Shown here one piece after another: positions 1 through 64,000 of a stretch of DNA of 64,000 nucleotides. Source of the stretch: Psychrobacillus sp. NEAU-3TGS. GTDB lineage: Bacteria > Bacillota > Bacilli > Bacillales_A > Planococcaceae. The notes beneath the pieces are model-generated. The model was not told the DNA's origin. It made no database searches and was given only the letters and a program-made list of their open reading frames with translations. The translations under genes and the position numbers were made by a program. The first letter of the stretch is position 1, and each line of letters begins with the position of its first letter. The stretch covers positions 124,001 to 188,000 of the forward strand of contig NZ_JAPNOZ010000012.1 of the NCBI RefSeq assembly GCF_029955155.1, in the 5' to 3' direction.

Positions 1-611
1 AAGGACGTCCTCTATATTTGTAAGAATAAAGGACTTGTTATCCTTAAAGGTTTTACCAATAATCCCTTCTCCCACCTTCATCCGCATTTTTTTGATTTCT
101 TCACTAGGTCCACCTGTCCATGCTTTAGGAAATAGGGCATCTAGGTTTGGTTCATACATCCAAAGTACTCCCATATCCGCTGCAGTAATAACAGACAAAG
201 CGTTTTCTAATATTTTTTTAATAAATCATCTAAATCTTCCAGTATGGATATATCACGAATGCTTTCCATCACTTTATTCCTAATATATTTTTCTCTATCT
301 AGCATTACTTGCAAGTAATGTAAATCTATGATCATTTTAAGCTCTCGCATGCTCTCCTTCTTTAATACCGAAGACTCGCTAAGTCTGAAGACAATACTTG
401 TATGATTGGGATAATCATAGTAAATATCAGTGTAATTTTCATAGGTATGTATTTTTTCATCGGAAAATCTCCTTGGTGTAGGAGTCTCTTTGTCAAAATG
501 ATTAGAGAGAACAAGAGAAAAATCCAATCCTTTTATACCTTGCCACAATTGAAAATGGGTAAGGCAACAGTCATCGATTAAAAATCGTTTAATTTTCAGC
601 AAGGTTTCCAC
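1..611 (-). pseudogene. GAF-domain transcriptional regulator, 3' end outside window, frameshifted
   Basis: The gene runs leftward off the window edge. The first 134 residues come from the frame starting at 611 and end in DLDDLLKKY-stop. Adding one base to the A7 run (T7 at 213-219 on the plus strand) lets the frame continue as LLKKILENALSVITAADMG and on through VGEGIIGKTF, which is typical of a GAF sensory domain. The DNA-binding part lies outside the window; a PucR/CdaR-type helix-turn-helix or a sigma-54 AAA+ domain would both fit. It diverges from the MFS/M20 pair at 749-3435 and probably controls it (inference). The break may be a sequencing deletion. Confidence 0.6.
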
Positions 612-676
612 TTTTTTTCAACCTCCACAAGGACTATGTAGAACTCAACATAAATTATGTGATTATTATATAGGAA

Positions 677-689
677 CAAACATTGTTTG
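677..689. promoter_or_regulatory. Small inverted repeat in divergent intergenic region
   Basis: CAAAC-ATT-GTTTG is a perfect 5-bp inverted repeat between the divergent GAF regulator and the MFS gene. The position would suit an operator, but short palindromes arise often by chance in AT-rich DNA. Confidence 0.2.
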
Positions 690-748
690 AATAGTACAAA
701 TTTTTTATACTCAAATAGAATTCAATAAATTTCGTAAGGAGGGACGAA

Positions 749-1977
749 ATGGAGTCCAAGTTATTAAAGAACTGGAAGTATGTCATTATCATCTTACTTT
801 TTTTAGGATGGTCAATTGGAAACTTTGATCGCTTTTTTATGAACTATGCGATTTTGGATATTTCAAAGGATCTCCAATTGAGCACTTCCCAGACAGGGAT
901 TGTGTTAAGCAGTTTTTTGCCGGCTATGCCATAATGCAGATTCCAGGCGGGTGGCTGGCCGATCGTTTTGGTTTCCGAAAGATTATTATTATAGCCGTAT
1001 TTGCTTGGTCCGTTTTCACAATTTTGTCGGGAATGGCATGGTCCTTCATGTCCTTAATCCTTATTCGATTTCTTTTTGGACTTGGAGAAGGTAGCTTTTT
1101 TCCAGCAGCTTCAAAAGGTATAGCTAGTTGGTTTCCGCAAAACGAACGAAGTCGTGCCATTTCATTTATGCTTACTTCAGGAACTATTATGGGGGTAATA
1201 ACACCAATAATTGGTACCCAGTCCATGCAAGATATCGGTTGGAGAACGATTTTCTATATTGCCGGTGCCATCGGGATTATATTTACCTTGTTGTACTTCT
1301 TTTTCTTAAAAGAGGGGAAAGGTTTGGCTATAACAAGCAATGAAAACCCTTCCAAAAGTAAAGTATCTTTGAAAGACGTTTTAAAAACTCCGATTATATG
1401 GAATTTGTTTATTGCCTATTTCGCCATTTACGCAGTCCAATGGGGGCTAATGGCATGGATGCCGACCTATTTAGTTGAGGTGCGCCATCTTGACTTAACA
1501 TCTGTTGGGTATATTTCAGCTATTCCAGCGATTGCAGGAATTATTGCAATGCTTGCAAGCGGCTATGTTTTAGATAAATTACCTAAAGGGAAAGACAAGG
1601 TGATTGCAGCCATATTTGCAGTATTAATTGCTGTTTTTCTATATTTAATGGCATATGCGCCAAACATAATGATGTTTGCTGTTTATCAAAGTCTTGTTAC
1701 CGTATTCATGTCATTTAATATAATTTTAATTATTTCTGCACCATTAAAAATGTTATCAGAAGAGGTTGTAGGAACTGCAAATGGGTTCATTAATACCGGT
1801 GCCCAATTTGCTGGTGTCCTTACTCCGATGTTAATAGGATTTTTAGTAGAAGCTTTCGACGGTTCTTATACAGTAGCTTTTATTATGCTCATTATGTTTG
1901 CATTATTGTGTGCTGGATCATTATTTTTAATTCGCCCTAAGAAAGAGGTTCCTTCTTTCGAAAATCTTGTAAGTTAG
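749..1977 (+). pseudogene. MFS transporter (anion:cation symporter type), frameshifted
   Basis: A 12-helix major facilitator protein of about 409 residues if one base is restored. The N-terminal part (749-934) ends in VLSSFLPAMP-stop. Extending the T6 run at 913-918 by one T gives VLSSFFAGYAIMQIPGGW, which joins it to the second frame (934-1977). The total is 1229 bp, exactly one short of a multiple of three. The loop GGWLADRFGFRK is the classic MFS loop 2-3 signature. The start ATG follows a strong AAGGAGG. The M20 amidohydrolase follows 12 bp later, so the pair probably imports and hydrolyses an acidic or N-acyl compound (inference). A sequencing deletion is as likely as a real mutation. 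Confidence 0.8.
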
Positions 1978-1989
1978 GAGATGTAATAA

Positions 1990-3435
1990 GTGACTAATCT
2001 ATCAGAAGAAATTTCAAATTTAATAGACAAGAAGCGTACTTTATTTACACAGCTAAGTGATCAAATATGGGAGTTTGCAGAAACCAGATTTGAGGAATTC
2101 CGTTCAGCTGATCTGCTTTGCGAAGCATTGGAAAAGGAAGGGTTTGCTGTGAAAAGGGGAGTAGCAGGTCTTGAAACAGGCTTTATCGCTTCATATGGAT
2201 CGGGTCATCCGATTATTGCTATTCTCGGTGAATATGATGCCTTGGCTGGTCTAAGCCAACAAGCGCATAGTGATAAGTTTGAACCTATTGTTAAAAATGG
2301 AAATGGTCATGGCTGCGGGCATAATTTGCTAGGGGTAGGTTCATTAGCAGCGGCAGTTGCAGTTAAGGAGTACATGAAGGAACATAAGCTTGCTGGAACT
2401 GTACAATTTTTCGGCTGTCCCGCAGAAGAAAGTGGATACGGGAAAGCATTTATGGCAAGAGATGGCTATTTTAAAGACGTTGATGCTGCCTTCTCATGGC
2501 ATCCTTCGACAATGAATGCTGTGATGCACTCCACTGCTAATGCCGTCATCCACGCACACTTCAAATTTAAAGGAAGAAGTGCACATGCTGCAGCAGCTCC
2601 CCATTTGGGTAGAAGTGCTTTAGATGCTGTCGAGCTAATGAATGTTGGAGTGAATTATATGAGAGAGCATATCGTGGATGAGGCACGTGTTCATTATGCG
2701 GTAACAAACACAGGCGGAATGGCTCCAAACGTAGTTCAAGCAGATGCTGAAGTGACCTATTTAATCCGTGCGCCTAAACCAGATCAAGTAAGGGACCTGT
2801 ACGATCGAGTAGCAGATTGTGCCCGTGGTGCAGCACTTATGACACAAACAAAATTAGATTTTGAAATTCAAGGTTCGTGTCATAACTTAATTCCCAACTT
2901 GACGCTTGAGAAAGTAATGCACGAGCATATGCAACAATTAGGTTTTCCCGCTGTGAGTGAAAACGATATAAAGTTTACACAAGCTATTTATGAAACATTG
3001 ACTGAGGAGGAAAAGCATACTGCAGCATTGCAGAGTGGTAAAAAGATGGCTGTCCAATTAGCGGAACGACCAATTGCTGACTTTGTTGTTCCTTTTTCAG
3101 AGAAAGAAACATTTATGGGAGGTTCAACCGATGTAGCCGATGTTAGCTGGAATGTTCCTACCGCGCAATGTGTAACTTCTACATGGGCATTTGGAACCCC
3201 GTTTCATACTTGGCAGGCTGTGGCACAAGGTAAAACAGAATATGCCCATGATGCCATGTTATTAGCTGGAAAAGCAATAGCGTGTACGGCTATTACGGCC
3301 CTCCAAAAACCAGACTTACTTGAAAATGCTAAGAAAGAGCTAGCAGAAAGATTGGATGGAGAAACTTATACAGCCCTAATTCCAAAAGAGCTTACTCCAA
3401 TGCAATACAAACAAAAGGAATATCAAACAATTTGA
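1990..3435 (+). CDS. M20 family amidohydrolase, AbgB-like
   Basis: A 481-residue zinc amidohydrolase of the M20 peptidase family, closest in pattern to p-aminobenzoyl-glutamate hydrolase subunit B (AbgB). Metal and catalytic landmarks include GHGCGHN near residue 107, PAEESGYGK near 145 and a SWHPS segment near 170. KGRSAHAAAAPHLGRSALDA begins the dimerisation domain. The start is GTG at 1990, with AGGAG 9 bp upstream. It follows the MFS gene by 12 bp, which argues for one operon: transporter plus hydrolase. The natural substrate is unknown; N-acyl or p-aminobenzoyl amino acids are the family's usual substrates. Length matches AbgB. Confidence 0.85.
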   Translation: MTNLSEEISNLIDKKRTLFTQLSDQIWEFAETRFEEFRSADLLCEALEKEGFAVKRGVAGLETGFIASYGSGHPIIAILGEYDALAGLSQQAHSDKFEPIVKNGNGHGCGHNLLGVGSLAAAVAVKEYMKEHKLAGTVQFFGCPAEESGYGKAFMARDGYFKDVDAAFSWHPSTMNAVMHSTANAVIHAHFKFKGRSAHAAAAPHLGRSALDAVELMNVGVNYMREHIVDEARVHYAVTNTGGMAPNVVQADAEVTYLIRAPKPDQVRDLYDRVADCARGAALMTQTKLDFEIQGSCHNLIPNLTLEKVMHEHMQQLGFPAVSENDIKFTQAIYETLTEEEKHTAALQSGKKMAVQLAERPIADFVVPFSEKETFMGGSTDVADVSWNVPTAQCVTSTWAFGTPFHTWQAVAQGKTEYAHDAMLLAGKAIACTAITALQKPDLLENAKKELAERLDGETYTALIPKELTPMQYKQKEYQTI

Positions 3436-3486
3436 GGGTAGAAGCGTATTTAATAAAGTAAAAATGAACGATTCATTTTAAGCTTT

Positions 3487-3811
3487 GAGGCGGAAGCAGT
3501 AGAGTTAGTTGTAAAATCAGGAAATTTAGTTGTAATTTCGAAGGATTTAGTTGTAAAAACTGTTGGTTTAGTTGTAAAAGGATAAAATATCCAATAAATC
3601 TATCTGTTTTCCCTTCCAATAATGAGCTTTTAAGTGGAAACTGTAGAGATAGTTGTAAAAAAGGGAGTTTTAGTTGTAATTTCGAAGGATTTAGTTGTAA
3701 AAACTGTTGGTTTAGTTGTAAAAGGATAAAATATCCAATTGATCCATCTGTTTTCCCTTCCAATAATGAGCTTTAAGGCGGAAGCAGTAGAGTTAGTTGT
3801 AAAATCGGGAG
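3487..3811. repeat. Intergenic tandem repeat, 144-bp period, with TTAGTTGTAA cores
   Basis: This stretch has no gene. A unit of exactly 144 bp is repeated about 2.2 times: the core TTAGTTGTAA occurs at 3505, 3526, 3547, 3568, 3670, 3691, 3712 and 3793, with a one-base variant at 3649. Matching cores lie 144 bp apart. Within each unit the cores are spaced about 21 bp, roughly two helical turns. Open reading frames on the minus strand here only translate the repeat and are not credible genes. A related pair of cores is at 46488-46520. Confidence 0.9.
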
Positions 3812-3876
3812 TTTTACTGTTAGCCATCTCATAAATAAATAGGAACAGGCTAGAGCATAACTAGCTTCAGATATAG

Positions 3877-3917
3877 AAAAAAGAGAAATTGAGGCCACTC
3901 AATTTCTCTTTTTTCTT
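3877..3917 (+). terminator. Strong bidirectional intrinsic terminator
   Basis: A 17-bp perfect stem (arms 3877-3893 and 3898-3914, AAATTGAG/CTCAATTT at the top) around a GCCA loop. It has A-rich and T-rich flanks, so it works on both strands. It probably closes the MFS/M20 operon after the repeat. Confidence 0.85.
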
Positions 3918-3974
3918 TATTACACGTTTAGCCTTCAAGAATTCAAAAATTTTATATACAACGGAGGTGGAGGA

Positions 3975-4010
3975 ATGATGAAGAAGATAAGAGGAGAATT
4001 TAGGATATAA
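3975..4010 (+). CDS. Possible 11-residue leader peptide
   Basis: An unusually strong GGAGGTGGAGG lies just upstream of ATGATG, which opens an 11-codon frame (MMKKIRGEFRI) ending 100 bp before the symporter gene at 4111. It could be a translated leader, the remnant of a small transporter subunit, or chance. No function is assigned. Confidence 0.25.
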   Translation: MMKKIRGEFRI

Positions 4011-4110
4011 ATTGACTAAGTTTGTTAAAAAAATTAATAAGAAGACATAAATAAATTACATTTGGATAGTTTAAGACTAAGATCAATTAATCAACAAGGA
4101 GGCTTTTCGA

Positions 4111-5601
4111 TTGGATGATAATAACAATCATAAGAGGCCAAAATTAAAAAGAAAATCGAAACCAAAGTTGAAAAAAGAAGAAATTACCATTGTTGACACA
4201 AATACCGCACGCAAAGCTGTCTTTGCAACTGCTGTTGGGAATGGGATGGAATGGTTTGATTTTGGAATTTACTCGTATCTAGCTGTAACAATTGGACAAG
4301 TATTTTTTCCCGAAGTAAGTGGACCCATGCAATTAGTATTTGCTTTTGCAACATTTGCAGTTGCCTTTATTGCTCGACCTATAGGTGGAATTTTCTTTGG
4401 GATGCTTGGAGACCGTTTAGGCCGTAAAAAAGTCTTAGCCATTACCTTGATCATGATGGCCCTGGCCACGTTAAGTATTGGCTTAATCCCAGGTCATGCA
4501 TCTATAGGTTATACTGCCACCGTGCTTTTACTTATTGCTCGTCTCATTCAAGGTTTTTCAGCGGGTGGAGAATATTCGGGTGCTATGACGTTTATTGCTG
4601 AATCCACACCTGATAAAAAAAGAGGTTTTATGTCAAGTGGTCTTGAGGTTGGTACCTTAGTCGGCTATATCGCAGGAGCAGGTCTTGTTACGGCACTTAC
4701 CTATATTTTAGGAGAGGAAACAATGTTAGAATGGGGTTGGCGTATTCCTTTTTTCTTATCGGCCCCTATCGGTTTAATTGGATTTTATTTGCGAAATAAT
4801 TTAGAAGAAACACCTGCATTTGAGGCAATGAAGGAAAGTAAAACGGAAGATGATGATAATAAATCCGTAAAGCATATTTTACAGTTCCATTGGAGAGCAA
4901 TACTTATCGGTATGTTTGTTGTTTTCTTTTATATAGTTGTAAACTATATTGTTTTATCCTATATGCCATCTCATTTAACTGCTGTTCTTGGTTATGGAGA
5001 AGCAGAAGGACTTTTATTAATTGTTATTGTAATGGTTATTATGATTCCGATTGTTCTATTAATGGGCTATTTTAGTGATCGTATTGGAGCAAAGAAGGTA
5101 ATTCAAGGCGGTTTAATCGGGTTGATTCTTTTGAGTATACCTGCGTTTAATTTAATCGGTAGTGGAAATACTGTCCTTGTATTTTTAGGATTGATGATTC
5201 TTGGAATATTTTCTGCTTCTTTCCAGGGGACGATGCCAGCGTTATTACCTTCTCTATTTTTTACGAATGTTCGAAATGGGGCATTGGCGATTACCTTTAA
5301 TATTTCTGCATCGTTATTCGGAGGTACAACACCTTTACTTGTATCTTGGTTAATTAGCAAGACGGCGAATGAAATGGTACCTGCCTACTATGCGATACTT
5401 GCATCTATGGTCGGTCTTGTTGTGGTAACCATCTTTCTAAAAGATACTTCAGGAAAAGCTCTTCGAGGTTCACCGCCAGCGGTTGAAGAGAAAGCTGAAA
5501 TAAAAGAGATTTTAGAAGAACCAGAAGAAGCGTTATGGTGGCACGAAGAAAAGAAAGAAATTGAAGAACGTATTGAAGATAGTTCAGAAGATGGCAAGTA
5601 A
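4111..5601 (+). CDS. MFS metabolite:H+ symporter (ProP/MHS type)
   Basis: A 496-residue permease of the metabolite:proton symporter branch of the MFS (relatives include ProP, ShiA and KgtP). The MHS signatures are visible: GNGMEWFDFGIYSY in helix 1, GDRLGRKKVLA in loop 2-3, and RLIQGFSAGGEYSGA in helix 4. An unusual lysine-rich N-terminus (about 28 residues) and a glutamate-rich C-terminus (about 45 residues) flank the 12 helices and should be cytoplasmic. The start is TTG at 4111, 7 bp after AAGGAGG; the ATG at 4115 is out of frame. Apparently monocistronic. Substrate unknown: osmolytes, citrate or dicarboxylates are typical for the family. Confidence 0.85.
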   Translation: MDDNNNHKRPKLKRKSKPKLKKEEITIVDTNTARKAVFATAVGNGMEWFDFGIYSYLAVTIGQVFFPEVSGPMQLVFAFATFAVAFIARPIGGIFFGMLGDRLGRKKVLAITLIMMALATLSIGLIPGHASIGYTATVLLLIARLIQGFSAGGEYSGAMTFIAESTPDKKRGFMSSGLEVGTLVGYIAGAGLVTALTYILGEETMLEWGWRIPFFLSAPIGLIGFYLRNNLEETPAFEAMKESKTEDDDNKSVKHILQFHWRAILIGMFVVFFYIVVNYIVLSYMPSHLTAVLGYGEAEGLLLIVIVMVIMIPIVLLMGYFSDRIGAKKVIQGGLIGLILLSIPAFNLIGSGNTVLVFLGLMILGIFSASFQGTMPALLPSLFFTNVRNGALAITFNISASLFGGTTPLLVSWLISKTANEMVPAYYAILASMVGLVVVTIFLKDTSGKALRGSPPAVEEKAEIKEILEEPEEALWWHEEKKEIEERIEDSSEDGK

Positions 5602-5728
5602 ATTTAAAAAATGAATGGTTTTTTTTATTAAATTTAAGAAGATGACAATCATATACTAGAAGTAAGGGCCATTTTTGCTACTTTATTAATGAGAAGATGT
5701 AGATATGAATAATTTCTTATATCTTATA

Positions 5729-5765
5729 AAGGTCTACCTAGTTTCTTTGCATGGTAGACCCTTAT
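5729..5765 (-). terminator. Candidate hairpin after the anti-sigma gene
   Basis: GGTCTACC/GGTAGACC arms around a 14-nt loop lie directly downstream of the minus-strand sigma/anti-sigma operon. The flanking T content is weak (TTTATAAG on the minus strand), so this may be a terminator or only an mRNA-end stem. Confidence 0.45.
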
Positions 5766-5774
5766 GAGAAAATT

Positions 5775-6890
5775 TTAGTTTTTATTTATTGGAACTTGAA
5801 TGGATTCAATGGTATAAGGTTCCATAACTGGTACGAGGGGACCTTCCCCTTTTGAATTAGGATTATCTACTTTCATCACATGCACGATTGGTGTTATCGT
5901 AAGAGTGGTTGCTGCCTCGTCGAAAACAGTTGTCGTAATCCTTGGATAACTTTTGTGGTTAACATCAAAATCAGTACTGTGACCAGTATCACGGTAATGA
6001 ACATAGTTATATTCTTTTCCTAAATTATCGGATATCAAGTATTCGATTTGGACGCCTCTCATTTCTTCCTCCTCTTGTGAAACTAGTCGTTCGTTCACTA
6101 GTTCCGACAGATAGACGGTAGAAGAAATGGGAGTTTGCGTTAATTTCGTTAATTCAACTTCAATTCCTTCATCTTCGGTGGAAAATTCATTAGCAGCATA
6201 TTTTTTTGTTTTATTATCTAACTTGTTTAATGAAAATTGAAAAGTCCAGTCTCCGAACGTTTCTTGTTCAACATTATTTAAATTACGTACAGAATCACCT
6301 GCCCATGTAACTTTAATAGCATCTGGTTTAGTTCCTTTGAGTAATTGATAGATATATACTACAGCGTATTCATGGTCACTTATTTTTTCTACTATAAAGT
6401 TATGGCCAAACCCATTATATTCATACTGATCTCCAAATTCATCTACAACCATGTTCCCTTCTAAAACAGGTCTCTCGCCCAAATCCTCTTCACTCGTTAT
6501 CGTATAAGCAATTGTTATATTTTCTCCATCATATACTGCATTATTTGCTGTAATACTAATTCCATTACTTTCTTCTGTTATCCCTATATCGGTTGAATAC
6601 TCGTCATATTCCTCAAAAACATAGTATTCATTGTTACTCAATAATTCAAATATGTTACTAATAATTGGTAGCTTTGCGGCCAATGCTGGAAATGTAAGAC
6701 TAATTGTTAAACTAGTAATGACGATAAAGGAGGCTGCAGCTAATAAGAAATAATTTTTCTTTTTTTTCTTTGTTAATATTTTATTAAATATTTTCTTTTG
6801 AATGCGTTTTTGTTCTAGTGCGGAAAGTGGCTTTTCTTCAGATTCACTTACGTTTAACTTTACATTATTTAACTCTTTAAAAATAGACAA
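5775..6890 (-). CDS. DUF4179 domain anti-sigma factor
   Basis: A 371-residue protein with a cytoplasmic N-terminal segment of about 45 residues, one transmembrane helix (about 47-70, YFLLAAASFIVITSLTISL) and a long extracytoplasmic part. The residues after the helix (KLPIISNIFELL) open a DUF4179 domain; a DUF5643-like segment probably follows. This layout is that of membrane anti-sigma factors that hold an ECF sigma factor through the N-terminus. It starts 3 bp after the ECF sigma gene (6894-7430), so the two are translationally coupled partners. The signal it senses is not apparent. Confidence 0.8.
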   Translation of the reverse strand: MSIFKELNNVKLNVSESEEKPLSALEQKRIQKKIFNKILTKKKKKNYFLLAAASFIVITSLTISLTFPALAAKLPIISNIFELLSNNEYYVFEEYDEYSTDIGITEESNGISITANNAVYDGENITIAYTITSEEDLGERPVLEGNMVVDEFGDQYEYNGFGHNFIVEKISDHEYAVVYIYQLLKGTKPDAIKVTWAGDSVRNLNNVEQETFGDWTFQFSLNKLDNKTKKYAANEFSTEDEGIEVELTKLTQTPISSTVYLSELVNERLVSQEEEEMRGVQIEYLISDNLGKEYNYVHYRDTGHSTDFDVNHKSYPRITTTVFDEAATTLTITPIVHVMKVDNPNSKGEGPLVPVMEPYTIESIQVPINKN

Positions 6891-6893
6891 TTT

Positions 6894-7430
6894 TCACACC
6901 CCATCCTTCAATAAAAGAGTTTTCAACTTTTTTCTGCCTCGAGATAGTTTATTATGCACCCACGATTGCTTTACGTTGTATTCCTCAGCAATTTCATTGG
7001 ATGGAACACCTTCCACATAATATTTTTCAAAGATCGCTCGTTCCGTATCGCTCAATTCACTTAAAATAGCGGATAAATCGATTCCACTCGGTTTGAGCGT
7101 TGATTGATGATAGACATGTTCATCAAACTCAAACTTACTGACTTGTCGCTTTGTTTTTTCCGTTTTACGTATATAGTCAATAGCTCGGTATTTGGCAATT
7201 GCAGCAATCCATTGCTTGAACTCATTTTTTCTAGAATCAAATGAATCAATATGGAACCATATTGAAGTGATTACATCTGCCAAGCATTCTTCTGTATCTT
7301 GTTGATTGCCTTTTAAGTATTTTCGAATAATACTATTTAGCAGACCACCATAATTCTGAATAAGATAAGGAATAGTCTGTTCATTTTTTAAGATTATTTG
7401 TTGTACAACGTTTTCATCCGTTATCTTCAC
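6894..7430 (-). CDS. ECF-type RNA polymerase sigma factor
   Basis: A 178-residue sigma-70-family protein of the ECF size class. It has a region 2 (roughly residues 15-95, with KQWIAAIAKYRAIDYIR as the DNA-melting helix) and a region 4 helix-turn-helix (about 125-172, LSDTERAIFEKYYVEG then SNEIAEEYNVKQSWVHNKLS). The start is GTG at 7430, with GGAGAGGT about 8 bp upstream. The downstream anti-sigma gene gives the usual sigma/anti-sigma operon, which is normally autoregulated. Targets are unknown. Confidence 0.88.
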   Translation of the reverse strand: MKITDENVVQQIILKNEQTIPYLIQNYGGLLNSIIRKYLKGNQQDTEECLADVITSIWFHIDSFDSRKNEFKQWIAAIAKYRAIDYIRKTEKTKRQVSKFEFDEHVYHQSTLKPSGIDLSAILSELSDTERAIFEKYYVEGVPSNEIAEEYNVKQSWVHNKLSRGRKKLKTLLLKDGV

Positions 7431-7776
7431 TTCAACCTCTCCCTGTTTGTTTTTGGGTACCCTGCCTATTAATACGTATATAAAATAAGAAACCTATCAA
7501 ATGAAAAATATTAGAACAAGAGCCTGTTGTAATATTTTTTACATTACAATCACTAAATTGTGATAGAGCTCTGTGCTCTGAAATTTGGTATTTATATCTA
7601 TATTACATTTTAAAATAGAAGAATTAGTATCAGTGAGCGTGAGTACGAGAAAATAGAATAAAATTAAATACTGGAAGATTTTTTAATTAGCAGTATTGGA
7701 TTATAGGAAAGATAGAGTATTGAAGGAATGTGAAGGTTATTTGTTTGATTAAAGAAAAAGAATTAATTGGGACGAC

Positions 7777-7816
7777 AAAAAACAGCAGAAGCATATAAGC
7801 TTCCGCTGTTTTTTGT
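7777..7816. terminator. Bidirectional terminator
   Basis: Arms AACAGCAGAAGC/GCTTCCGCTGTT with a short AT loop, flanked by A6 and T6. On the minus strand it lies immediately beyond the stop of the Prli42 gene. The rest of 7431-7776 is AT-rich intergenic DNA in which I see no gene; it should hold the promoter of the sigma operon. Confidence 0.85.
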
Positions 7817-7819
7817 TTC

Positions 7820-7918
7820 TTATTGTAAGACGAAGCTTAATCCAAATAAGAGTGAAGACATTATCATTACAAAAATCATTAGATATACAACAATTTTACG
7901 GAATTTTTGATTGCTCAT
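7820..7918 (-). CDS. prli42: Stressosome-associated protein Prli42
   Basis: A 32-residue single-span membrane peptide (MSNQKFRKIVVYLMIFVMIM and so on). A short basic N-terminus is followed by one hydrophobic helix, the form of Prli42, which anchors the stressosome to the membrane in Listeria and Bacillus. The start at 7918 is set by AAAGGAGAG 6 bp upstream; a longer upstream extension of the same frame lacks a site and is not believed. The gene is shorter than most gene-calling cut-offs. It sits divergently next to the mce gene. Confidence 0.8.
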   Translation of the reverse strand: MSNQKFRKIVVYLMIFVMIMSSLLFGLSFVLQ

Positions 7919-8044
7919 GAAATTCTCTCCTTTAGTATGTACTACCATTTTAACAAAAACGAAAAAAATCACAAGAGGTAGCGAATTTTTTTGGAAATAT
8001 GTACAATAGAATAGAGAATAGTCAAACAGTAAGGGGGCAAAGGG

Positions 8045-8455
8045 ATGGAAAAGGTCGATCATATTGGAATTGCAGTAAAAAGTATAGAAGATTCGCTTCC
8101 ATATTACACAGAAACATTAGGATTGAAACTAATACATATTGAAGAAGTTCCTTCTGAAAAAGTGAGAGTTGCTTTTATTGATAGTGGCAATGTAAAACTC
8201 GAATTACTTCAGCCAATCGATGAATCGAGTGCTGTTCATTCTTTCATTGAAAAAAAAGGTGAAGGTATACATCATGTTGCCTTTGGTGTATCAAATATTC
8301 AAGAACGTTTAGACGATCTGAAAGAAAAAGGGGTAAGACTCATTCAAGAAACTCCAAAAATTGGGGCGGGTGGAGCACAAGTTGCATTCATTCATCCTAA
8401 AGCATCTGGCGGGGTTTTATATGAGCTTTGTGATAAAACAGGGGGAGTGAAGTAA
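8045..8455 (+). CDS. mce: Methylmalonyl-CoA epimerase (YqjC-like)
   Basis: A 136-residue vicinal-oxygen-chelate (glyoxalase-fold) protein. Metal ligands typical of methylmalonyl-CoA epimerase are visible: H near residue 5 (DHIGIAVKSIEDSL), H near 76 (GEGIHHVAFGVSNI) and E near 128 (GGVLYELC). It interconverts the (R) and (S) forms of methylmalonyl-CoA. The carboxyltransferase gene begins 4 bp downstream, so the two are co-transcribed and probably serve propionyl-CoA and branched-chain metabolism. The start ATG follows AAGGGGGCAAAGGG. Confidence 0.88.
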   Translation: MEKVDHIGIAVKSIEDSLPYYTETLGLKLIHIEEVPSEKVRVAFIDSGNVKLELLQPIDESSAVHSFIEKKGEGIHHVAFGVSNIQERLDDLKEKGVRLIQETPKIGAGGAQVAFIHPKASGGVLYELCDKTGGVK

Positions 8456-8459
8456 ACTA

Positions 8460-10007
8460 ATGGATATTTATGAGAAAATCAATGATTTATATGACCGTAA
8501 GCGTAAAATCGAATTAGGTGGCGGAGACAAACGTATCGAGAAGCAACACGAAAAAGGGAAGCTGACTGCTCGTGAACGAATAGCATTACTAGTTGATAAA
8601 GATTCATTTGTAGAGTTAAATCCGTTTATCCAGCATCGTACGGTTGACTTTGGGATGGACAAGCAAGAAGGACCTGGTGACGGGGTGGTCACTGGATATG
8701 GGAAAGTAAATGGTCGGCCAATTTATCTATTTTCCCAGGATTTCACGGTATTTGGAGGAGCCCTTGGAGAAATGCATGCGCAAAAAATAGCGAATGTAAT
8801 GGATTTGGCCGCTAAAAATGGTGCACCATTTATCGGGCTAAATGATTCTGGTGGTGCTCGTATTCAAGAAGGGGTTGTGTCTCTAGATGGATACGGACAA
8901 ATTTTTTATCGAAATGCGATTTACTCTGGTGTTATCCCACAGATTTCCGTTATTTTAGGACCGTGTGCTGGTGGTGCGGTATATTCACCTGCTATTACAG
9001 ATTTTGTTTTTATGACAGATGAAACAAGTCAAATGTTCATAACTGGACCAAAAGTGATTGAAACAGTAACCGGAGAAAAAATTTCTGCAGAAGATTTAGG
9101 TGGATCAAAAGTACATAACTCGATTAGTGGAAATGCTCATTTCCGTGGTAAAACAGAAGAAGAAGTATTAGAGAGTGTACGTTTACTACTGAGCTATCTA
9201 CCGCAAAGCTTTGAAGAAAAACCTACCATTTCAGATGTGGCACCAGAAAATGATGATCGACCAGATTTAGCAGACATTGTGCCATTTGAAGCTGTTCGTC
9301 CGTATGATATTCGAAAAGTGATTGAGCAAGTAGTGGATAGAGAATCTTTTTTAGAGGTACAAAAGGAATTTGCTAAAAATATTGTCATCGGTTTAGCCCG
9401 CATTAAAGGTGAAGTTGTTGGTCTCGTTTGTAACCAGCCTAAAGTAATGGCAGGTGGACTGGATATCGATTCAAGTGATAAAGCCGCTCGCTTCATTCGT
9501 TTTTGTGATTCCTTTAATATTCCAATCATTACATTTGAAGATGTGACCGGATTCTTCCCAGGTATTAAGCAAGAGCACGGAGGCATTATTCGTCATGGGG
9601 CAAAGATTTTATTTGCCTATTCGGAAGCAACTGTTCCTAAAATGACTGTTATTTTGCGTAAAGCATACGGCGGGGCTTATGTAGCGCTAAACTCCAAATC
9701 AATAGGGGCGGATGTAGTGTATGCATGGCCAAATGCGGAAATTGCAGTAATGGGACCACAAGGGGCTGCAAACATTATTTTTGCGAGAGAAATCGCAAAT
9801 AGCGAAGAACCTGAAAAAGTTCGGGCAGAAAAAATCGAAGAATACCGTGAAAAATTTGCAAACCCTTATGTAGCAGCTTCTATGGGGATGGTAGACGATG
9901 TAATCGATCCTCGTGAAACACGTATTAAGTTAATACAAGCATTAGAGATGATGCGCAACAAAAAAGAAACAAGACCAAACAAAAAACATGGAAATATTCC
10001 ATTATAA
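8460..10007 (+). CDS. yqjD: Acyl-CoA carboxylase, carboxyltransferase subunit (YqjD-like)
   Basis: A 515-residue biotin-dependent carboxyltransferase (propionyl-CoA/methylmalonyl-CoA type). It has the two crotonase-like halves. The N-terminal half carries GGGDKRIEKQHEKGKLTARE and LNDSGGARIQEGV. The C-terminal half carries GGIIRHGAKILFAYSEATVP and KAYGGAYVALNSK. It transfers CO2 from carboxybiotin to the acyl-CoA. No biotin carboxylase or biotin carrier gene is nearby, so these must come from elsewhere or the protein acts as a decarboxylase. Between mce (4 bp) and the peptidase gene it reproduces the yqjCDE order of B. subtilis. Confidence 0.9.
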   Translation: MDIYEKINDLYDRKRKIELGGGDKRIEKQHEKGKLTARERIALLVDKDSFVELNPFIQHRTVDFGMDKQEGPGDGVVTGYGKVNGRPIYLFSQDFTVFGGALGEMHAQKIANVMDLAAKNGAPFIGLNDSGGARIQEGVVSLDGYGQIFYRNAIYSGVIPQISVILGPCAGGAVYSPAITDFVFMTDETSQMFITGPKVIETVTGEKISAEDLGGSKVHNSISGNAHFRGKTEEEVLESVRLLLSYLPQSFEEKPTISDVAPENDDRPDLADIVPFEAVRPYDIRKVIEQVVDRESFLEVQKEFAKNIVIGLARIKGEVVGLVCNQPKVMAGGLDIDSSDKAARFIRFCDSFNIPIITFEDVTGFFPGIKQEHGGIIRHGAKILFAYSEATVPKMTVILRKAYGGAYVALNSKSIGADVVYAWPNAEIAVMGPQGAANIIFAREIANSEEPEKVRAEKIEEYREKFANPYVAASMGMVDDVIDPRETRIKLIQALEMMRNKKETRPNKKHGNIPL

Positions 10008-10023
10008 AAGGAGTCTTCATAAA

Positions 10024-11136
10024 GTGAACCGTTTAATAGAAGAATTTTTTGAGTTAGTAAAAATAGATTCGGAAACAAAGCATGAGGAAGTAATCGCGCC
10101 TATTTTAATGCGTAAATTAGAGCAAATAGGCTTTTCTGTTATCCAAGACGATTCTGCAAAACGAACTGGACATGGTGCAGGTAATCTAATCGCCACTTTA
10201 AAAGGAAATAAGGCAGATGCAGATGCGATTTATTTCACCGTTCATATGGATACGGTTGTACCTGGTAAAGGAATACAACCTATTTTAAAAGAAGACGGTT
10301 ATATTTATTCGGATGGAACGACTATTTTAGGAGCAGATGATAAAGCGGGTATTGCCGCGTTATTTGAAGCTATTCGTCGTTTAGACGAACAAGAGGTATC
10401 TCATGGGGATATTCAGGTCGTGATTACAGCCGGTGAAGAAAGTGGCTTAGTTGGAGCAAAAGAATTAGATTCTACATTATTAACAGCAAAATATGGCTAT
10501 GCAATTGACAGTGACGGAACAGTTGGTGGGATTGTGACGGCAGCTCCATTTCAATCTAAACTATGGACGACGATTACTGGAAAAACGGCGCATGCAGGAG
10601 TAGCACCTGAAAAAGGAATTTCTGCTATTACATTAGCTTCTAAAGCAATTTCTGCGATGAAGCTAGGACGAATTGACGGAGAAACGACCGCAAATATCGG
10701 ACGGTTTGAAGGTGGACAAGCTACAAATATTGTATGCGATGAAGTGCATATTTTATCGGAAGCGCGTTCAATCAATAAAGAAAAATTAGATGCTCAAGTA
10801 GCTCATATGGTTGCTACCTTCGCAGAAACAGCTGAAAAACTAGGCGGCATGGCTAAAACAGAAACTGAATTAATGTATCCTGGTTTTCATTTTGAAGAAG
10901 ATCATGAAGTAGTACAAGTAGCGAAAAAAGCGGTTGAAAAAATTGGCCGTACTGCCGATATAAAAAGAAGCGGCGGAGGCAGTGATGCAAATGTTATTGC
11001 CGGATTTGGAATTCCAACGGTTATCTTATCCGTTGGCTATGAGGAAATTCATACGACAAATGAACGCATGCCGGTAGAAGAGCTCGAAAAATTAGCTGAT
11101 TTACTTGTAGAGATTGTAAAAGTAGCAGCAGAATAA
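10024..11136 (+). CDS. M20/M42-type peptidase (PepT-like tripeptidase, YqjE)
   Basis: A 370-residue zinc aminopeptidase related to peptidase T. Metal-site motifs are FTVHMDTVVPG near residue 78, GADDKAGIAAL near 103 and TAGEESGLVGAK near 138; the last holds the catalytic Glu. The start is GTG at 10024, set by AAAGGAG at 10008; an in-frame ATG at 9988 overlaps the upstream gene and has no site. Third gene of the mce operon. It probably releases N-terminal residues from tripeptides in the cytoplasm. Confidence 0.85.
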   Translation: MNRLIEEFFELVKIDSETKHEEVIAPILMRKLEQIGFSVIQDDSAKRTGHGAGNLIATLKGNKADADAIYFTVHMDTVVPGKGIQPILKEDGYIYSDGTTILGADDKAGIAALFEAIRRLDEQEVSHGDIQVVITAGEESGLVGAKELDSTLLTAKYGYAIDSDGTVGGIVTAAPFQSKLWTTITGKTAHAGVAPEKGISAITLASKAISAMKLGRIDGETTANIGRFEGGQATNIVCDEVHILSEARSINKEKLDAQVAHMVATFAETAEKLGGMAKTETELMYPGFHFEEDHEVVQVAKKAVEKIGRTADIKRSGGGSDANVIAGFGIPTVILSVGYEEIHTTNERMPVEELEKLADLLVEIVKVAAE

Positions 11137-11158
11137 CGTATACAGGAGGCGCAGACTA

Positions 11159-11644
11159 TTGTCTAGTGAAAAAGTAGTTGTTTTTCAATGTGGAAATGAA
11201 GAATATGCGGTTCCAATTGAACACGTCGTATCTATTGAAAAGCTTGAACAAGTAAACCCAATCCCACATTTGCCGAATTATTTAATTGGTTTAATGAAAA
11301 TTCGCGGTGAACTCATGCCGATTATCGACTTTGAGGAAATCTTATATCATCGGAGTGGAGTAAACTTTGAAAATGCTCGTGTGGTGACGATGCATACACA
11401 AGATATGTCCCTCGGAATTTTAGTAAAAGAAGCAAAAGAGATTCTCGATATTGCAACAGAAGACTTAAAGCAAATTGGTTTAGTAAATTACACCAAGACC
11501 CAATATTTTACTGCGGTCGCGAATTTAGAAAACCGAATGATTACAATCGTCGATCCGTCTATTTTAGTACGTTCTTTAGAAGGAATTAAGGATATCCAAT
11601 CGTATTTAGAAAATATGAAGAAGGAAGAAATAGGTAGCTTATAA
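11159..11644 (+). CDS. cheW: CheW-like chemotaxis coupling protein
   Basis: A 161-residue single CheW domain. It has the beta-barrel core motifs VVFQCGNEEYAVPIEHVVSI and LMKIRGELMPIIDFEEIL. It should couple chemoreceptors to the CheA kinase at the membrane. The start is TTG at 11159, after AGGAGG. It lies 22 bp after the peptidase, far from any flagellar cluster, so it may be an extra CheW or a CheV-like adaptor that lacks a receiver domain. The terminator stem overlaps its last codons. Confidence 0.85.
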   Translation: MSSEKVVVFQCGNEEYAVPIEHVVSIEKLEQVNPIPHLPNYLIGLMKIRGELMPIIDFEEILYHRSGVNFENARVVTMHTQDMSLGILVKEAKEILDIATEDLKQIGLVNYTKTQYFTAVANLENRMITIVDPSILVRSLEGIKDIQSYLENMKKEEIGSL

Positions 11645-11662
11645 AAGCTATCTATTTTTATT
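11628..11662 (+). terminator. Terminator overlapping the cheW stop
   Basis: AAATAGGTAGCTT pairs with AAGCTATCTATTT (one G-T wobble) and is followed by T-rich sequence. The 5' arm lies within the last codons of cheW. Confidence 0.7.
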
Positions 11663-11726
11663 TGTTTGGGGAATTATGGAATTTTAAATATGTGATTAAC
11701 TTTTTTCTTGTAGCAGAAGGAGCGTC

Positions 11727-11824
11727 ATGTTTTACTTTCCGCAAAAAACAGCCAAGGGCAAATGGAGCAACTCATCTCTCGATGGCTCAAATATCGTTAT
11801 TATTGCTATAATAAAATAATGTAA
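11727..11824 (+). pseudogene. Possible small gene before dinB, frameshifted
   Basis: ATG at 11727 follows AGAAGGAG and opens MFYFPQKTAKG. If one G is added to the GGG at about 11756-11758, the frame reads on as GQMEQLISRWLKYRYYCY and ends at a TAA (11822) just before the dinB ribosome binding site. That gives about 32 residues with a basic, aromatic helix. The 98-bp length is one base short of a whole number of codons, like the other broken genes here. It is a weak call that needs homologues. Confidence 0.3.
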
Positions 11825-11840
11825 AGTGGAGGTGAGACAC

Positions 11841-13076
11841 GTGTCGCGTAAGGCGAGAATTATTTTTCATCTAGATATGAATAGTTTTTATGCTTCTGTC
11901 GAGCAGGCACACGATCCTTCTCTGAAAGGGAAAGCAATTGCAGTTGCGGGCGATCCGAAACAAAGACGTGGAATTTTAGTCACTTGTTCATACGAGGCCC
12001 GTGCTAAAGGCGTGTATACGACAATGTCTGTTTGGGAAGCGAAACGAAAATGTCCGGAATTAATTTTATTACCACCAAATTTTGAACGCTACCGAGCTGC
12101 ATCTAAAGCAATGTTTGATATATTACGTTCATATACGCCACTTGTGGAACCGGTGTCGATTGACGAAGGGTATATGGACGTGAGCGATATAGAGATGGGA
12201 CAAGATGCGATTGCTTTTGCAGAATCCATTCAACAGCGAATCGTTCGGGAGCTGGATTTACCAAGTTCTATTGGAATTGCGCCCAATAAATTTTTGGCAA
12301 AAACTGCATCGAATATGAAAAAGCCAATGGGTATTACGATCTTGCGTAAACGAGAGGTTGCGGAAAAGCTTTGGCCGCTACCTGTAATCGAAATGCATGG
12401 TGTCGGAGAGAGCACTTCTAAAAAGTTTGCTGAAGTTGGTATCCACACAATTGGAGACTTGGCGAATGCGACTCCTAGTCTTTTAAAAGAAAAGCTTGGC
12501 AAAATAGGGATTCGACTTTCTGAGCGAGCAAATGGAATAGACAATCGAGTGGTGGATCCAGAAGCAGTTTTCGATACAAAAAGTGTTGGAAATTCTACAA
12601 CCCTTCCTTATGATGTAACGGACGTGGAAGAAATTGAAAAGGTTTTAAGATTACTTTCTAAAAAAGTAGCATCTCGATTAGATTCAAAAAACCTGGCGGG
12701 ACGTTCTATTACGATTCATATTCGAGATGCCAATTGGAAAAATAAAACGAGAAGTAAAACAGTGACGAATCGACTTTATGAAGAAAAAGAAATATACGAG
12801 CTTGCGACAACCTTGTTCCATACTACCTGGAAAGAGGAGCCAATCAGATTACTTGGTGTTACGGTTAACAATGTATACGACAAAGGAGAATCGGTGGAGC
12901 AGCTATCCATTTTTAACTTTGAACAGCATGCAAAAGAAGAGCCCATTTTGAAACTTGTCGAACAGTTACAAACTAAGTTCGGAAAAGATACGATTAAACG
13001 GGGAATAAAAGTAAAAAAGAAAGCCTCGTTGGAATCTAAAACGAGCTTTAGTAAAGATTTTCTCGACGATCATTAA
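11841..13076 (+). CDS. dinB: DNA polymerase IV (Y-family)
   Basis: A 411-residue translesion polymerase. The Y-family catalytic motifs are LDMNSFYASVEQA near residue 11 (first Asp) and PVSIDEGYMDV near 105 (Asp-Glu pair). Helix-hairpin-helix and little-finger domains follow. It has no proofreading and bypasses damaged bases. The start is GTG at 11841, set by GGAGGTGA 5 bp upstream; the in-frame GTG at 11826 overlaps that site and is rejected. Near the C-terminus VEQLSIFNF resembles a beta-clamp binding motif (QLSLF type). Confidence 0.92.
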   Translation: MSRKARIIFHLDMNSFYASVEQAHDPSLKGKAIAVAGDPKQRRGILVTCSYEARAKGVYTTMSVWEAKRKCPELILLPPNFERYRAASKAMFDILRSYTPLVEPVSIDEGYMDVSDIEMGQDAIAFAESIQQRIVRELDLPSSIGIAPNKFLAKTASNMKKPMGITILRKREVAEKLWPLPVIEMHGVGESTSKKFAEVGIHTIGDLANATPSLLKEKLGKIGIRLSERANGIDNRVVDPEAVFDTKSVGNSTTLPYDVTDVEEIEKVLRLLSKKVASRLDSKNLAGRSITIHIRDANWKNKTRSKTVTNRLYEEKEIYELATTLFHTTWKEEPIRLLGVTVNNVYDKGESVEQLSIFNFEQHAKEEPILKLVEQLQTKFGKDTIKRGIKVKKKASLESKTSFSKDFLDDH

Positions 13077-13119
13077 TACTAAATCTTTCAATAACAAAAC
13101 ATACAGTTATCACTTTACA

Positions 13120-13134
13120 TACCCCATAAGGGTA
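13120..13134 (+). promoter_or_regulatory. CsoR operator
   Basis: TACCCCATAAGGGTA is a near-perfect match to the pseudo-palindromic CsoR box. It lies 36 bp before the csoR start, where the promoter would be. Copper binding to CsoR should release it and induce csoR-copZ. Confidence 0.8.
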
Positions 13135-13169
13135 CTATATGATAGAAATAGGGATAGGAGGTTGAATCC

Positions 13170-13496
13170 TTGGATAATGTAAAAGAAGAACATACTATCG
13201 AATCCAATGCATCGTGTCGGAAAAGTCATCACCCTGAACAGGTAAAAAAAGATTTAACAAATCGATTAAATCGGATAGAGGGTCAAATTCGTGGCATTAA
13301 AGGGATGGTTGATAAAGACGTCTATTGTGACGATATTATAACTCAGCTTTCCGCAACTCAATCCGCTTTAAATAGCGTCGCAAAAGTCCTGTTACAAGGA
13401 CATTTAAAAGGCTGTGTAGTAGATAGATTCGCTGAAGGTGACGACGAAGTGCTGGATGAATTATTAGTAACAATACAAAAACTAATGAGAAAATAA
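13170..13496 (+). CDS. csoR: Copper-sensing repressor CsoR
   Basis: A 108-residue all-helical metal-sensing repressor of the CsoR/RcnR family. The expected Cu(I) ligands are present: Cys in VDKDVYCDD (about residue 52), and His and Cys in GHLKGCVVD (about 77 and 81). The start is TTG at 13170, after AGGAGG. The N-terminal extension carrying CRKSHH is rich in soft-metal ligands. copZ follows 17 bp later. The operator at 13120 indicates autoregulation. Confidence 0.9.
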   Translation: MDNVKEEHTIESNASCRKSHHPEQVKKDLTNRLNRIEGQIRGIKGMVDKDVYCDDIITQLSATQSALNSVAKVLLQGHLKGCVVDRFAEGDDEVLDELLVTIQKLMRK

Positions 13497-13513
13497 AAGG
13501 AGTAACGATATAG

Positions 13514-13720
13514 ATGGAAAACGTAACATTAAATGTACAAGGAATGTCTTGTGGTCATTGTGTCAATGCTGTAGAAAGTAACGTAGGTAAACTAGATGGA
13601 GTGGAGCTAGTAAAAGTTCATTTAGATGCAGGTAAAGTTGATGTTTCATTTGATAACGAAAAAGTAACAGTAGCTAAGATTAAAGAGACGATAGACGATC
13701 AAGGATATGATGTAGATTAA
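13514..13720 (+). CDS. copZ: Copper chaperone CopZ
   Basis: A 68-residue heavy-metal-associated domain with the MSCGHC Cu(I) site near residue 11. It carries copper to a CopA ATPase. Co-transcribed with csoR. In many Bacillales copA follows directly, but here a terminator follows and no copA is in the window. Confidence 0.92.
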   Translation: MENVTLNVQGMSCGHCVNAVESNVGKLDGVELVKVHLDAGKVDVSFDNEKVTVAKIKETIDDQGYDVD

Positions 13721-13727
13721 TTCAGTA

Positions 13728-13753
13728 AGAGTGCTGTATTAGCACTCTCTTTC
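13728..13753 (+). terminator. Terminator after copZ
   Basis: AGAGTGCT/AGCACTCT stem with a GTATT loop and a T-rich tail. It ends the csoR-copZ unit and rules out direct read-through to a copA. Confidence 0.75.
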
Positions 13754-13908
13754 TTACAACAATATATACCCCTATCCCGTATGACAAAGAAATTTGCAAG
13801 CTTAGTATCTTGGGCGGACAAGTTTTTCCTCATTCTAGTGTATACATGTAACAAGCTAACGCAATGTAAGTTAGTGAATATATCAAAGTTGAAGGGCGAG
13901 TGATAAAG

Positions 13909-14493
13909 ATGAAAAAACAAATTATGCTAGGAGTTGTATGTTTGGCTGCAATATTTACACTGACAGCTTGTGCAGATGATAAAAGCGAAACGGATTCCAA
14001 CGAAAATATGAATAGTAGTACAAGCAAAGAAGAAAGCGAGAACACGGATCACTCGATGATGGATCATTCTAGTTCAGGGGAAGTTCCAGAAGGTTTGAAA
14101 GTCGCAGAAAATCCAACTTACCCAGTAGGAAGTCAAGCCATTATCGAAACGGACCATATGCACGGAATGAAAGGGGCAGAAGCAACAATTGTAGGTGCGT
14201 ATGATACAACTGTCTATACAGTTTCCTATACCCCGACTACAGGTGGAGAAAAAGTTACTAATCATAAATGGGTTATTCATGAAGAGATCAAGGATGCTGG
14301 TGATGAAGCCTTAAAACCAGGATCAAAAGTAACGATAGAAGCTAACCATATGGAAGGGATGCAAGGTGCAACTGCTGAATTAGACTCAGCAGAAAAAACA
14401 ACGGTTTATATGGTTGATTACACATCAACAACTGATGGAGAAAAGGTGACCAATCATAAATGGGTTACTGAAAGTGAACTGTCATCTAAATAA
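13909..14493 (+). CDS. ydhK: YdhK-like (DUF1541) lipoprotein
   Basis: A 194-residue exported lipoprotein: basic start, hydrophobic stretch and a lipobox ending LTACAD. A Ser/Glu/His/Met-rich linker (DHSMMDHSSS) follows, then two copies of the DUF1541 domain, each with a HMxGM segment (DHMHGMKGAEA, NHMEGMQGATA) and the shared VTNHKWV. The Met/His pattern and the neighbouring csoR-copZ and Csp-like genes suggest metal, probably copper, binding outside the membrane (inference). Start ATG 13909; an in-frame GTG at 13900 is possible. Confidence 0.8.
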   Translation: MKKQIMLGVVCLAAIFTLTACADDKSETDSNENMNSSTSKEESENTDHSMMDHSSSGEVPEGLKVAENPTYPVGSQAIIETDHMHGMKGAEATIVGAYDTTVYTVSYTPTTGGEKVTNHKWVIHEEIKDAGDEALKPGSKVTIEANHMEGMQGATAELDSAEKTTVYMVDYTSTTDGEKVTNHKWVTESELSSK

Positions 14494-14522
14494 GTGTGTT
14501 TTCGGATTTGTGAGTGGCCTAA

Positions 14523-14553
14523 GGTGCTGTCTTCTATGGACAGCACTTTTTTT
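14523..14553 (+). terminator. Terminator after ydhK
   Basis: GTGCTGTC/GACAGCAC stem with a short loop followed by seven T. Confidence 0.88.
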
Positions 14554-14666
14554 ATAAGACTCACATCAATACATGTTATTGACTTCTTTATTTTAGTTTA
14601 AACCAATACTTATAGGGAAAATAAATAAATATTAAATCAATAATTAAAATAGCAGGAGGAGTTTTG

Positions 14667-14993
14667 ATGAACCTAAAATATGAAGAATGTATTAAAGCTT
14701 GCTTAGAGTGTCTAAAGTCTTGTAATACATGTTTTGATGCATGTTTACAGGAAGGTGATGTAAAAATGATGGCAGAATGCATCCGATTAGATCGTGCATG
14801 TGTGGATATTTGTGCCTTTGCAATACAAGCTATGACTTCAAATAATCCATTTGTTAAGGAAATTTGCCAACTTTGCGCGGAAATCTGTGATCGCTGTGCA
14901 GAAGAATGTTCTAAGCATGACCATGAACATTGTCAAAATTGTGCGGAGGCATGCCGTAAATGTGCGGAAGTATGTCGTGAGATGAGTTTATAA
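14667..14993 (+). CDS. Four-helix-bundle copper-storage protein (Csp-like)
   Basis: A 108-residue cytosolic protein with no signal peptide. It is packed with Cys in CxxxC and CxxC spacing (CIKACLECLKSCNTCFDAC, then CQLCAEICDRCAEEC, CQNCAEACRKCAEVC) plus several His. This is the pattern of Csp proteins (DUF326), whose four-helix bundle stores many Cu(I) ions. The start ATG 14667 follows AGGAGGAG. It forms its own unit beside csoR-copZ and ydhK in a small copper-handling neighbourhood. Confidence 0.85.
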   Translation: MNLKYEECIKACLECLKSCNTCFDACLQEGDVKMMAECIRLDRACVDICAFAIQAMTSNNPFVKEICQLCAEICDRCAEECSKHDHEHCQNCAEACRKCAEVCREMSL

Positions 14994-15014
14994 TAGGAAA
15001 AGAGTAATTTAATT

Positions 15015-15062
15015 GAGGCTATTGTCAATCTAAAGTGACTTTGACAGTAGCCTTAAATAATT
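15015..15062 (+). terminator. Terminator after the Csp-like gene
   Basis: AGGCTATTGTCAA pairs with TTGACAGTAGCCT (one wobble) across a 12-nt loop, followed by an AT-rich tail ending in T runs. Confidence 0.65.
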
Positions 15063-15242
15063 TTTAACGACAAATTAAAAGTGAACTTATATTTTAAAAG
15101 AATTTGTTATTACTACCTATTTTTCATACGGTAATCTGTTGCAAGACATGTTCCGAAAAGGTAGTATTAAATGAATTAAAGTAAAAAGAAAGCCTAGAAT
15201 TCAAAGTTGGCTTTTTGGTTGATGACGAAAGCAGGTGAACAG

Positions 15243-16190
15243 ATGCAATTATTATTTTTAGGGACAGGTGCAGGAATGCCTTCCAAGCAACGAAATACTA
15301 CTGCCACTGTATTAAAATTACTCGATGAGCGGGGAACATTTTGGATGTTTGACTGTGGAGAGGCAACACAACATCAAATATTACATACTACTTTAAAACC
15401 GCGTAAATTAGAGAAATTGTTTATCACACATTTACATGGAGACCATATATACGGACTGCCTGGTTTGCTTGGTTCTCGTTCTTTTTTAGGTGGGGATGAA
15501 CCCCTGACGATTTATGGACCAGCTGGTATTAAAGCTTGGATTGAAGTAACACTTGCTACATCGAAAACACATATTAAATATGCACTGAATATTGAGGAAA
15601 TCGAAGAAGGTATTATTTTTGAAGATGATCAATTCATTGTAGAAGCAAAATTTCTTGAACATGTTATTCCTTGCTTTGGGTACAAAGTGACACAAAAAGC
15701 ACTGCCTCCAGAATTATTGATTGAAAAAACGGATGCACTTGATGTTCCAAGAGGTCCTTTGCTAAGACAATTAAAAGAAGGTTATGACGTAGAGTTAGCA
15801 GATGGTCGAATCGTTAAGAGTTCCGAAGTAACAGGGGAACCAAAAGATGGATTCCAAGTAACTATATTAGGCGATACAAAATTTTGCGAGAGCTCAATTT
15901 TACTGAGTAAGAGATCAGATATTGTCGTACATGAAGGAACGTTTGACCAAGAAACGGCTGAACTAGCAGGTTTATACGGACATTCTACTATAATAGATGC
16001 AGCAAATGTGTGTAAAGAAGCTGAGGCCAAGCACTTGATTGTCAATCATATAAGTGCAAGATTTATGCCATCCGACATAAAAAACATGATTGCCCAGGTA
16101 GCACATTATGAGTTTCCCATTTACGTAGCGGAGGACTTTGCTGAATATGATTGGTCAAATGGGTTATTAAAGAAGATTCCGAGGGAGTAG
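15243..16190 (+). CDS. rnz: Ribonuclease Z
   Basis: A 315-residue tRNA 3'-processing endonuclease of the metallo-beta-lactamase fold. The zinc motif HLHGDH is near residue 63; further ligands lie in FLEHVIPCFGY, ILGDTKFCES and VNHISARF. The start ATG at 15243 follows CAGGTGAAC; a frame extending to 15207 has no site. It lies in the same neighbourhood as proI and yqjP, as in B. subtilis. Confidence 0.92.
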   Translation: MQLLFLGTGAGMPSKQRNTTATVLKLLDERGTFWMFDCGEATQHQILHTTLKPRKLEKLFITHLHGDHIYGLPGLLGSRSFLGGDEPLTIYGPAGIKAWIEVTLATSKTHIKYALNIEEIEEGIIFEDDQFIVEAKFLEHVIPCFGYKVTQKALPPELLIEKTDALDVPRGPLLRQLKEGYDVELADGRIVKSSEVTGEPKDGFQVTILGDTKFCESSILLSKRSDIVVHEGTFDQETAELAGLYGHSTIIDAANVCKEAEAKHLIVNHISARFMPSDIKNMIAQVAHYEFPIYVAEDFAEYDWSNGLLKKIPRE

Positions 16191-16219
16191 TACCACTCGG
16201 GATCTTTTATTTTTTTTCT
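16175..16219 (+). terminator. Terminator shared by rnz and the convergent small gene
   Basis: GATTCCGAG/CTCGGGATC stem; the 5' arm overlaps the rnz stop. A long T tract (16205-16219) follows and also encodes the end of the minus-strand gene at 16207. Confidence 0.8.
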
Positions 16220-16362
16220 AAGATAACTAAACTTAACGTAGCAACTGGTCCGATAATAAGGGATAAAAGAAACCAATTTAATCCGCTTCTGTTTTTTCCT
16301 TGTGCTATGCCTGCATTAATAAGGGCAAGGGTACCCCAACCGACAAAGTATGAATTATCCAT
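16207..16362 (-). CDS. Small membrane protein, 51 residues
   Basis: A frame too short for usual cut-offs: MDNSYFVGWGTLALINAG, then a charged turn (QGKNRSG) and a second hydrophobic helix (WFLLSLIIGPVATLSLVIL), ending EKK. Two short membrane spans with a basic loop make it a believable protein. An AAAGG lies about 13 bp before the ATG, longer than ideal. It lies between convergent rnz and co-directional proI. Function unknown. Confidence 0.55.
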   Translation of the reverse strand: MDNSYFVGWGTLALINAGIAQGKNRSGLNWFLLSLIIGPVATLSLVILEKK

Positions 16363-16438
16363 ACAATCATACACACCTTTCTAGTTGTTTGGTTGCTATT
16401 GAATGCCACTTGGTCTCCCTTAAACAGTTTTTACATGT

Positions 16439-17251
16439 TTACTCATACTGTTTGCCAAGAACACGCGATTTGTTTTGTGCAGCGTCAATACAAGCAAATA
16501 TTGCTTCATTTACTTTATGCTGAACTAGCTGTTCAACGCCAGCTTCTGTTGTGCCCCCTGGACTTGTAACTTTTCTTCGAAGTTCGGAAGGCTCGACATC
16601 GCCTTTTTTCAACATTTGTGCTGCTCCCTCCATCGTTTGGATAAACAGTTGACGGGCATCTGCTGAAGTCAAACCATGTTGCACAGCTGCTGCTTCAAAC
16701 TGCTCTGCAAAATAATATAAGTAAGCAGGACCGCTTCCAGCAAGTGCCGTCACAACATGTAAATCTTCCTCTTCTACTACTTTAACTGAGCCAATTGCTT
16801 CTAGAATATGGATAATTTCAAGCTTCGAATCTTGTGATACGAGTGCATTCCAACATACTGCAGAAGCACTTAATCCAACTGCCGCAGATGTATTTGGCAT
16901 TACACGTGCTATTGGTCGTTCTCCTAAATGAGATGTGATAGTTTGAATAGACACACCTGCAATAACAGAGATAATCACCGCTTCTTTGTTTATATAAGGA
17001 GCGATTCCATTGCATGCTTCTATTGCGTCTTTTGGTTTCATTGCCAAAACGACAATATCTGCTTCCGTTAATGCTTTTTTCTCTTCACAAACAATCCGGA
17101 CGTTATACGAACGTTTCAAATGTTCTAGCTGTTCCATATCTGATTTATTCATCACATGAATATGTGTAGGTGAAACTTTCTCCTCTTTCGTCAAGCCATT
17201 AATAATTGCCTCAGCCATTGCTCCTGCTCCAACAAATACGATCTTCGACAT
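16439..17251 (-). CDS. proI: Pyrroline-5-carboxylate reductase
   Basis: A 270-residue NAD(P)H enzyme making proline from pyrroline-5-carboxylate. The Rossmann start is VFVGAGAMAEAIINGL, with VLAMKPKDA near residue 70, GSGPAYLYYFAE near 165 and the family signature region KVTSPGGTTEAGVEQL near 220. The start at 17251 follows AAAGGAG; the longer upstream frame runs into the T-box leader. Expression is controlled by the T-box at 17277-17515, whose specifier reads CCU (Pro), matching proI rather than comER. Confidence 0.92.
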   Translation of the reverse strand: MSKIVFVGAGAMAEAIINGLTKEEKVSPTHIHVMNKSDMEQLEHLKRSYNVRIVCEEKKALTEADIVVLAMKPKDAIEACNGIAPYINKEAVIISVIAGVSIQTITSHLGERPIARVMPNTSAAVGLSASAVCWNALVSQDSKLEIIHILEAIGSVKVVEEEDLHVVTALAGSGPAYLYYFAEQFEAAAVQHGLTSADARQLFIQTMEGAAQMLKKGDVEPSELRRKVTSPGGTTEAGVEQLVQHKVNEAIFACIDAAQNKSRVLGKQYE

Positions 17252-17276
17252 GTACAATCCACTCCTTTTAGTCATA

Positions 17277-17515
17277 TAAAAAAGCGCTTCCGTCCCTATA
17301 AATAAGGACGAAAACGCTTGTCTCCGCGGTACCACCTAAATTTGTCGATAAAAAATCGACACAACTTAATCCTCCTTATCGCGGGAGGCACGACTATGTT
17401 TGCATAGTAGCTCCGAAGTAGGTTCGACATATGAGCGGGAGGTGAAACTTGCAGCGGGTCATTTCACTCTCTAGTACTCCATCATATATGTACTATTCTT
17501 CATCTTGGCTTTTAA
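17277..17515 (-). promoter_or_regulatory. Proline T-box leader of proI
   Basis: On the minus strand the T-box sequence AGGTGGTACCGCGG is at 17324-17337. The terminator stem (AAGCGTTTTCGTCC/GGGACGGAAGCGCTT, then T6) is at 17277-17319. A Stem I with AGAGAGTG and terminal pairing ATAGTA/TACTAT precedes them. The 3' side of the specifier loop reads CGAACCTACTTC, placing CCU followed by A as specifier, so uncharged tRNA-Pro should cause antitermination. Gene and specifier agree. Confidence 0.9.
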
Positions 17516-17531
17516 TTTCTGAATTAATGAA

Positions 17532-17560
17532 ATTATATGTGTGTTCCAATAAAAAGTCAA
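17532..17560 (-). promoter_or_regulatory. Sigma-A promoter of the proI leader
   Basis: TTGACT (17560-17555) and a perfect TATAAT (17537-17532) on the minus strand with exactly 17 bp between them, placing transcription start just before the T-box Stem I. Confidence 0.85.
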
Positions 17561-17638
17561 CGTCCTTTTAGTGACGTCTTATGGAAAAAGCTGTACAATG
17601 GAATGAATAAGCATTCATAACAAAGGGGAACTGAGTAG

Positions 17639-18580
17639 ATGATACATAAAATTAGTGTGCCAACACCTTTTGCAGTAGGAGATGTTAATACGTATTTATT
17701 AAAAGGGGATGCATTAACGTTAGTGGACGTGGGACCAAAAACTGAAGAAGCTCTTGCATCACTCAAAAAGGGGATAAAAGAAGCCGGCTATGCACTAACA
17801 GATATTGAACAAGTGTTATTAACACACCATCATCCAGATCATGCCGGTTGGGTGGATGCATTTGAACAAGCCACCATATTAGGTCATGCTTATAATCAAC
17901 CTTGGTTAACGAAAGATAAGGATTTCTTTCAGTTTCATGACAAGTTTTATCTGCAAAGTTTAATAGAAGAAGGGGTACCAGAAAATTATTTACGCTGGGT
18001 GGAAAAAATGAAAAGACCACTTCATTTTATTGGAAACCGTCCATTGGAAAAAATTCTACAAGATGGGGATATACTACCTGGTCATCCAGAGTATACAGTG
18101 TTAGAAACATTAGGCCACGCGCAAAGTCATCTCTCTTTTTGGTCAGAGAAAGAGAACGTGCTAATCGGTGGAGACTTAATAATAGACAAAATTTCATCCA
18201 ATCCATTAATTGAACCACCATTAAACAAAGAAAAACGGTCAAAATCCATGCTGCAATACAATGCGTCATTGCAAAGAATCCAATCGTTGCCAGTAGAAAT
18301 GGTATATAGTGGGCATGGAGAGGAAGTTTATAATGTGTATGAGCTTCTTACAGTAAGACTTGAAAAACAAAGGGAACGAGCAATGAAGGTTTTAGACATG
18401 ATGAAAGATGGAGAGAAAACAATTTTTGGACTAACGCAGGAGCTCTTTCCAAAAGTGTATGAAAAAGAACTTGGATTAACGCTTTCCGAAACAATAGGGC
18501 AAGTCGATTATTTAATGGATAATGAATATATAACAGAAAGACGAACAGAAGAAGGGATTTTAATGTATGGGCAAGCATAA
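17639..18580 (+). CDS. yqjP: MBL-fold metallohydrolase (YqjP-like)
   Basis: A 313-residue metallo-beta-lactamase-fold hydrolase. The zinc motif THHHPDHAGW is near residue 62; LGHAQSHLSF and IGGDLII follow, and a C-terminal winged-helix-like segment (GLTQELFPKVYEKELGLTLSE) is typical of the glyoxalase II/LACTB2-like group. Its last 14 bp overlap the start of the SDR gene, so they are translationally coupled. Position beside proI matches yqjP. Substrate unknown. Confidence 0.85.
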   Translation: MIHKISVPTPFAVGDVNTYLLKGDALTLVDVGPKTEEALASLKKGIKEAGYALTDIEQVLLTHHHPDHAGWVDAFEQATILGHAYNQPWLTKDKDFFQFHDKFYLQSLIEEGVPENYLRWVEKMKRPLHFIGNRPLEKILQDGDILPGHPEYTVLETLGHAQSHLSFWSEKENVLIGGDLIIDKISSNPLIEPPLNKEKRSKSMLQYNASLQRIQSLPVEMVYSGHGEEVYNVYELLTVRLEKQRERAMKVLDMMKDGEKTIFGLTQELFPKVYEKELGLTLSETIGQVDYLMDNEYITERRTEEGILMYGQA

Positions 18581-19319
18581 AAAAGTATGCATTACCGGCG
18601 CTACAAGTGGCGTCGGACTTTTGCTTGCAAAGAAATTGCAAGCGGATGGTTATGAAGTTTGGGCTACAGGCAGAAATATTGCAGCTTTGGGTGAACTAAA
18701 TCTGTTAGGCATACATACAATACAAGCGGATTTAACAGCAGAACAATCTTTTGAAAAACTATTCAAAGAGATGGGAACACCGGATGTAGTCGTGCATTGT
18801 GCTGGAGTCGGCACATTTGCTTATTTAACAGATTTAGACGAAGTCCAAATGGATCAAATGCTGTATCTTAACGTACTCGCACCGATGAAGCTTACAAAAT
18901 ACTTTGCTACAAAAATGAAAAATAAACAGAATGGCCATATCATTTTTGTCGCTTCACAGGCAGGAAAAGTTGCAACTCCAAAAGCTTCTGTTTACGCTGC
19001 TTCTAAGCATGCTATTATTGGATTCGCCAATGCAGTTCGCATGGAACTAAAGGAATTTGGAATAAGTGTTTCGACTATTAATCCTGGACCAATCGATACA
19101 CCATTTCTCGACTTAGCAGATCAAACTGGGAATTATCGTGAAAGACTAAGCAAACATCTCCTCACACCTGAAGCGGTTGTATCCTCTATCGAAAAAGTAA
19201 TCCAGCATCCCGTACGTGAGGTAGATCTCCCGTCCTATATGAGTATCACAAGCAAATTATATGCAGTTTTCCCTAAAGTGGTAGAAACAGTTGGGAAACG
19301 TTTTTTTACGAAAAAATAG
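18567..19319 (+). CDS. yqjQ: SDR family oxidoreductase (YqjQ-like)
   Basis: A 250-residue classical short-chain dehydrogenase/reductase. The cofactor motif is TGATSGVGLLLAKKL near residue 10, a CAGVG segment lies near 73, and the active site combines Ser (SQAGK), Tyr and Lys (YAASKH) near 140-160. The Arg in ATGRNIAAL after strand 2 favours NADP(H). It overlaps yqjP by 14 bp. Substrate unknown. Confidence 0.87.
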   Translation: MGKHKKVCITGATSGVGLLLAKKLQADGYEVWATGRNIAALGELNLLGIHTIQADLTAEQSFEKLFKEMGTPDVVVHCAGVGTFAYLTDLDEVQMDQMLYLNVLAPMKLTKYFATKMKNKQNGHIIFVASQAGKVATPKASVYAASKHAIIGFANAVRMELKEFGISVSTINPGPIDTPFLDLADQTGNYRERLSKHLLTPEAVVSSIEKVIQHPVREVDLPSYMSITSKLYAVFPKVVETVGKRFFTKK

Positions 19320-19371
19320 TGGATGATTATACTAATACCAAAACAAGCCTATTAGAAAAGGATGAGATAAG

Positions 19372-19797
19372 ATGCAGTTTCATATTACAAAAGAGACCGA
19401 TAAGGAATCAGTTAAATATATTAATAACGAGTTATATCAATATAATTTAAAACATTTCCCCGAAGATTTAAGAGGCAGATATAAGGAAATAAATCTTTTT
19501 GTACGAGATGAAAATGACCATGTTTGTGGAGGATTAATAGGCGAGATCTGTTGGAACTGGTTAGAAATCCAAATATTAATGGTGAACGAGGATTTAAGAA
19601 AATCGGGGCTTGGTACGAAACTATTATTAGAAGCAGAGCAAGTTGCGCGAGATAATCAGTGTGATTTCATTAAGCTCGACACACTTAGTTTTCAGGCTTT
19701 AGATTTTTACCAAAAACATGGTTATGAGGTATATGGCTCCATTAACAACGTAGGAAGAGAGCACATGCATCATTATTTAAAAAAGGATTTGAAGTAA
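19372..19797 (+). CDS. GNAT family N-acetyltransferase
   Basis: A 141-residue acetyltransferase with the acetyl-CoA loop in LRKSGLGTKLLLEAE (near residue 80, R-x-x-G-x-G/A form) and the C-terminal LDFYQKHGYEVYG helix-strand. It is one of at least five GNAT genes in this window. It ends 10 bp before the DUF3139 gene, so the two may be co-transcribed. The acceptor substrate cannot be predicted. Confidence 0.85.
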   Translation: MQFHITKETDKESVKYINNELYQYNLKHFPEDLRGRYKEINLFVRDENDHVCGGLIGEICWNWLEIQILMVNEDLRKSGLGTKLLLEAEQVARDNQCDFIKLDTLSFQALDFYQKHGYEVYGSINNVGREHMHHYLKKDLK

Positions 19798-19807
19798 GGT
19801 TATTAAA

Positions 19808-20164
19808 ATGACAAGGGCTAAGAAGATTTTTTGGGTTCTACTAGTTATAGCCATTATAGGAATAGTTATCGTACCTATAGTAACAATACAAGCAAATAAA
19901 CATACCTACAAAAAAAGAGTAGCTAATTATCTAATAGAAGAGAAGGGCTATGAAAAAGAGAATATAGAATCTATTGAGGGCAAATGGGGAATCAAGCTTC
20001 CAACTTATTATGTAATTGTAACCTTCCAAAATGAAACATATGTGGAGTATGTCTATTTTGCACATGACAACGATATTTTTCAATTTAATTACAAGATCAC
20101 GGAGGAAGGGCAACAAATGGAAATCAAAGAGGAAGACTTAATAAATTATAATCCTCGTTATTAA
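19808..20164 (+). CDS. DUF3139 membrane-anchored protein
   Basis: A 118-residue protein with one N-terminal transmembrane helix (IFWVLLVIAIIGIVIVPIV) and an extracytoplasmic domain containing KKRVANYLIEEKGYEKENIE and YFAHDNDIFQFNY, the pattern of DUF3139. No catalytic motif is visible. The short gap to the preceding acetyltransferase suggests co-transcription. Function unknown. Confidence 0.7.
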   Translation: MTRAKKIFWVLLVIAIIGIVIVPIVTIQANKHTYKKRVANYLIEEKGYEKENIESIEGKWGIKLPTYYVIVTFQNETYVEYVYFAHDNDIFQFNYKITEEGQQMEIKEEDLINYNPRY

Positions 20165-20229
20165 ACTACTCTATACTTGTATAAAACCTTCTAATTTTAA
20201 CTGCTTTTCTAGAAACCATATTACTTTAT

Positions 20230-20276
20230 TTGACTATAATTGATTGTAATAATATACTAACTTACGTTATGTAAGT
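20230..20276 (+). promoter_or_regulatory. Promoter with overlapping palindromic operator
   Basis: TTGACT (20230-20235), 17 bp, TATACT (20253-20258), then the perfect palindrome ACTTACGTTATGTAAGT (20260-20276) directly over the expected start site, 76 bp before the flavoprotein gene. The geometry is that of a TetR- or MarR-type repressor site; no such regulator is adjacent. Confidence 0.65.
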
Positions 20277-20352
20277 AATGACGAGTTATTAAAGAAATTT
20301 GGGTTAGTCAAACTTGTAAAGTTATCGATTATCCACAGTAGGAGGATAAGAA

Positions 20353-21434
20353 GTGAATTATAAAGTAGATGTATGTGTTGTAGGAGCAGGGCCAGGAGGA
20401 GCATTGCTTGCTTATTTACTCGCAAAGAAAAATGTATCGGTTCTTCTCTTAGAGCAACATGCGGCTGTTGGGAAAGCTTTTCGTGGGGAACATTTAAACG
20501 AAGAAGGAGAAGCAATTTTAAAGGAGCATGGACTTTTTGAAAAAATCGAACAACTAGGTCTACTTCGTATGGAAAACTAGAGTATTGGCATAAAGGCGAA
20601 CCTTTTAAAACAATACTACCAAATCCACAAGTAGGACATTTAGGCATACATGTTCCACAGAAGCATTTATTATCCATATTGTTGGAAGCCGGGGAAGCAT
20701 ATCCCGCTTTTCAGGCAATGATGAATACCAGAGTAGTTGAGTTATTAAAGGATGAAGCCGGCTTTTACAATGGAGTCCGTGCTGTAAAAGACGGGGAGGA
20801 AGTCTTAATTGAAACTGAGCTGATCATTGGAGCAGATGGCCGTTATTCTACTGTCCGAAAAAAAGCAGAAATTGGTGTGACGATTCGTAAACATGGATTT
20901 GACTTGCTTTGGGCGAGAATTCCAGCTCCTGACGATTGGGAGCCATCGATTAGAATGGCACTTATTGAAGGAAAACAATTATCACTTTTCACCCAAGCAC
21001 AAGGCTTTATTCAGATTGGTTGGAATATTGAAGAGGGATCCTTTCCTCAGTTAAGAAAGCAGCCGTTTACCCCTTTTATCGACCAACTAATCGAAGCATT
21101 TCCACAGTTGGAAGGAACGGTTCATCATCATATTCAATCGTGGAAAGATTTCGTATTACTTGATGTATATAGCTCTACAAGTGAGAGTTGGGGAAAAAAC
21201 GGTGTTGCATTAATTGGGGATGCAGTTCATACCATGACTCCAACCGGAGCTTTTGGTCTAAATAGTGCTCTGAAAGATGCTGATTTTCTAGCATCGCTTA
21301 TTGATAAAAATTATATATCCCAGCTTAATTATTTGGAATGTGCGAATGCAAGAAAAAGGGAAGTAGAAAAGCTACAAGAGATTCAAGTAGAAAAAGAGCA
21401 ATCGTTTGCTTCGAATTTTGTTGTCGTAGTTTAA
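20353..21434 (+). pseudogene. FAD-dependent monooxygenase, frameshifted
   Basis: A PHBH/UbiH-like flavin monooxygenase of about 360 residues if repaired. The first frame has the FAD motif VCVVGAGPGGALLAYLL and stops at LLRMEN. Extending A4 at 20573-20576 by one A reads LLRMEKLEYWHKGEPF and continues into the second frame (LIIGADGRYSTVRKKA, then the second FAD motif LIGDAVHTMTPTGAFGLN). The 1082-bp length is one base short of whole codons. The start is GTG after AGGAGG. Substrate probably an aromatic or polyketide-like compound; a promoter-operator precedes it. Confidence 0.8.
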
Positions 21435-21441
21435 AAAATTT

Positions 21442-21503
21442 AACGCACCTCTATACAAAATAGGCTAAATTAAATTAGCCTTTTGTATAGGGTGCGTTAT
21501 TTG
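21442..21503 (+). terminator. Long terminator hairpin after the flavoprotein gene
   Basis: Outer arms AACGCACC/GGTGCGTT continue inward through CTATACAAAA/TTTTGTATAG and GGCTAAATT/AAATTAGCC, close to a 28-bp stem. The expected T tail is cut short at 21503 where the hairpin-rich repeat element begins. Confidence 0.75.
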
Positions 21504-21817
21504 CATTAACGGGCAGTAAGACTCCCACTTCAAGATAGAAGAAAAACGAAAAGATAAGTGGGAGATCAATTGCTGGCATGCGCCCGATGAAATGATCCTG
21601 ATCCCAGACTAAGTACGCAACATCGTGTTGCTCCTGCGCAAAGCTCGTCGCAAAATAAAAGAGCGTTTGCAACGTCTGTGTGACCCACATCGTGTGGGAC
21701 GCAATTAACAATCTGTGGGGGATGACGGGGACTAAAAGCGCGACGTCCATGTCGCAACGTCCCCACTAGCACGTCCTGTGCGTCGAAAAACTCCCACTGA
21801 TTGAAGTTTCACTTTAT
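21503..21817. mobile_element. Hairpin-rich repeat element, copy 1 (candidate IS200/IS605-type derivative)
   Basis: It shares its left end (GCATTAACGGGCAGTAAGAC, then a CTCCCACTT stem) and right end (CACTGATTG, then TCACTTTATC) with the element at 26736. It encodes no protein. Stem-loops include CTCCCACTT/AAGTGGGAG, GCAAC/GTTGC, CCCACA/TGTGGG, GCGAC/GTCGC inside GGGGAC/GTCCCC, GCAC/GTGC, and an outer CAATCTGTGGG/CCCACTGATTG. TTTAT at the right edge recalls target/TAM sequences of TnpB-bearing IS200/IS605 elements (inference). It abuts the stop codon of the gene at 21814. Confidence 0.7.
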
Positions 21818-23070
21818 CTTTCCGGAAAAAAGCTGTATACCCCAATGTTGTTTACCCAAATTTTTGCGTTTTCACCATTTGGGTCAGCAATCCATAAGTC
21901 AGAGGTGCTTTCTGTCAATTCTGTTTGCCGCAACCATGTAAGTTTGTTTATTGCAGGTAGGAATAGTGGATTGTTATCTTCTTTTCCTTTTGGGGGAGAG
22001 GTTATTTTCACCTGTTTATCACCTGATAGTGGAACAAAATATAAAGAAGAATTTGGACGTTTTTTGGAGTCATTGGACCATTCTGCTTCCGTTACTCTAG
22101 AAACAACGAACGAATCGTCATTTACCCATGTAAAGCCTAGATCTGCGTATTTTTCAGGAGTAAGAGTTAATGTTAGAAAAGAGGGAAGTTCAGTTACTTT
22201 TAAGTTTTTGTTCTTATAGCCATATACTATTCTTCCACCGCCAGCAATATAGCCAAGGAAGTTTTGCTTAAATGCCCATTTTGAGTCGAATCCAAAAGCC
22301 ATCTCATCAATCACCTTAAACTGTTTTCCATCTTCAGAAAGAACGCATAGCATATCACTATCCATTGCCCAAGAAGCAGTCGGTGAGACTCTAAAGGATA
22401 CCCATTTTCCGTTTGGAGAATAATTAAAGGAATCAGCGTTTATAGAAATGATTTTGGCCTTATCTATGCCTATTTCTCTTGGAATAACAAACAGTTTCTT
22501 TACATTTTTCGTCAAATCTTTATTATTCATATAATCCTTTTCTAATGCAACTGTATAAAGAACTGGATTTGTCCATCCATCCGGCCGAAGATCAGCACTA
22601 GAGGAAGTGATAAATCCTTTCCCGTCCGGCTGCCATTCATAACTATCGACACCTAACGCTATGTTAGTAAAGCTTTTTAAGTCGGATATATTTAAAACGC
22701 TTCCGCTCATAAAAGCTACAATATTTTCAGTAGGTGACCATTTGGGATTGTAACCGTCATAAAAGATTTTTTTATGCGTTTTAGTTTGGATCATATAAAT
22801 CCATAACTCGTTGGTAATTTCTCTGGAATCAGTCATATTACCGGCAACTTCCTTTTGATAGAGAAGCATTTTACCGTCGAATGACCACCTGAGAGGGTAA
22901 TTGTACTTAGCTTTTTCTTCCGTTATCTTCTCTTCTTTGTTGTTGACTTTTATCCATAAATAGCCGTCCTTTTCAAAAGCAACTTTTACATCTGATATAC
23001 TCATTTCTGCTTGAGTATTCATGGGGAATATTAAATAGAAGATTAACAATGCCTTAATAATTTTTGCCAA
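21814..23070 (-). CDS. Exported TolB/WD40-like beta-propeller protein
   Basis: A 418-residue secreted protein with a signal peptide (IIKALLIFYLIFPMNTQAEM). It has repeated propeller blades of the TolB type: LRWSFDGKMLLY, PKWSPTENIVAF, YEWQPDGKGFITSS, FNYSPNGKWVSFRV and SDLWIADPNGENAKIW. Such proteins often bind peptidoglycan or protein partners; no enzyme motif is seen. The repeat element ends at its stop codon, so the native 3' end may have been altered. Its 5' neighbour is a Spo0E-like gene on the same strand, separated by a terminator. Confidence 0.7.
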   Translation of the reverse strand: MAKIIKALLIFYLIFPMNTQAEMSISDVKVAFEKDGYLWIKVNNKEEKITEEKAKYNYPLRWSFDGKMLLYQKEVAGNMTDSREITNELWIYMIQTKTHKKIFYDGYNPKWSPTENIVAFMSGSVLNISDLKSFTNIALGVDSYEWQPDGKGFITSSSADLRPDGWTNPVLYTVALEKDYMNNKDLTKNVKKLFVIPREIGIDKAKIISINADSFNYSPNGKWVSFRVSPTASWAMDSDMLCVLSEDGKQFKVIDEMAFGFDSKWAFKQNFLGYIAGGGRIVYGYKNKNLKVTELPSFLTLTLTPEKYADLGFTWVNDDSFVVSRVTEAEWSNDSKKRPNSSLYFVPLSGDKQVKITSPPKGKEDNNPLFLPAINKLTWLRQTELTESTSDLWIADPNGENAKIWVNNIGVYSFFPER

Positions 23071-23123
23071 ATTATCACCTCATTCTTTAAATTCCCCTTT
23101 TATTTTTAACTTATCCGTAAAAT

Positions 23124-23166
23124 AAACCGATTACTTTCCTGAACTCAGGAAAGTAAATCGGTTTTG
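23124..23166. terminator. Bidirectional terminator
   Basis: AAACCGATTACTTTCCTGA pairs with TCAGGAAAGTAAATCGGTTT, with one bulge and a minimal loop. On the minus strand it ends the Spo0E-like gene. Confidence 0.85.
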
Positions 23167-23175
23167 TATGTTAGT

Positions 23176-23340
23176 CTAAGAAGCAATTTTTTGGTATTTA
23201 TTTAGTAATACATCTAATTCTTGGCTACACTCTACAACTGAAGGATGTGTAAATCCATAGTTTTTTGCTTTTTTGTACATGATTTTTCTTTTTATTGCAA
23301 TTTGAAACAATAAAGCTTTTTCATCCAATAAGTTCAACAC
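23176..23340 (-). CDS. Spo0E-like aspartyl-phosphate phosphatase
   Basis: A 54-residue helical-hairpin peptide starting at GTG 23340, 6 bp after GGAGG. It contains the family signature SQELD (residues about 38-42, in VVECSQELDVLLNKY), the motif by which Spo0E, YisI and YnzD remove phosphate from Spo0A. It should restrain entry into sporulation or modulate biofilm control. The gene is below most length cut-offs. It is followed by a strong terminator. Confidence 0.85.
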   Translation of the reverse strand: MLNLLDEKALLFQIAIKRKIMYKKAKNYGFTHPSVVECSQELDVLLNKYQKIAS

Positions 23341-23662
23341 GGTATTTCCTCCAAATAATATTTTAGTTATCGAATTGATATCCGTTTTTGTGTGGTGTCT
23401 AAACCAACTTTTATATTGTATAACAGGGAAAATGCAAATATTGTCGCATGGTGGAAAAAATTAAATGTTCATAAATTAGTCACAAATTATATGTATATTT
23501 TAAAAAACAAGCAAAAATGAATCGTTATGTCTATAATAAGTAATATAAAATATATTGACTTTTTTATGGGAAATGAATTTCTTTGCATAATAAGAGATTT
23601 ACTTTAAGCTGTTAGCATGTTAATAGTTCGTCTTTTCGACAACTATAAAAGGAGACAAAAAT

Positions 23663-24541
23663 ATGAATGATTATATAGTAAAAGCAATTGCACTTCAAGA
23701 TCAAGTCCGAGCGTATGCCATTCGGTCAACTGATACAGTTAGTGAGGCACAGCGACGCCATGATACGCTTCCCACTTCATCTGTGGCACTTGGACGTTCC
23801 ATGACAGCAGGTGCTATACTGGGTGCCATGATGAAAGGCGATGAAAAATTAACGATAAAAATTGACGGAGGAGGGCCAATAGGCACGATTCTTGTCGATG
23901 CAAATGCAAAAGGAGAGGTGCGTGGCTATGTATCCTATCCACGAACCCATTTTGAAGTGACAGAGTCAGGTAATTTAGATGTGAAACGTGCTGTTGGGAC
24001 TAACGGAACTCTTTCCGTTTCAAAGGATGTAGGGCTTAATCAACCATTTGTTGGTCAAGTTGCTATTGAAACAGGAGAAATCGGAGATGATTTTACCTCG
24101 TATATTATGAATTCAGAGCAAACCCCGTCCTCTGTTGGTGTAGGTGTGCTTGTAAATGAAGATAATACAATCCAAGCAGCTGGTGGTTTCATTATTCAAT
24201 TATTACCTGGAACTTCGGAGGACACGATTCGATATATCGAAAACCGTTTACTACAGATTCCGTCTATCTCTACAATGGTTAAAGAAGGTCTCGCGCCAGA
24301 AAAAATATTAGAAGAGGTATTAGGCGCAGAAAATGTAAGTATACTGGAAACAATGCCGATTCAATTTCAGTGTCAATGCTCGAGAGACCGAATTGCAAGA
24401 GCAATTATTAGTTTAGGACAGCAAGAAATTCAAGACATGATTGTGGAAGATGGGAAAGCAGAGGCCCAATGCCATTTCTGTAATGAGTATTATTTATTTA
24501 CGAAAACTGATTTGGAGCAACTAATAGAAGAAACGAAATAG
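23663..24541 (+). CDS. hslO: Hsp33 redox-regulated chaperone
   Basis: A 292-residue holdase. The N-terminal body includes [19 protein letters not shown] and the C-terminal zinc switch is complete: CQCSRDR near residue 236 and CHFC near 268. Oxidation of these Cys under heat/oxidative stress activates it. It has a strong AAAGGAG site. Unlike B. subtilis, where hslO lies by coaX and cysK, it is monocistronic here. The 320 bp upstream hold no gene. Confidence 0.93.
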
Positions 24542-24551
24542 GAAACTTATT

Positions 24552-24588
24552 AGACTGTTTGGATGTTTGTCATCAGACAGTCTTTTTT
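24552..24588 (+). terminator. Terminator after hslO
   Basis: AGACTGT and ACAGTCT arms with a loose inner stem and T6. Confidence 0.75.
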
Positions 24589-24738
24589 CATTCACATGGA
24601 TTACCGTTTTTTAAAGGACTATACATCGTAAATGGAGAATATTGCTAACATGTGAATAAAAATCACATTGAATAAAGGAACTTTATATCATGGAATGCCA
24701 GCACTATTAGAGGGCATATCAGGCTGGCAAGATACAGG

Positions 24739-25376
24739 TTAACAAGTCGGATGATTATAATGCGTATATGGTGGCATTGGATATCCTTGATTTCCATAAG
24801 GATATATATAATTTGGAAAAGTCTGCGCGTTACTTCCAGGGTTCCGATAACAATTTTTTGGTGGTCCTATATAGGTAGAACCTTTAATAGGTTCAATCGC
24901 TTTTTTCCATTGATTTTCGTCCATACAATAAGTATGAGCCATAATGTTCGATGGTGTTAATCTTAAAATATCCGAACCAAGTATTACTTCTGGTGTGGAT
25001 GTATTGAAAATAGCAAGCGCATGTGTGCGATCCTCTGTTGCCATTTGGTAATGCCACCAGCCTTGCGGAATATTTGCTACTTGGCCAGGTGTTATTGTGT
25101 AATGTTGATATTGCTTCGTAAATGGATTTAGTATGGAAACTGCCATAGCACCAGAAATGCAATATACCAACTCGGAAGATTTCGATGGTAATGTGGTTCA
25201 ATATTGTTACCTCTACTTAGAAAAATATCAATCAATGATAAATGATCTAATGTATTTAACTGTTCGATACCAAGAATATTCATAAAGTTATAATTATCTT
25301 TTCTAAAGAAAGAATTTTTATTGACGTCAAAAGTGAACTGGGTGGATGGGGAAGTAGAGTCAATTGGTGAATCCAT
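24739..25376 (-). pseudogene. Cupin-domain protein, frameshifted
   Basis: A germin/oxalate-decarboxylase-like cupin of about 212 residues if repaired. The 5' frame gives the first cupin motif (NNIEPHYHRN) then runs out of frame; one extra base near 25178 restores HYHRNSSELVYCISGAMAV and joins the second frame (ITPGQVANIPQGWWHYQMA, the second cupin motif). The tail is Pro/Tyr/Asn-rich (YPYGNQGYPMPPYTHYNHPT), reminiscent of spore-coat or surface cupins. The 638-bp length is one short of whole codons. It may bind Mn or Fe. Confidence 0.72.
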
Positions 25377-25511
25377 AGCTTAACCTGCCTTTTCCAATTG
25401 TTATGTGTTTTGGGCACATTCTTTGCATCATATGTAGTGGCCCAACTTTTTGTGCAATAATGGAAAGAGGTGTCTGATTATTTAAATCTATAACCATATG
25501 GAGGAACACAG

Positions 25512-26000
25512 ATGATTCCAAAAGCTAAATCATTAGGCTTGCTTTTTAAAAACAATAAAATACTTCTCGAAGAACAAGAAGGCAAACATTCTAAAGGGAC
25601 TGGATTATTTTATAGACCAATTGGTGGAACAATTGTAATTGGAGAGAGATCCGAGGAAACAGTGATAAGAGAATATGAAGAAGAACTAGCCGTAAAGATC
25701 ACAATCCAATGCTATGTTACGTGTCTAGAGAATATATTTTCCATCGACGAACAAATTGGTCATGAAATAATTCAAATTTACATAGTAGAGCTGGAGGATA
25801 AAAGCCTATATGATCAAAAAATATTTAAAGTCGTTGAAGGAAATAAAATTACATATGCTAAGTGGGTTTCATTGGAAGACATTATTAATGAAATGAAGAT
25901 TCTTTATCCTAATGGATTACGAGAAATAATGTGTGTTATGACTGGAAAGGAAGAAGATAATGAGCAATTGGAAAACATTAAATGTAAATTATGTCTATAA
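25512..26000 (+). CDS. Nudix hydrolase
   Basis: A 162-residue Nudix protein with the box GGTIVIGERSEETVIREYEE near residue 38. It carries the E of GX5E and the REYEEEL core that binds Mg2+, so catalysis is likely. The substrate (nucleotide diphosphate derivative) cannot be inferred. Its 3' end overlaps the next Nudix gene by 41 bp in another frame, so they are coupled; two Nudix enzymes in tandem is a little unusual. Confidence 0.85.
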   Translation: MIPKAKSLGLLFKNNKILLEEQEGKHSKGTGLFYRPIGGTIVIGERSEETVIREYEEELAVKITIQCYVTCLENIFSIDEQIGHEIIQIYIVELEDKSLYDQKIFKVVEGNKITYAKWVSLEDIINEMKILYPNGLREIMCVMTGKEEDNEQLENIKCKLCL

Positions 26001-26502
26001 AACAGCCTTTGGAAATTTACGTAAAGATACTTGTGAACTACCTGATGGACAAATTATTGAGGATTATTATGTGAATGAATATGTCGACTGGGTTAACGCT
26101 ATTGTTCTTACAAAAGAGAAACAGATAGTACTAGTTAAACAATATCGATATGCTGCACAAGATTTCTTTTTAGAAATCCCAGCTGGTAAGCCAGAGGGAA
26201 ATGAAGTATATGAAAATGCCATATTAAGAGAGGTAAGGGAGGAGACAGGATTTATTAGCGAACAGCCACCTATATTATTAGGTGAATTCTATGTCAATCC
26301 AGCAACTCAAACGAATAAAGTAGTTTCTTTTTTGATTGTAGATGCGTATAAGGCTTTTGATCAAGAGCTGGACCCGACAGAGTTTATAGATGTCCATTTG
26401 GTAGATTTGAATGATATGGAAACCATGCTTGTAACAGGAGAGATCAACCAGTTATTTACGGTGAGCGCTTACTATATGTCTAAATCACTCCTAACAAAAT
26501 AG
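25960..26502 (+). CDS. Nudix hydrolase, ADP-ribose pyrophosphatase-like
   Basis: A 180-residue Nudix protein of the ADP-ribose/NDP-sugar type. The N-terminal beta-sheet (IIEDYYVNEYVDWVNAIVLT) precedes VLVKQYRYAAQDFFLEIPAG, and the complete box is GKPEGNEVYENAILREVREE (about residues 74-93), then TGF. The start ATG 25960 follows GGAAGGAAG and lies inside the previous gene. It probably hydrolyses ADP-ribose or a related sugar nucleotide. Confidence 0.85.
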   Translation: MSNWKTLNVNYVYKTAFGNLRKDTCELPDGQIIEDYYVNEYVDWVNAIVLTKEKQIVLVKQYRYAAQDFFLEIPAGKPEGNEVYENAILREVREETGFISEQPPILLGEFYVNPATQTNKVVSFLIVDAYKAFDQELDPTEFIDVHLVDLNDMETMLVTGEINQLFTVSAYYMSKSLLTK

Positions 26503-26559
26503 TTACAGAAATAGGAACTGGAGATTGTGATAAGAACGATTTGAACAGAAGGCGAAAAA

Positions 26560-27289
26560 ATGACTAGGTTCGGATTAATAAGACATAGGGTGACCGAGTG
26601 GAATGAATTAGGCAAAGCACAAGGAATTTCTGACATTCCTCTAAATATAACAGGATTAATACAAGCACATGCACTAGCAGATAGACTTTCCCTGGGAGAA
26701 GAATGGGACATAATTGCAGCAAGTGATTTATCCCGCATTAACGGGCAGTAAGACTCCCACTTCAAGATTTAAGAAAAAGCGAGAAGATAATTGGAAGATC
26801 AACTGCCCGTAAAAGCCCGATTGGTTCAACTAACAATCAGTGGGGGATGTAGAAAACCCACACTGATTGATGTATCACTTTATCCCGAGCAAAAGAAACT
26901 GCACATATCATATTGGAAAAATAAAATTTGCCTATCGCTATTTTTGATAAGAGAATAAGAGAAATAAATTGAGGTTTAATAGAGGGAACGACAGAAGAAA
27001 GGTTGCAATTATGGGGGGGAAATTGGCGCAAACTGGACTTAGCCATGGAGAAATTTGAGGATGTGTCTAAAAGAGGCTGTGAATTTTTAGAAGAAGCTGT
27101 CATGTCCTATAAAATAAACGTATACTGGTAGTAAGTCATGGTGCATTGATTGGTCTCACGTTACGGCATTTGTTGCCACAGAGATTTCCTAATACAAACA
27201 TGGAAAATGCGTCTCTAACTATTTTTGAAAACATAGAAAATAGTTGGGAATGTACACTGTATAATTGCACAAGCCACCTAGAAGCGTAA
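26560..27289 (+). pseudogene. Histidine phosphatase (phosphoglycerate mutase-like), decayed and interrupted
   Basis: The N-terminal part (MTRFGLIRHRVTEWNELGKA) has RHR where the family has RHG. After AASDLSR it is interrupted by the repeat element at 26736. Beyond it the frame resumes as RAKETAHIILEK, then shows a frameshift, a stop in place of Trp (REIN-stop-GLIEGTTEERLQLW), and another frameshift near 27120 before VVSHGALIGLTLRHLLPQ and the natural end ECTLYNCTSHLEA. Several independent lesions make this a real pseudogene. Confidence 0.85.
26736..26883. mobile_element. Hairpin-rich repeat element, copy 2, inside a gene
   Basis: A short non-coding element with the same ends as copy 1 (21503-21817). 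ACGGGCAGT (26741-26749) pairs with ACTGCCCGT (26802-26810), and CAATCAGTG pairs with CACTGATTG near the right end. It is flanked by direct repeats TTTATCCCG (26727-26735 and 26879-26887), and removing one repeat plus the element restores SDLSRAKETA in the host gene. That proves insertion. No transposase is encoded, so it must be mobilised in trans. Confidence 0.8.
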
Positions 27290-27347
27290 ATTTGCTAAAG
27301 GAGAGAAGAAAATTTACAGTATCACCAACAAAATAATTCTTCTTTTA

Positions 27348-27530
27348 TTGTCACTTCTAATGTTTGTGGTTTTGTGGAAAATAATGAATTTTATCTTTGT
27401 CTCTTTTATCCCGTTTAATCCTACATCAGAGCTCATCGCATCTATAGTAATTGTCTTAATGATTCCTTGTTCGATGGTTTTTGCTGATATTACATGGAGT
27501 ATGATTAAAAACTGTTTCAAAGAACAGTAG
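27348..27530 (+). CDS. Small membrane protein, about 60-72 residues
   Basis: Two hydrophobic helices (LLMFVVLWKIMNFIFVSFI, then SELIASIVIVLMIPCSMVFA) and a polar tail ending KNCFKEQ. A good AAAGGAGAG lies at about 27297-27305, and the frame stays open back to it (SITNKIILLLL) but offers only ATT or ATC start codons there. TTG at 27348 is the first conventional start and lacks a site. The true start is therefore uncertain. Function unknown. Confidence 0.5.
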   Translation: MSLLMFVVLWKIMNFIFVSFIPFNPTSELIASIVIVLMIPCSMVFADITWSMIKNCFKEQ

Positions 27531-27554
27531 AAAATATATCTAATTTATCAAGAT

Positions 27555-27595
27555 AGTAAACTCCTAAGTTACGTAAAAGGGGTTTACTTTTTTTG
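27555..27595 (+). terminator. Terminator
   Basis: AGTAAACTCC/GGGGTTTACT stem followed by T7. Confidence 0.85.
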
Positions 27596-27637
27596 GGCAT
27601 AGGGAAAAATTAAAGATATACAGAAAGGAAGATTCAA

Positions 27638-28429
27638 GTGAAACCTTTAATGCGAATGTTTATATCAACGTTTACGGTAATTTTGCTTAGTGCCTGTTCT
27701 CCCAATAGCGAGGCAGAACAAGCTACCAATGATAGTAAAGAGCCGACTGCAGAGGTTGAAGCAGACTCTACTCAAGAACCAACTTCCCCTGAATCTAATC
27801 AAACTAATCCAGCAATGACTCAAGCGGAAGTAATAGAGTCTATCAGAACAGACTTAAAAACCAATTTAACTAAATTGCTTCCAAGCGAACTGCCATTACA
27901 AAATGATAAGTATTTAACCGCAACAATTACATCAGATGAGAGCATTTATGAAGTTGTTTTTTACGAAAGCAAAGAGCCGACTGCCATAAATCATGAAACA
28001 AGTGCAGAAGGCCGAATTATTGCTCGTCTTCATGCTCAAAAATATGAGAGTAAGGAGAAAGCAGACGAACAAATAGCTTTTGAAAACTTTAGTGAGTTGG
28101 GAGGACAACCAATCGACCTTGGCTACGGAATCACCGGTTACCAGGACGCTGGCGCAGGTTCCATGTGGACAAGCTGGAATGAAGGTCGTTGGGCGATCGC
28201 CGCTCATACGCGTACCACAGATGGGGAAAAAGGAGAAGAGCTTGCTAAAGAAGCTACCAAATTTCTAGAAACCCATACATTGCCTATTCCTAAAACGAAT
28301 GGATTCGCACATATTGATGTGTACCAATCAGATAACCGAATTGCTTGGCAAAACGAAAATGTAGTTTATAAGATAGACGAAGTAAAAGATCCAATGATCG
28401 CGTTGGAAATTGCCACTTCCATTGAATAG
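27638..28429 (+). CDS. Lipoprotein of unknown function
   Basis: A 263-residue exported lipoprotein: signal peptide with lipobox VILLSACS at about residue 20, then a 40-residue low-complexity linker rich in Glu, Pro, Thr and Ser, then a globular domain (about 65-260). The domain contains no motif I recognise. It should sit on the outer face of the membrane. It has its own terminator, so it is monocistronic, with AAAGGAAG before the GTG start at 27638. Confidence 0.65.
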   Translation: MKPLMRMFISTFTVILLSACSPNSEAEQATNDSKEPTAEVEADSTQEPTSPESNQTNPAMTQAEVIESIRTDLKTNLTKLLPSELPLQNDKYLTATITSDESIYEVVFYESKEPTAINHETSAEGRIIARLHAQKYESKEKADEQIAFENFSELGGQPIDLGYGITGYQDAGAGSMWTSWNEGRWAIAAHTRTTDGEKGEELAKEATKFLETHTLPIPKTNGFAHIDVYQSDNRIAWQNENVVYKIDEVKDPMIALEIATSIE

Positions 28430-28440
28430 TTTTAATTGAA

Positions 28441-28468
28441 GCATCTCCTTTATGGAGATGTTTTTTTG
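28441..28468 (+). terminator. Terminator after the lipoprotein gene
   Basis: GCATCTCC/GGAGATG stem with a TTTAT loop and T7. Confidence 0.9.
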
Positions 28469-28619
28469 GGATTCAGAAGCTGGATAAAGGGTTTTATTAA
28501 TTGTTTGAAGAATAAACCTTAGTAGGAAAGATTCTTATAAATTCCACATGATTAATTGCTAAAGATTTTTTGCACTTAGGAATCGAATTAAGAAATATTA
28601 GTAAAAGGAGAATCAAAAA

Positions 28620-29087
28620 ATGAAATTTAGGCTAGCCGAAAGAAAAGATATAGACCAGTTAATCCAAATGAGATGGGATTTCACGATTGAAGATAACGAT
28701 ATGAAAATATTTACAAAGAGTGATTTTGAGTCATTTAAAGCAGAATGCCATACTTTTTTAGAGAGTGCTTTGAAGAGTGAGACTTGGTTTATTTGGGTTG
28801 CAGAACAAGATGCGAAAATTATATCTCATATTTACATACAATTAATAGAAAAAGTGCCTCGTCCCGGCAGGATTACTTATCCATTTGCCTATATGACAAA
28901 TGTCTATACAGAAAAAGAATATAGAAAACAAGGAATTGGAAGTAAATTGATCACTACCATTAATGAGTGGGTGAGTGAGAATAACTATGAATTTATCATC
29001 GTTTGGCCAAGTGATGATAGCGTTGAGTACTATAAAAGAAATGGTTACGTTCGTTGTAAAGAACCTATGGAGTATTTCCCTTCTTAG
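28620..29087 (+). CDS. GNAT family N-acetyltransferase
   Basis: A 155-residue acetyltransferase. MKFRLAERKDIDQLIQMRW is the usual GNAT start; the acetyl-CoA loop is YRKQGIGSKLI near residue 101; and SVEYYKRNGYV is near the end. Substrate unknown. It is the first of a run of same-strand small genes (28620-31097). Confidence 0.87.
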   Translation: MKFRLAERKDIDQLIQMRWDFTIEDNDMKIFTKSDFESFKAECHTFLESALKSETWFIWVAEQDAKIISHIYIQLIEKVPRPGRITYPFAYMTNVYTEKEYRKQGIGSKLITTINEWVSENNYEFIIVWPSDDSVEYYKRNGYVRCKEPMEYFPS

Positions 29088-29121
29088 AAGAAAATAAAAA
29101 CCTGTATAAGGATGTTTTCAT

Positions 29122-29652
29122 ATGCGACTCTTTCATGTAAGTGAAGAAAGTAATATAGAATTTTTTGAACCAAGGATACCAACTCGAACAGATTTAGATC
29201 AGACGAAGGGGCTCGTATGGGCTATAAATGAAGAATGTTTGCCAAACTTTTTGACTCCAAGGAATTGCCCGCGTGTTTGCTACCATGTAGGGCCAAATAC
29301 TTCGGAGGCAGATAAACGAACCTATTTTTCTTCCAAGTCTTGCTCCTATGTAGTAGCGATAGAGCATACATGGTTCGAAGTGATGCAAAATACGACCTTG
29401 TACTTATATGAATTTAACACTAGTGAGTTTGCCCTTTTGGATGAAAATGCGGGTTATTTCATCAGTGATAAAAAGCAAATACCAAATAATAAAATCAAAA
29501 TAGATAATTTATTCACTGCTCTCTTTAAAAGGAATATTGAATTGCGATTGGTCGACAACTTATGGGATCTACATGCAGAAATTCAAATGACAACATTGAA
29601 TTGGTCTATGTGTAGAATGGGTTTTGCACAGAAAATGGAATTGGGGGATTAA
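29122..29652 (+). CDS. DUF6886 family protein
   Basis: A 176-residue protein beginning MRLFHVSEESNIEFFEPRIP, with GLVWAINEECLPNFLTPRNC and RVCYH. This is the pattern of the DUF6886 family, which in general form resembles ADP-ribosyl-transferase-like folds, though I cannot confirm a catalytic triad. The following gene starts 2 bp after its stop, so they are coupled. Function unknown. Confidence 0.6.
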   Translation: MRLFHVSEESNIEFFEPRIPTRTDLDQTKGLVWAINEECLPNFLTPRNCPRVCYHVGPNTSEADKRTYFSSKSCSYVVAIEHTWFEVMQNTTLYLYEFNTSEFALLDENAGYFISDKKQIPNNKIKIDNLFTALFKRNIELRLVDNLWDLHAEIQMTTLNWSMCRMGFAQKMELGD

Positions 29653-29653
29653 G

Positions 29654-30100
29654 ATGGAATTCAAAAAGGTAAAAAGAGAATTTAATTTAGTGGGCATGAA
29701 AAATAGAGGACTCTTTGCAAACTTTGGAAAAGAAGTACCTGTCTTTGCACATGAATTTTTAAAAAGAGCGGATGAGATAAAAAACCATACAGAAACAGAA
29801 ATTGCTCTTTACGAACCTAAAAGAACCGCTGACCAAAAAGAAGGCAATTATTATGTTGGATTAATCGTTGATGGTGCTTTAAATGAAATTCCGTCCGGCA
29901 TGGAATTGATCGAGATTACACACGATTATATGACTATTCGGGGGAAAATCTCAGAAATAACAGATCTTCATTCCAAATTATCTATATGGGGAGAACAACA
30001 AGGTTATAAAAGAAATATGGAATCTTATATTATTGAGACCTATCATCCAATTGAAAATAGTGAGGAAGAAGTGGAAATATATTTACCAATCTATACTTAA
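29654..30100 (+). CDS. GyrI-like / AraC effector-binding domain protein
   Basis: A 148-residue stand-alone small-molecule-binding domain of the GyrI/AraC-effector family. VGMKNRGLFANFGKEVPVF opens the domain, LIVDGALNEIPSGMELIEI forms the mid-strand, and a terminal ETYHPIENSEEEVEIYLPI is the typical family ending. It lacks a DNA-binding domain. The start ATG 29654 follows TTGGGGGATTAAG; a frame from 29624 overlaps the previous gene. Such proteins bind or hydrolyse hydrophobic ligands. Confidence 0.75.
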   Translation: MEFKKVKREFNLVGMKNRGLFANFGKEVPVFAHEFLKRADEIKNHTETEIALYEPKRTADQKEGNYYVGLIVDGALNEIPSGMELIEITHDYMTIRGKISEITDLHSKLSIWGEQQGYKRNMESYIIETYHPIENSEEEVEIYLPIYT

Positions 30101-30143
30101 GAATCAAAGTTTCTTAATGAAAAAAATAGAAAGGGGTTAACTA

Positions 30144-30668
30144 ATGTGTCCGAATAACATAGAAGGTCTTGAATTTAAGGTTGCTACCGGTAGAGACATC
30201 TCTAGAATAATCGAAATGTTAAAACAACTAGCTGTATGGATGAAGGACAATGAAATAAACCAGTGGCGGTTTCTATTAGAGGGAGGTGATGATGAAGAAA
30301 TTGAACAAGCAATTAACAACCAAGAAACATATATCGTCTTAAAAGATGATCAATTAGTTGCTACATTTACGCTTTTAAGTACACAGAGTGAGTGGGATAA
30401 GCATATTTGGGGAGAAGAATTAAACTCAAGTTCTCTTTATTTGCACCGTCTCGCAGTCATTCCCTCTTATATGAAAAAAGAATTAGGTAGCAGTATATTA
30501 AGCTGGATCCAAAATAATATGAACGGCCACCAAGACTATATTAAACTAGATTGCGTTTCAGATAACCCAAAGTTAAATGCCTTTTATAAGAGAAACAATT
30601 TTGAACTTATCGGGATAAAAGATGGTCATCATAAATATCAAAAAGAATTAAATTGTAGAAACACTTAA
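30144..30668 (+). CDS. GNAT family N-acetyltransferase
   Basis: A 174-residue acetyltransferase. Residues about 8-40 form the first strand and helix, LHRLAVIPSYMKKELGSSIL is the acetyl-CoA-binding region (the usual QGxG loop is degenerate: KKELGSS), and LDCVSDNPKLNAFYKRNNFE gives the conserved C-terminal part. An AAAGGGG site precedes it. Substrate unknown. Confidence 0.82.
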   Translation: MCPNNIEGLEFKVATGRDISRIIEMLKQLAVWMKDNEINQWRFLLEGGDDEEIEQAINNQETYIVLKDDQLVATFTLLSTQSEWDKHIWGEELNSSSLYLHRLAVIPSYMKKELGSSILSWIQNNMNGHQDYIKLDCVSDNPKLNAFYKRNNFELIGIKDGHHKYQKELNCRNT

Positions 30669-30680
30669 AGGAGCCCATCT

Positions 30681-31097
30681 ATGTTAAATTATAGTATTGT
30701 AGAGAAATTAAGCGAAAATCAATTAATAGAATTACATAGTTTATTTAAAAATGAATGGTGGACCCAGCATCGCGAGCTTGTGGAAATTAGAAAGATGGTA
30801 GACAACAGCAGCTTAGTGATCGGGTTAATTCATAATGAAACAAAAGAATTAATAGGATTCGCTAGAGTGATAACGGATGCTGTATATAGAGCATTCATTT
30901 TTGACGTGATGACGAAAGAAACCTATAGGAATAGTGGTATTGGTAACATCTTGATGAATTATTTATTGGAGCATCCGTTTATTCGAGAGGTTGAACGGAT
31001 AGAGTTATACTGTCCTGACAGATTAGTTGGATATTACGAGAAGTTCGGATTTTCAAAGGATGTGAATGGCAGTAATTTAATGAGACTAAGAATATAA
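30681..31097 (+). CDS. GNAT family N-acetyltransferase
   Basis: A 138-residue acetyltransferase starting 12 bp after the previous one. LIGFARVITDAVYRAFIFDV precedes the acetyl-CoA loop YRNSGIGNILMNYLLEH, and DRLVGYYEKFGFS closes the fold. Tandem GNAT genes suggest duplication or a shared resistance/modification role, but their sequences differ considerably. Confidence 0.85.
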   Translation: MLNYSIVEKLSENQLIELHSLFKNEWWTQHRELVEIRKMVDNSSLVIGLIHNETKELIGFARVITDAVYRAFIFDVMTKETYRNSGIGNILMNYLLEHPFIREVERIELYCPDRLVGYYEKFGFSKDVNGSNLMRLRI

Positions 31098-31667
31098 TTA
31101 TAGATCAAAGGTTTTCCATGCAGTAATTATTTTGACCATCTATGATTACTCTGTTTGTTAATTCAATCTCTGCAATATTTTGTTATTTTCTTGTCGTTTC
31201 ACCATGTTTTGGAGTTTGGGGATTATTATTTTCTTTATATGATATGGCAGTTGCAGTACTCTTGGAAAAAGCTTAAATGGTTATCTGACTTATAAAAGTC
31301 TTACAAACTTTTGCTGATTGGCTAGCTTGAATTTAGTGTTTTGGATCAGTGAATCTAATCAAGCGCAGGTATACGATATATTAAATCAGCACCACCAGTA
31401 TAACTGGTGGTTTGTTCTGCACGAGAAACGCTAGGATACTCTCCCATATCTTAAGACTGAAAGGTCCCGCAATCGTGCTCCGCTTTCCACGACCGCTAAA
31501 GTGTTTCTGCTATTTTTAACTTTCTGTGTTCTCTTCGCCTGTGGAAGGATCAATGTATTTTTTTATGGTCATCTGATTCTCATACTCTAAAATCTCTTCT
31601 TGAATAACATTACTATTGTATGGATATTGAAAGATGGATATAGGTTTATGTCATGAAATATAGCTAA
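31098..31667. other. 570-bp gene-poor region with a strong stem-loop
   Basis: No convincing gene. A perfect 9-bp stem (ACCACCAGT/ACTGGTGGT, 31391-31411) is followed by TTTGTTCTG. Such a stem could end the acetyltransferase run or be the left-end hairpin of an IS200-like remnant; the more GC-rich 31411-31520 supports foreign or structured sequence. A 42-codon hydrophobic frame from ATG 31143 lacks a ribosome binding site. Confidence 0.5.
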
Positions 31668-33061
31668 TCAAGACAGTATTTGAAGCTTTTCTAACTTTCG
31701 ATAAAGAGTTCGAATACTCATCCCTAAATCCTTTGCAACCATTTGCTTGCCATTGTAATTGTACCCATAGATATTAAGTTTTTGAGTTATTATATCTCTC
31801 TCTACATCTACTAATTCTGCATTCTTTTGTGGTTGCTGAACATCTTTGCAACTTGCTAAAAGATATGGAGGAAGTGATCGTTCACTTAAAGCATTTTCTG
31901 TTTCAAAATTCATGCTATATTCGATAACGTTTTCAAGTTCTCTTAAATTACCAGGCCAATGATAAGTAGATAGCACTTCCATAAAACCATTGGTACAAGA
32001 GTTGAAATACTTACCAGATCTATGTTTCAAGTTTTCTTTCATTTCTTCTACTAGTAAGGGTAAATCGAGCAGCCTCTCTCTCAAAGGGGGTATTGTAATT
32101 GGAATTACGTTTAAACGATAGAAAAGGTCTGATCTAAACTTTTTCTCTTTAATGGATTCTTCTAGAGGTTGATTTGTAGCGGCAATTATCCTTGCATTTA
32201 CCTTTTTCACACTAGTTCCGCCAACCCGTTGGATTATCCCATCTTGTAAAACTTTTAAAAGTTTCGATTGCAAGTGAATGGGAAGCTCCGCAATTTCATC
32301 TAAGAATAATGTTCCGTTATCCGCAGATTCAAAATAACCTTTTTTTCCCCCTTTCCTAGCGTTGGTAAATGCACCGCTTTCGTAACCAAATAATTCACTC
32401 TCAAATAAACTCTCTGGTATACTCGCACAGTTTATTTCTACTAGGGGCCCGTTACTCACTGTGCTATTTTCATGAATATACTTTGCCAGCATACTTTTCC
32501 CAGTCCCGGTCTCTCCTGTAATGAGTACTGTAGAAGTACTATTTCGTATCTTCTTCACTAATTCTGTAATATGTTTGAATGCTTGACTGTTTCCAAAAAT
32601 GTAATTGCCTGAAGAATAAATGGGAGAAAGATTGCTTTTAAATTCATTAGAATCCCTTAAAATTGATATGATAATATCTTTTAACCGAGTTAACCATTCT
32701 GTGTATAAATCTTTTTGTTCGATTAAAATACTTTTATTTTGAGGGGATAGACTAACCAATGAAAGATAGCCAAACTTTTCCCCATTTAACATCATATCTT
32801 GAATAAGTTCTGCTTTCGATGGACAATTATTAAAAAAATGGCATCCTTCACACATTTTCATATCTCCTGGCTGATGAAGTAGAGTGATGTGGTTTCCGTA
32901 TATTTTATCAAAAAAGGAACATGTACCTTCATTCCTTTTTGGGTAATATAATCCTCAGTTGCGGCTATTAAACGTCCTTCTTTATCAAAACAAGCAATAT
33001 CGACTTGCAAAAGCCCTGAAAACGCTTGTATCACTTTTGAAATAGAACTTAATAAAATCAC
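31668..33061 (-). pseudogene. Sigma-54-dependent transcriptional activator, frameshifted
   Basis: About 464 residues if one base is restored at the homopolymer 32910-32915, giving VPFFDKIYGNHITLLHQPGD between the two frames. It has an N-terminal sensor with a Cys cluster (CEGCHFFNNC), an AAA+ domain (Walker A GETGTGKS, Walker B GTLFLDEIAELP, sigma-contact loop GAFTNA instead of GAFTGA) and a C-terminal Fis-type helix-turn-helix (VAKDLGMSIRTLYRKLEKL). It diverges from two operons with -24/-12 promoters, so it very likely activates them. The length is one base short of whole codons; a sequencing deletion is likely. Confidence 0.85.
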
Positions 33062-33248
33062 CTAATCACCTCTTTAAAAAAATATTCAACTTAAAACACA
33101 TTGTATTTATAAAATTCGGAATAGTCAATATACAAAAGTTTGATATGTCATGTCTTATGTCAAAAGTGTCAGAAGCATTTTACTGTTTTCTCTTTCCAAT
33201 TTTACTAATTTCCTTGTCACCGTCATACTCTTAATCCATCTACTAAAG

Positions 33249-33265
33249 TTGGCATAGAAATTGCA
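33249..33265 (+). promoter_or_regulatory. Sigma-54 promoter of the first SDR gene
   Basis: TTGGCATAGAAATTGCA matches the -24/-12 consensus, with GG and GC separated by exactly 10 bp. Transcription would start near 33277, leaving a leader of about 140 nt. Confidence 0.85.
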
Positions 33266-33343
33266 AGAGTTATATGTAAATACAGATTTTAAAAAATTCA
33301 GTGCAAAAGATATTAGTACACTGAATTATCAGGGAGGAAGTAA

Positions 33344-33358
33344 ATGAAAAAAATTTAA
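33344..33358 (+). other. Four-codon minigene in the SDR leader
   Basis: A strong GGGAGGAAG followed by ATG AAA AAA ATT TAA lies in the untranslated leader downstream of the sigma-54 promoter. It may be a regulatory minigene or the relic of a longer small frame. Confidence 0.3.
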
Positions 33359-33414
33359 ACAAATAGAATATCAAAACAAAATAAAATTTTGAAATTGGAA
33401 AGGTGGATACAATT

Positions 33415-34161
33415 ATGAGTAATTATCAAGATAGTCTAATGGATAAACGTGTTGTTATCACTGGAGGTGCAAGTGGCATTGGTCTGGCTACTGCTCTTCG
33501 ATTTGCAGATGAAAAAGCTATTGTCACTATTATTGATAATAATAAAGAGTCATTAGATAGAGTATTGAGAGAATATCCGACTTTAAAACACGGTATCTTC
33601 GCGGATGTAAGCAATTATGAAAGTGTACAAAATGCCTTTCTAGAAATGGATGACTTGGCTGGTGGTATTGATATCCTTATTGCAAATGCCGGCATAAGCG
33701 TTAGATCTAGTTTTCTAGATATTACTCCGGAACAGTGGGATAAAGTAATCGGAGTTAATCTCAATGGTATATTCTATGCTTCACAAGAAGCGGCAAAAAG
33801 AATGATTAAACAGGAAAATGGAGTAATCTTAATGACAGCTTCCACTAACGGTTTAGTGGGACATCCGAATTATGCGGATTACAATGCCTCAAAGGCTGGT
33901 GTGAATCTTTTAGCCCGAACGATGGCATTGGAATTAGCACCTACAATTCGGGTAAATACAGTTTGTCCAGGTTATGTACTTACTCCTATGCAAATTGCGG
34001 AATATAGCCCAGAAGCATTGGTTCAAGTAAATGAAAAAATTCCATTAAAACGACATGCTCAACCTGAAGAAGTTGCAGCATTATTTGCTTTCTTAGCATC
34101 TTCAGAAGCGAAGTATATTACTGGACAACATATTCCAATAGACGGCGGAGAGCTAGCTTAA
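33415..34161 (+). CDS. SDR family oxidoreductase
   Basis: A 248-residue classical SDR. The cofactor loop is TGGASGIGLATALRF near residue 16, IDNNKES after strand 2 has the Asp that favours NAD+, NAGIS lies near 85 and the active site is Ser...YNASKAG. The ending TGQHIPIDGGELA is that of a FabG-like dehydrogenase. The start ATG 33415 follows AAAGGTGG; GTG at 33403 lies within that site. It has its own sigma-54 promoter and is followed by an inverted repeat. It probably oxidises a hydroxyl of the same substrate family as the next operon. Confidence 0.87.
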   Translation: MSNYQDSLMDKRVVITGGASGIGLATALRFADEKAIVTIIDNNKESLDRVLREYPTLKHGIFADVSNYESVQNAFLEMDDLAGGIDILIANAGISVRSSFLDITPEQWDKVIGVNLNGIFYASQEAAKRMIKQENGVILMTASTNGLVGHPNYADYNASKAGVNLLARTMALELAPTIRVNTVCPGYVLTPMQIAEYSPEALVQVNEKIPLKRHAQPEEVAALFAFLASSEAKYITGQHIPIDGGELA

Positions 34162-34186
34162 CTTCACTAGTTTTTACCGAGTGACG

Positions 34187-34224
34187 TAGATGACAAAACA
34201 GGCAAACCTTTGTCATCTATGACA
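34187..34224. promoter_or_regulatory. Nested palindromes between the SDR genes
   Basis: TAGATGACAAA (34187-34197) and TTTGTCATCTA (34209-34219) form an 11-bp inverted repeat. The right half also contains the perfect palindrome TGTCATCTATGACA. About 80-115 bp upstream of a sigma-54 promoter, this is where an enhancer-binding activator sits. There is no T tract, so a terminator is less likely. Confidence 0.55.
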
Positions 34225-34300
34225 CTAGATATTAACTGAATTGATTTCTAATCGTTAGCAATTTCCTTTGTTTTATATGTGCTTCTTTACTTTAAAAAAG

Positions 34301-34317
34301 TTGGCACAAAAATTGCA
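34301..34317 (+). promoter_or_regulatory. Sigma-54 promoter of the SDR2/GcvP-like operon
   Basis: TTGGCACAAAAATTGCA is essentially the consensus -24/-12 element (TGGCAC-N5-TTGCA), 34 bp before the SDR2 start codon. Confidence 0.92.
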
Positions 34318-34350
34318 ATATTAATTTACGTAGAAGGGGGAGAGATGTAA

Positions 34351-35130
34351 TTGAATTACGAAGACTTACTAGGAGTTAAAAATAAAGTGGTTGCGATAAC
34401 AGGTGCTGCGTCAGGAATAGGTTTAGCTACTGCAAATTTATTTGGGGAACTAGGTGCCTCAGTAGCATTATTAGATATCAATGAAGACCAAGGAAAAAAA
34501 GTTGCTATGAACATGATTAATAAAGACATAAATGCAAAATTTTACAAATGCAATGTGACATCTTCTGAGGATTGCAGAGTAACTGCTAAAAGAATTGAAG
34601 ATGACTTCGGTAAAATTGATGTACTTTTTAATAATGCAGGAGTCATCCGGCGAAAAACAGTTGTTGATCATTCTGAGGAGGATTGGGATTTAGTACTAGA
34701 TGTTTCTCTAAAAGGAGCATTTCTATTGTCTAAATATATTATTCCTATCATGGATAAAAATGGTGGGGGAAGCATTGTTAACACTGGATCTGGATGGGGA
34801 TTGAAAGGTGGCGATTTAGCAGCTTCATATTGTGCAGCGAAAGCTGGTGTTGTGAATTTAACAAAAGCAATGGCGATTGATCATGGACCACAAAATATTC
34901 GAGTGAATTGTATTTGTCCTGGAGATACAGACACTCCTCTCCTAAGGGATGAAGCAAAACAACTAAAACATGATGAGGATACTTTTTTAGCATCTTCTGC
35001 GGTTGATAGACCACTAAATCGAATTGGTACCCCTCTAGATATAGGTAAAGGTGTATTGTTCTTGGCTAGTGATATGGCTTCTTGGGTCACAGGAACTGTT
35101 CTGACGGTTGATGGCGGAGGCCTAGCATAA
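34351..35130 (+). CDS. SDR family oxidoreductase, first gene of the GcvP-like operon
   Basis: A 259-residue classical SDR: TGAASGIGLATANLF near residue 17, LLDINEDQ (Asp after strand 2, favouring NAD+), NNAGVI near 92, and active-site Ser in NTGSGWG with YCAAKAG. The start is TTG at 34351, after GGGGGAGAG. It differs clearly from the preceding SDR, so the two probably act on different intermediates. The GcvPA-like gene begins 20 bp later. Confidence 0.88.
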   Translation: MNYEDLLGVKNKVVAITGAASGIGLATANLFGELGASVALLDINEDQGKKVAMNMINKDINAKFYKCNVTSSEDCRVTAKRIEDDFGKIDVLFNNAGVIRRKTVVDHSEEDWDLVLDVSLKGAFLLSKYIIPIMDKNGGGSIVNTGSGWGLKGGDLAASYCAAKAGVVNLTKAMAIDHGPQNIRVNCICPGDTDTPLLRDEAKQLKHDEDTFLASSAVDRPLNRIGTPLDIGKGVLFLASDMASWVTGTVLTVDGGGLA

Positions 35131-35150
35131 TAAATGAGGAGGAAATTGTT

Positions 35151-36551
35151 ATGAAAGAAATGAAAAAAGTTGCACATCCTTATATCCCAAATACAGTACC
35201 TGAAATCAAAGAGCAAATGTTAAAAGAAATTGGAGTAAAGACGATTGAGGAGTTATTTTCCGGGATTCCAGAAGAGCTGCATTACCGTAAAACATTGCAC
35301 ATTCCGAAAGCGCTTTCGGAATATGAACTACGTAGATATTTGGAGGGATTATTATCTAAAAATACGAGTACAACTGAATATCTGAACTTTTTAGGTGCTG
35401 GTTGTTGGAATCATTTTATCCCAGCTATTTGTGATGAAATCAATTCTCGTGCAGAGTTTGTAACTGGGTATGCAGGGGATCCATACGAAGATCACGGTCG
35501 CTTCCAAGCTCTTTTTGAGTACCAGAGTTTAATGGCAGAGTTAGTCGATATGGATGTTGTCAACGTACCGACATTTGATTGGGCACAAGCAGCGGCAACG
35601 TCTATTCGTATGGCAACCCGAATAACAAATCGTACAGATGTATTATTACCCAAAACAATCTCACCTGATCGGCTAAAAGTTATTAAAAACTATTGCTCTC
35701 CATATATAAATGTAAGTTTGATTGACTATAAAGAAGATACTGGACTAATTGATTTAGAAGATTTGGAAAATAAAATCTCTTCTAATACAGCAGCTGTCTA
35801 TTTTGAAAATCCATCCTATTTAGGGTTTTTAGAAACACAAGGTCAACAAATTAGTAAACTAGCAAAAAAACATGGAGCAATTACGATTGTGGGAGTAGAT
35901 CCTAGTTCTCTAGGTATTGTCGAGCCACCTAGTCACTATGGTGCTGAAATTGTTTGTGGAGATCTTCAACCTTTAGGCATGCATATGAATTACGGTGGTG
36001 GTCAATCAGGGTTTATTGCAACACACGATGATATCAAATTTGTGCAAGAATACCCATCCAGATTATTTGGAATTGCACCTACAGTTGTAGAAGGTGAGTA
36101 TGGGTTTGGTGATGTGTATTATGATCGAACTTCCTTTGCACAAAGAGAAAAAGGAAAAGAATCCGTAGGTACACAGACGGCATTATGGGGAATTACTGCT
36201 GGAGTTTATTTATCTTTGATGGGACCTGAAGGAATGTATGAGCTTGGGAAATCTATTATGCAAAAATCACAATATGCAATGCAACAGATAGGAAGTATTC
36301 CAAATGTAGTAGCATCACGATTTGAATCAACTAGTTTTAAAGAGTTCGTTGTGGACTTCTCCTATACTGGAAAATCAGTAAAAGAGATTAATAAGTATCT
36401 TTTAGACAATAGAATTTTTGGAGGTAAAGACCTCTCTGAAGATTTTCCAGAATTAAAACAAAGTGCTTTATTCTGTGTAACAGAAATTCATACAAAAGAA
36501 GATATCGACCAGCTTGTTTCCGTTATTAAGCAGTGCATAAACTCAAAATGA
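35151..36551 (+). CDS. Divergent glycine decarboxylase subunit 1 paralogue (GcvPA-like)
   Basis: A 466-residue protein of the P-protein N-terminal-half family. PYIPNTVPEIKEQMLKEIG and FLGAGCWNHFIPAICDEI match GcvPA. However, the usual TAYTPYQPEISQG loop reads TGYAGDPYEDHGRFQ, and the usual YDGGTAAAEA reads FDWAQAAATS, both at the active-site mouth. Known glycine cleavage enzymes keep these loops, so glycine is unlikely to be the substrate (inference). No gcvT, gcvH or lpd is nearby. It should pair with the next gene, 25 bp downstream. Confidence 0.82.
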   Translation: MKEMKKVAHPYIPNTVPEIKEQMLKEIGVKTIEELFSGIPEELHYRKTLHIPKALSEYELRRYLEGLLSKNTSTTEYLNFLGAGCWNHFIPAICDEINSRAEFVTGYAGDPYEDHGRFQALFEYQSLMAELVDMDVVNVPTFDWAQAAATSIRMATRITNRTDVLLPKTISPDRLKVIKNYCSPYINVSLIDYKEDTGLIDLEDLENKISSNTAAVYFENPSYLGFLETQGQQISKLAKKHGAITIVGVDPSSLGIVEPPSHYGAEIVCGDLQPLGMHMNYGGGQSGFIATHDDIKFVQEYPSRLFGIAPTVVEGEYGFGDVYYDRTSFAQREKGKESVGTQTALWGITAGVYLSLMGPEGMYELGKSIMQKSQYAMQQIGSIPNVVASRFESTSFKEFVVDFSYTGKSVKEINKYLLDNRIFGGKDLSEDFPELKQSALFCVTEIHTKEDIDQLVSVIKQCINSK

Positions 36552-36576
36552 AATAAATTGAAAAGGATGAATTGCT

Positions 36577-38154
36577 ATGAAAAAAATTAACCGCGAACAC
36601 AAGGTACGGAATTTTCAGCAAGCTAAATGGGATGAACCGATTATTTTTGAACTTCATAATAGTGGTGAAAGAGGTGTTTTACTCCCTCACGTAGAAAGTG
36701 AAATTGTAGATTGTGTAGGAGATGGGCTATCAGCTTTACCTGCATCTTTAATTAGAAAATCAGCACCTAAATTACCTGAAATTTCACAAAACAGAGTGCT
36801 TCGTCACTATTTAAGACTTTCACAAGAGATGTTGGGAGGCGCTCTTAACGTTGAAATAGGTCAAGGTACTTGTACAATTAAATATTCTCCTAAGATTAAT
36901 GAAGAAATTGCTTCATCTCCAAAAATGACAGAGCTTCATCCTCTACAAGATGAAAGTACCGTGCAAGGTATTTTAGAAATAACACATAAATTAGATCTTT
37001 GTTTGAAAGAAATTTCCGGTATGGATTACTTTTCTTTCCAGCCGGGCAGTGGAACACAGTCGTTGTTTACAATGGCTTCCATCGTTCGAGCTTTTCATGA
37101 AAGCAATGGGGAAGGTGATCAGCGAGATGAAATTATTACAACTATCTTCTCGCATCCATCTCAAGCAGCAACTGCAGCTGTAAAAGGATATAAAATTATT
37201 ACATTGTATCCTGATAAAGACGGTTTTCCTGATCTTGAAAAGTTAAAAGAAGTAGTATCTGACCGTACAGCTGGATTTGTAGTAGCAAATCCAGAAGATA
37301 CTGGTATATACAATACACGTATAAAAGAATTTACAAAGGTAGTTCATGATGCCGGTGGGATTTGCTATTACGATCAGGCAAATGCGAATGGTTTGCTTGG
37401 AATTACTAGGGCTAAAGAAGCAGGATTTGATATGTGCTTCTTTAATCTTCATAAAACTTTTTCTACACCACATGCATGCGGAGGTCCAGCAACTGGGGCG
37501 CTAGGAGTAGTTGCAAAACTAAAAGAGTTTTTGCCTGGTCCAATAGTTGAAAAGCAAGGTGATCAATATACTTTAAAAAGTGATATGAAGCATAGCATTG
37601 GAAAAGTTCGTTCGTTTCAAGGGGTGCCTCAGATGATAGTCCGCGCATATGCATGGATTCTAGCGATTGGTGCAGAAGGATTAAAAGATGTTGCTGAAAT
37701 CGCAGTCTTGAACAACAATTACTTATATCACCATATTTTGAAAATTCGTGGTGCAAGTGCTCCATATATTAAAGGTCAACGATTGGAGCAAGTGAGATAT
37801 AGTTGGGAGCAGTTAACTCGAGAGACGGGAGTTACAACCGATGATATATCAAGAAGAATGGCCGATTTTGCGCATCAATATTGGACTAGTCATCATCCAT
37901 ATGTTGTTCCTGAACCTTTTACGTTAGAGCCAACTGAGTCAGCTTCGAAATCAGATTTAGACGAGTATATTGCTTCGTTAACATATATTGCAAACGAAGC
38001 ATATGAAAATCCTGAAAAAGTAAAAAATGCCCCTTATAATAGCACTATTCACCGAGTAGATGAGCAAGATTTCTTTGAGAACCCTGAGAAATGGGCAATT
38101 ACATGGAGGTCTTACTTAAAAAAGAGTAAAGAAATAGAAAAAATAAGATCATAA
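36577..38154 (+). CDS. Divergent glycine decarboxylase subunit 2 paralogue (GcvPB-like)
   Basis: A 525-residue PLP-dependent protein of the P-protein C-terminal-half family. The PLP lysine is in FNLHKTFSTPH (about residue 293), and GTCTIKYSPKINEE and YYDQANANGLLG match GcvPB landmarks. The Gly-rich loop usually reading GGGGPG is ACGGPA, and the usual DSAHGTNPA reads IFSHPSQAAT. PLP chemistry is retained while substrate and lipoyl-protein contacts are changed. It probably forms an alpha2beta2 enzyme with the preceding subunit. Reaction unknown: decarboxylation or retro-aldol cleavage are options. Confidence 0.83.
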   Translation: MKKINREHKVRNFQQAKWDEPIIFELHNSGERGVLLPHVESEIVDCVGDGLSALPASLIRKSAPKLPEISQNRVLRHYLRLSQEMLGGALNVEIGQGTCTIKYSPKINEEIASSPKMTELHPLQDESTVQGILEITHKLDLCLKEISGMDYFSFQPGSGTQSLFTMASIVRAFHESNGEGDQRDEIITTIFSHPSQAATAAVKGYKIITLYPDKDGFPDLEKLKEVVSDRTAGFVVANPEDTGIYNTRIKEFTKVVHDAGGICYYDQANANGLLGITRAKEAGFDMCFFNLHKTFSTPHACGGPATGALGVVAKLKEFLPGPIVEKQGDQYTLKSDMKHSIGKVRSFQGVPQMIVRAYAWILAIGAEGLKDVAEIAVLNNNYLYHHILKIRGASAPYIKGQRLEQVRYSWEQLTRETGVTTDDISRRMADFAHQYWTSHHPYVVPEPFTLEPTESASKSDLDEYIASLTYIANEAYENPEKVKNAPYNSTIHRVDEQDFFENPEKWAITWRSYLKKSKEIEKIRS

Positions 38155-38160
38155 GATTTT

Positions 38161-38199
38161 CTCCCCATTAACATATCAAAATCACTTGTTTATGGGGAG
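38161..38199 (+). other. Intra-operon stem-loop
   Basis: Perfect arms CTCCCCAT/ATGGGGAG with a 23-nt loop between the GcvPB-like and ABC genes, without a T tract. It may stabilise an mRNA end or lower expression of the transporter part. Confidence 0.45.
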
Positions 38200-38231
38200 T
38201 CATTGATATTAAAAGTAAGGTGGTGTATCGC

Positions 38232-38954
38232 TTGATAAAAGTATCAAATTTGAAAAAATCTTTTGGGGATTTAGAAGTTCTAAAAGATATTAATGTGGTA
38301 ATAAACCAAAAAGAAGTAGTAGTTGTCATTGGTCCTTCTGGATCAGGAAAATCAACATTCTTACGTTGTTTAAACAAATTAGAAGAGACAACTTCCGGAA
38401 CAATTCTATTAGATAATATTAACCTTACAGATAAAAAGATCAATATCAATAAAGTGCGACAAGATATAGGAATGATTTTTCAGCAGTTCAACCTATTTCC
38501 TCATAAGACAGTTTTAGAAAATATTATTATTGCCCCTATGAAAATACGAAAAAAAAGCAGACAAGAAGCGGAAAGAATGGCATATAATCTACTCGAAAAG
38601 TTGGGTTTAGTTGAGAAAGCAGAAACATATCCCGACTCGCTTTCTGGGGGGCAAAAACAAAGGATTGCAATAGCAAGGGCGCTTGCTATGGAGCCAAAAG
38701 TAATGCTTTTTGATGAACCAACTTCAGCACTAGACCCTGAAATGGTTGGAGAAGTTCTAAATGTGATGAAAGAACTAGCAAAAGAAGGAATGACGATGGT
38801 TGTTGTTACGCATGAAATGGGGTTTGCACGTGAAGTAGGGGATCGTGTAATTTTTATGGATGAAGGATATATCATCGAAGAAGCTAGCCCAACCCAATTA
38901 TTTAGTAAACCTCAACATGAGCGTACAAAGGCATTCCTATCGAAAATTTTATAA
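38232..38954 (+). CDS. Polar amino-acid ABC transporter, ATP-binding protein
   Basis: A 240-residue ATPase of the GlnQ/HisP class. Walker A is GPSGSGKST (near residue 35), the Q-loop is [12 protein letters not shown], the signature is [14 protein letters not shown] (near 138) and Walker B is [13 protein letters not shown]. The start is TTG at 38232, 9 bp after AAGGTGG; GTG codons at 38220-38223 lie in that site. With the next two genes it forms a complete importer. Confidence 0.92.
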
Positions 38955-38997
38955 AAAATAATAGATAGTTTGTAAATATAGAGATGGAGGAAAAGTG

Positions 38998-39813
38998 ATG
39001 AAAAAGAATTCATTGTTCGCCGTAATGATTTTATGCACAACTCTAATTTTGTTATTAGCAGGATGCGGAAACAAGGAAGATTCATCGAATGCTAGTGCTA
39101 TCGTACAAGAAAGTGAAGAGGATTTGAAATTAGTGCATGATGGAAAACTTACTTTTGCTATGAGTGGTTTACTTAAACCCTTAAACTATAAGGATAATGG
39201 CAAACTTGTTGGTTTTGATGTTGAAATTGGAACCGAAATTGCAAAACGTATTGGGCTGGAGCCGAATCCAGTAACAAATCCTTGGGAAACAATACTTCAG
39301 GGATTAAAAGGAAATAAATACGATGTAATCATAGGAAGTATGACTGCCACAGAAGAACGATTAAAACAAGTTGACTTTTCTGACCCATATTATATTTCCG
39401 GTGCGCAAATTTTTGTCGCAGAAACCAACGACACCATTCAATCAAAAGATGATTTAGGTGAGAAATCAGTTGGTGTAATGCAAGCTAGCACTCATAAAGA
39501 AGTAGCAGAGACATTATCGAACGATGTGAAAGGATACCCTAGTGAAATATTTGCTTTACAAGATTTAATACCAGGACGTATTGATGCAGTGATTACTGAT
39601 AAAATCGTCGGAGTCTCTGCGATTAAGGAACAGGGAATGAAAATTAAAACAGTTGATGGTGTCCTAAATAGAGAAGAAATTGCTGTAGCAATTAATAAAG
39701 ATCATCAAGCTTTACTAGACAAGATTAATGTAGCAATCGCAGAAATTATTGAAGATGGCACATATGAAAAAATAAGTATGAAATGGTTTGGCGTAAATAT
39801 TATGGAGGACTAA
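38998..39813 (+). CDS. Amino-acid ABC transporter, substrate-binding lipoprotein
   Basis: A 271-residue type II periplasmic-binding-like lipoprotein (lipobox LLLAGCGN). The SBP_bac_3 landmarks are GFDVEIGTEIAKRIGLEP near residue 78 and the ligand-site region GSMTATEERLKQVDFSDPYY near 118. It captures a polar amino acid or derivative for the permease at 39856. Which one cannot be read from sequence. The ATG start follows GGAGG. Confidence 0.9.
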   Translation: MKKNSLFAVMILCTTLILLLAGCGNKEDSSNASAIVQESEEDLKLVHDGKLTFAMSGLLKPLNYKDNGKLVGFDVEIGTEIAKRIGLEPNPVTNPWETILQGLKGNKYDVIIGSMTATEERLKQVDFSDPYYISGAQIFVAETNDTIQSKDDLGEKSVGVMQASTHKEVAETLSNDVKGYPSEIFALQDLIPGRIDAVITDKIVGVSAIKEQGMKIKTVDGVLNREEIAVAINKDHQALLDKINVAIAEIIEDGTYEKISMKWFGVNIMED

Positions 39814-39855
39814 ACTACAACTATAAGGTTCCCTTAGTAAAGGAGATAACTGACA

Positions 39856-40545
39856 ATGAATTTCATCGAAAGTATTGTGTCCATTATCCAAAAACATGGA
39901 ACTGCCTTTTTAGAAGCAACTACTATAACGATATCTATAACAGCTGTTTCTCTAGTAATTGCAACTGTAATAGGTTTAGTATTTGCCTTCTTTAAAGTAT
40001 CAAATATTTGGATACTTGTGAAACTAGCAGATCTCTATATCTTTATAGTTCGTGGTCTTCCATTAATAGTATTAATCATGTTTCTCTACTATGGAATTTC
40101 CAGTGTTATTGTACTAAGTGATTTTATCGCTGGTGCGGTTGCATTAGGGATTCATTCGGGTGCATATTTAGCAGAAATTTTCAGAGGAGCAATCCAATCT
40201 GTAGATAGAGGTCAAAACGAGGCGGCACGATCGCTTGGAATGACTGCTCCTTTAACAATGAGTACGATTATTTTACCTCAAGCTTTTAAACGAGCGATTC
40301 CTGCTTTGGGTAATCAGTTTATCATCGGTCTTAAAGATTCATCCCTTGTTGCTTATATTGCAGTTACTGAGCTATTTAGTCATGCCTTAACTGCTTCAGC
40401 TGAAAACTATATGCCATTTGAAACATATCTAGTTGTAGGTTTCTATTATTTAGCATTAGTATTAATATTCACGCTATTACTCAATTACGTTGAGAATAGA
40501 TTAGATACCGGGGGAGTAGCAAAAAATTTAAAAAGTAAGCTTTGA
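39856..40545 (+). CDS. Amino-acid ABC transporter, permease
   Basis: A 229-residue HisM/GlnP-type permease with about five membrane helices. The EAA coupling motif is EAARSLGMTAPLTMSTIILP near residue 127. IFIVRGLPLIVLIMFLYYG is the usual early motif. A single permease gene suggests a homodimer. The cassette lacks a second permease, as in many Gln/Arg-type importers. Confidence 0.92.
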   Translation: MNFIESIVSIIQKHGTAFLEATTITISITAVSLVIATVIGLVFAFFKVSNIWILVKLADLYIFIVRGLPLIVLIMFLYYGISSVIVLSDFIAGAVALGIHSGAYLAEIFRGAIQSVDRGQNEAARSLGMTAPLTMSTIILPQAFKRAIPALGNQFIIGLKDSSLVAYIAVTELFSHALTASAENYMPFETYLVVGFYYLALVLIFTLLLNYVENRLDTGGVAKNLKSKL

Positions 40546-40599
40546 CTTCAAAAAAACAAAAGTCACAGGTGTAAAGCATATAGAAAAGGAGTATGAAGT

Positions 40600-42252
40600 A
40601 TGATTACTACAAAAAATGAAGTTCTGAAATTGACAGAAGAACTAGTTCGAGTTGAAAGTATAGTAGAAACGCCAGGTGAAATTGATGCGGCTAAGAAAAT
40701 ATATGAAATGATCTCTGAGATGCCTTACTTTATCCAAAAACCTGACCAAGTAATTCTTTCAAAAACTAGTGATGACCAATTGGAAAGATATAACGTCCTG
40801 GCGTTTGTAAAAGGAATAAAAGAAAAAAGTAACAATAAAACGATTATCTTAATGGGGCATCTGGATACAGTTGGCATCGATGATTATACAAATTTAAAAG
40901 AGGTTGCATGTAATCCTGATGAACTAATGAAAAAATTACATGATGAACAACTTCCGGAATTAGTAAAAGAGCAGCTCGATTCAGGAGAATGGTATTTTGG
41001 TAGAGGTGTATTAGACATGAAAAGTGGTGTAGCTAGCCATATGTCACTACTAAAGTATTTTTCCGAACACCCAGAAGAATTAGCCGGAAATCTTGTTTTC
41101 TTTTCGGAATGTGACGAAGAAGTAAGTTCCAAAGGCGTTTTATCAGGACTTAAAGATTTAAAAAAATGGAAAGAAGAGCGTGATTTCGAATATATAGGAT
41201 TAATAAATTCGGATTTTGTTGCTCCTTTATATGACGGAGATGTGAATCGTTATGTTTACAAAGGAACTGTTGGTAAATTACTTCCTTCTTTTTTCATTAC
41301 GGGGGCGGAAACACATGTTGGTTCTGCTTTCGAAGGATTAGATCCCAATTATATTGCAGCTGAATTGACAAGACAAATTAGCTATAATCCAGAACTTTGC
41401 GATCATCATTTAGGGGAAACACCTGCTCCTCCAATTTCTTTAAAACAGATGGATTTAAAGCCTAACTATACTGTTCAAACTGCTCTTTCTGCTTATGTAT
41501 ACTTTAATCTCTTCGTGCATTCATGGTCTCCTCAAGAGGTTCTAACCAAGCTTACGGAGCAAGCAGTAATCGCTTTTGAAAACGCTATCAACACAATGAA
41601 CGAACGTTATGAAAGTTTTTGTAAACTAAGTCAGCAACCTTTTAAGCAATTACCATGGAAATCTCGGGTAATCTTGTATGAAGACATGACGAAATCGTTA
41701 AAAGAGGAGCATGGGGAAGTTTTTGTAGCGCATATGAACAAGTTTAAAGCGAATCTACTATTAGATGAAAAATTAGATACAAGAATGTTTGCGGCTAGGG
41801 TTATAGAAGAGGAATGGAAATGGATGAAAGATCAAAGGCCAGCAATTATTTTACTATATTCATCCCTATATTCCCCTTGTTTAGACATTACAGGTAAAAA
41901 TGAACAAGAAGAAAATTTGATTTCGGCTTTAGATAAAGCAATAGAAAAGGTCCAGTCACAATATAAATATCCAATCGTTTCTAAAAATTACTTCCCGTAT
42001 ATTTGCGACATGAGCTGTGTTGCTTTAAAAGATGATGAAAAATCTATCCAATCTGTAATTAATAATAATCCTGCTTGGGGTACAAAGCATTATGTGAATT
42101 ATGAAGATATAAGAGAGATTAATGTACCTGCCATTAATATTGGACCTTATGGTTATGATGCTCACAAACGCTATGAGCGTATGGAGATTGAATTTTCTAC
42201 CGAAGTCATTCCAACAATTACAAAGGAAATAATTAAAACGCTTATTGGTTAA
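40600..42252 (+). CDS. rocB: RocB-like M20 family peptidase
   Basis: A 550-residue M20-fold protein resembling RocB, the uncharacterised third product of the B. subtilis arginine catabolic rocABC operon. Metal-site motifs are ILMGHLDTVGIDDY near residue 92, GRGVLDMKSGVASHM near 132 and FSECDEEVSSKG near 169; the catalytic Glu is in CDEEVS. It probably hydrolyses an N-acyl or amide bond of the imported substrate, or a pathway intermediate. Last gene of the sigma-54 operon. Confidence 0.82.
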   Translation: MITTKNEVLKLTEELVRVESIVETPGEIDAAKKIYEMISEMPYFIQKPDQVILSKTSDDQLERYNVLAFVKGIKEKSNNKTIILMGHLDTVGIDDYTNLKEVACNPDELMKKLHDEQLPELVKEQLDSGEWYFGRGVLDMKSGVASHMSLLKYFSEHPEELAGNLVFFSECDEEVSSKGVLSGLKDLKKWKEERDFEYIGLINSDFVAPLYDGDVNRYVYKGTVGKLLPSFFITGAETHVGSAFEGLDPNYIAAELTRQISYNPELCDHHLGETPAPPISLKQMDLKPNYTVQTALSAYVYFNLFVHSWSPQEVLTKLTEQAVIAFENAINTMNERYESFCKLSQQPFKQLPWKSRVILYEDMTKSLKEEHGEVFVAHMNKFKANLLLDEKLDTRMFAARVIEEEWKWMKDQRPAIILLYSSLYSPCLDITGKNEQEENLISALDKAIEKVQSQYKYPIVSKNYFPYICDMSCVALKDDEKSIQSVINNNPAWGTKHYVNYEDIREINVPAINIGPYGYDAHKRYERMEIEFSTEVIPTITKEIIKTLIG

Positions 42253-42274
42253 TTGACTTTAATATATAAACTTT

Positions 42275-42325
42275 TAGAATGGAGACAATCACGTAATAAA
42301 CGAGTTGTTTGCATTCTATTTTTTT
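42275..42325 (+). terminator. Terminator after the RocB-like gene
   Basis: TAGAATG pairs with CATTCTA, with partial inner pairing (ACAAT/GTTGT), then T7. It marks the end of the long sigma-54 operon. Confidence 0.65.
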
Positions 42326-42537
42326 GTTTCAGATAGGTTAGATTTCCTAGTGCCTATTTATTACAACATAAACAATTTTTCAAGCATCCACAGAATGATT
42401 TAATCATATCATCTGTTTCATAGAGTAAGCAGGATTTGCATATAAACAAAAAGTAAACCGCCCCTGAGCCTAGCAAGCATGGGAAGGTTTACTCGTCCTA
42501 ATTGCTGATCGCCTTTGAAGCGATACTATTTTATTAC

Positions 42538-42575
42538 AAGACTGTTTGGTGTTGGCGCACCGAGCAGTCTTTTTT
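42538..42575 (+). terminator. Second terminator in the rocB-namA gap
   Basis: AAGACTG/CAGTCTT outer stem with an inner GGTG/CACC and T6. Between 42326 and 42537 there is a further stem (AGTAAACC/GGTTTACT) but no gene. Confidence 0.75.
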
Positions 42576-42626
42576 AATATACTCATCTTCACCTGCCATT
42601 ATAACATAATGGGAGGTGAAGTGTAA

Positions 42627-43646
42627 CTAAAAACCTCTTTCATATTGTGTTGGTGGAGTTACTTTTCCTGTAATCGTTTCTTCTGCGTGCAATGCCCAGT
42701 ATGGATCCTTCAGCATTCCACGACCAACTGCCACAAGCTCTGCATCACCATTTGCAACAGTTTGCTCTGCCAAATTTGCATCATCTAAAATGCCAACTGC
42801 AATTACTGGTACATTTAATGCCTCTTTATATGCACGTGCAAAGGATACCTGATATCCCGGAGTGTTCGCAGGTTTTAATTTCCCAGCAGGGCCTTCACCG
42901 CCACTCGAAACATGAAAAACATCTACGCCTGCTTCTTTATACTTTTTAGCAATTTCTAATGAATGCTCTAAATCATAGCCACCGTCCATATATTCAATCG
43001 CTGATATACGGAAAAGAAGCGGCATTTCTTCTGGCATTACACTGCGCACTGCTTGAATAATTTCTACTCCAAATTTGGATAAGTCTTTACCATACTCATC
43101 CGTTCGATTATTAATAGCTGGTGAATGGAATTGATGGATTAAATAACCGTGGGCTCCGTGGAGTTCGATTGTATCGAACCCAGCAGCCACCGCTCGTTTT
43201 GCCGCATCTTTATACTTGCTAACCATCTCTTTCACTTCTTGTGTAGAAAGTGCTCTTGGTTCTTTCCAATTTTCAGCGACAGGTATGTTAGAAGCACCAA
43301 CAGGTGGGGTAGCATCTGTGGCTTTTCTTCCGGCGTGGGCAATTTGAATTCCGATTTTTGCATCATGCTTATGTACTTCTTTTACGATTCTTTCATAAGC
43401 CGGTATTTGTTCATCTGACCATAATCCTAAATCGAAATCTGTTATTCGGCCATCAGGTTCTACATCGGTCATTTCTACGATAACAAGCCCAGTGCCTCCC
43501 ACCGCTCTAGAAACATAATGGACAAAATGCCAGTCTGTTGGAGTACCATCTTTTGCCTCGACTGAATATTGACACATAGGGGGCATTACTACACGATTTT
43601 TTAATGTGAGGCCTTTTAGTGTAATAGGTGAAAATAAATGACTCAT
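42627..43646 (-). CDS. namA: NADPH dehydrogenase, old yellow enzyme family (NamA/YqjM)
   Basis: A 339-residue FMN ene-reductase close in pattern to B. subtilis YqjM. The flavin-tuning Cys is in MPPMCQYS near residue 25, the substrate His pair is in IELHGAHGYLIHQF near 165 and the protein ends PTQYERGF, as in YqjM. It reduces activated C=C bonds and nitro compounds. The start ATG at 43646 follows AAGGAG; an in-frame GTG at 43655 is less well placed. Confidence 0.92.
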   Translation of the reverse strand: MSHLFSPITLKGLTLKNRVVMPPMCQYSVEAKDGTPTDWHFVHYVSRAVGGTGLVIVEMTDVEPDGRITDFDLGLWSDEQIPAYERIVKEVHKHDAKIGIQIAHAGRKATDATPPVGASNIPVAENWKEPRALSTQEVKEMVSKYKDAAKRAVAAGFDTIELHGAHGYLIHQFHSPAINNRTDEYGKDLSKFGVEIIQAVRSVMPEEMPLLFRISAIEYMDGGYDLEHSLEIAKKYKEAGVDVFHVSSGGEGPAGKLKPANTPGYQVSFARAYKEALNVPVIAVGILDDANLAEQTVANGDAELVAVGRGMLKDPYWALHAEETITGKVTPPTQYERGF

Positions 43647-43824
43647 CAAACTCACTCCTTTTTTCCATTATCTTTGTTTCCTCTTCCGGAATCAATTAAT
43701 CTGTCTGTCTAATAAAAATATTTCTTATAATCATAAATTATTAGTTGTATTTATACATTACTCATGATACATTGTGTATATTAATACTAAAATTACGTAT
43801 AAAGATACATTGGAGGAATATATA

Positions 43825-45033
43825 ATGAATAAAAAAGTCGTTTTAGCTTATTCAGGTGGATTAGATACATCTGTTGCAATTACATGGTTAAAAGAACAAG
43901 GATATGATGTAGTGGCAGTATGTCTTGATGTTGGCGAAGGAAAAGATCTAGAATTCGTAAAAAACAAAGCGCTGCAAGTTGGGGCGATTGAAAGTTATAT
44001 GATCGATGCAAGAGAAGAATTTGCGAATGAATATGCATTAATTTCATTACAAGCGCATACATGGTATGAAAATAAATATCCGCTTGTATCTGCACTATCA
44101 CGCCCGTTAATTTCGAAAAAACTTGTGGAAATAGCGGAACAAACAGGTGCAACTGCAGTAGCGCATGGCTGTACAGGTAAAGGTAATGACCAAGTTCGTT
44201 TCGAAGTTTCTATTAAAGCATTAAACCCAGAATTAGAAGTAATTGCACCAGTTCGTGAGTGGAGCTGGAGTCGTGAAGAAGAAATTGCATATGCAAAAGA
44301 AAAAAATATCCCGATTCCTATTAATCTAGATAGCCCGTTCTCGATCGACCAAAACCTTTGGGGACGTGCAAATGAATGCGGTATCCTAGAAGATCCGTGG
44401 GCAGCACCACCAGAGGATGCATATGATTTAACGGTTTCACTTGAAAATGCCCCTGATGTTCCAGATGTGATTGAAATCGAGTTCAAAAACGGTGTCCCTG
44501 TCGCGCTTGACGGTGTGGAATATAAACTTTATGAATTAATTTTAAAATTAAATGATTTAGCTGGAAAGCATGGAATTGGCCGTATCGATCATGTAGAAAA
44601 CCGTCTAGTTGGTATTAAATCACGTGAAGTATATGAAATTCCAGGTGCTCATACATTATTACTTGCACATAAAGAATTAGAAGATATAACTTTAGTAAAA
44701 GAATTAGCGCATTTCAAACCAGTTATGGAGAAAAAACTAACAGAGCTTATTTATGAAGGACTTTGGTTCTCTCCACTAAGAACTGCTTTAGAAGCATTCT
44801 TAAAAGAAACACAAGTGTATGTAAATGGTACAGTTCGTGTGAAACTATTTAAAGGGCATGCCATTGTAGAAGGACGTAAATCACCTAACTCTTTATATAA
44901 TGAAAAACTTGCAACTTACACAGCAGAAGATGAATTTAACCATGCTTCAGCAGTTGGATTTATCGAACTATGGGGGCTTCCAACAAAAGTTCACGCTTTG
45001 GTGAACAAGGGAGCAGAGAAGGTGAAAGCATGA
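43825..45033 (+). CDS. argG: Argininosuccinate synthase
   Basis: A 402-residue ATP-dependent enzyme joining citrulline and aspartate. The PP-loop [15 protein letters not shown] is near residue 7, [14 protein letters not shown] near 113, and [20 protein letters not shown] is also conserved. The start ATG 43825 follows TGGAGGAA; the frame from 43774 is an unsupported extension. Its stop overlaps the argH start (ATGA), so the two are coupled. Confidence 0.95.
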
Positions 45034-46403
45034 CCAAACTTTGGGGAGGAAGATTCCAAAAATCTGCCGAACAATGGGTAGATGAATTTGGAGCTTCTAT
45101 CGGATTTGACCAAACTCTAGTAATAGAAGATTTAGATGGTAGTATTGCGCACGTTAAAATGCTTGGGGCATGTAATATTTTGCCCCAGGAGGACGTGCAG
45201 CAAATTCTAAGTGGTTTGGAGCAATTAAAAAAACTAGCAGCAGATAATGCATTGGAATTTCTTGTTGCAAATGAAGATATTCATTTAAACTTAGAAAAAA
45301 TGCTTATTGATTTGATTGGCCCAGTAGGTGGAAAACTGCACACTGGACGTAGTCGAAACGATCAAGTAGCAACGGATATGCATTTATATTTAAAAAATAG
45401 AGTCGGAGAAATTATCGAGTTAATCGAGATTTTCCAACAAACACTAGTCGCACAAGCAGAGACACATATAGAAACTCTTGCACCGGGATATACGCATTTA
45501 CAGCGTGCGCAGCCAATCTCTTTTGCGCATCACTTAATGGCATATTTCTGGATGCTGGACCGAGACAAGGATCGTTTTAAAGATTCGATTAAACGTATCG
45601 ATATTTCACCGCTCGGAGCAGGTGCGCTTGCAGGAACTACTTTTCCAATTGATCGTAAACTTTCAGCGGAGTATTTAGGCTTCGCAAATGTATATGCAAA
45701 CAGTATGGATGCAGTAAGTGATCGCGATTTCATTGTAGAATTTTTAAGTAACTCTTCCATGTTAATGGCGCACTTATCAAGATTCGCAGAAGAAATTATT
45801 TTGTGGTCAAGCTCCGAATTTAACTTTATCGAACTAGATGATTCTTTCTCTACTGGTTCCAGTATTATGCCTCAGAAGAAGAACCCTGACATGGCTGAAT
45901 TGATCCGTGGGAAAACAGGCCGTGTGTATGGAAACCTGATGGGCTTACTAACAGTAATCAAAGGATTGCCATTAGCTTACAATAAAGATATGCAGGAAGA
46001 CAAAGAAGGCATGTTCGATACAGTACATACAATCGTCGGATCATTGAAGATATTTGAAGGTATGGTACGCACGATGACTGTTCACCAAGAACGTCTGCAC
46101 GATACTGTACACAAAGATTTCTCCAATGCAACAGAACTTGCGGACTATCTTGCTGCTAAAGGACTTCCATTCCGTGAAGCACATGAAGTAACTGGTAAAT
46201 TAGTATTCCTTTGCATCCAAAGAGGCTATTTCTTATTAGATCTTCCACTAGAAGATTTACAAGAAGCAAGCAGCTTAATCGAGTCGGATATTTATGACGT
46301 ATTATCACCACTTGCTGCTGTTAGAAGAAGAAATTCTTTAGGCGGAACAGGCTTTGACCAAGTTGCTATTCAAATAGAAGAAGCAAAAAAGCGATTAGTA
46401 TAA
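45030..46403 (+). CDS. argH: Argininosuccinate lyase
   Basis: A 457-residue fumarase/aspartase-superfamily lyase releasing arginine and fumarate. The start is [12 protein letters not shown], with [17 protein letters not shown] near residue 105 and the catalytic signature [20 protein letters not shown] near 275. The start ATG 45030 overlaps the argG stop by 4 bp. A terminator follows. The rest of the arginine pathway is outside the window. Confidence 0.95.
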
Positions 46404-46405
46404 GG

Positions 46406-46447
46406 AAACTGTAGACACTCTTTTGAGGAGCTGTCTACAGTTTTTTG
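46406..46447 (+). terminator. Terminator after argH
   Basis: AAACTGTAGACA/TGTCTACAGTTT perfect 12-bp stem ending in T6. Confidence 0.92.
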
Positions 46448-46487
46448 TCATTGGGATAATAAATTTAGTATCGCTCGCTACAAGTCG

Positions 46488-46520
46488 TAGTTGGAAAAAT
46501 TTCGAGTTTAGTTGGAAAAG
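46488..46520 (+). repeat. Diverged copy of the TTAGTTG repeat
   Basis: TAGTTGGAAAAATTTCGAG then TTTAGTTGGAAAAG repeats the pattern of the array at 3487-3811 (TAGTTGTAATTTCGA...TTTAGTTGTAAAA) with the T after TTG replaced by G. Two cores only, again intergenic. Confidence 0.6.
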
Positions 46521-46560
46521 TATCAAACTGCGATTAGCTATAACTGAAATACAAGAATCT

Positions 46561-47334
46561 TCATCTGTTCATTTCCAAATGAGCAGCATAAACTTTACTA
46601 AGCTCACTAATCTTATCTGCGACTGCCCCTGCATTACTTTCAGCATTTAATGTCGCTGCATTCTGCAATTCTTCATGTTTACCGACGCAAACAGATTCTT
46701 TTGCAAATTGGAACATAGGAATATCATTTGCATCATTTCCAAAAGCGATGAATTCTTGCTTTTTCACATTTAGTTTTTGTAAGCCCGACCATTTATCAAC
46801 ACCAAGAGGACTAATATCTAAAATATTTTGTTGTCCATGCATGTATGTTCTGACTTGAAGCGATTTCAATCGAGATAATATTTCACTTGTATGTTCGTTT
46901 GGAAATATGACAACTTTAATCATTTCATTAATCTTATGTATCGAAATGTTTTTTGCTAACTGATCAGGGTCCAGATTTCGATAAATGGGATGTTCTGTAC
47001 TTCCGGTATATGCATAATCCCATGCACTATCGATTAAATAGGATAATTGAAATTCCTCTATAATTTTTTCTATCTGTTTTTTTGTTTTATTATCAAATGC
47101 AGTTCGATGTGTGACTTTTCCACCGTTTGCAACAAATGCCCCATTTCCGCCAATCATTGGATACGTATGCATTTCTTTTGGAAGCACAGGAAGTAGGTCC
47201 CGAATTGGTCTTGCAGAGGCAAAGATAACTTCATGTCCTACATGGTGACAATATTGTAATGCCTCCATTATTTCTTTACATAAAGGTTGCCCCTTAAAAC
47301 AAATTGTGCCATCTAGATCAAAAACAAATTTCAT
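46561..47334 (-). CDS. HAD-superfamily hydrolase (Cof-type phosphatase)
   Basis: A 257-residue HAD-IIB phosphatase: catalytic FVFDLDGTICF at the N-terminus, ASARPIRDL (motif II region, residue about 42), and the acidic GNDANDIPMFQFA near 208. The C2 cap lies between. It dephosphorylates small sugar or nucleotide phosphates. The start at 47334 follows GGACGGAG; a 23-residue upstream extension has no site. It diverges from the Crp-type regulator by 82 bp. Confidence 0.87.
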   Translation of the reverse strand: MKFVFDLDGTICFKGQPLCKEIMEALQYCHHVGHEVIFASARPIRDLLPVLPKEMHTYPMIGGNGAFVANGGKVTHRTAFDNKTKKQIEKIIEEFQLSYLIDSAWDYAYTGSTEHPIYRNLDPDQLAKNISIHKINEMIKVVIFPNEHTSEILSRLKSLQVRTYMHGQQNILDISPLGVDKWSGLQKLNVKKQEFIAFGNDANDIPMFQFAKESVCVGKHEELQNAATLNAESNAGAVADKISELSKVYAAHLEMNR

Positions 47335-47416
47335 CGCTCTCCGTCCTTTCACACTCTTAATAGTAGAAAATTTTCGATATAATGAAAAGGACAGATGTCC
47401 CAAAAGGAGTTTTCAG

Positions 47417-48103
47417 ATGCAAATAATCCAAGATAAAGTACTTTGCACTTATTATTTGAACCATAAAGCATTAAAAAAAGTTTTTACTAGCGAAGAACAT
47501 CCCTTTCAAATTAGACGATATAGACGCAACGAAGTAGTTCTAGTAGAAGGGGAAGATATCGATGGTTTATATATACAAGTTTCCGGACGAACAAAAATTA
47601 CTACAAGCGTCATTACGGGAAAAGCACTGTTGCTCAGGTTTTGCTCAGCAATTTCCTTTATGGGAGAGATTGAATTAGTCCAAAAGGTGCCAATCCAATC
47701 TCAAGTGACAGCAGTGGAAGAGACGGATTTTATTTTTATCACTAAAACATATATACATAACGAATTAATGAAAGATATAACTTTTTTACAGCAACTATTA
47801 GCCCATACAACATACAAACTACAGACTTGCACCACGGCATCTCGCATAAATTTACTAGCTTCCGTAGAAACAAGATTTGCAAGCTATCTGTGTACGGTTC
47901 GGAATGGTGTAAGCTTTGGAAAAGAGATTCAAACGACAAATAGTACTGAAATAGCTTCTTTAATAGGAACAACGACGAGACATTTAAATCGAGTTATTGA
48001 AAAACTAGCTTTTAAAAAGGTGATTGAGAAGAAAAAGAAAGAAATAATTGTTATAGAGTGGGAAAAGATAGAGGAGCTTTCAGATGGATTAAGGTATGAA
48101 TGA
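47417..48103 (+). CDS. Crp/Fnr-family transcriptional regulator (YeiL-like)
   Basis: A 228-residue regulator: an N-terminal cyclic-nucleotide-binding-type beta-roll (VVLVEGEDIDGLYIQVSGR, then SFMGEIELVQ) and a C-terminal winged helix-turn-helix (TEIASLIGTTTRHLNRVIEKL near residue 180). The Arg/Ser contacts for cAMP are missing, so another effector is likely. The start ATG 47417 follows AAAGGAG. Overall shape matches YeiL-type regulators. Confidence 0.8.
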   Translation: MQIIQDKVLCTYYLNHKALKKVFTSEEHPFQIRRYRRNEVVLVEGEDIDGLYIQVSGRTKITTSVITGKALLLRFCSAISFMGEIELVQKVPIQSQVTAVEETDFIFITKTYIHNELMKDITFLQQLLAHTTYKLQTCTTASRINLLASVETRFASYLCTVRNGVSFGKEIQTTNSTEIASLIGTTTRHLNRVIEKLAFKKVIEKKKKEIIVIEWEKIEELSDGLRYE

Positions 48104-48191
48104 CTTGTAGCTACTTCTCCTTTAAAAGTTTTTTATTATTTGAAACAGATTGGAAGGGAAGAGCTAGATAGGCAAGAAAAAAATCGTTTGC

Positions 48192-48402
48192 TTGGATAAG
48201 CTAATATACCAGCAAACTCCTTTAGATAGCATCATAGAAAGTGAAAATAGTAATGAAATTGCGAGAGCTATCAAAATATTGCCTAGGAAATATCAGAAAA
48301 TTTCATTAAATAGATGGTATCGAATTTGATGACTATCCTGGGTTAAATGACTATATAGAACTGAATGTTCCTTTTAAAGAAACAAACATAGGTAGGTCAT
48401 AA
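48192..48402 (+). pseudogene. Decayed gene fragment in 530-bp gap
   Basis: A frame reading LDKLIYQQTPLDSIIESENS...LPRKYQKISLNRWYRI stops at 48327; one base on, a second frame continues GIEFDDYPGLNDYIELNVPF and stops at 48400. Together they look like a protein broken by a frameshift, with no start signal. I do not recognise the family. The rest of 48104-48582 shows nothing. Confidence 0.3.
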
Positions 48403-48582
48403 AATATAATAAACAATTGTAAAAAATTTTCCTATTTATTTGTAAATCGTTGTGGTTTGAATTATTTTCCAAGAAAGCAAACAGGTAACATTGTGAAATA
48501 GATGAAATTTTGTTACTATTAAAATAGTTAGAGTGATTGTGGAAATAATCTTTCCTGTAGTAAATAAAGTTAATTGCTATTT

Positions 48583-48611
48583 AAATCATGGGTGTTGCCC
48601 GTGATTTTTTG
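48583..48611 (+). terminator. Terminator in the leader of the RimJ-type gene
   Basis: AAATCATGGG/CCCGTGATTT with a TGTTG loop and T6, ending about 22 bp before the coding start and only 8 bp before the ribosome binding site. It may end transcription from upstream or act as an attenuator. Confidence 0.75.
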
Positions 48612-48632
48612 TTTTTTAGAGGAGGAAGTTAT

Positions 48633-49166
48633 ATGGTGAATAAAAGAGCGATATTTATTAGATTGTTGCAAGTTTCGGATGCAGAGGATTTATTAAAGTT
48701 AGAAATAGAAAATAGAGATTTTTTCCAATTATATACTCCTTTAAAAGATGAGGAATTTTATACGGTGGAGAGACAAATAGAGCGGATTGAAAAGAGTATT
48801 TCACGTGCTGAGCGAGATACTTTCTATTCATTTGGTATTTTCCTTACTGAAAATGAACAGTTAATTGGAAATGTGACTTTATCTGAAGTTGTGCGAGGGG
48901 ATCTACAAAGTTGTTGGATAGGCTATTATTTAGATAAACAACTAAATGGAAAAGGATATATGTCCGAAGCTGTAAGACAGGCAGTAGAGTTCGGATTTAA
49001 GGAGTTAAAGCTGCATCGTATTGAAGCTGGAGTGATGCCTCATAATTTAGGATCTATTAAAGTGTTAGAAAATGCCGGGTTCCATAAGGAAGGTGTCGCT
49101 AAAGAAAATGTTCGAATAAATGGGAAGTGGGAAGACCATCAAACACTGGCTATTATTAACAAATAA
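48633..49166 (+). CDS. RimJ/RimL-type GNAT acetyltransferase
   Basis: A 177-residue acetyltransferase of the ribosomal-protein/AA-tRNA-type branch: IFIRLLQVSDAEDLLKLE at the start, acetyl-CoA region YLDKQLNGKGYMSEAVRQAV near residue 107, and LHRIEAGVMPHNLGSIKVLE near 133, the hallmark of RimJ-like enzymes. The start ATG 48633 follows GAGGAGG; an upstream extension to 48588 crosses the terminator stem. Confidence 0.87.
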   Translation: MVNKRAIFIRLLQVSDAEDLLKLEIENRDFFQLYTPLKDEEFYTVERQIERIEKSISRAERDTFYSFGIFLTENEQLIGNVTLSEVVRGDLQSCWIGYYLDKQLNGKGYMSEAVRQAVEFGFKELKLHRIEAGVMPHNLGSIKVLENAGFHKEGVAKENVRINGKWEDHQTLAIINK

Positions 49167-49271
49167 ACACATAAGTATTATACTGAATATTCCCATTAAC
49201 CTCTATTAAATATTATTTGCTTCCTGTATTCTTATATTAAATCAAGCTTTGAAACAAAAGGGGATACGGTT

Positions 49272-49589
49272 ATGAATACAGTTTTTATAGCAGGGCATGC
49301 AAGATTACCAGCAGGAATGGCGGCACAAAATTTATATGAAACATTGACAATTACAGTGGAAATAGATAAAAAATATGGAGTGATTGTTGCGGCGAGCTGT
49401 ACGTTAGCAACAGAACATGGACGAGCGTTTGTACAGCAACTGTTGAGAGGACATAGTTTGCAAGATGGCATTGATCAACCGCTTACTAGTATAAAAAATC
49501 ATTATTTAGGTAAAGCGGGAAATGCGGTAATGTCCGCACTGAAAGATTTATATAAGCATTATGAGTTATATATAGCTGAGAAAAAATAA
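49272..49589 (+). CDS. DUF3870 domain protein
   Basis: A 105-residue protein: TVFIAGHARLPAGMAAQNLYE at the start, then ITVEIDKKYGVIVAASCTLATEHGRAF and LLRGHSLQDGID, the DUF3870 pattern. The conserved Cys (ASCTLAT) and Gly-rich start are visible. Members often lie next to CoA-utilising catabolic genes, and a CoA-transferase follows here after a 270-bp leader. Biochemical role unknown. Confidence 0.75.
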   Translation: MNTVFIAGHARLPAGMAAQNLYETLTITVEIDKKYGVIVAASCTLATEHGRAFVQQLLRGHSLQDGIDQPLTSIKNHYLGKAGNAVMSALKDLYKHYELYIAEKK

Positions 49590-49776
49590 AACTTAAATTT
49601 TTAGAAAGTTTGGACAAAATGGTTTACAAACTCGTATTTATGTACTAGAATAAGAAGCAATAAGTCATGCCGAAACGATTTAACGTTCACAACCATGACT
49701 ATCTTTGAAAAATATAAAAGCCAATACTGCCTAATCTGTTAAAAATTCTAGCCAGGATTTTTTACCGCAGATAATA

Positions 49777-49831
49777 AGCCAGTTCAATTTGATTTACAGC
49801 GGGTCTGTAATCTTTTTGAATTGGCTTTTTG
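49777..49831 (+). terminator. Terminator upstream of the CoA-transferase gene
   Basis: AGCCAGTTCAA/TTGAATTGGCT outer arms with inner GATTTACAG/CTGTAATC pairing, then T5, 31 bp before the next start codon. The 180 bp before it hold no gene, so it may terminate DUF3870 transcription or regulate the operon as a leader. Confidence 0.75.
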
Positions 49832-49861
49832 AATTGACTTAGGAAAGGTGTGATTGTTTAA

Positions 49862-51022
49862 ATGACCGGAGCACTAGCTAATATTAAAATCTTGGATTTA
49901 TCACGTGTTCTCGCTGGTCCATATTGCACGATGATCATGGGTGACTTAGGTGCGGAGGTTATCAAGGTAGAAGCACCTGGTGGGAGTGACGAAACACGTA
50001 GATGGGGTCCTCCCTTTAAAGAAGAAGTAAGTGCTTACTATTTAAGTGCGAATCGAAACAAGAAGGCCATTACTCTAGATTTAAAGTCAGAAGCTGGTGT
50101 CGAAGTGATTAAAAAGTTAGTGCAAGAAAGTGATGTAATTATCAACAACTTCAAAGCTGGCACGATGGAGAGCTTTGGTATTGGTTATGACTTGTTGTCG
50201 GAGCTTAATCCAAGAATCGTATATTGCTCCATTACAGGATTTGGAGAAACGGGACCAGATCGACATTTGCCAGGATATGACTTTATCATTCAAGCCATGA
50301 GCGGATTGATGAGCATAACTGGTACGAAAGAATCAGGACCTCAAAAGACAGGTGTCGCCATCGTAGACGTTTTGACTGGTTTATATGCATGTGTGGGAAT
50401 TCAAGCCGCTTTGTTAGAGCGAGTACAATCCGGCAAAGGACAAAAGCTGGATATTTCCCTTTATGATTCTGCAGTAAGTGCACTAGTAAATATCGGTAGC
50501 AACTATTTAATGGCCGAACAAGTTCCGAAAGCGCTCGGTAATACCCATGCAAATATCGTTCCTTATCAGTCATTTCAAACAGCAGATGGAGAAATGGTCA
50601 TTGCCGTCGGAAACGATCATCAATTTAAAGCATTTTGTGATGTGCTTGGAAAACCTGAATACGCACAAAATATTCTTTTTCAAACGAATCCTAACCGCGT
50701 GAAAAATAGAGATGAACTAGTTCCATTATTACAAGCTGTTTTATTAACAAAAGAGACCGCCTATTGGCAAGAGCAGTGTAGAAAAAACAACATTCCAAGT
50801 GGACCAATTCAAAATTTAAAAGAAGTTGTCCAGGATAAACAGCTGCAAGCGCGTAATATGTTTATCACGCAAGATCATCCAACAGCGGGTCGTATTAAAC
50901 TGATAGGAAGTCCACTTAAGCTATCTCGAACGCCGGTTCAGATGAAGCACCATCCACCTAACCCGGGTGAGCATAATGAGGAAATTATGAATCGATTAGG
51001 AATGACACAAACAACTAATTAA
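49862..51022 (+). CDS. CaiB/BaiF family CoA-transferase
   Basis: A 386-residue class III CoA-transferase: KILDLSRVLAGPYCTMIMGD at the start, GAEVIKVEAPGGSDETR, and the CoA/aspartate region near residues 130-175 (DRHLPGYDFIIQAMSGLMSI, with Asp175 expected in VDVLTGLYA). It moves CoA between carboxylic acids. The acyl-CoA dehydrogenase gene begins 16 bp later, and the pair resembles succinyl-CoA:glutarate CoA-transferase plus glutaryl-CoA dehydrogenase. Confidence 0.87.
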   Translation: MTGALANIKILDLSRVLAGPYCTMIMGDLGAEVIKVEAPGGSDETRRWGPPFKEEVSAYYLSANRNKKAITLDLKSEAGVEVIKKLVQESDVIINNFKAGTMESFGIGYDLLSELNPRIVYCSITGFGETGPDRHLPGYDFIIQAMSGLMSITGTKESGPQKTGVAIVDVLTGLYACVGIQAALLERVQSGKGQKLDISLYDSAVSALVNIGSNYLMAEQVPKALGNTHANIVPYQSFQTADGEMVIAVGNDHQFKAFCDVLGKPEYAQNILFQTNPNRVKNRDELVPLLQAVLLTKETAYWQEQCRKNNIPSGPIQNLKEVVQDKQLQARNMFITQDHPTAGRIKLIGSPLKLSRTPVQMKHHPPNPGEHNEEIMNRLGMTQTTN

Positions 51023-51038
51023 AAGGAGAGATTATAGT

Positions 51039-52244
51039 ATGAACTTTTCATTTTCAGCCGAACAAAACATGTTACGTAAAACGGTAAGAGGGTTTGTCGA
51101 CAAAGAAATTATGCCTTATATTGGCGAATGGGATCGGGCAGGAAAATCTGATCCAGCTATTTATAAGAAACTCGCAGGCCTTGGATTCATGGGTGTTTGC
51201 ATTCCAGAACAATACGGTGGAAGCGGAATGGACTACAATTCACTCGCAATCGTATGTGAAGAGCTAGAGCGCGGCGATACAGCTTTCCGTACAGCGGTTT
51301 CTGTGCACATTGGATTGAACAGCTTGACGCTTTTGCAGTGGGGAACGAAAGAACAAAAACAGAAGTATTTAGTACCTCAAGCAAAAGGAGAGAAAATCGG
51401 TGCGTTTGGTTTAACAGAGCCGGCAGCTGGGTCTGATGTGGCAGCGCTTGAAACAACTGCTGTCAAAGATGGAGATTACTACATTTTAAATGGACAAAAA
51501 GCATGGATTTCTCTATGTGATGTGGCAGACCACTTCTTAGTTTTTGCCTATACAGGAAACAAATCGAAAAAACATAAAGCCATTTCTGCCTTTATAGTAG
51601 AGCGTACATGGGAAGGTTTTTCTTCCATCGCAACGAAAGGAAAACTAGGAATTCGTGCAGGCAACACAGGTGAGCTATTTTTCGAAAATGTGAAAGTACC
51701 GAAAGAGAACTTACTTGGGGAAGAAGGCGAAGGGTTCAAAATTGCGATGGCAGCGCTTGATAACGGGCGTTTCACTGTAGCGGCAGGAGCAGTTGGACAA
51801 ATTATGGCTTGTATGGAAGCTAGCGTAAACTACTGCCATACACGCGAAACATTTGGAAAAGAAATTGGTAGACACCAATTAGTTCAACAAATGATCGCTA
51901 AAATGGAAGCCGGATATCAAATGAGCAGTTTGCTAGTATATCGCGCAGGAGAACTGAAAAACGCAGGAAAACGAAATACGCGAGAAACGTCCCTTGCAAA
52001 GTGGCAAGCATGTGATTTTGCCAACCAAGCAGCAGATGATGCAGTGCAAATTCACGGGGCAAATGGCTATTCGGACGAATATCCAGTGGAACGTTACTTA
52101 CGTAATTCGAAAGCGCCTGTTATCTATGAAGGAACGCGTGAAATCCATACAATAATGCAAGCTGAATATGTATTAGGATACCGAGAAGATAAACAATTAA
52201 ACAAAATGCTACCTGCTTGGGAGCAAGAATTGGTTAATTCTTAA
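51039..52244 (+). CDS. Acyl-CoA dehydrogenase (glutaryl-CoA dehydrogenase-like)
   Basis: A 401-residue FAD enzyme. The family signatures are IGAFGLTEPAAGSDVAALET (near residue 123) and a C-terminal QIHGANGYSDEYPVERYLRN (near 338). The likely catalytic Glu is in VIYEGTREIH near 365, the position used by glutaryl-CoA and short-chain dehydrogenases. Paired with a CaiB-type transferase it suggests glutarate or a related dicarboxylate as substrate (inference). Confidence 0.85.
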   Translation: MNFSFSAEQNMLRKTVRGFVDKEIMPYIGEWDRAGKSDPAIYKKLAGLGFMGVCIPEQYGGSGMDYNSLAIVCEELERGDTAFRTAVSVHIGLNSLTLLQWGTKEQKQKYLVPQAKGEKIGAFGLTEPAAGSDVAALETTAVKDGDYYILNGQKAWISLCDVADHFLVFAYTGNKSKKHKAISAFIVERTWEGFSSIATKGKLGIRAGNTGELFFENVKVPKENLLGEEGEGFKIAMAALDNGRFTVAAGAVGQIMACMEASVNYCHTRETFGKEIGRHQLVQQMIAKMEAGYQMSSLLVYRAGELKNAGKRNTRETSLAKWQACDFANQAADDAVQIHGANGYSDEYPVERYLRNSKAPVIYEGTREIHTIMQAEYVLGYREDKQLNKMLPAWEQELVNS

Positions 52245-52292
52245 ATGAGTTGCATTCACATTTTACAGTGTTAACTTAACGTAACAATTAGA

Positions 52293-52333
52293 AAGTAATC
52301 GGCCATATAGTAAATGGCTGGTTACTTTTTTGC
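52293..52333 (+). terminator. Terminator after the acyl-CoA dehydrogenase
   Basis: AAGTAATCGGCCAT pairs with ATGGCTGGTTACTT (one mismatch and one wobble), followed by T6. Confidence 0.88.
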
Positions 52334-52373
52334 TATAATATTCGTAAGATTATAATATTACGGAGTTGAGATC

Positions 52374-53459
52374 ATGATTGAAGTAAGAAAACTGCAATTA
52401 GATAAAACAAAACGTGCGATAGTTATTTCAGATATACATGCAAATTTAAAGCTATTTAAACGTCTGTTAGATAAAGTAGATTATACAGAGAATGATTATT
52501 TATTCATTAATGGTGACCTTTGTGAAAAAGGACCAAATAGTTTAGAAGTAATGCAATTTGTAAGAGTATTATCTGAACGATCTGCTAATGTCTATGTGAC
52601 AAAAGGAAACTGTGATGTAGTTCATCGCTATGTCTTTCATGGAAGTCAGGGGATCATTGCTTATATGAATAGACAAAAGCATTCTATTCTAAATGAAATG
52701 CTAGCAAAGCATCGTAAAACCTTAGATGATTTTGTAAATTTAGGTGAGCTGAGCTGTTATTATCGCCAAAATTTTCAAGAAGAAATAGACTGGTTAGAAT
52801 CATTGCCAATTGCATATGAAACAGATGAATTTATTGTCATTCATGCAGGTCTTGATAACAAGGAAAATTGGAGAGAAACTTCAGAAGAGACAGCTTTGTA
52901 TACGCAAGAATTTTATAACAAAGTCCATCAAGTGAAAAAAACAGTTATTGTTGGTCATTGGCCCGTTGTTAATTACCGTGCAAATCAAGTTAGTTCCCAT
53001 AACCCGATCATTGACCTCGATAAAAACATCATAGCATTAGATGGGGGAAATCAGATTAAGAAAGACGGACAATTAAATGCGCTAATTATCCAAAATGGCA
53101 TGTATACACATACATATGTTGATGAATTAACAAACGAAATCATAGTGCAAAAAAAATATAACGATTCTATGAATAGAGTAGGAACGGTGACATATCCCAA
53201 TTACGACTTACAAATAATACGACAAGAGAAGTACTTCACTTTATGTGAAAATACGAATCTCGGGATAGAACAATGGATTAAAAATGAATATATAAAATTA
53301 GAGAATGAAGCGACACTTTCTAAGGCAGATGTGAGCACAACTTTTCTGTCTGTTAAACAAGGAGAGAAAGTATGGATCGTTGATAATGAATGTGACGGTT
53401 ATATGCTTGTGAAAAAAGAAAATGGAGAGGTTGGTTGGTTGCCGAGAGATTGCTTTTGA
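52374..53459 (+). CDS. Metallophosphoesterase with C-terminal SH3-like domain
   Basis: A 361-residue two-domain protein. Residues 1-235 form a PPP/calcineurin-like phosphoesterase: metal motifs ISDIHANLKLF (D-x-H), FINGDLCEKGPNS (GD) and VTKGNCDVV (GNCD in place of GNHE), then VIHAGLDN and VIVGHWPVV. The C-terminal part (about 290-361) ends QGEKVWIVDNECDGYMLVKK then GEVGWLPRDCF, an SH3-type fold more often seen in wall proteins, though no signal peptide is present. Bis-nucleotide or phosphoprotein substrates are possible. Confidence 0.83.
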   Translation: MIEVRKLQLDKTKRAIVISDIHANLKLFKRLLDKVDYTENDYLFINGDLCEKGPNSLEVMQFVRVLSERSANVYVTKGNCDVVHRYVFHGSQGIIAYMNRQKHSILNEMLAKHRKTLDDFVNLGELSCYYRQNFQEEIDWLESLPIAYETDEFIVIHAGLDNKENWRETSEETALYTQEFYNKVHQVKKTVIVGHWPVVNYRANQVSSHNPIIDLDKNIIALDGGNQIKKDGQLNALIIQNGMYTHTYVDELTNEIIVQKKYNDSMNRVGTVTYPNYDLQIIRQEKYFTLCENTNLGIEQWIKNEYIKLENEATLSKADVSTTFLSVKQGEKVWIVDNECDGYMLVKKENGEVGWLPRDCF

Positions 53460-53480
53460 TGAACCAAAGGAGGAAGTGAT

Positions 53481-53939
53481 ATTTTAACAGAATTAGCAGA
53501 AGGTATACATAAACTTGTGATCAAATTTCCTACTGGAATGGGAGCAGTGAACTGCTATTTAATAGAAGGAAAAAATGGCTATACCGTGATTGATACAGGA
53601 ACTGATTCAAAAGAGGCGAAGGATGGATGGAAAGAAGTTTTATCATCTGGAATCATCATAGAGAAAGTCGTTTTGACACATACGCACCAAGATCATATTG
53701 GACTTGCAAAATGGTTTCAAAAGGAAGTAGTGGTACCTGTTATCGTTTCCTGTTTAGGTTATGAAGAAATGAAGAAAAATCGATTTTCCCATAGTAGAGA
53801 CAGGTTAAACAACTTAATTATTAAACACGGGGGAGTTGCTCTTCCTCATAAAAAAGAAGAGGATAATTCTATTTATGATTTCGAACCGCATAAGGGGAGC
53901 AATGCTACTTGGTGTACTTGTTGGTGGAGTTTTGAGTGA
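53481..53939 (+). pseudogene. Truncated MBL-fold hydrolase
   Basis: The N-terminal half of a metallo-beta-lactamase-fold protein: MGAVNCYLIEGKNGYTVIDT and the zinc motif THTHQDHIGLAKW, then the frame loses the fold after YDFEPH (about 53888) and ends in Trp/Cys-rich out-of-frame translation. The remaining zinc ligands are missing. AGGAGG at 53468 sits 7 bp before an ATT codon (53481) in frame; the first conventional start (GTG 53517) has no site. It reads straight into MFS sequence, so a deletion joined two genes. Confidence 0.75.
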
Positions 53940-54054
53940 ACAATGGGGAATATGTCCACTTTATTATTTAATCGGAACTATTATTTGTTCGGTTTCGTTA
54001 TTGGGGATATTTCTTCCTTACTTTAAATTTATGGATGGTTATTCCAGTAAATAA
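53888..54054 (+). pseudogene. C-terminal remnant of an MFS transporter
   Basis: In a different frame from the MBL fragment, the sequence reads IRGAMLLGVLVGGVLSEQWG then PLYYLIGTIICSVSLLGIF and a polar tail to the stop at 54052. This is the last helix pair of a drug/macrolide-efflux type MFS protein. The rest of the gene is absent; the junction with the MBL fragment is at about 53885-53895. Confidence 0.65.
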
Positions 54055-54201
54055 TATTAAATAAAATATTATATGGCACACTGTTTTTAGCGGAACCATA
54101 TTGTAGGACTGAATAGTTTTGTGGACACTCACTCGTAATTAAATCCTTTTCATAATTACTCACTTTTTAGACAAGCTAAGTAAAAGGAGTAAGATGATTA
54201 A

Positions 54202-54243
54202 ATGGATAATAATTATGAATTAGGTTGTACGCAATATGAATAA
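54202..54243 (+). CDS. Possible 13-residue leader peptide overlapping splB
   Basis: AAAGGAG at 54183 precedes ATG 54202, which opens MDNNYELGCTQYE and stops inside the first codons of splB (8-bp overlap). splB itself has only a weak site, so it may be translated by coupling. In B. subtilis splA lies here; no splA is visible. Confidence 0.3.
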   Translation: MDNNYELGCTQYE

Positions 54244-55264
54244 ACCCTTCAAACCACAGCTTGTATATTTTGAACCAAATTCACTTGATTATCCGCTTGG
54301 TAGAGAATTGAAGGAAAAATTCGAGAAAATGGGTATTGAAACGCGCTTTACGACTTCACATAACCAAATTCGGGATTTACCGGGTGAGACGGACGCTCAA
54401 AAATATCGTATTGCTAAATCTACCTTAGTCGTAGGCATACGAAAAACATTGAAATTCGATACGTCCAAGCCTTCAGCCGAATATGCAATCCCGCTTGCGA
54501 CAGGCTGTATGGGACATTGTCATTATTGTTATTTGCAGACGACGATGGGCAGCAAACCTTATATTCGAACTTACGTAAACGTAGAGGAAATTTTGGAAGC
54601 AGCTGATCGCTACATTGAAGAACGCGCACCAGAGATTACTCGGTTTGAAGCAGCTTGTACATCCGATATTGTCGGAATTGACCATTTAACGCATTCATTG
54701 AAAAGAGCAATTGAACACATTGGTCAAACAGAACTAGGTAGGCTACGTTTTGTAACGAAATTCCATTTTGTCGACCACTTGTTGGATGCCAAGCATAATG
54801 GCAAGACGCGATTCCGATTTAGTGTAAATGCTGATTATGTTATTAAAAACTTTGAACCTGGCACTTCTCCTCTTGATAAAAGAATCGAGGCTGCAGGTAA
54901 AGTGGCAAGAGCTGGCTACCCTCTTGGATTTATCATTGCACCAATCTATCTACATGAGGGCTGGGAGGAAGGCTATCGCCACTTGTTTGAACGGCTTGAC
55001 GAAGAATTGCCGCATGATGCAAGAGAGGATATTACATTTGAATTTATTCAACACCGGTTTACAAAGCCCGCCAAAAAAGTGATTGAAAAGAATTATCCAA
55101 AGACAAAATTGGAGCTAGATGAAGAAAAAAGGCGCTACAAATGGGGCAAGTATGGAATCGGTAAGTATATTTACCAAAAGGACGAAGAGGAAGAAATAAA
55201 ATCTCATCTATACGGCTATATGGAAAAGTACTTTCCTAAAGCCAAGTTAGAATATTTTACTTAA
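54236..55264 (+). CDS. splB: Spore photoproduct lyase
   Basis: A 342-residue radical SAM enzyme that reverses the thymine dimer of UV-irradiated spores. The 4Fe-4S motif is in TGCMGHCHYCYLQTT near residue 90 (C-x3-C-x2-C), after KFDTSKPSAEYAIPLATG. Full length for the family. It shows the organism forms endospores. Translation may be coupled to the small frame at 54202; sigma-G control is expected but I do not see a clear promoter. Confidence 0.95.
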   Translation: MNKPFKPQLVYFEPNSLDYPLGRELKEKFEKMGIETRFTTSHNQIRDLPGETDAQKYRIAKSTLVVGIRKTLKFDTSKPSAEYAIPLATGCMGHCHYCYLQTTMGSKPYIRTYVNVEEILEAADRYIEERAPEITRFEAACTSDIVGIDHLTHSLKRAIEHIGQTELGRLRFVTKFHFVDHLLDAKHNGKTRFRFSVNADYVIKNFEPGTSPLDKRIEAAGKVARAGYPLGFIIAPIYLHEGWEEGYRHLFERLDEELPHDAREDITFEFIQHRFTKPAKKVIEKNYPKTKLELDEEKRRYKWGKYGIGKYIYQKDEEEEIKSHLYGYMEKYFPKAKLEYFT

Positions 55265-55274
55265 TAAAAAACGT

Positions 55275-55303
55275 ATGGCCTCGGGAAACTGGGGCTATTT
55301 TTT
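55275..55303 (+). terminator. Terminator after splB
   Basis: ATGGCCTC/GGGGCTAT (two wobbles) with an 8-nt loop, then T6. Confidence 0.65.
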
Positions 55304-55395
55304 GCGCGTAACCAAACAGTCTAGCAGACTTAAAATCCAATTAAATAACCAGATTTCTTAAGTAGAATTTTCTTAAAATTTTTTAAACAAAAGGG

Positions 55396-55451
55396 TTGCA
55401 AAATAAACGAAAAAGGAATATCATATAAACAAATAGTAATTCAATAATTAC
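55396..55451 (+). promoter_or_regulatory. Promoter and NrtR-type operator 1
   Basis: TTGCAA (55396-55401), 17 bp, TATCAT (55419-55424), followed by the palindrome GTAATTCAATAATTAC (55436-55451) over the transcription start. The same palindrome with two loop changes precedes the nicotinamidase gene, which makes it the likely binding site of the NrtR-like product of 55480. Confidence 0.75.
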
Positions 55452-55479
55452 AAATTACTAAAAAGGATGATTTATTTTC

Positions 55480-56280
55480 ATGACAAACTATAAGACAGAA
55501 GAAGAATTTCTAAAGAAATATGATTCTTCTAAATACCGCACACCAGATGGATACACAGCGGATATTGCCATTTTTACGATTGTATCGGAAAAAGTATTAG
55601 AGAAGGCTCCGCCAAAGATGACATTGAATATTATGTTGATCAAACGAGCTGAAAAAGATAGCGAAAATAATCCTAATATTGAAGGAGGAAAATGGGCCCT
55701 TCCTGGTGGTTTTGTAGACGCTCCGAAAAAAGAAACGGCTTACATGGCGGCAAAGAGAGAATTGAAAGAAGAAACAAATGTAGACGGTTTGCATATTAAG
55801 CATTTTGGCGTTTATGACGAATTTGGTCGGGATCCTCGTGGATGGATGATTTCAAATGCCTTTTACGCAATAGTTCCTGATAATCATATAGGACAGCGAC
55901 AAGCAAATGACGATGCTGCAGAAGTGGAATTATTCGACATAGAAGAAGTTTTCAAGTTGGATTTAGCTTTTGACCATCGCCAAATAATTAGCGATGCATT
56001 GAAGTCCATCAAAAAAGAGATGATTCAATCAACGATAGCCAGAAATTTTCTACCGAAAGAATTCACCTTATCTGAATTACAAAGAGTTCTTTTGACTGTG
56101 GGAGAGGATCCACGTATCTCAAATGATTCTGTATTTTTTACAAAAGCACCAAAGCTTCCCTTTATCGAAAAGGTTATAGATAATGAAGGTAAGCCGAAAA
56201 AAACGAATAGAAATTCATATAGACCATCTCAATTATATACTTTTAATGATTATGAGATTATTGAGTCTATTTACCATTAG
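55480..56280 (+). CDS. NrtR-like Nudix-related regulator of NAD metabolism
   Basis: A 266-residue protein with a Nudix domain (about 20-165) and a C-terminal winged helix (EFTLSELQRVLLTVGEDPRI near residue 190). The Nudix box is degenerate: ALPGGFVDAPKKETAYMAAK then RELKEET has two extra residues before the Glu of GX5E. This is the NrtR plan, where the domain binds ADP-ribose and controls DNA binding. It heads the NAD-salvage genes and has a palindrome in its own promoter. An active Nudix pyrophosphatase is the alternative. Confidence 0.8.
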   Translation: MTNYKTEEEFLKKYDSSKYRTPDGYTADIAIFTIVSEKVLEKAPPKMTLNIMLIKRAEKDSENNPNIEGGKWALPGGFVDAPKKETAYMAAKRELKEETNVDGLHIKHFGVYDEFGRDPRGWMISNAFYAIVPDNHIGQRQANDDAAEVELFDIEEVFKLDLAFDHRQIISDALKSIKKEMIQSTIARNFLPKEFTLSELQRVLLTVGEDPRISNDSVFFTKAPKLPFIEKVIDNEGKPKKTNRNSYRPSQLYTFNDYEIIESIYH

Positions 56281-56322
56281 GAAAGTTACTTTCTTTCCTA
56301 ATCATTTTACAAAAAGTAAATT

Positions 56323-56338
56323 GTAATTCGACAATTAC
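56323..56338 (+). promoter_or_regulatory. NrtR-type operator 2
   Basis: GTAATTCGACAATTAC, a perfect 6-bp inverted repeat with a 4-nt centre, lies 32 bp before the nicotinamidase start. It differs from operator 1 only at two central bases. Confidence 0.75.
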
Positions 56339-56370
56339 TAATTAAAAACTAAACATGAGGAGAAGATATT

Positions 56371-56922
56371 ATGCAAAAACGTGCATTGATTAACATTGAT
56401 TATACGGAAGACTTTGTTGCGACAAACGGTTCTTTAACTTGTGGTGAGCCAGGGCAAAGATTGGAAACAAAAATTAGCGAGCTGACAGAGGAATTTATTG
56501 CAAATGGAGATTTTACGGTATTTGCTGTGGATGTCCATGAAATAGGGGACAAATATCATCCCGAAACGAAATTATTTCCCCCTCATAATATTAGAAATAC
56601 AGAAGGTAGAAATTTATATGGTTCTTTAAAAAATGTATACGAAACAAATGAAGGAAGAGAAAACGTCTACTTCATGGATAAAAAAAGATATTCAGCATTT
56701 GCAGGAACAGATTTAGAAATTAAATTACGGGAACGAGGAATTTCAGAAATTCACTTAGTTGGCGTTTGTACAGATATTTGTGTGCTTCATACAGCAGTAG
56801 ACGCTTATAACAAAGGATTTCATATTATCATCCATAAAGATGCAGTAGCTTCCTTTAATCAAGCAGGACATGAATGGGCACTAGGGCATTTTGAAAATTC
56901 ACTTGGAGCAAAGATCGTTTAA
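56371..56922 (+). CDS. pncA: Nicotinamidase / isochorismatase-family hydrolase
   Basis: A 183-residue cysteine hydrolase. The catalytic triad positions are visible: Asp in LINIDYTEDFV (about residue 10), Lys in DKKRYSAF (about 107), and Cys in GVCTDICVLHTA (about 137). Followed within 20 bp by nicotinate phosphoribosyltransferase, it most likely deamidates nicotinamide to nicotinate. A palindrome upstream suggests NrtR control. Confidence 0.88.
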   Translation: MQKRALINIDYTEDFVATNGSLTCGEPGQRLETKISELTEEFIANGDFTVFAVDVHEIGDKYHPETKLFPPHNIRNTEGRNLYGSLKNVYETNEGRENVYFMDKKRYSAFAGTDLEIKLRERGISEIHLVGVCTDICVLHTAVDAYNKGFHIIIHKDAVASFNQAGHEWALGHFENSLGAKIV

Positions 56923-56942
56923 AATTAAAGGAGGAAAATAAA

Positions 56943-58394
56943 ATGAAATACGCAGATGATAGTTTCATGTTACACACAGACCTTTATCAAATTAATATGG
57001 TGGAAACTTATTGGAAAGATGGTATTCACAATAAGAAAGCTGTATTTGAAATGTATTTCCGTAAGCTTCCGTTTGGGAATGGCTATTCCCTGTTCGCAGG
57101 GTTGCAGCGTATAATTGAGTTTATTGAAAACTTCGGGTTTTCGGAGAGCGATATCGCCTATCTACGGGAGGAAGGGCAATATTCCGAGCTGTATCTCGAT
57201 TATTTGAGTAATCTTCAATTCACAGGTACGATTCGTTCCATGAAAGAAGGAGAATTGGTATTTGCTAATGAACCTATCTTGCAAATAGAAGCTCCATTAG
57301 CTGAAGCACAATTGATTGAAACAGCACTGCTAAATATAGTGAACTTCCAAACATTGATCGCTACAAAAGCTTCCCGGATTAAACAAGTAATTGGTGAAGG
57401 GGTAGCAATGGAGTTCGGTACTAGACGTGCACAGGAATTAGATGCGGCAATTTGGGGTACTCGGGCTGCTTATATCGGAGGGTTTTCTGCAACAAGTAAT
57501 GTACGAGCTGGAAAATTATTTGGTATCCCTGTAGCTGGAACACATGCACATGCGATGGTGCAAGCTTATCAGGATGAATATGTAGCTTTCACCAAATATG
57601 CAGAAGCACATAAGGATTGCGTTTTCTTAGTAGACACATATGATACGCTGCGTTCTGGTGTACCTAATGCTATTCGGGTAGCCAAGGAATTTGGCGATAA
57701 GATTAATTTTATAGGGATTCGTTTAGATAGTGGGGATATGGCTTACCTTTCAAAAGAAGCAAGGAAAATGTTAGATGAAGCTGGTTTAACAGAAGCGAAA
57801 ATTTCCGCTTCCAATGATCTAGATGAATACACGATTATGAACTTAAAAGCACAAGGAGCTCGAATAGATACTTGGGGTGTTGGAACAAAATTGATTACTG
57901 CTTATGATCAGCCTGCTCTTGGCGCTGTATATAAGCTGGTTGCCATTGAAAATGAAGCTGGAGAAATGGTAGATACCATTAAAATTTCTGCTAATCCTGA
58001 GAAAGTAACAACACCGGGAAGGAAACGTATTTATCGTATTATTAATAATGTCAACGGTCATGCTGAAGGAGACTATATTGCTTTAGCGCATGAAAAACCA
58101 CAAACAGAAGAGCGTTTGAAAATGTTTCATCCGGTACACACCTACATTAGTAAATTCGTAACTGATTTTACTGCAAAGGAATTGCATTTAGATGTAATAG
58201 TGAACGGTTCTGTTGAATATGAATTATCTACAATTCAAGAAATACAACGCTATGCAAACGACAATTTAAATTTATTATGGAATGAATATAAACGTACGAT
58301 GAATCCAGAAGAATACCCAGTCGATTTGAGTCAAGCTTGTTGGGATAACAAGATGGAGCGAATTCGTGAAATTCAAGAAAAAGTACGAAGATAG
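56943..58394 (+). CDS. pncB: Nicotinate phosphoribosyltransferase
   Basis: A 483-residue enzyme making nicotinate mononucleotide from nicotinate and PRPP. Landmarks are MLHTDLYQINMVETYW at the start, EFGTRRAQELDAAIWGTRAA near residue 157, AGTHAHAMVQAYQDE near 200 and IGIRLDSGDMAYLSK near 258. Full length for the Gram-positive type. It lies between pncA and the nadD-like gene in one salvage operon. Confidence 0.93.
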   Translation: MKYADDSFMLHTDLYQINMVETYWKDGIHNKKAVFEMYFRKLPFGNGYSLFAGLQRIIEFIENFGFSESDIAYLREEGQYSELYLDYLSNLQFTGTIRSMKEGELVFANEPILQIEAPLAEAQLIETALLNIVNFQTLIATKASRIKQVIGEGVAMEFGTRRAQELDAAIWGTRAAYIGGFSATSNVRAGKLFGIPVAGTHAHAMVQAYQDEYVAFTKYAEAHKDCVFLVDTYDTLRSGVPNAIRVAKEFGDKINFIGIRLDSGDMAYLSKEARKMLDEAGLTEAKISASNDLDEYTIMNLKAQGARIDTWGVGTKLITAYDQPALGAVYKLVAIENEAGEMVDTIKISANPEKVTTPGRKRIYRIINNVNGHAEGDYIALAHEKPQTEERLKMFHPVHTYISKFVTDFTAKELHLDVIVNGSVEYELSTIQEIQRYANDNLNLLWNEYKRTMNPEEYPVDLSQACWDNKMERIREIQEKVRR

Positions 58395-58445
58395 TGTTGT
58401 GATTATATTGAAAAAGTCGAACAAGGGATTTGGAGGAAACAATTA

Positions 58446-59063
58446 ATGGCTAAGATCGGTATTTATGGGTCTTCATTTGACCCAATTACAAACGTACATT
58501 TATGGACAGCAAGCACTGTTGCACACCGTTGTAAATTGGATCAGGTGATCTTCTTGCCTTGCTCAAGTAAAAGAAAAGACAAAAGAATGAAAACGGAAGA
58601 TGAGCATCGTTGGAATATGCTTCAACTAGCTATTGAAGATGACAGTCGTTTTATTGCAGATGATCATGAAATGAAGCAAGATGCATGGAATATATATACG
58701 TATGACACAATGGTACATTTTAAGAAGAAGTATCCAAATGATGAAGTGTACTTCATTATGGGAGCAGATTTGTTAGTCGATATAGCAAAAGGTGAATGGG
58801 TTAAAGGGAGAGAGTTAGTTTCTGAAAACAAGTTCATAGTGATGGCAAGAGAAGGAGTAGATATGCTATCAACCATTAGTCGCTCAGCAATACTTAGAAA
58901 CAATGATGATGGCTCAACCTTTCATTTAGTTGATAAGGGGTTGGCAATGGAGATTAGCTCGACGTATATTCGAGAAGAATTTGCTATGGGCGGAGAACCG
59001 AAATATTTATTACCTTCTTCATGCTATAACTATATAAAAAAACATGGACTATATAGTAGGTGA
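58446..59063 (+). CDS. nadD: Nicotinate-nucleotide adenylyltransferase-like protein
   Basis: A 205-residue nucleotidyltransferase. The N-terminal GSSFDPITNVHLWTAS corresponds to the usual GGSFDPxHxGH but reads TNVH instead of HxGH, and ISSTYIREEF matches the ISSTxIR signature. FIMGADLLVDIAKGEW matches the NadD DxxxxxxxW region. It would convert NaMN to NaAD. It is probably a second, salvage-dedicated NadD; the altered first motif is worth noting. Confidence 0.82.
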   Translation: MAKIGIYGSSFDPITNVHLWTASTVAHRCKLDQVIFLPCSSKRKDKRMKTEDEHRWNMLQLAIEDDSRFIADDHEMKQDAWNIYTYDTMVHFKKKYPNDEVYFIMGADLLVDIAKGEWVKGRELVSENKFIVMAREGVDMLSTISRSAILRNNDDGSTFHLVDKGLAMEISSTYIREEFAMGGEPKYLLPSSCYNYIKKHGLYSR

Positions 59064-59140
59064 TATGTTGCTGCGTAAAGTAACATAGCCCTCATTAACC
59101 ACTGTCTAAAATAAATAATTAGACTTTTTGAAAAAAACAG

Positions 59141-59168
59141 TTGATTGATTAATGGTATTTGCTATTAT
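59141..59168 (+). promoter_or_regulatory. Candidate promoter of the lysK leader
   Basis: TTGATT, 16 bp, TATTAT, placed just before the T-box Stem I. Reasonable but not distinctive in AT-rich sequence. Confidence 0.45.
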
Positions 59169-59184
59169 CAGTAACAATAACTTA

Positions 59185-59470
59185 TTAGCGATGACGAGAC
59201 GATTAGATAAGATGCAGCATTACAGAGACCCTTGGTTGGTGAAAAAAGGGATGGGAATTCTTATTGAAAAAAAACTCCGAGCTTCGTATGGAACTAAGCG
59301 AGTCTTAGGGATGCTACGACGGTTTCCTCCGTTACAGGGATAAGGTATCGCCAAATGGCCGTACCTGATAAGGCTTGTTGAGTGATCAATAAGCAAACTG
59401 AGGTGGTACCGCGAATTCAAACTCTCGCCCTCAAGATGAAAATCTTGGGAGGTGGGAGTTTTTTTATTTT
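59185..59470 (+). promoter_or_regulatory. T-box leader of lysK
   Basis: The T-box sequence AGGTGGTACCGCG is at 59401-59413. The terminator AACTCTCGCCCTCAAGAT/ATCTTGGGAGGTGGGAGTT, then T7, is at 59420-59466. Upstream, AGAGACCCTTGGTTGGTG matches the Stem I apical motifs. The 3' side of the presumed specifier loop (near 59266-59274) is an A run, consistent with a Lys AAA specifier, though I cannot fix the exact triplet. Small frames called inside the leader are not genes. Confidence 0.88.
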
Positions 59471-59516
59471 ATTTAAAATGTGTGGAATGAAAAATAGTAA
59501 AAAAGAGGTGGAGTTT

Positions 59517-61073
59517 ATGCACTGGGCATATGAAATAGCGAAAAGATTAATTGAAAAACATCCAACAAAAGAGGTTTTTACTTGTGCATCAGGGATTAGC
59601 CCTTCTGGTTCTGTCCATATCGGGAACTTCCGGGAGATCGTAACAACTTTTTTTGTAGTAAAGGCTTTAGAAAGCTTAGGTAAAAAGACGAGGTTTATTT
59701 TTTCGTGGGATGACTTTGATAGATTAAGAAAAGTTCCTCAAAATGTGCCCTTATCTTTTGAGAATTTTGTTGGTATGCCTTATTCGGATGTCCCAAACCC
59801 TTTTGGAGAGGGAAGTTATGCTCATTATTTTGAAAAAGAGTTTGAACAATCTTTACAAGCTTTTGGCATCCAACCTGAGTTTATATACCAAAGTGTGGAG
59901 TATCAAAGTGGACGATATTCGGACTACATTAGGATTGCATTGAAAAAAAGGAAAGAGATATACGAGATACTCATGCGTTTTAAGTCCAGCCCTTTTTCTT
60001 CCGAACAAAGTGAAGCATTTTTCCCCATCACCTTATATTGTGACAGCTGTAACAAGGATACGACCGCTATATGTGCTTTTAACGAAGAACTCGGACAAAT
60101 CGAATACACCTGTACTTGTGGAAATGAAGGGGTGCAATCACTAGGGGGAAAAAACAGGATAAAACTAAATTGGAAAGTCGATTGGGCAATGCGCTGGATG
60201 ATGGAAGATGTAGTATTTGAACCAGGGGGACGAGATCATTCATCTGCAACTGGTAGTTATAATGTCTCTAAAGCGATTGCGAAAGAAATATTTGATTATG
60301 AAGCACCTGATTATACTGCCTATGAATTTATCGGACTAAAAGGGACAAATGAAAAAATGTCTAGCTCATCCGGAAACGGACTAACACCAAATGATCTTCT
60401 ATTAGTCTACACACCGGAAATTATTCTATTTATGTTTGCCAAATACAAACCAAATGCTTCCTTTCATATAGGACTAGATGAAGATGTACTGCGCAATTAC
60501 TCAGAGTTCGAACGATATCAATCCGCATATTCAAAGGGATTGATAAAAGAGGAAGATATTAGAATTACATTGGAGTTGGCTTGTGGCGGTAGTATAAATA
60601 GGCACCCGAGTTTTAGCCAAGTTGCAAGTATTTTCTCGCGTATAGGTTTTAACTATGAATTATTGCAAACTTCCTTAAGTCGAACCGGAGTAGAATATAC
60701 AATGGAAGAGATCAATCCGATTAGTGACAGGGTGGCTCATTGGATAAAATATTGGAATCCCCATCGATTGGTAAGTATAAACCAGGTAAATAATATCCTG
60801 TACTATAATAGTTTGACTACTGAGCAACGAAGAAAAGTAAATGAACTAACAGAGTTGCTAAGAAATGAAACTTCCTTATCAGGAGATTCTTTTATGAACC
60901 AAATATATGCTATTTGTGAAGAAGACGATAAAAAAAGAATGCGTGAAAGCCAGAAAGAATTATTTCAAAATGTCTATCAATTAGTTATAGGTCAAAGTAG
61001 TGGACCCAGATTACCTTTACTCATAAGTGCGGTTGGTCGGGAGAAAATGATTAAACTACTTACATTTTCTTGA
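59517..61073 (+). CDS. lysK: Class I lysyl-tRNA synthetase
   Basis: A 518-residue class I (archaeal-type) LysRS. The nucleotide motif SGSVHIGNF is near residue 28, FSWDDFDRLRKVPQN near 62, a zinc-binding Cys cluster (CDSCNKDTTAIC, CTCGN) near 175-205, and KMSSSSGNG (KMSKS type) near 280. The start ATG 59517 follows AAGAGGTGGAG; the longer frame from 59382 is part of the T-box leader. Class I LysRS in bacilli is usually an extra enzyme beside class II LysS and is under T-box control, as here. Confidence 0.93.
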   Translation: MHWAYEIAKRLIEKHPTKEVFTCASGISPSGSVHIGNFREIVTTFFVVKALESLGKKTRFIFSWDDFDRLRKVPQNVPLSFENFVGMPYSDVPNPFGEGSYAHYFEKEFEQSLQAFGIQPEFIYQSVEYQSGRYSDYIRIALKKRKEIYEILMRFKSSPFSSEQSEAFFPITLYCDSCNKDTTAICAFNEELGQIEYTCTCGNEGVQSLGGKNRIKLNWKVDWAMRWMMEDVVFEPGGRDHSSATGSYNVSKAIAKEIFDYEAPDYTAYEFIGLKGTNEKMSSSSGNGLTPNDLLLVYTPEIILFMFAKYKPNASFHIGLDEDVLRNYSEFERYQSAYSKGLIKEEDIRITLELACGGSINRHPSFSQVASIFSRIGFNYELLQTSLSRTGVEYTMEEINPISDRVAHWIKYWNPHRLVSINQVNNILYYNSLTTEQRRKVNELTELLRNETSLSGDSFMNQIYAICEEDDKKRMRESQKELFQNVYQLVIGQSSGPRLPLLISAVGREKMIKLLTFS

Positions 61074-61332
61074 GTGGATATTCCTATTTCTAATACATTA
61101 AAACTATCGGGATAGGTCAATTTCTTACGATTATTTATGGTTACTAAGACCTATATTAAGCGCTATCTAAATAACCACTATTTTCCTTGAGTGGTGGTAG
61201 AAGAGTTACAAACCAAATTCTTCTATTTAATTCCTTTGCATTGTTTTTATGAAAATTGCAACTTCTCTCTTTACCTTCCATTATAAAAGTGGAATATTAT
61301 AACTATTGATAGGTTACTAGAGGAGGAGAAGC

Positions 61333-61425
61333 ATGTTCACGTACGGGGGATTATTGTATAATGAAGAAAATGGGTATCGTTCAAAAGTGATTGTTTCTAA
61401 AAGTTTGATGAGGCATTGCTTATGA
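61333..61425 (+). CDS. 30-residue frame coupled to the LXG gene
   Basis: GAGGAGGAG precedes ATG 61333; the frame (MFTYGGLLYNEENGYRSKVI and onward) ends at TGA overlapping the LXG start as ATGA. It may be a coupling peptide, a truncated upstream partner gene, or an N-terminal extension: one extra T near 61414 would read SFDEALLMKVLDV into the toxin. The preceding 61074-61320 shows no gene. Confidence 0.35.
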   Translation: MFTYGGLLYNEENGYRSKVIVSKSLMRHCL

Positions 61426-63073
61426 AAGTGTTAGATGTAGATCTATTTGAAGATGGTTTACAACGCAACATTGCGATGCTTTATAGGGTAAGAAGCGAAG
61501 TAGATTCCATCTATCAGTCAGTTTTAGGGTTAGTTGATATGGAAGAACAATTGAAAGGAGCAGGCGGAAATGCCATTCGCTCCTTTTATCGAGAATGTCA
61601 TCTGCCATTTCTTCAATTTTTCCGCTTGTTTTCCGATAACTTTCAACAAATCCTCGGCCAGATGGAAGCAGCCCTTCACTCATTCGAGCCAGATTCCGCA
61701 GGCTACATACTGGAACAATTTCTAGAAGGCGAATTGGAAGACGGACTTACGCTAATTGGCCAACTGACCGAAAGCTTGACGGATGAGACCAATAGCATCA
61801 TGGATCAGGTCAGTGATATTGTTGCTCTACCACACTTGGATGATAGTGGGGTACAAATGGGAGTCATCAATTCTAAGAAAAAACGGGATGACACAGTCGA
61901 TGGGCTCCACGAATTTGATGTGTCCCAGACGACCGCACTTACTCCCATTGAACAAGGTTTGCAAGCAATGGACACATGGCTGGCCGATTTGGAAGGACTG
62001 TTTAAAGCAGGGGTAAAAGATATAACCTTTGAGCAAAGCCAGTGGGATGTTCTTACCTTAAGAAGTGACATTAGAACAGAACTGTTCCCTAAAGTATACT
62101 TAGATCCTAGTAACTTGTGGGTGGAGAAACAGGAAAAGTTGATCGGCACCATGCTTACCGCTACGACTTTCCAAGGTCTTGAAGGGAAAAAAGTGGCCAC
62201 TGTCGAAGAAAACATAGAGGAAAATGTCAAGTATCATCAATATGAAAATGGGTTGCTTATTAAAGAGTATTTGGTTGGAGAAACGGTTTTCTATGAAGTT
62301 GTTTCTAAAGTAGAATATAAACAAGAGACCGTTCAAGTTGAGAAACCAAAGGAAAATAAAGGACTAGATATATTCCAGACCGTATTAGATGTGGCCGGAC
62401 TTGTCCCTGTTATTGGTGAAGCGGCAGATGGTTTAAACGGTGTTATCTATTCTGCTAGGGGAGATACATTAAATGCGGCCCTTTCTTTTGGAGCGATGAT
62501 TCCCATTGCAGGCTGGGCAAGTACAGGTGGGAAATTCGCCAAAAAAGGCAGCGAGGCGATAGCAGATGCCCAAAGTGCAAGTAAAGCAACGGATAATGTC
62601 AAAGGTGGAGCAAAGGGTGCAACCTTAAATCAAGACCAATTAAAAGTTGTCGAGGAAGTTGAAACGGGGAATATAACTTTAGTAACGAACAAGCAAAAAG
62701 GTAACTATGGTGAAATGAAAATGGATATCCATTTTGAAAGTCAAGGTTTTACTAGAATTAGTAACGATAGAGTAACTAGTCTAGATGATAAAATAGTAAA
62801 AGGAATTGATGGGGTATACCTTGACCTAGGTCACCTCCAAAGTATATTCTCGGTGAGGCTAAATATGGGAGTTCTACTCTAAGCAATACCAAAGATGGAA
62901 GACAAATGAGTGAAACATGGATAGAGGGAAGAAATAGACTAGAAAGCGCAGTAGGAAAAGATAATGCAGATGATATTTTGCTAGAAGGATATGATAGGAT
63001 ATTAGTGAATACTAAAGAAGACGGATCTGTTATAACTAAAGTATTAGATGATAATGGATATGTAATAAAATAA
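61422..63073 (+). pseudogene. LXG polymorphic toxin with PoNe-like nuclease domain, frameshifted
   Basis: About 550 residues if repaired. The N-terminal LXG domain (MKVLDVDLFEDGLQRN, then KGAGGNAIRSFYRECHLPF) targets it to a type VII secretion system. A middle hydrophobic pretoxin segment (VAGLVPVIGEAADGLNGVIY) follows. One base added at CC 62825-62826 restores GVYLDPRSPPKYILGEAKYG and the C-terminal nuclease end (DGRQMSETWIEGRNRLESAV). GxDGVY...EAKYG is a PD-(D/E)XK-type active site. The following PoNi-like gene supports a PoNe DNase toxin. Length is one base short of whole codons. Confidence 0.8.
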
Positions 63074-63087
63074 GAGGGTGTGAAAAA

Positions 63088-63791
63088 ATGGTAAGAGATT
63101 CACTTAAAGATACAAAATATTTTAACGAATATGTTGCTGAAGAAAAAAATAGAATAAATAAATTTGAGTTAAAATTAAGTAGTAATGAAGTAAGAGAAGA
63201 TAGAGTCGTAAACGTCAAAAAAAAGTATATGATTTGAAATTTCAAATATTAATAGCTAATTATTCAATGGGCGAACCGGTAGAAAATCTCATTGATGACT
63301 ATCGTTTAATAGTGCAAGACATGAAAGAACTTTGGGATCCTGCACGTTATGAAGATATGTTGTGGATGCTAGCTATAGGTGTTATGTTGGAGATTGATGA
63401 TGAATCCTTTAATGTTTTAGTGAAGTTAGTAGAAAACAGCCACCTGGATGATTTTTTATATAATTTTATCATTCATTCAAGAAAAAATGAGGTGAATTAT
63501 CAGGATAGTGCATTGTTGTTTGAAGTACCATTTAATAGTCTGATAAAGGTTATTCATGCGGAGAATGAAGGTGATGCTATCCCCTTAATGAAGGAATATC
63601 TGTTAGAAAAGTGGTATGTTGGACATAAGGATATGGGATGGTATGACTGCCATAAGCATCGTGAAAAATTATACTTTGGCTATTGGAGTTTTGAAAGTGG
63701 AGCCATTGTAAAGATATTAGGACTAGATGATAGCGTATTAAAAACTATTCCCTATTATCCTTATGACATGGTACATTTTAGAGGAATCTAA
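63088..63791 (+). pseudogene. PoNi-like (DUF1910/DUF1911) immunity protein, frameshifted
   Basis: About 234 residues if A8 at 63217-63224 is extended by one base, joining MVRDSLKDTKYFNEYVAEEK...VNVKKK to VYDLKFQILIANYSMGEP. The first part matches the DUF1910 side. The second has the DUF1911 landmarks MGWYDCHKHREKLYFGYW and GAIVKILGLDDS, with IPYYPYDMVHF at the end. It begins 14 bp after the toxin stop and should neutralise its DNase. The 704-bp length is again one base short. Confidence 0.8.
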
Positions 63792-63885
63792 AACGAAATT
63801 GCTAGTTTATTTGAAACTTCATTTATTATTAAAACTTGAATGAGTGTATTCTATACTAGATAATTCTACGTAAATTAATAATTTT

Positions 63886-63921
63886 AAAGAGACTCCATAC
63901 CAGATTTGGAGTCTCTTTTAT
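63886..63921 (+). terminator. Terminator after the immunity gene
   Basis: AAAGAGACTCCA/TGGAGTCTCTTT perfect 12-bp stem with a 9-nt loop and a T-rich tail. Confidence 0.9.
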
Positions 63922-63942
63922 TATTAGCTAGCTAACAAGGAA

Positions 63943-64000
63943 TTCAGCAAATCCTCAGTCAGATGGAAGCAGCATTTCACTCGTTCGAGCCCGATTCCGC
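63943..64000 (+). pseudogene. Second LXG-gene fragment at window edge
   Basis: The last 58 bp repeat the LXG coding sequence at about 61643-61700 (QQILSQMEAAFHSFEPDSA against QQILGQMEAALHSFEPDSA). The match starts in mid-domain with no start codon or ribosome binding site, so this is a 5'-truncated or silent toxin cassette continuing beyond the window. Confidence 0.75.

What the first reader, a model, noticed from the sequence alone, without database searches (positions are those of the whole stretch)
31668..42252. Sigma-54-controlled catabolic cluster built around a divergent two-subunit glycine-decarboxylase paralogue
Seen: an activator gene; two SDRs each behind a -24/-12 promoter; GcvPA-like and GcvPB-like genes; a complete polar amino-acid importer; and a RocB-like M20 protein, closely spaced on one strand. 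In the P-protein pair the PLP lysine is kept (FNLHKTFSTPH), but the loops normally reading YTPYQPEISQG, GGTAAAEA, HGTNPA and GGGGPG are all changed. Known: true glycine cleavage needs GcvT, GcvH and Lpd, none of which is here, and the function of RocB is unsettled. Inference: an inducible pathway imports an amino acid or N-acyl amino acid, hydrolyses it (RocB-like), oxidises it (SDRs) and cleaves or decarboxylates it with a repurposed P-protein.
Basis: partly seen in the sequence, partly recalled or inferred. Interest (0 to 1): 0.87.

Follow-up and report, generated by a model that had tools for sequence, protein, structure and literature searches.

The report
Repurposed glycine-cleavage enzyme for amino-alcohol breakdown
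A soil bacterium carries a two-part enzyme that descends from the glycine-cleaving enzyme but appears rebuilt for another job, perhaps the last step in eating a hydroxylated amino acid that animals' collagen carries with sugars attached; it matters because databases call it glycine cleavage, which it is very unlikely to be.

Summary
Window 31668-42252 (Psychrobacillus-like genome) carries a sigma-54 activator (frameshifted in this assembly), two SDRs each behind a -24/-12 site, a divergent GcvPA/GcvPB pair, a polar amino-acid importer and a RocB-like M20 protein. The pair is very unlikely to be glycine cleavage: it forms a separate supported clade, differs at 42+63 residues that are fixed in both groups, and occurs in 8 genomes with no canonical GcvPB, GcvT or GcvH found. 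The conserved unit is SDR2-PA-PB (adjacent in 75 of 80 loci). Only 10 of 80 loci have importer+RocB; 62 of 80 have a GH2 beta-galactosidase and/or GH63 alpha-glucosidase. Both kinds share an activator family and interleave on the tree, so both probably feed one aglycone. A locus GH63 model is closest to YgjK, one entry holding Glc-alpha-1,2-Gal, the collagen disaccharide on hydroxylysine (PMC8626586). Best hypothesis: SDR2 oxidises 5-hydroxylysine to an aminomethyl ketone and the PLP pair cleaves it without H-protein, giving glutamate plus methylamine. Substrate and chemistry are inferred; collagenase and proline-racemase co-occurrence gave no support. Pseudomonas degrades hydroxylysine by a different route (PMC12930750).

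The parts
31668..32861 (-). sigma-54-dependent activator (AAA+ domain and Fis-type HTH); N-terminal sensor part cut off by a frameshift in this assembly
   Evidence: Pfam Sigma54_activat 1.2e-67, HTH_8 2.7e-6; conserved N-terminal segment in another frame upstream, intact in L034-L036
33250..33264 (+). -24/-12 promoter-like site upstream of SDR1
   Evidence: TGGCATAGAAATTGC; 3 matches in window vs 0.13 expected; kept in L034-L036, not found before SDR1 in the other 5 SDR1 loci
33403..34161 (+). SDR1, short-chain dehydrogenase seen in amino-acid-type loci
   Evidence: Pfam adh_short_C2 6.5e-60; found in 8 of 80 related loci
34302..34316 (+). -24/-12 promoter-like site upstream of SDR2
   Evidence: TGGCACAAAAATTGC; such a site in 22 of 25 activator-bearing loci and 0 of 54 others
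34351..35130 (+). SDR2, core dehydrogenase of the triad
   Evidence: Pfam adh_short_C2 1.3e-66; present in 79 of 80 loci, directly before PA-PB in 75 of 80
35151..36551 (+). PA, GcvPA-like subunit of the repurposed PLP pair
   Evidence: GDC-P 3.3e-62, NCBIfam GcvPA 504.7 bits; 42 fixed residue differences and 5 gap columns against canonical
36577..38154 (+). PB, GcvPB-like PLP-binding subunit
   Evidence: NCBIfam GcvPB 568.5 bits; 39% to own canonical GcvPB; 63 fixed residue differences and 6 gap columns; separate clade
38220..38954 (+). ATPase of polar amino-acid ABC importer
   Evidence: ABC_tran 1.7e-39; GlnQ/TcyN-like
38995..39813 (+). solute-binding lipoprotein, family 3
   Evidence: SBP_bac_3 4.3e-40; best solved relatives are AncQR and the amino-acid binding protein 3vv5
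39856..40545 (+). permease of polar amino-acid ABC importer
   Evidence: BPD_transp_1 9.4e-23; HEQRo_perm_3TM over cut-off
40600..42252 (+). RocB-like M20 metallohydrolase with M20-type motifs kept
   Evidence: Peptidase_M20 2e-9; motifs GHLDTV, GRGVLDMKSG, ECDEEV, DAH kept (metal roles recalled); 32% to own RocB; several relatives named RocB

Best explanation
PA+PB is an H-protein-independent PLP enzyme that descends from the glycine-decarboxylase P-protein and works as the second step of a two-step route after SDR2. Different conjugate-handling modules deliver one common aglycone. In most relatives a sugar ABC importer plus GH63 (alpha-glucosidase) and/or GH2 (beta-galactosidase) free it from a glycoside. 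In this window an amino-acid importer plus a RocB-like amidohydrolase take it up as an amino acid or an acylated amino acid. The aglycone is most likely 5-hydroxylysine, whose 5-OH carries Gal or Glc-alpha-1,2-Gal in collagen. SDR2 oxidises that OH to 5-oxolysine, whose H2N-CH2-CO- end resembles glycine with the carboxylate replaced by an acyl group. PLP binds the 6-amine, water-assisted cleavage of C5-C6 releases glutamate, and the aminomethyl carbanion is protonated to methylamine. Shown: gene content, separate clade, loss of canonical loops, occurrence without detectable GCS, promoter-activator link, two module types on one core. Inferred: substrate, order of steps, bond broken, products. 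My sub-estimates: not glycine cleavage 0.95; SDR2 then PLP pair on one common aglycone 0.8; aglycone is 5-hydroxylysine 0.5; this cleavage 0.35.
Against: No substrate or activity was tested. Collagenase M9 is not clearly enriched in triad-bearing genomes of the G085 family (2 of 13 vs 11 of 184, p 0.21); strong proline-racemase-family hits neither (2 of 13 vs 7 of 184, p 0.11). In the window's 101 relatives 9 have an M9 match over cut-off and none of these carries the triad. The SBP comparison does not single out lysine-like ligands. RocB-like has no obvious job in a free-hydroxylysine route, and its module also occurs without the triad. 58 of 71 triad genomes tested (sets overlapping) have GcvT, so a use of H-protein there is not excluded. 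I saw no methylamine-handling gene in the triad loci, but did not search for one. Seven of 80 loci have neither module in view. Hydroxylysine breakdown by lysine-type routes is reported for Pseudomonas fluorescens (PMC12930750 passages), so a new route is not needed in principle.
Confidence: 0.45

Rival explanations
1. The pair is a stand-alone amino-acid alpha-decarboxylase for a hydroxylated or keto amino acid: it keeps the ancestral C-COOH cleavage, protonates the product and releases an amine and CO2, with SDR2 acting before or after.
For: Ancestral chemistry of the fold; no GcvH found in 8 genomes with the pair, which fits a plain decarboxylase; substrate loop changed. A plasmid relative in Gemmobacter lies near a primary-amine oxidase.
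Against: The loop YTPYQPEISQG, which by my mapping holds active-site tyrosines Y161 and Y164 of human GLDC (PMC7259800 passages), is rebuilt: the first Tyr is kept, the second lost, suggesting that the carboxylate side changed. Decarboxylated hydroxylysine would need further enzymes, yet four loci show only activator + triad.
Confidence: 0.25
2. Same pathway logic (SDR then PLP cleavage of an amino ketone), but another glycosylated amino alcohol than hydroxylysine is the substrate.
For: A sister subfamily on plasmids of Rhodococcus, Alphaproteobacteria and a haloarchaeon also lies near alcohol or aldo-keto dehydrogenases, some with APC permeases, acyl-CoA synthetases or M20 deacylases, so the chemistry may be general. 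No collagen link by co-occurrence.
Against: GH63 nearest to a Glc-alpha-1,2-Gal-binding enzyme plus GH2 plus amino-acid importer fits hydroxylysine glycosides closely.
Confidence: 0.2
3. The pair is a glycine decarboxylase that merely sits in another operon and uses the genome's own H-, T- and L-proteins.
For: NCBIfam equivalog cut-offs for GcvPA and GcvPB are passed and database names say so; the window genome has gcvT and gcvH elsewhere.
Against: Separate clade and 105 fixed residue differences, some in the loop predicted to dock H-protein; eight genomes with the pair and no canonical P, T or H found.
Confidence: 0.04
4. In genomes that keep GcvH, the pair hands the aminomethyl group to lipoyl-GcvH, feeding methylene-THF, after cleaving an amino ketone.
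For: P-protein ancestry; GcvT present in 58 of 71 triad genomes tested, sets overlapping.
Against: The same pair with the same motifs stands in genomes without detectable GcvH; REQHIRREKATSNIC is changed to RTSFAQREKGKESVG, though the Lys that corresponds to human K376 is kept.
Confidence: 0.06

Closest known systems
[quoted passage not shown] Thermus 1WYT)
   Same: sequence family, two subunits, PLP lysine and PLP contacts
   Different: substrate loops and predicted H-docking loop changed; linked to SDR2; occurs without detectable GcvT/GcvH
GcvPA/GcvPB-like pairs on plasmids (Rhodococcus, Gemmobacter, Paracoccus, Sphingomonas, Roseicitreum, Antarctobacter, Natronosalvus)
   Same: sister clade on the PB tree; similarly shortened version of the YTPYQPEISQG loop; dehydrogenases nearby
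   Different: 40-50% identity; NAD-kinase-like gene directly before PA in 6 of 7 annotated records; other transporters; function unknown to me
YgjK and glucosylglycerate/mannosylglycerate hydrolases (GH63)
   Same: fold and catalytic domain of the locus GH63 enzyme; YgjK solved with Glc-alpha-1,2-Gal
   Different: about 17-23% identity; substrate of the locus enzyme untested; the window itself has no GH63 gene in the cluster
Animal Glc-Gal-hydroxylysine glucosidase (PGGHG, GH65)
   Same: removes Glc from Glc-alpha-1,2-Gal-hydroxylysine (PMC8626586 passages)
   Different: another glycosidase family
5-hydroxylysine breakdown in Pseudomonas fluorescens (lysine monooxygenase and racemase routes, cited in PMC12930750)
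   Same: bacterial catabolism of hydroxylysine
   Different: lysine-type enzymes, no P-protein relative named in the passages seen
2-amino-3-ketobutyrate CoA ligase and kynureninase (recalled)
   Same: PLP cleavage of a C-C bond next to a ketone, as proposed here
   Different: other PLP families; CoA or water as nucleophile

Membership tests
Glycine cleavage P-protein (GcvPA/GcvPB) | family models over curated cut-off | tested here: met
   PA 504.7 (cut-off 364), PB 568.5 (cut-off 441) bits
Glycine cleavage P-protein (GcvPA/GcvPB) | PLP lysine and PLP-contacting residues | tested here: met
   NLHK motif, Asp of YDQAN, His of SHPSQ kept; Ser to Thr in GTCT
Glycine cleavage P-protein (GcvPA/GcvPB) | conserved substrate loops (YTPYQPEISQG, HGTNPA, GGGGPG) | tested here: not met
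   changed in the consensus of 94 PA and 95 PB paralogue rows (83 and 84 distinct) vs 21 canonical
Glycine cleavage P-protein (GcvPA/GcvPB) | groups within canonical GcvPB on a tree | tested here: not met
   canonical 22 rows one clade 100/100, paralogue 25 rows 100/97
Glycine cleavage P-protein (GcvPA/GcvPB) | co-occurs with H- and T-protein | tested here: not met
   no GcvH and GcvT found in 8 genomes carrying the pair; 58 of 71 triad genomes do have GcvT
Glycine cleavage P-protein (GcvPA/GcvPB) | glycine decarboxylation with lipoyl-H | not testable with these tools
   needs enzymes
RocB | M20-type motifs | tested here: met
   aligned with own RocB and 10 relatives
RocB | arginine/ornithine (roc) context | tested here: not met
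   triad and importer context; the genome's other RocB lies with arginine-type genes, named by me
Sigma-54-controlled operon | -24/-12 site and AAA+ activator | tested here: met
GH63 glycosidase (locus enzyme of relatives) | GH63-type sequence and fold | tested here: met
5-hydroxylysine catabolic pathway | activity on 5-hydroxylysine or its glycosides | not testable with these tools
   needs enzymes

The most novel reading that the evidence does not exclude
A new bacterial pathway for collagen's glycosylated hydroxylysine: intact Glc-Gal-hydroxylysine is imported, deglycosylated inside the cell, oxidised to 5-oxolysine, and cleaved by a P-protein-derived PLP enzyme that no longer decarboxylates glycine and needs no lipoyl H-protein, giving glutamate and methylamine. 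The sister plasmid clade would do the same with other amino ketones, making this a whole branch of P-protein-derived amino-ketone-cleaving enzymes.
Probability: 0.3. Interest if true: 0.86.

Novelty: new variant of a known kind. Interest (0 to 1): 0.7.

Why it matters
The named members of this clade among the 120 proteins listed are mostly called glycine dehydrogenase subunits; genome-scale models will credit them with glycine cleavage, even in species in which I found no other specific part of that system. If the proposed chemistry is right, it shows how a decarboxylase that handles an aminomethyl carbanion was turned into an amino-ketone-cleaving enzyme. It would also give a second, different bacterial route for hydroxylysine (a lysine-type route is known in Pseudomonas fluorescens, cited in PMC12930750) and a first proposal for use of its collagen glycosides; the listings showed me no such pathway. 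It offers a setting in which the role of RocB-like M20 proteins can be tested.

Tried and rejected
First idea: the pair passes the C1 unit to lipoyl-GcvH and folate. Dropped as a general rule when triad-bearing genomes without detectable GcvH/GcvT appeared. Collagen signal by co-occurrence: M9 collagenase and proline-racemase family, both not significant. Substrate from the binding protein: closest solved relatives are general amino-acid binders, no clear ligand. RocB-like by solved structures: only weak M20 hits, best 0.0057. PB structure prediction came out weak (mean pLDDT 60.5), so no pocket was read from it; Foldseek put known P-proteins first. GH65 is not named among the 50 rows shown in each; that says nothing firm. 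Literature: ten searches, of which only the listed top rows were seen; no listed title or abstract start concerned this clade or a bacterial route for hydroxylysine glycosides. I read passages only of PMC7259800, PMC7850488, PMC7227101, PMC8626586 and PMC12930750 and none in full. The last corrected my draft: hydroxylysine breakdown is reported in Pseudomonas fluorescens (Friede and Henderson 1976, cited there; not read). The passages of PMC7227101 did not test P-protein without H-protein; that P-protein alone can slowly give methylamine is recalled, from no call.
Full report
What is there. ORF calls and family scans confirm the cluster: a sigma-54 activator on the minus strand (31668-32861), SDR1, SDR2, PA, PB, ABC ATPase, binding lipoprotein, permease, and a RocB-like M20 protein. 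Two -24/-12 sites lie before SDR1 and SDR2 (33250-33264 and 34302-34316; 3 pattern matches in the window against 0.13 expected; the third lies inside an unrelated gene). The activator ORF starts late: its conserved N-terminal part is in another frame just upstream, and intact copies exist in L034-L036. This may be a sequencing or assembly error or a real break.

The genome. Best named relatives are Psychrobacillus species, P. lasiicapitis first (98% for PB). The genome has its own canonical gcvT-gcvPA-gcvPB (L139), a gcvH and a second RocB at 32% identity beside an amino-acid permease and arginine-type genes, named by me.

The pair is its own clade. On a maximum-likelihood tree of 54 PB rows, 22 canonical rows (100/100), 25 paralogues (100/97) and 7 plasmid-borne relatives (100/99) are each one side of a branch; the program warns that long branches meet. 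In alignments of 94 PA and 95 PB paralogue rows (83 and 84 distinct) with 21 canonical rows each, 47 and 69 columns are at least 95% fixed on different letters, of which 5 and 6 are gap columns, so 42 and 63 are residue changes; 62 and 113 columns are at least 95% fixed on the same residue in both. Kept: the PLP lysine, the NLH motif, the Asp of YDQAN and the His of the SHPSQ loop. Changed: YTPYQPEISQG to YAGDPYEDHG, the DGxTALAEA loop to DWAQAAATS, HGTNPA to HPSQAA, GGGGPG to CGGPA, and REQHIRREKATSNIC to RTSFAQREKGKESVG. By my mapping from passages in PMC7259800, human Y161 and Y164 (active site) lie in the first loop, the first kept and the second lost, and R373 and K376 (predicted H-protein contacts) in the last, the first changed and the second kept. 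PLP contacts are from passages in PMC7850488.

It occurs without glycine cleavage. G112, G140 and G281 (99-100% complete; G281 with 6% contamination) have no other GcvPB match, no GcvT and no GcvH; the other 19 of 22 triad genomes tested have both. Of 49 named triad genomes searched, 10 lack a GcvT match; all 10 lack a canonical GcvPB match and 5 of the 10 lack a GcvH match; completeness is not told for these. That makes eight genomes without P, T and H. In G112, G140 and G281 the pair is intact and keeps the clade's motifs.

What travels with it. In the 80 loci kept from the scan of species genomes (221 confirmed), SDR2-PA-PB are directly adjacent in 75; the five exceptions are a locus cut by its ends (L059), three with an extra ORF call between (L077, L079, L085) and one without a called SDR2 (L096). 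GH2 occurs in 55, GH63 in 35, either in 62, both in 28, a sugar ABC permease pair in 56, importer+RocB in 10, and no locus shows both a glycosidase and importer+RocB within its at most 10 kb flanks. Seven loci have neither module in view: four Brevibacillus loci with activator and triad side by side (L093, L103, L107, L110), L058 with the activator further off, L070 with an amino-acid importer but no RocB-like gene, and L085. In 13 copies fetched from 12 genomes of the G085 family, some the same as loci of the 80, GH2 lies directly upstream of SDR2 in 11 and GH63 directly downstream of PB in 2. Some Neobacillus and Sporosarcina loci add galK, galT or galM homologues, named by me from their sequences.

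Two modules, one core. The activator occurs in 25 of 80 loci: 10 of importer+RocB type, 9 of sugar type (one, L069, a distant match downstream), 6 with neither. A -24/-12 site of at least 9 of 10 matches precedes SDR2 in 22 of 25 activator loci and in 0 of 54 others; shuffled upstream DNA reaches that in about 0.2%. On the careful PB tree the Psychrobacillus and the Viridibacillus/Lysinibacillus-type importer+RocB loci fall in two different starred groups (99/98 and 100/98), each with sugar-type rows; on a quick tree of all 80 they form three groups, the placement of the two smaller ones being weak. Neobacillus kokaensis and Sporosarcina limicola each hold two differing copies (L037/L051, L045/L070). 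So one core enzyme set is probably served by exchangeable modules that release one aglycone. Conversely, RocB-like at 60% or more occurs without the triad in six of 101 relatives, and of eight triad-less RocB-like loci fetched, three (G053, G032, G070) have the importer beside it.

Proposed chemistry (inference). SDR2 turns the freed 5-OH into a ketone. The product carries H2N-CH2-CO-R; PLP on the 6-amine makes the C5-C6 bond labile as it does the C1-C2 bond of glycine. Hydration and cleavage leave glutamate; with no H-protein the aminomethyl carbanion would be protonated to methylamine. Kynureninase and 2-amino-3-ketobutyrate CoA ligase are precedents for PLP cleavage next to a ketone (recalled). 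A plain decarboxylase acting on a hydroxy- or keto-amino acid is the main rival.

Against the collagen link. M9 collagenase: 2 of 13 triad vs 11 of 184 other genomes of the G085 family, p 0.21, all in one genus; in 101 relatives of the window 17 have a match, 9 over cut-off, none of the 9 with the triad, and one triad genome (G094) below cut-off. Strong Pro_racemase hits: 2 of 13 vs 7 of 184, p 0.11 (tests). The binding protein gives no clear ligand. Hydroxylysine is reported to be degraded in Pseudomonas fluorescens by the lysine monooxygenase and racemase routes, with scarce information otherwise (passages of PMC12930750).

Wider family. tblastn of PA against plasmids gave 147 records; the best eight are 40-49% identical. 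Of the seven annotated ones, six have an NAD-kinase-like gene directly before PA-PB, and all seven have an alcohol or aldo-keto dehydrogenase within 9 kb; acyl-CoA synthetases, M20 proteins and APC permeases recur in two each, and Gemmobacter has a primary-amine oxidase. Those contexts suit an amino-ketone-cleaving family, but nothing was tested.

Verdict. Observation confirmed; reading partly supported. The new points are the occurrence without detectable H-protein, the conserved SDR2-PA-PB core, and the exchangeable glycosidase or importer+RocB modules.

Noticed in passing
window 32861-33065: The sigma-54 activator gene is frameshifted near its N-terminal part in this assembly; intact copies exist in L034-L036.
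   Followed up: partly
L165-L172: A sister clade of GcvPA/GcvPB-like pairs on plasmids of Rhodococcus, Alphaproteobacteria and a haloarchaeon, with an NAD-kinase-like neighbour in 6 of 7 annotated records and dehydrogenases nearby.
   Followed up: partly
G300, G301, G303, G307, G312 (L076, L077, L079, L084, L090): Five Paenibacillus genomes have two GcvH-like matches each but no GcvT and no canonical GcvPB match.
   Followed up: no
L037/L051, L045/L070, G290: Single organisms with two copies of the triad, some in different module contexts.
   Followed up: partly
L138 (G000:C2:358000-372000): The genome's other RocB lies beside an amino-acid permease and two arginine-deiminase/DDAH-like genes (names from my reading of the sequences).
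   Followed up: no
L127, L128, L131: Importer plus RocB-like module without SDR2-PA-PB in three relatives.
   Followed up: partly
window 28620-31097: Several GNAT-like acetyltransferase genes just before the cluster (named from sequence by eye).
   Followed up: no
G094:C51:89800-90519: A second, distant GcvT-family match in a triad-bearing genome.
   Followed up: no
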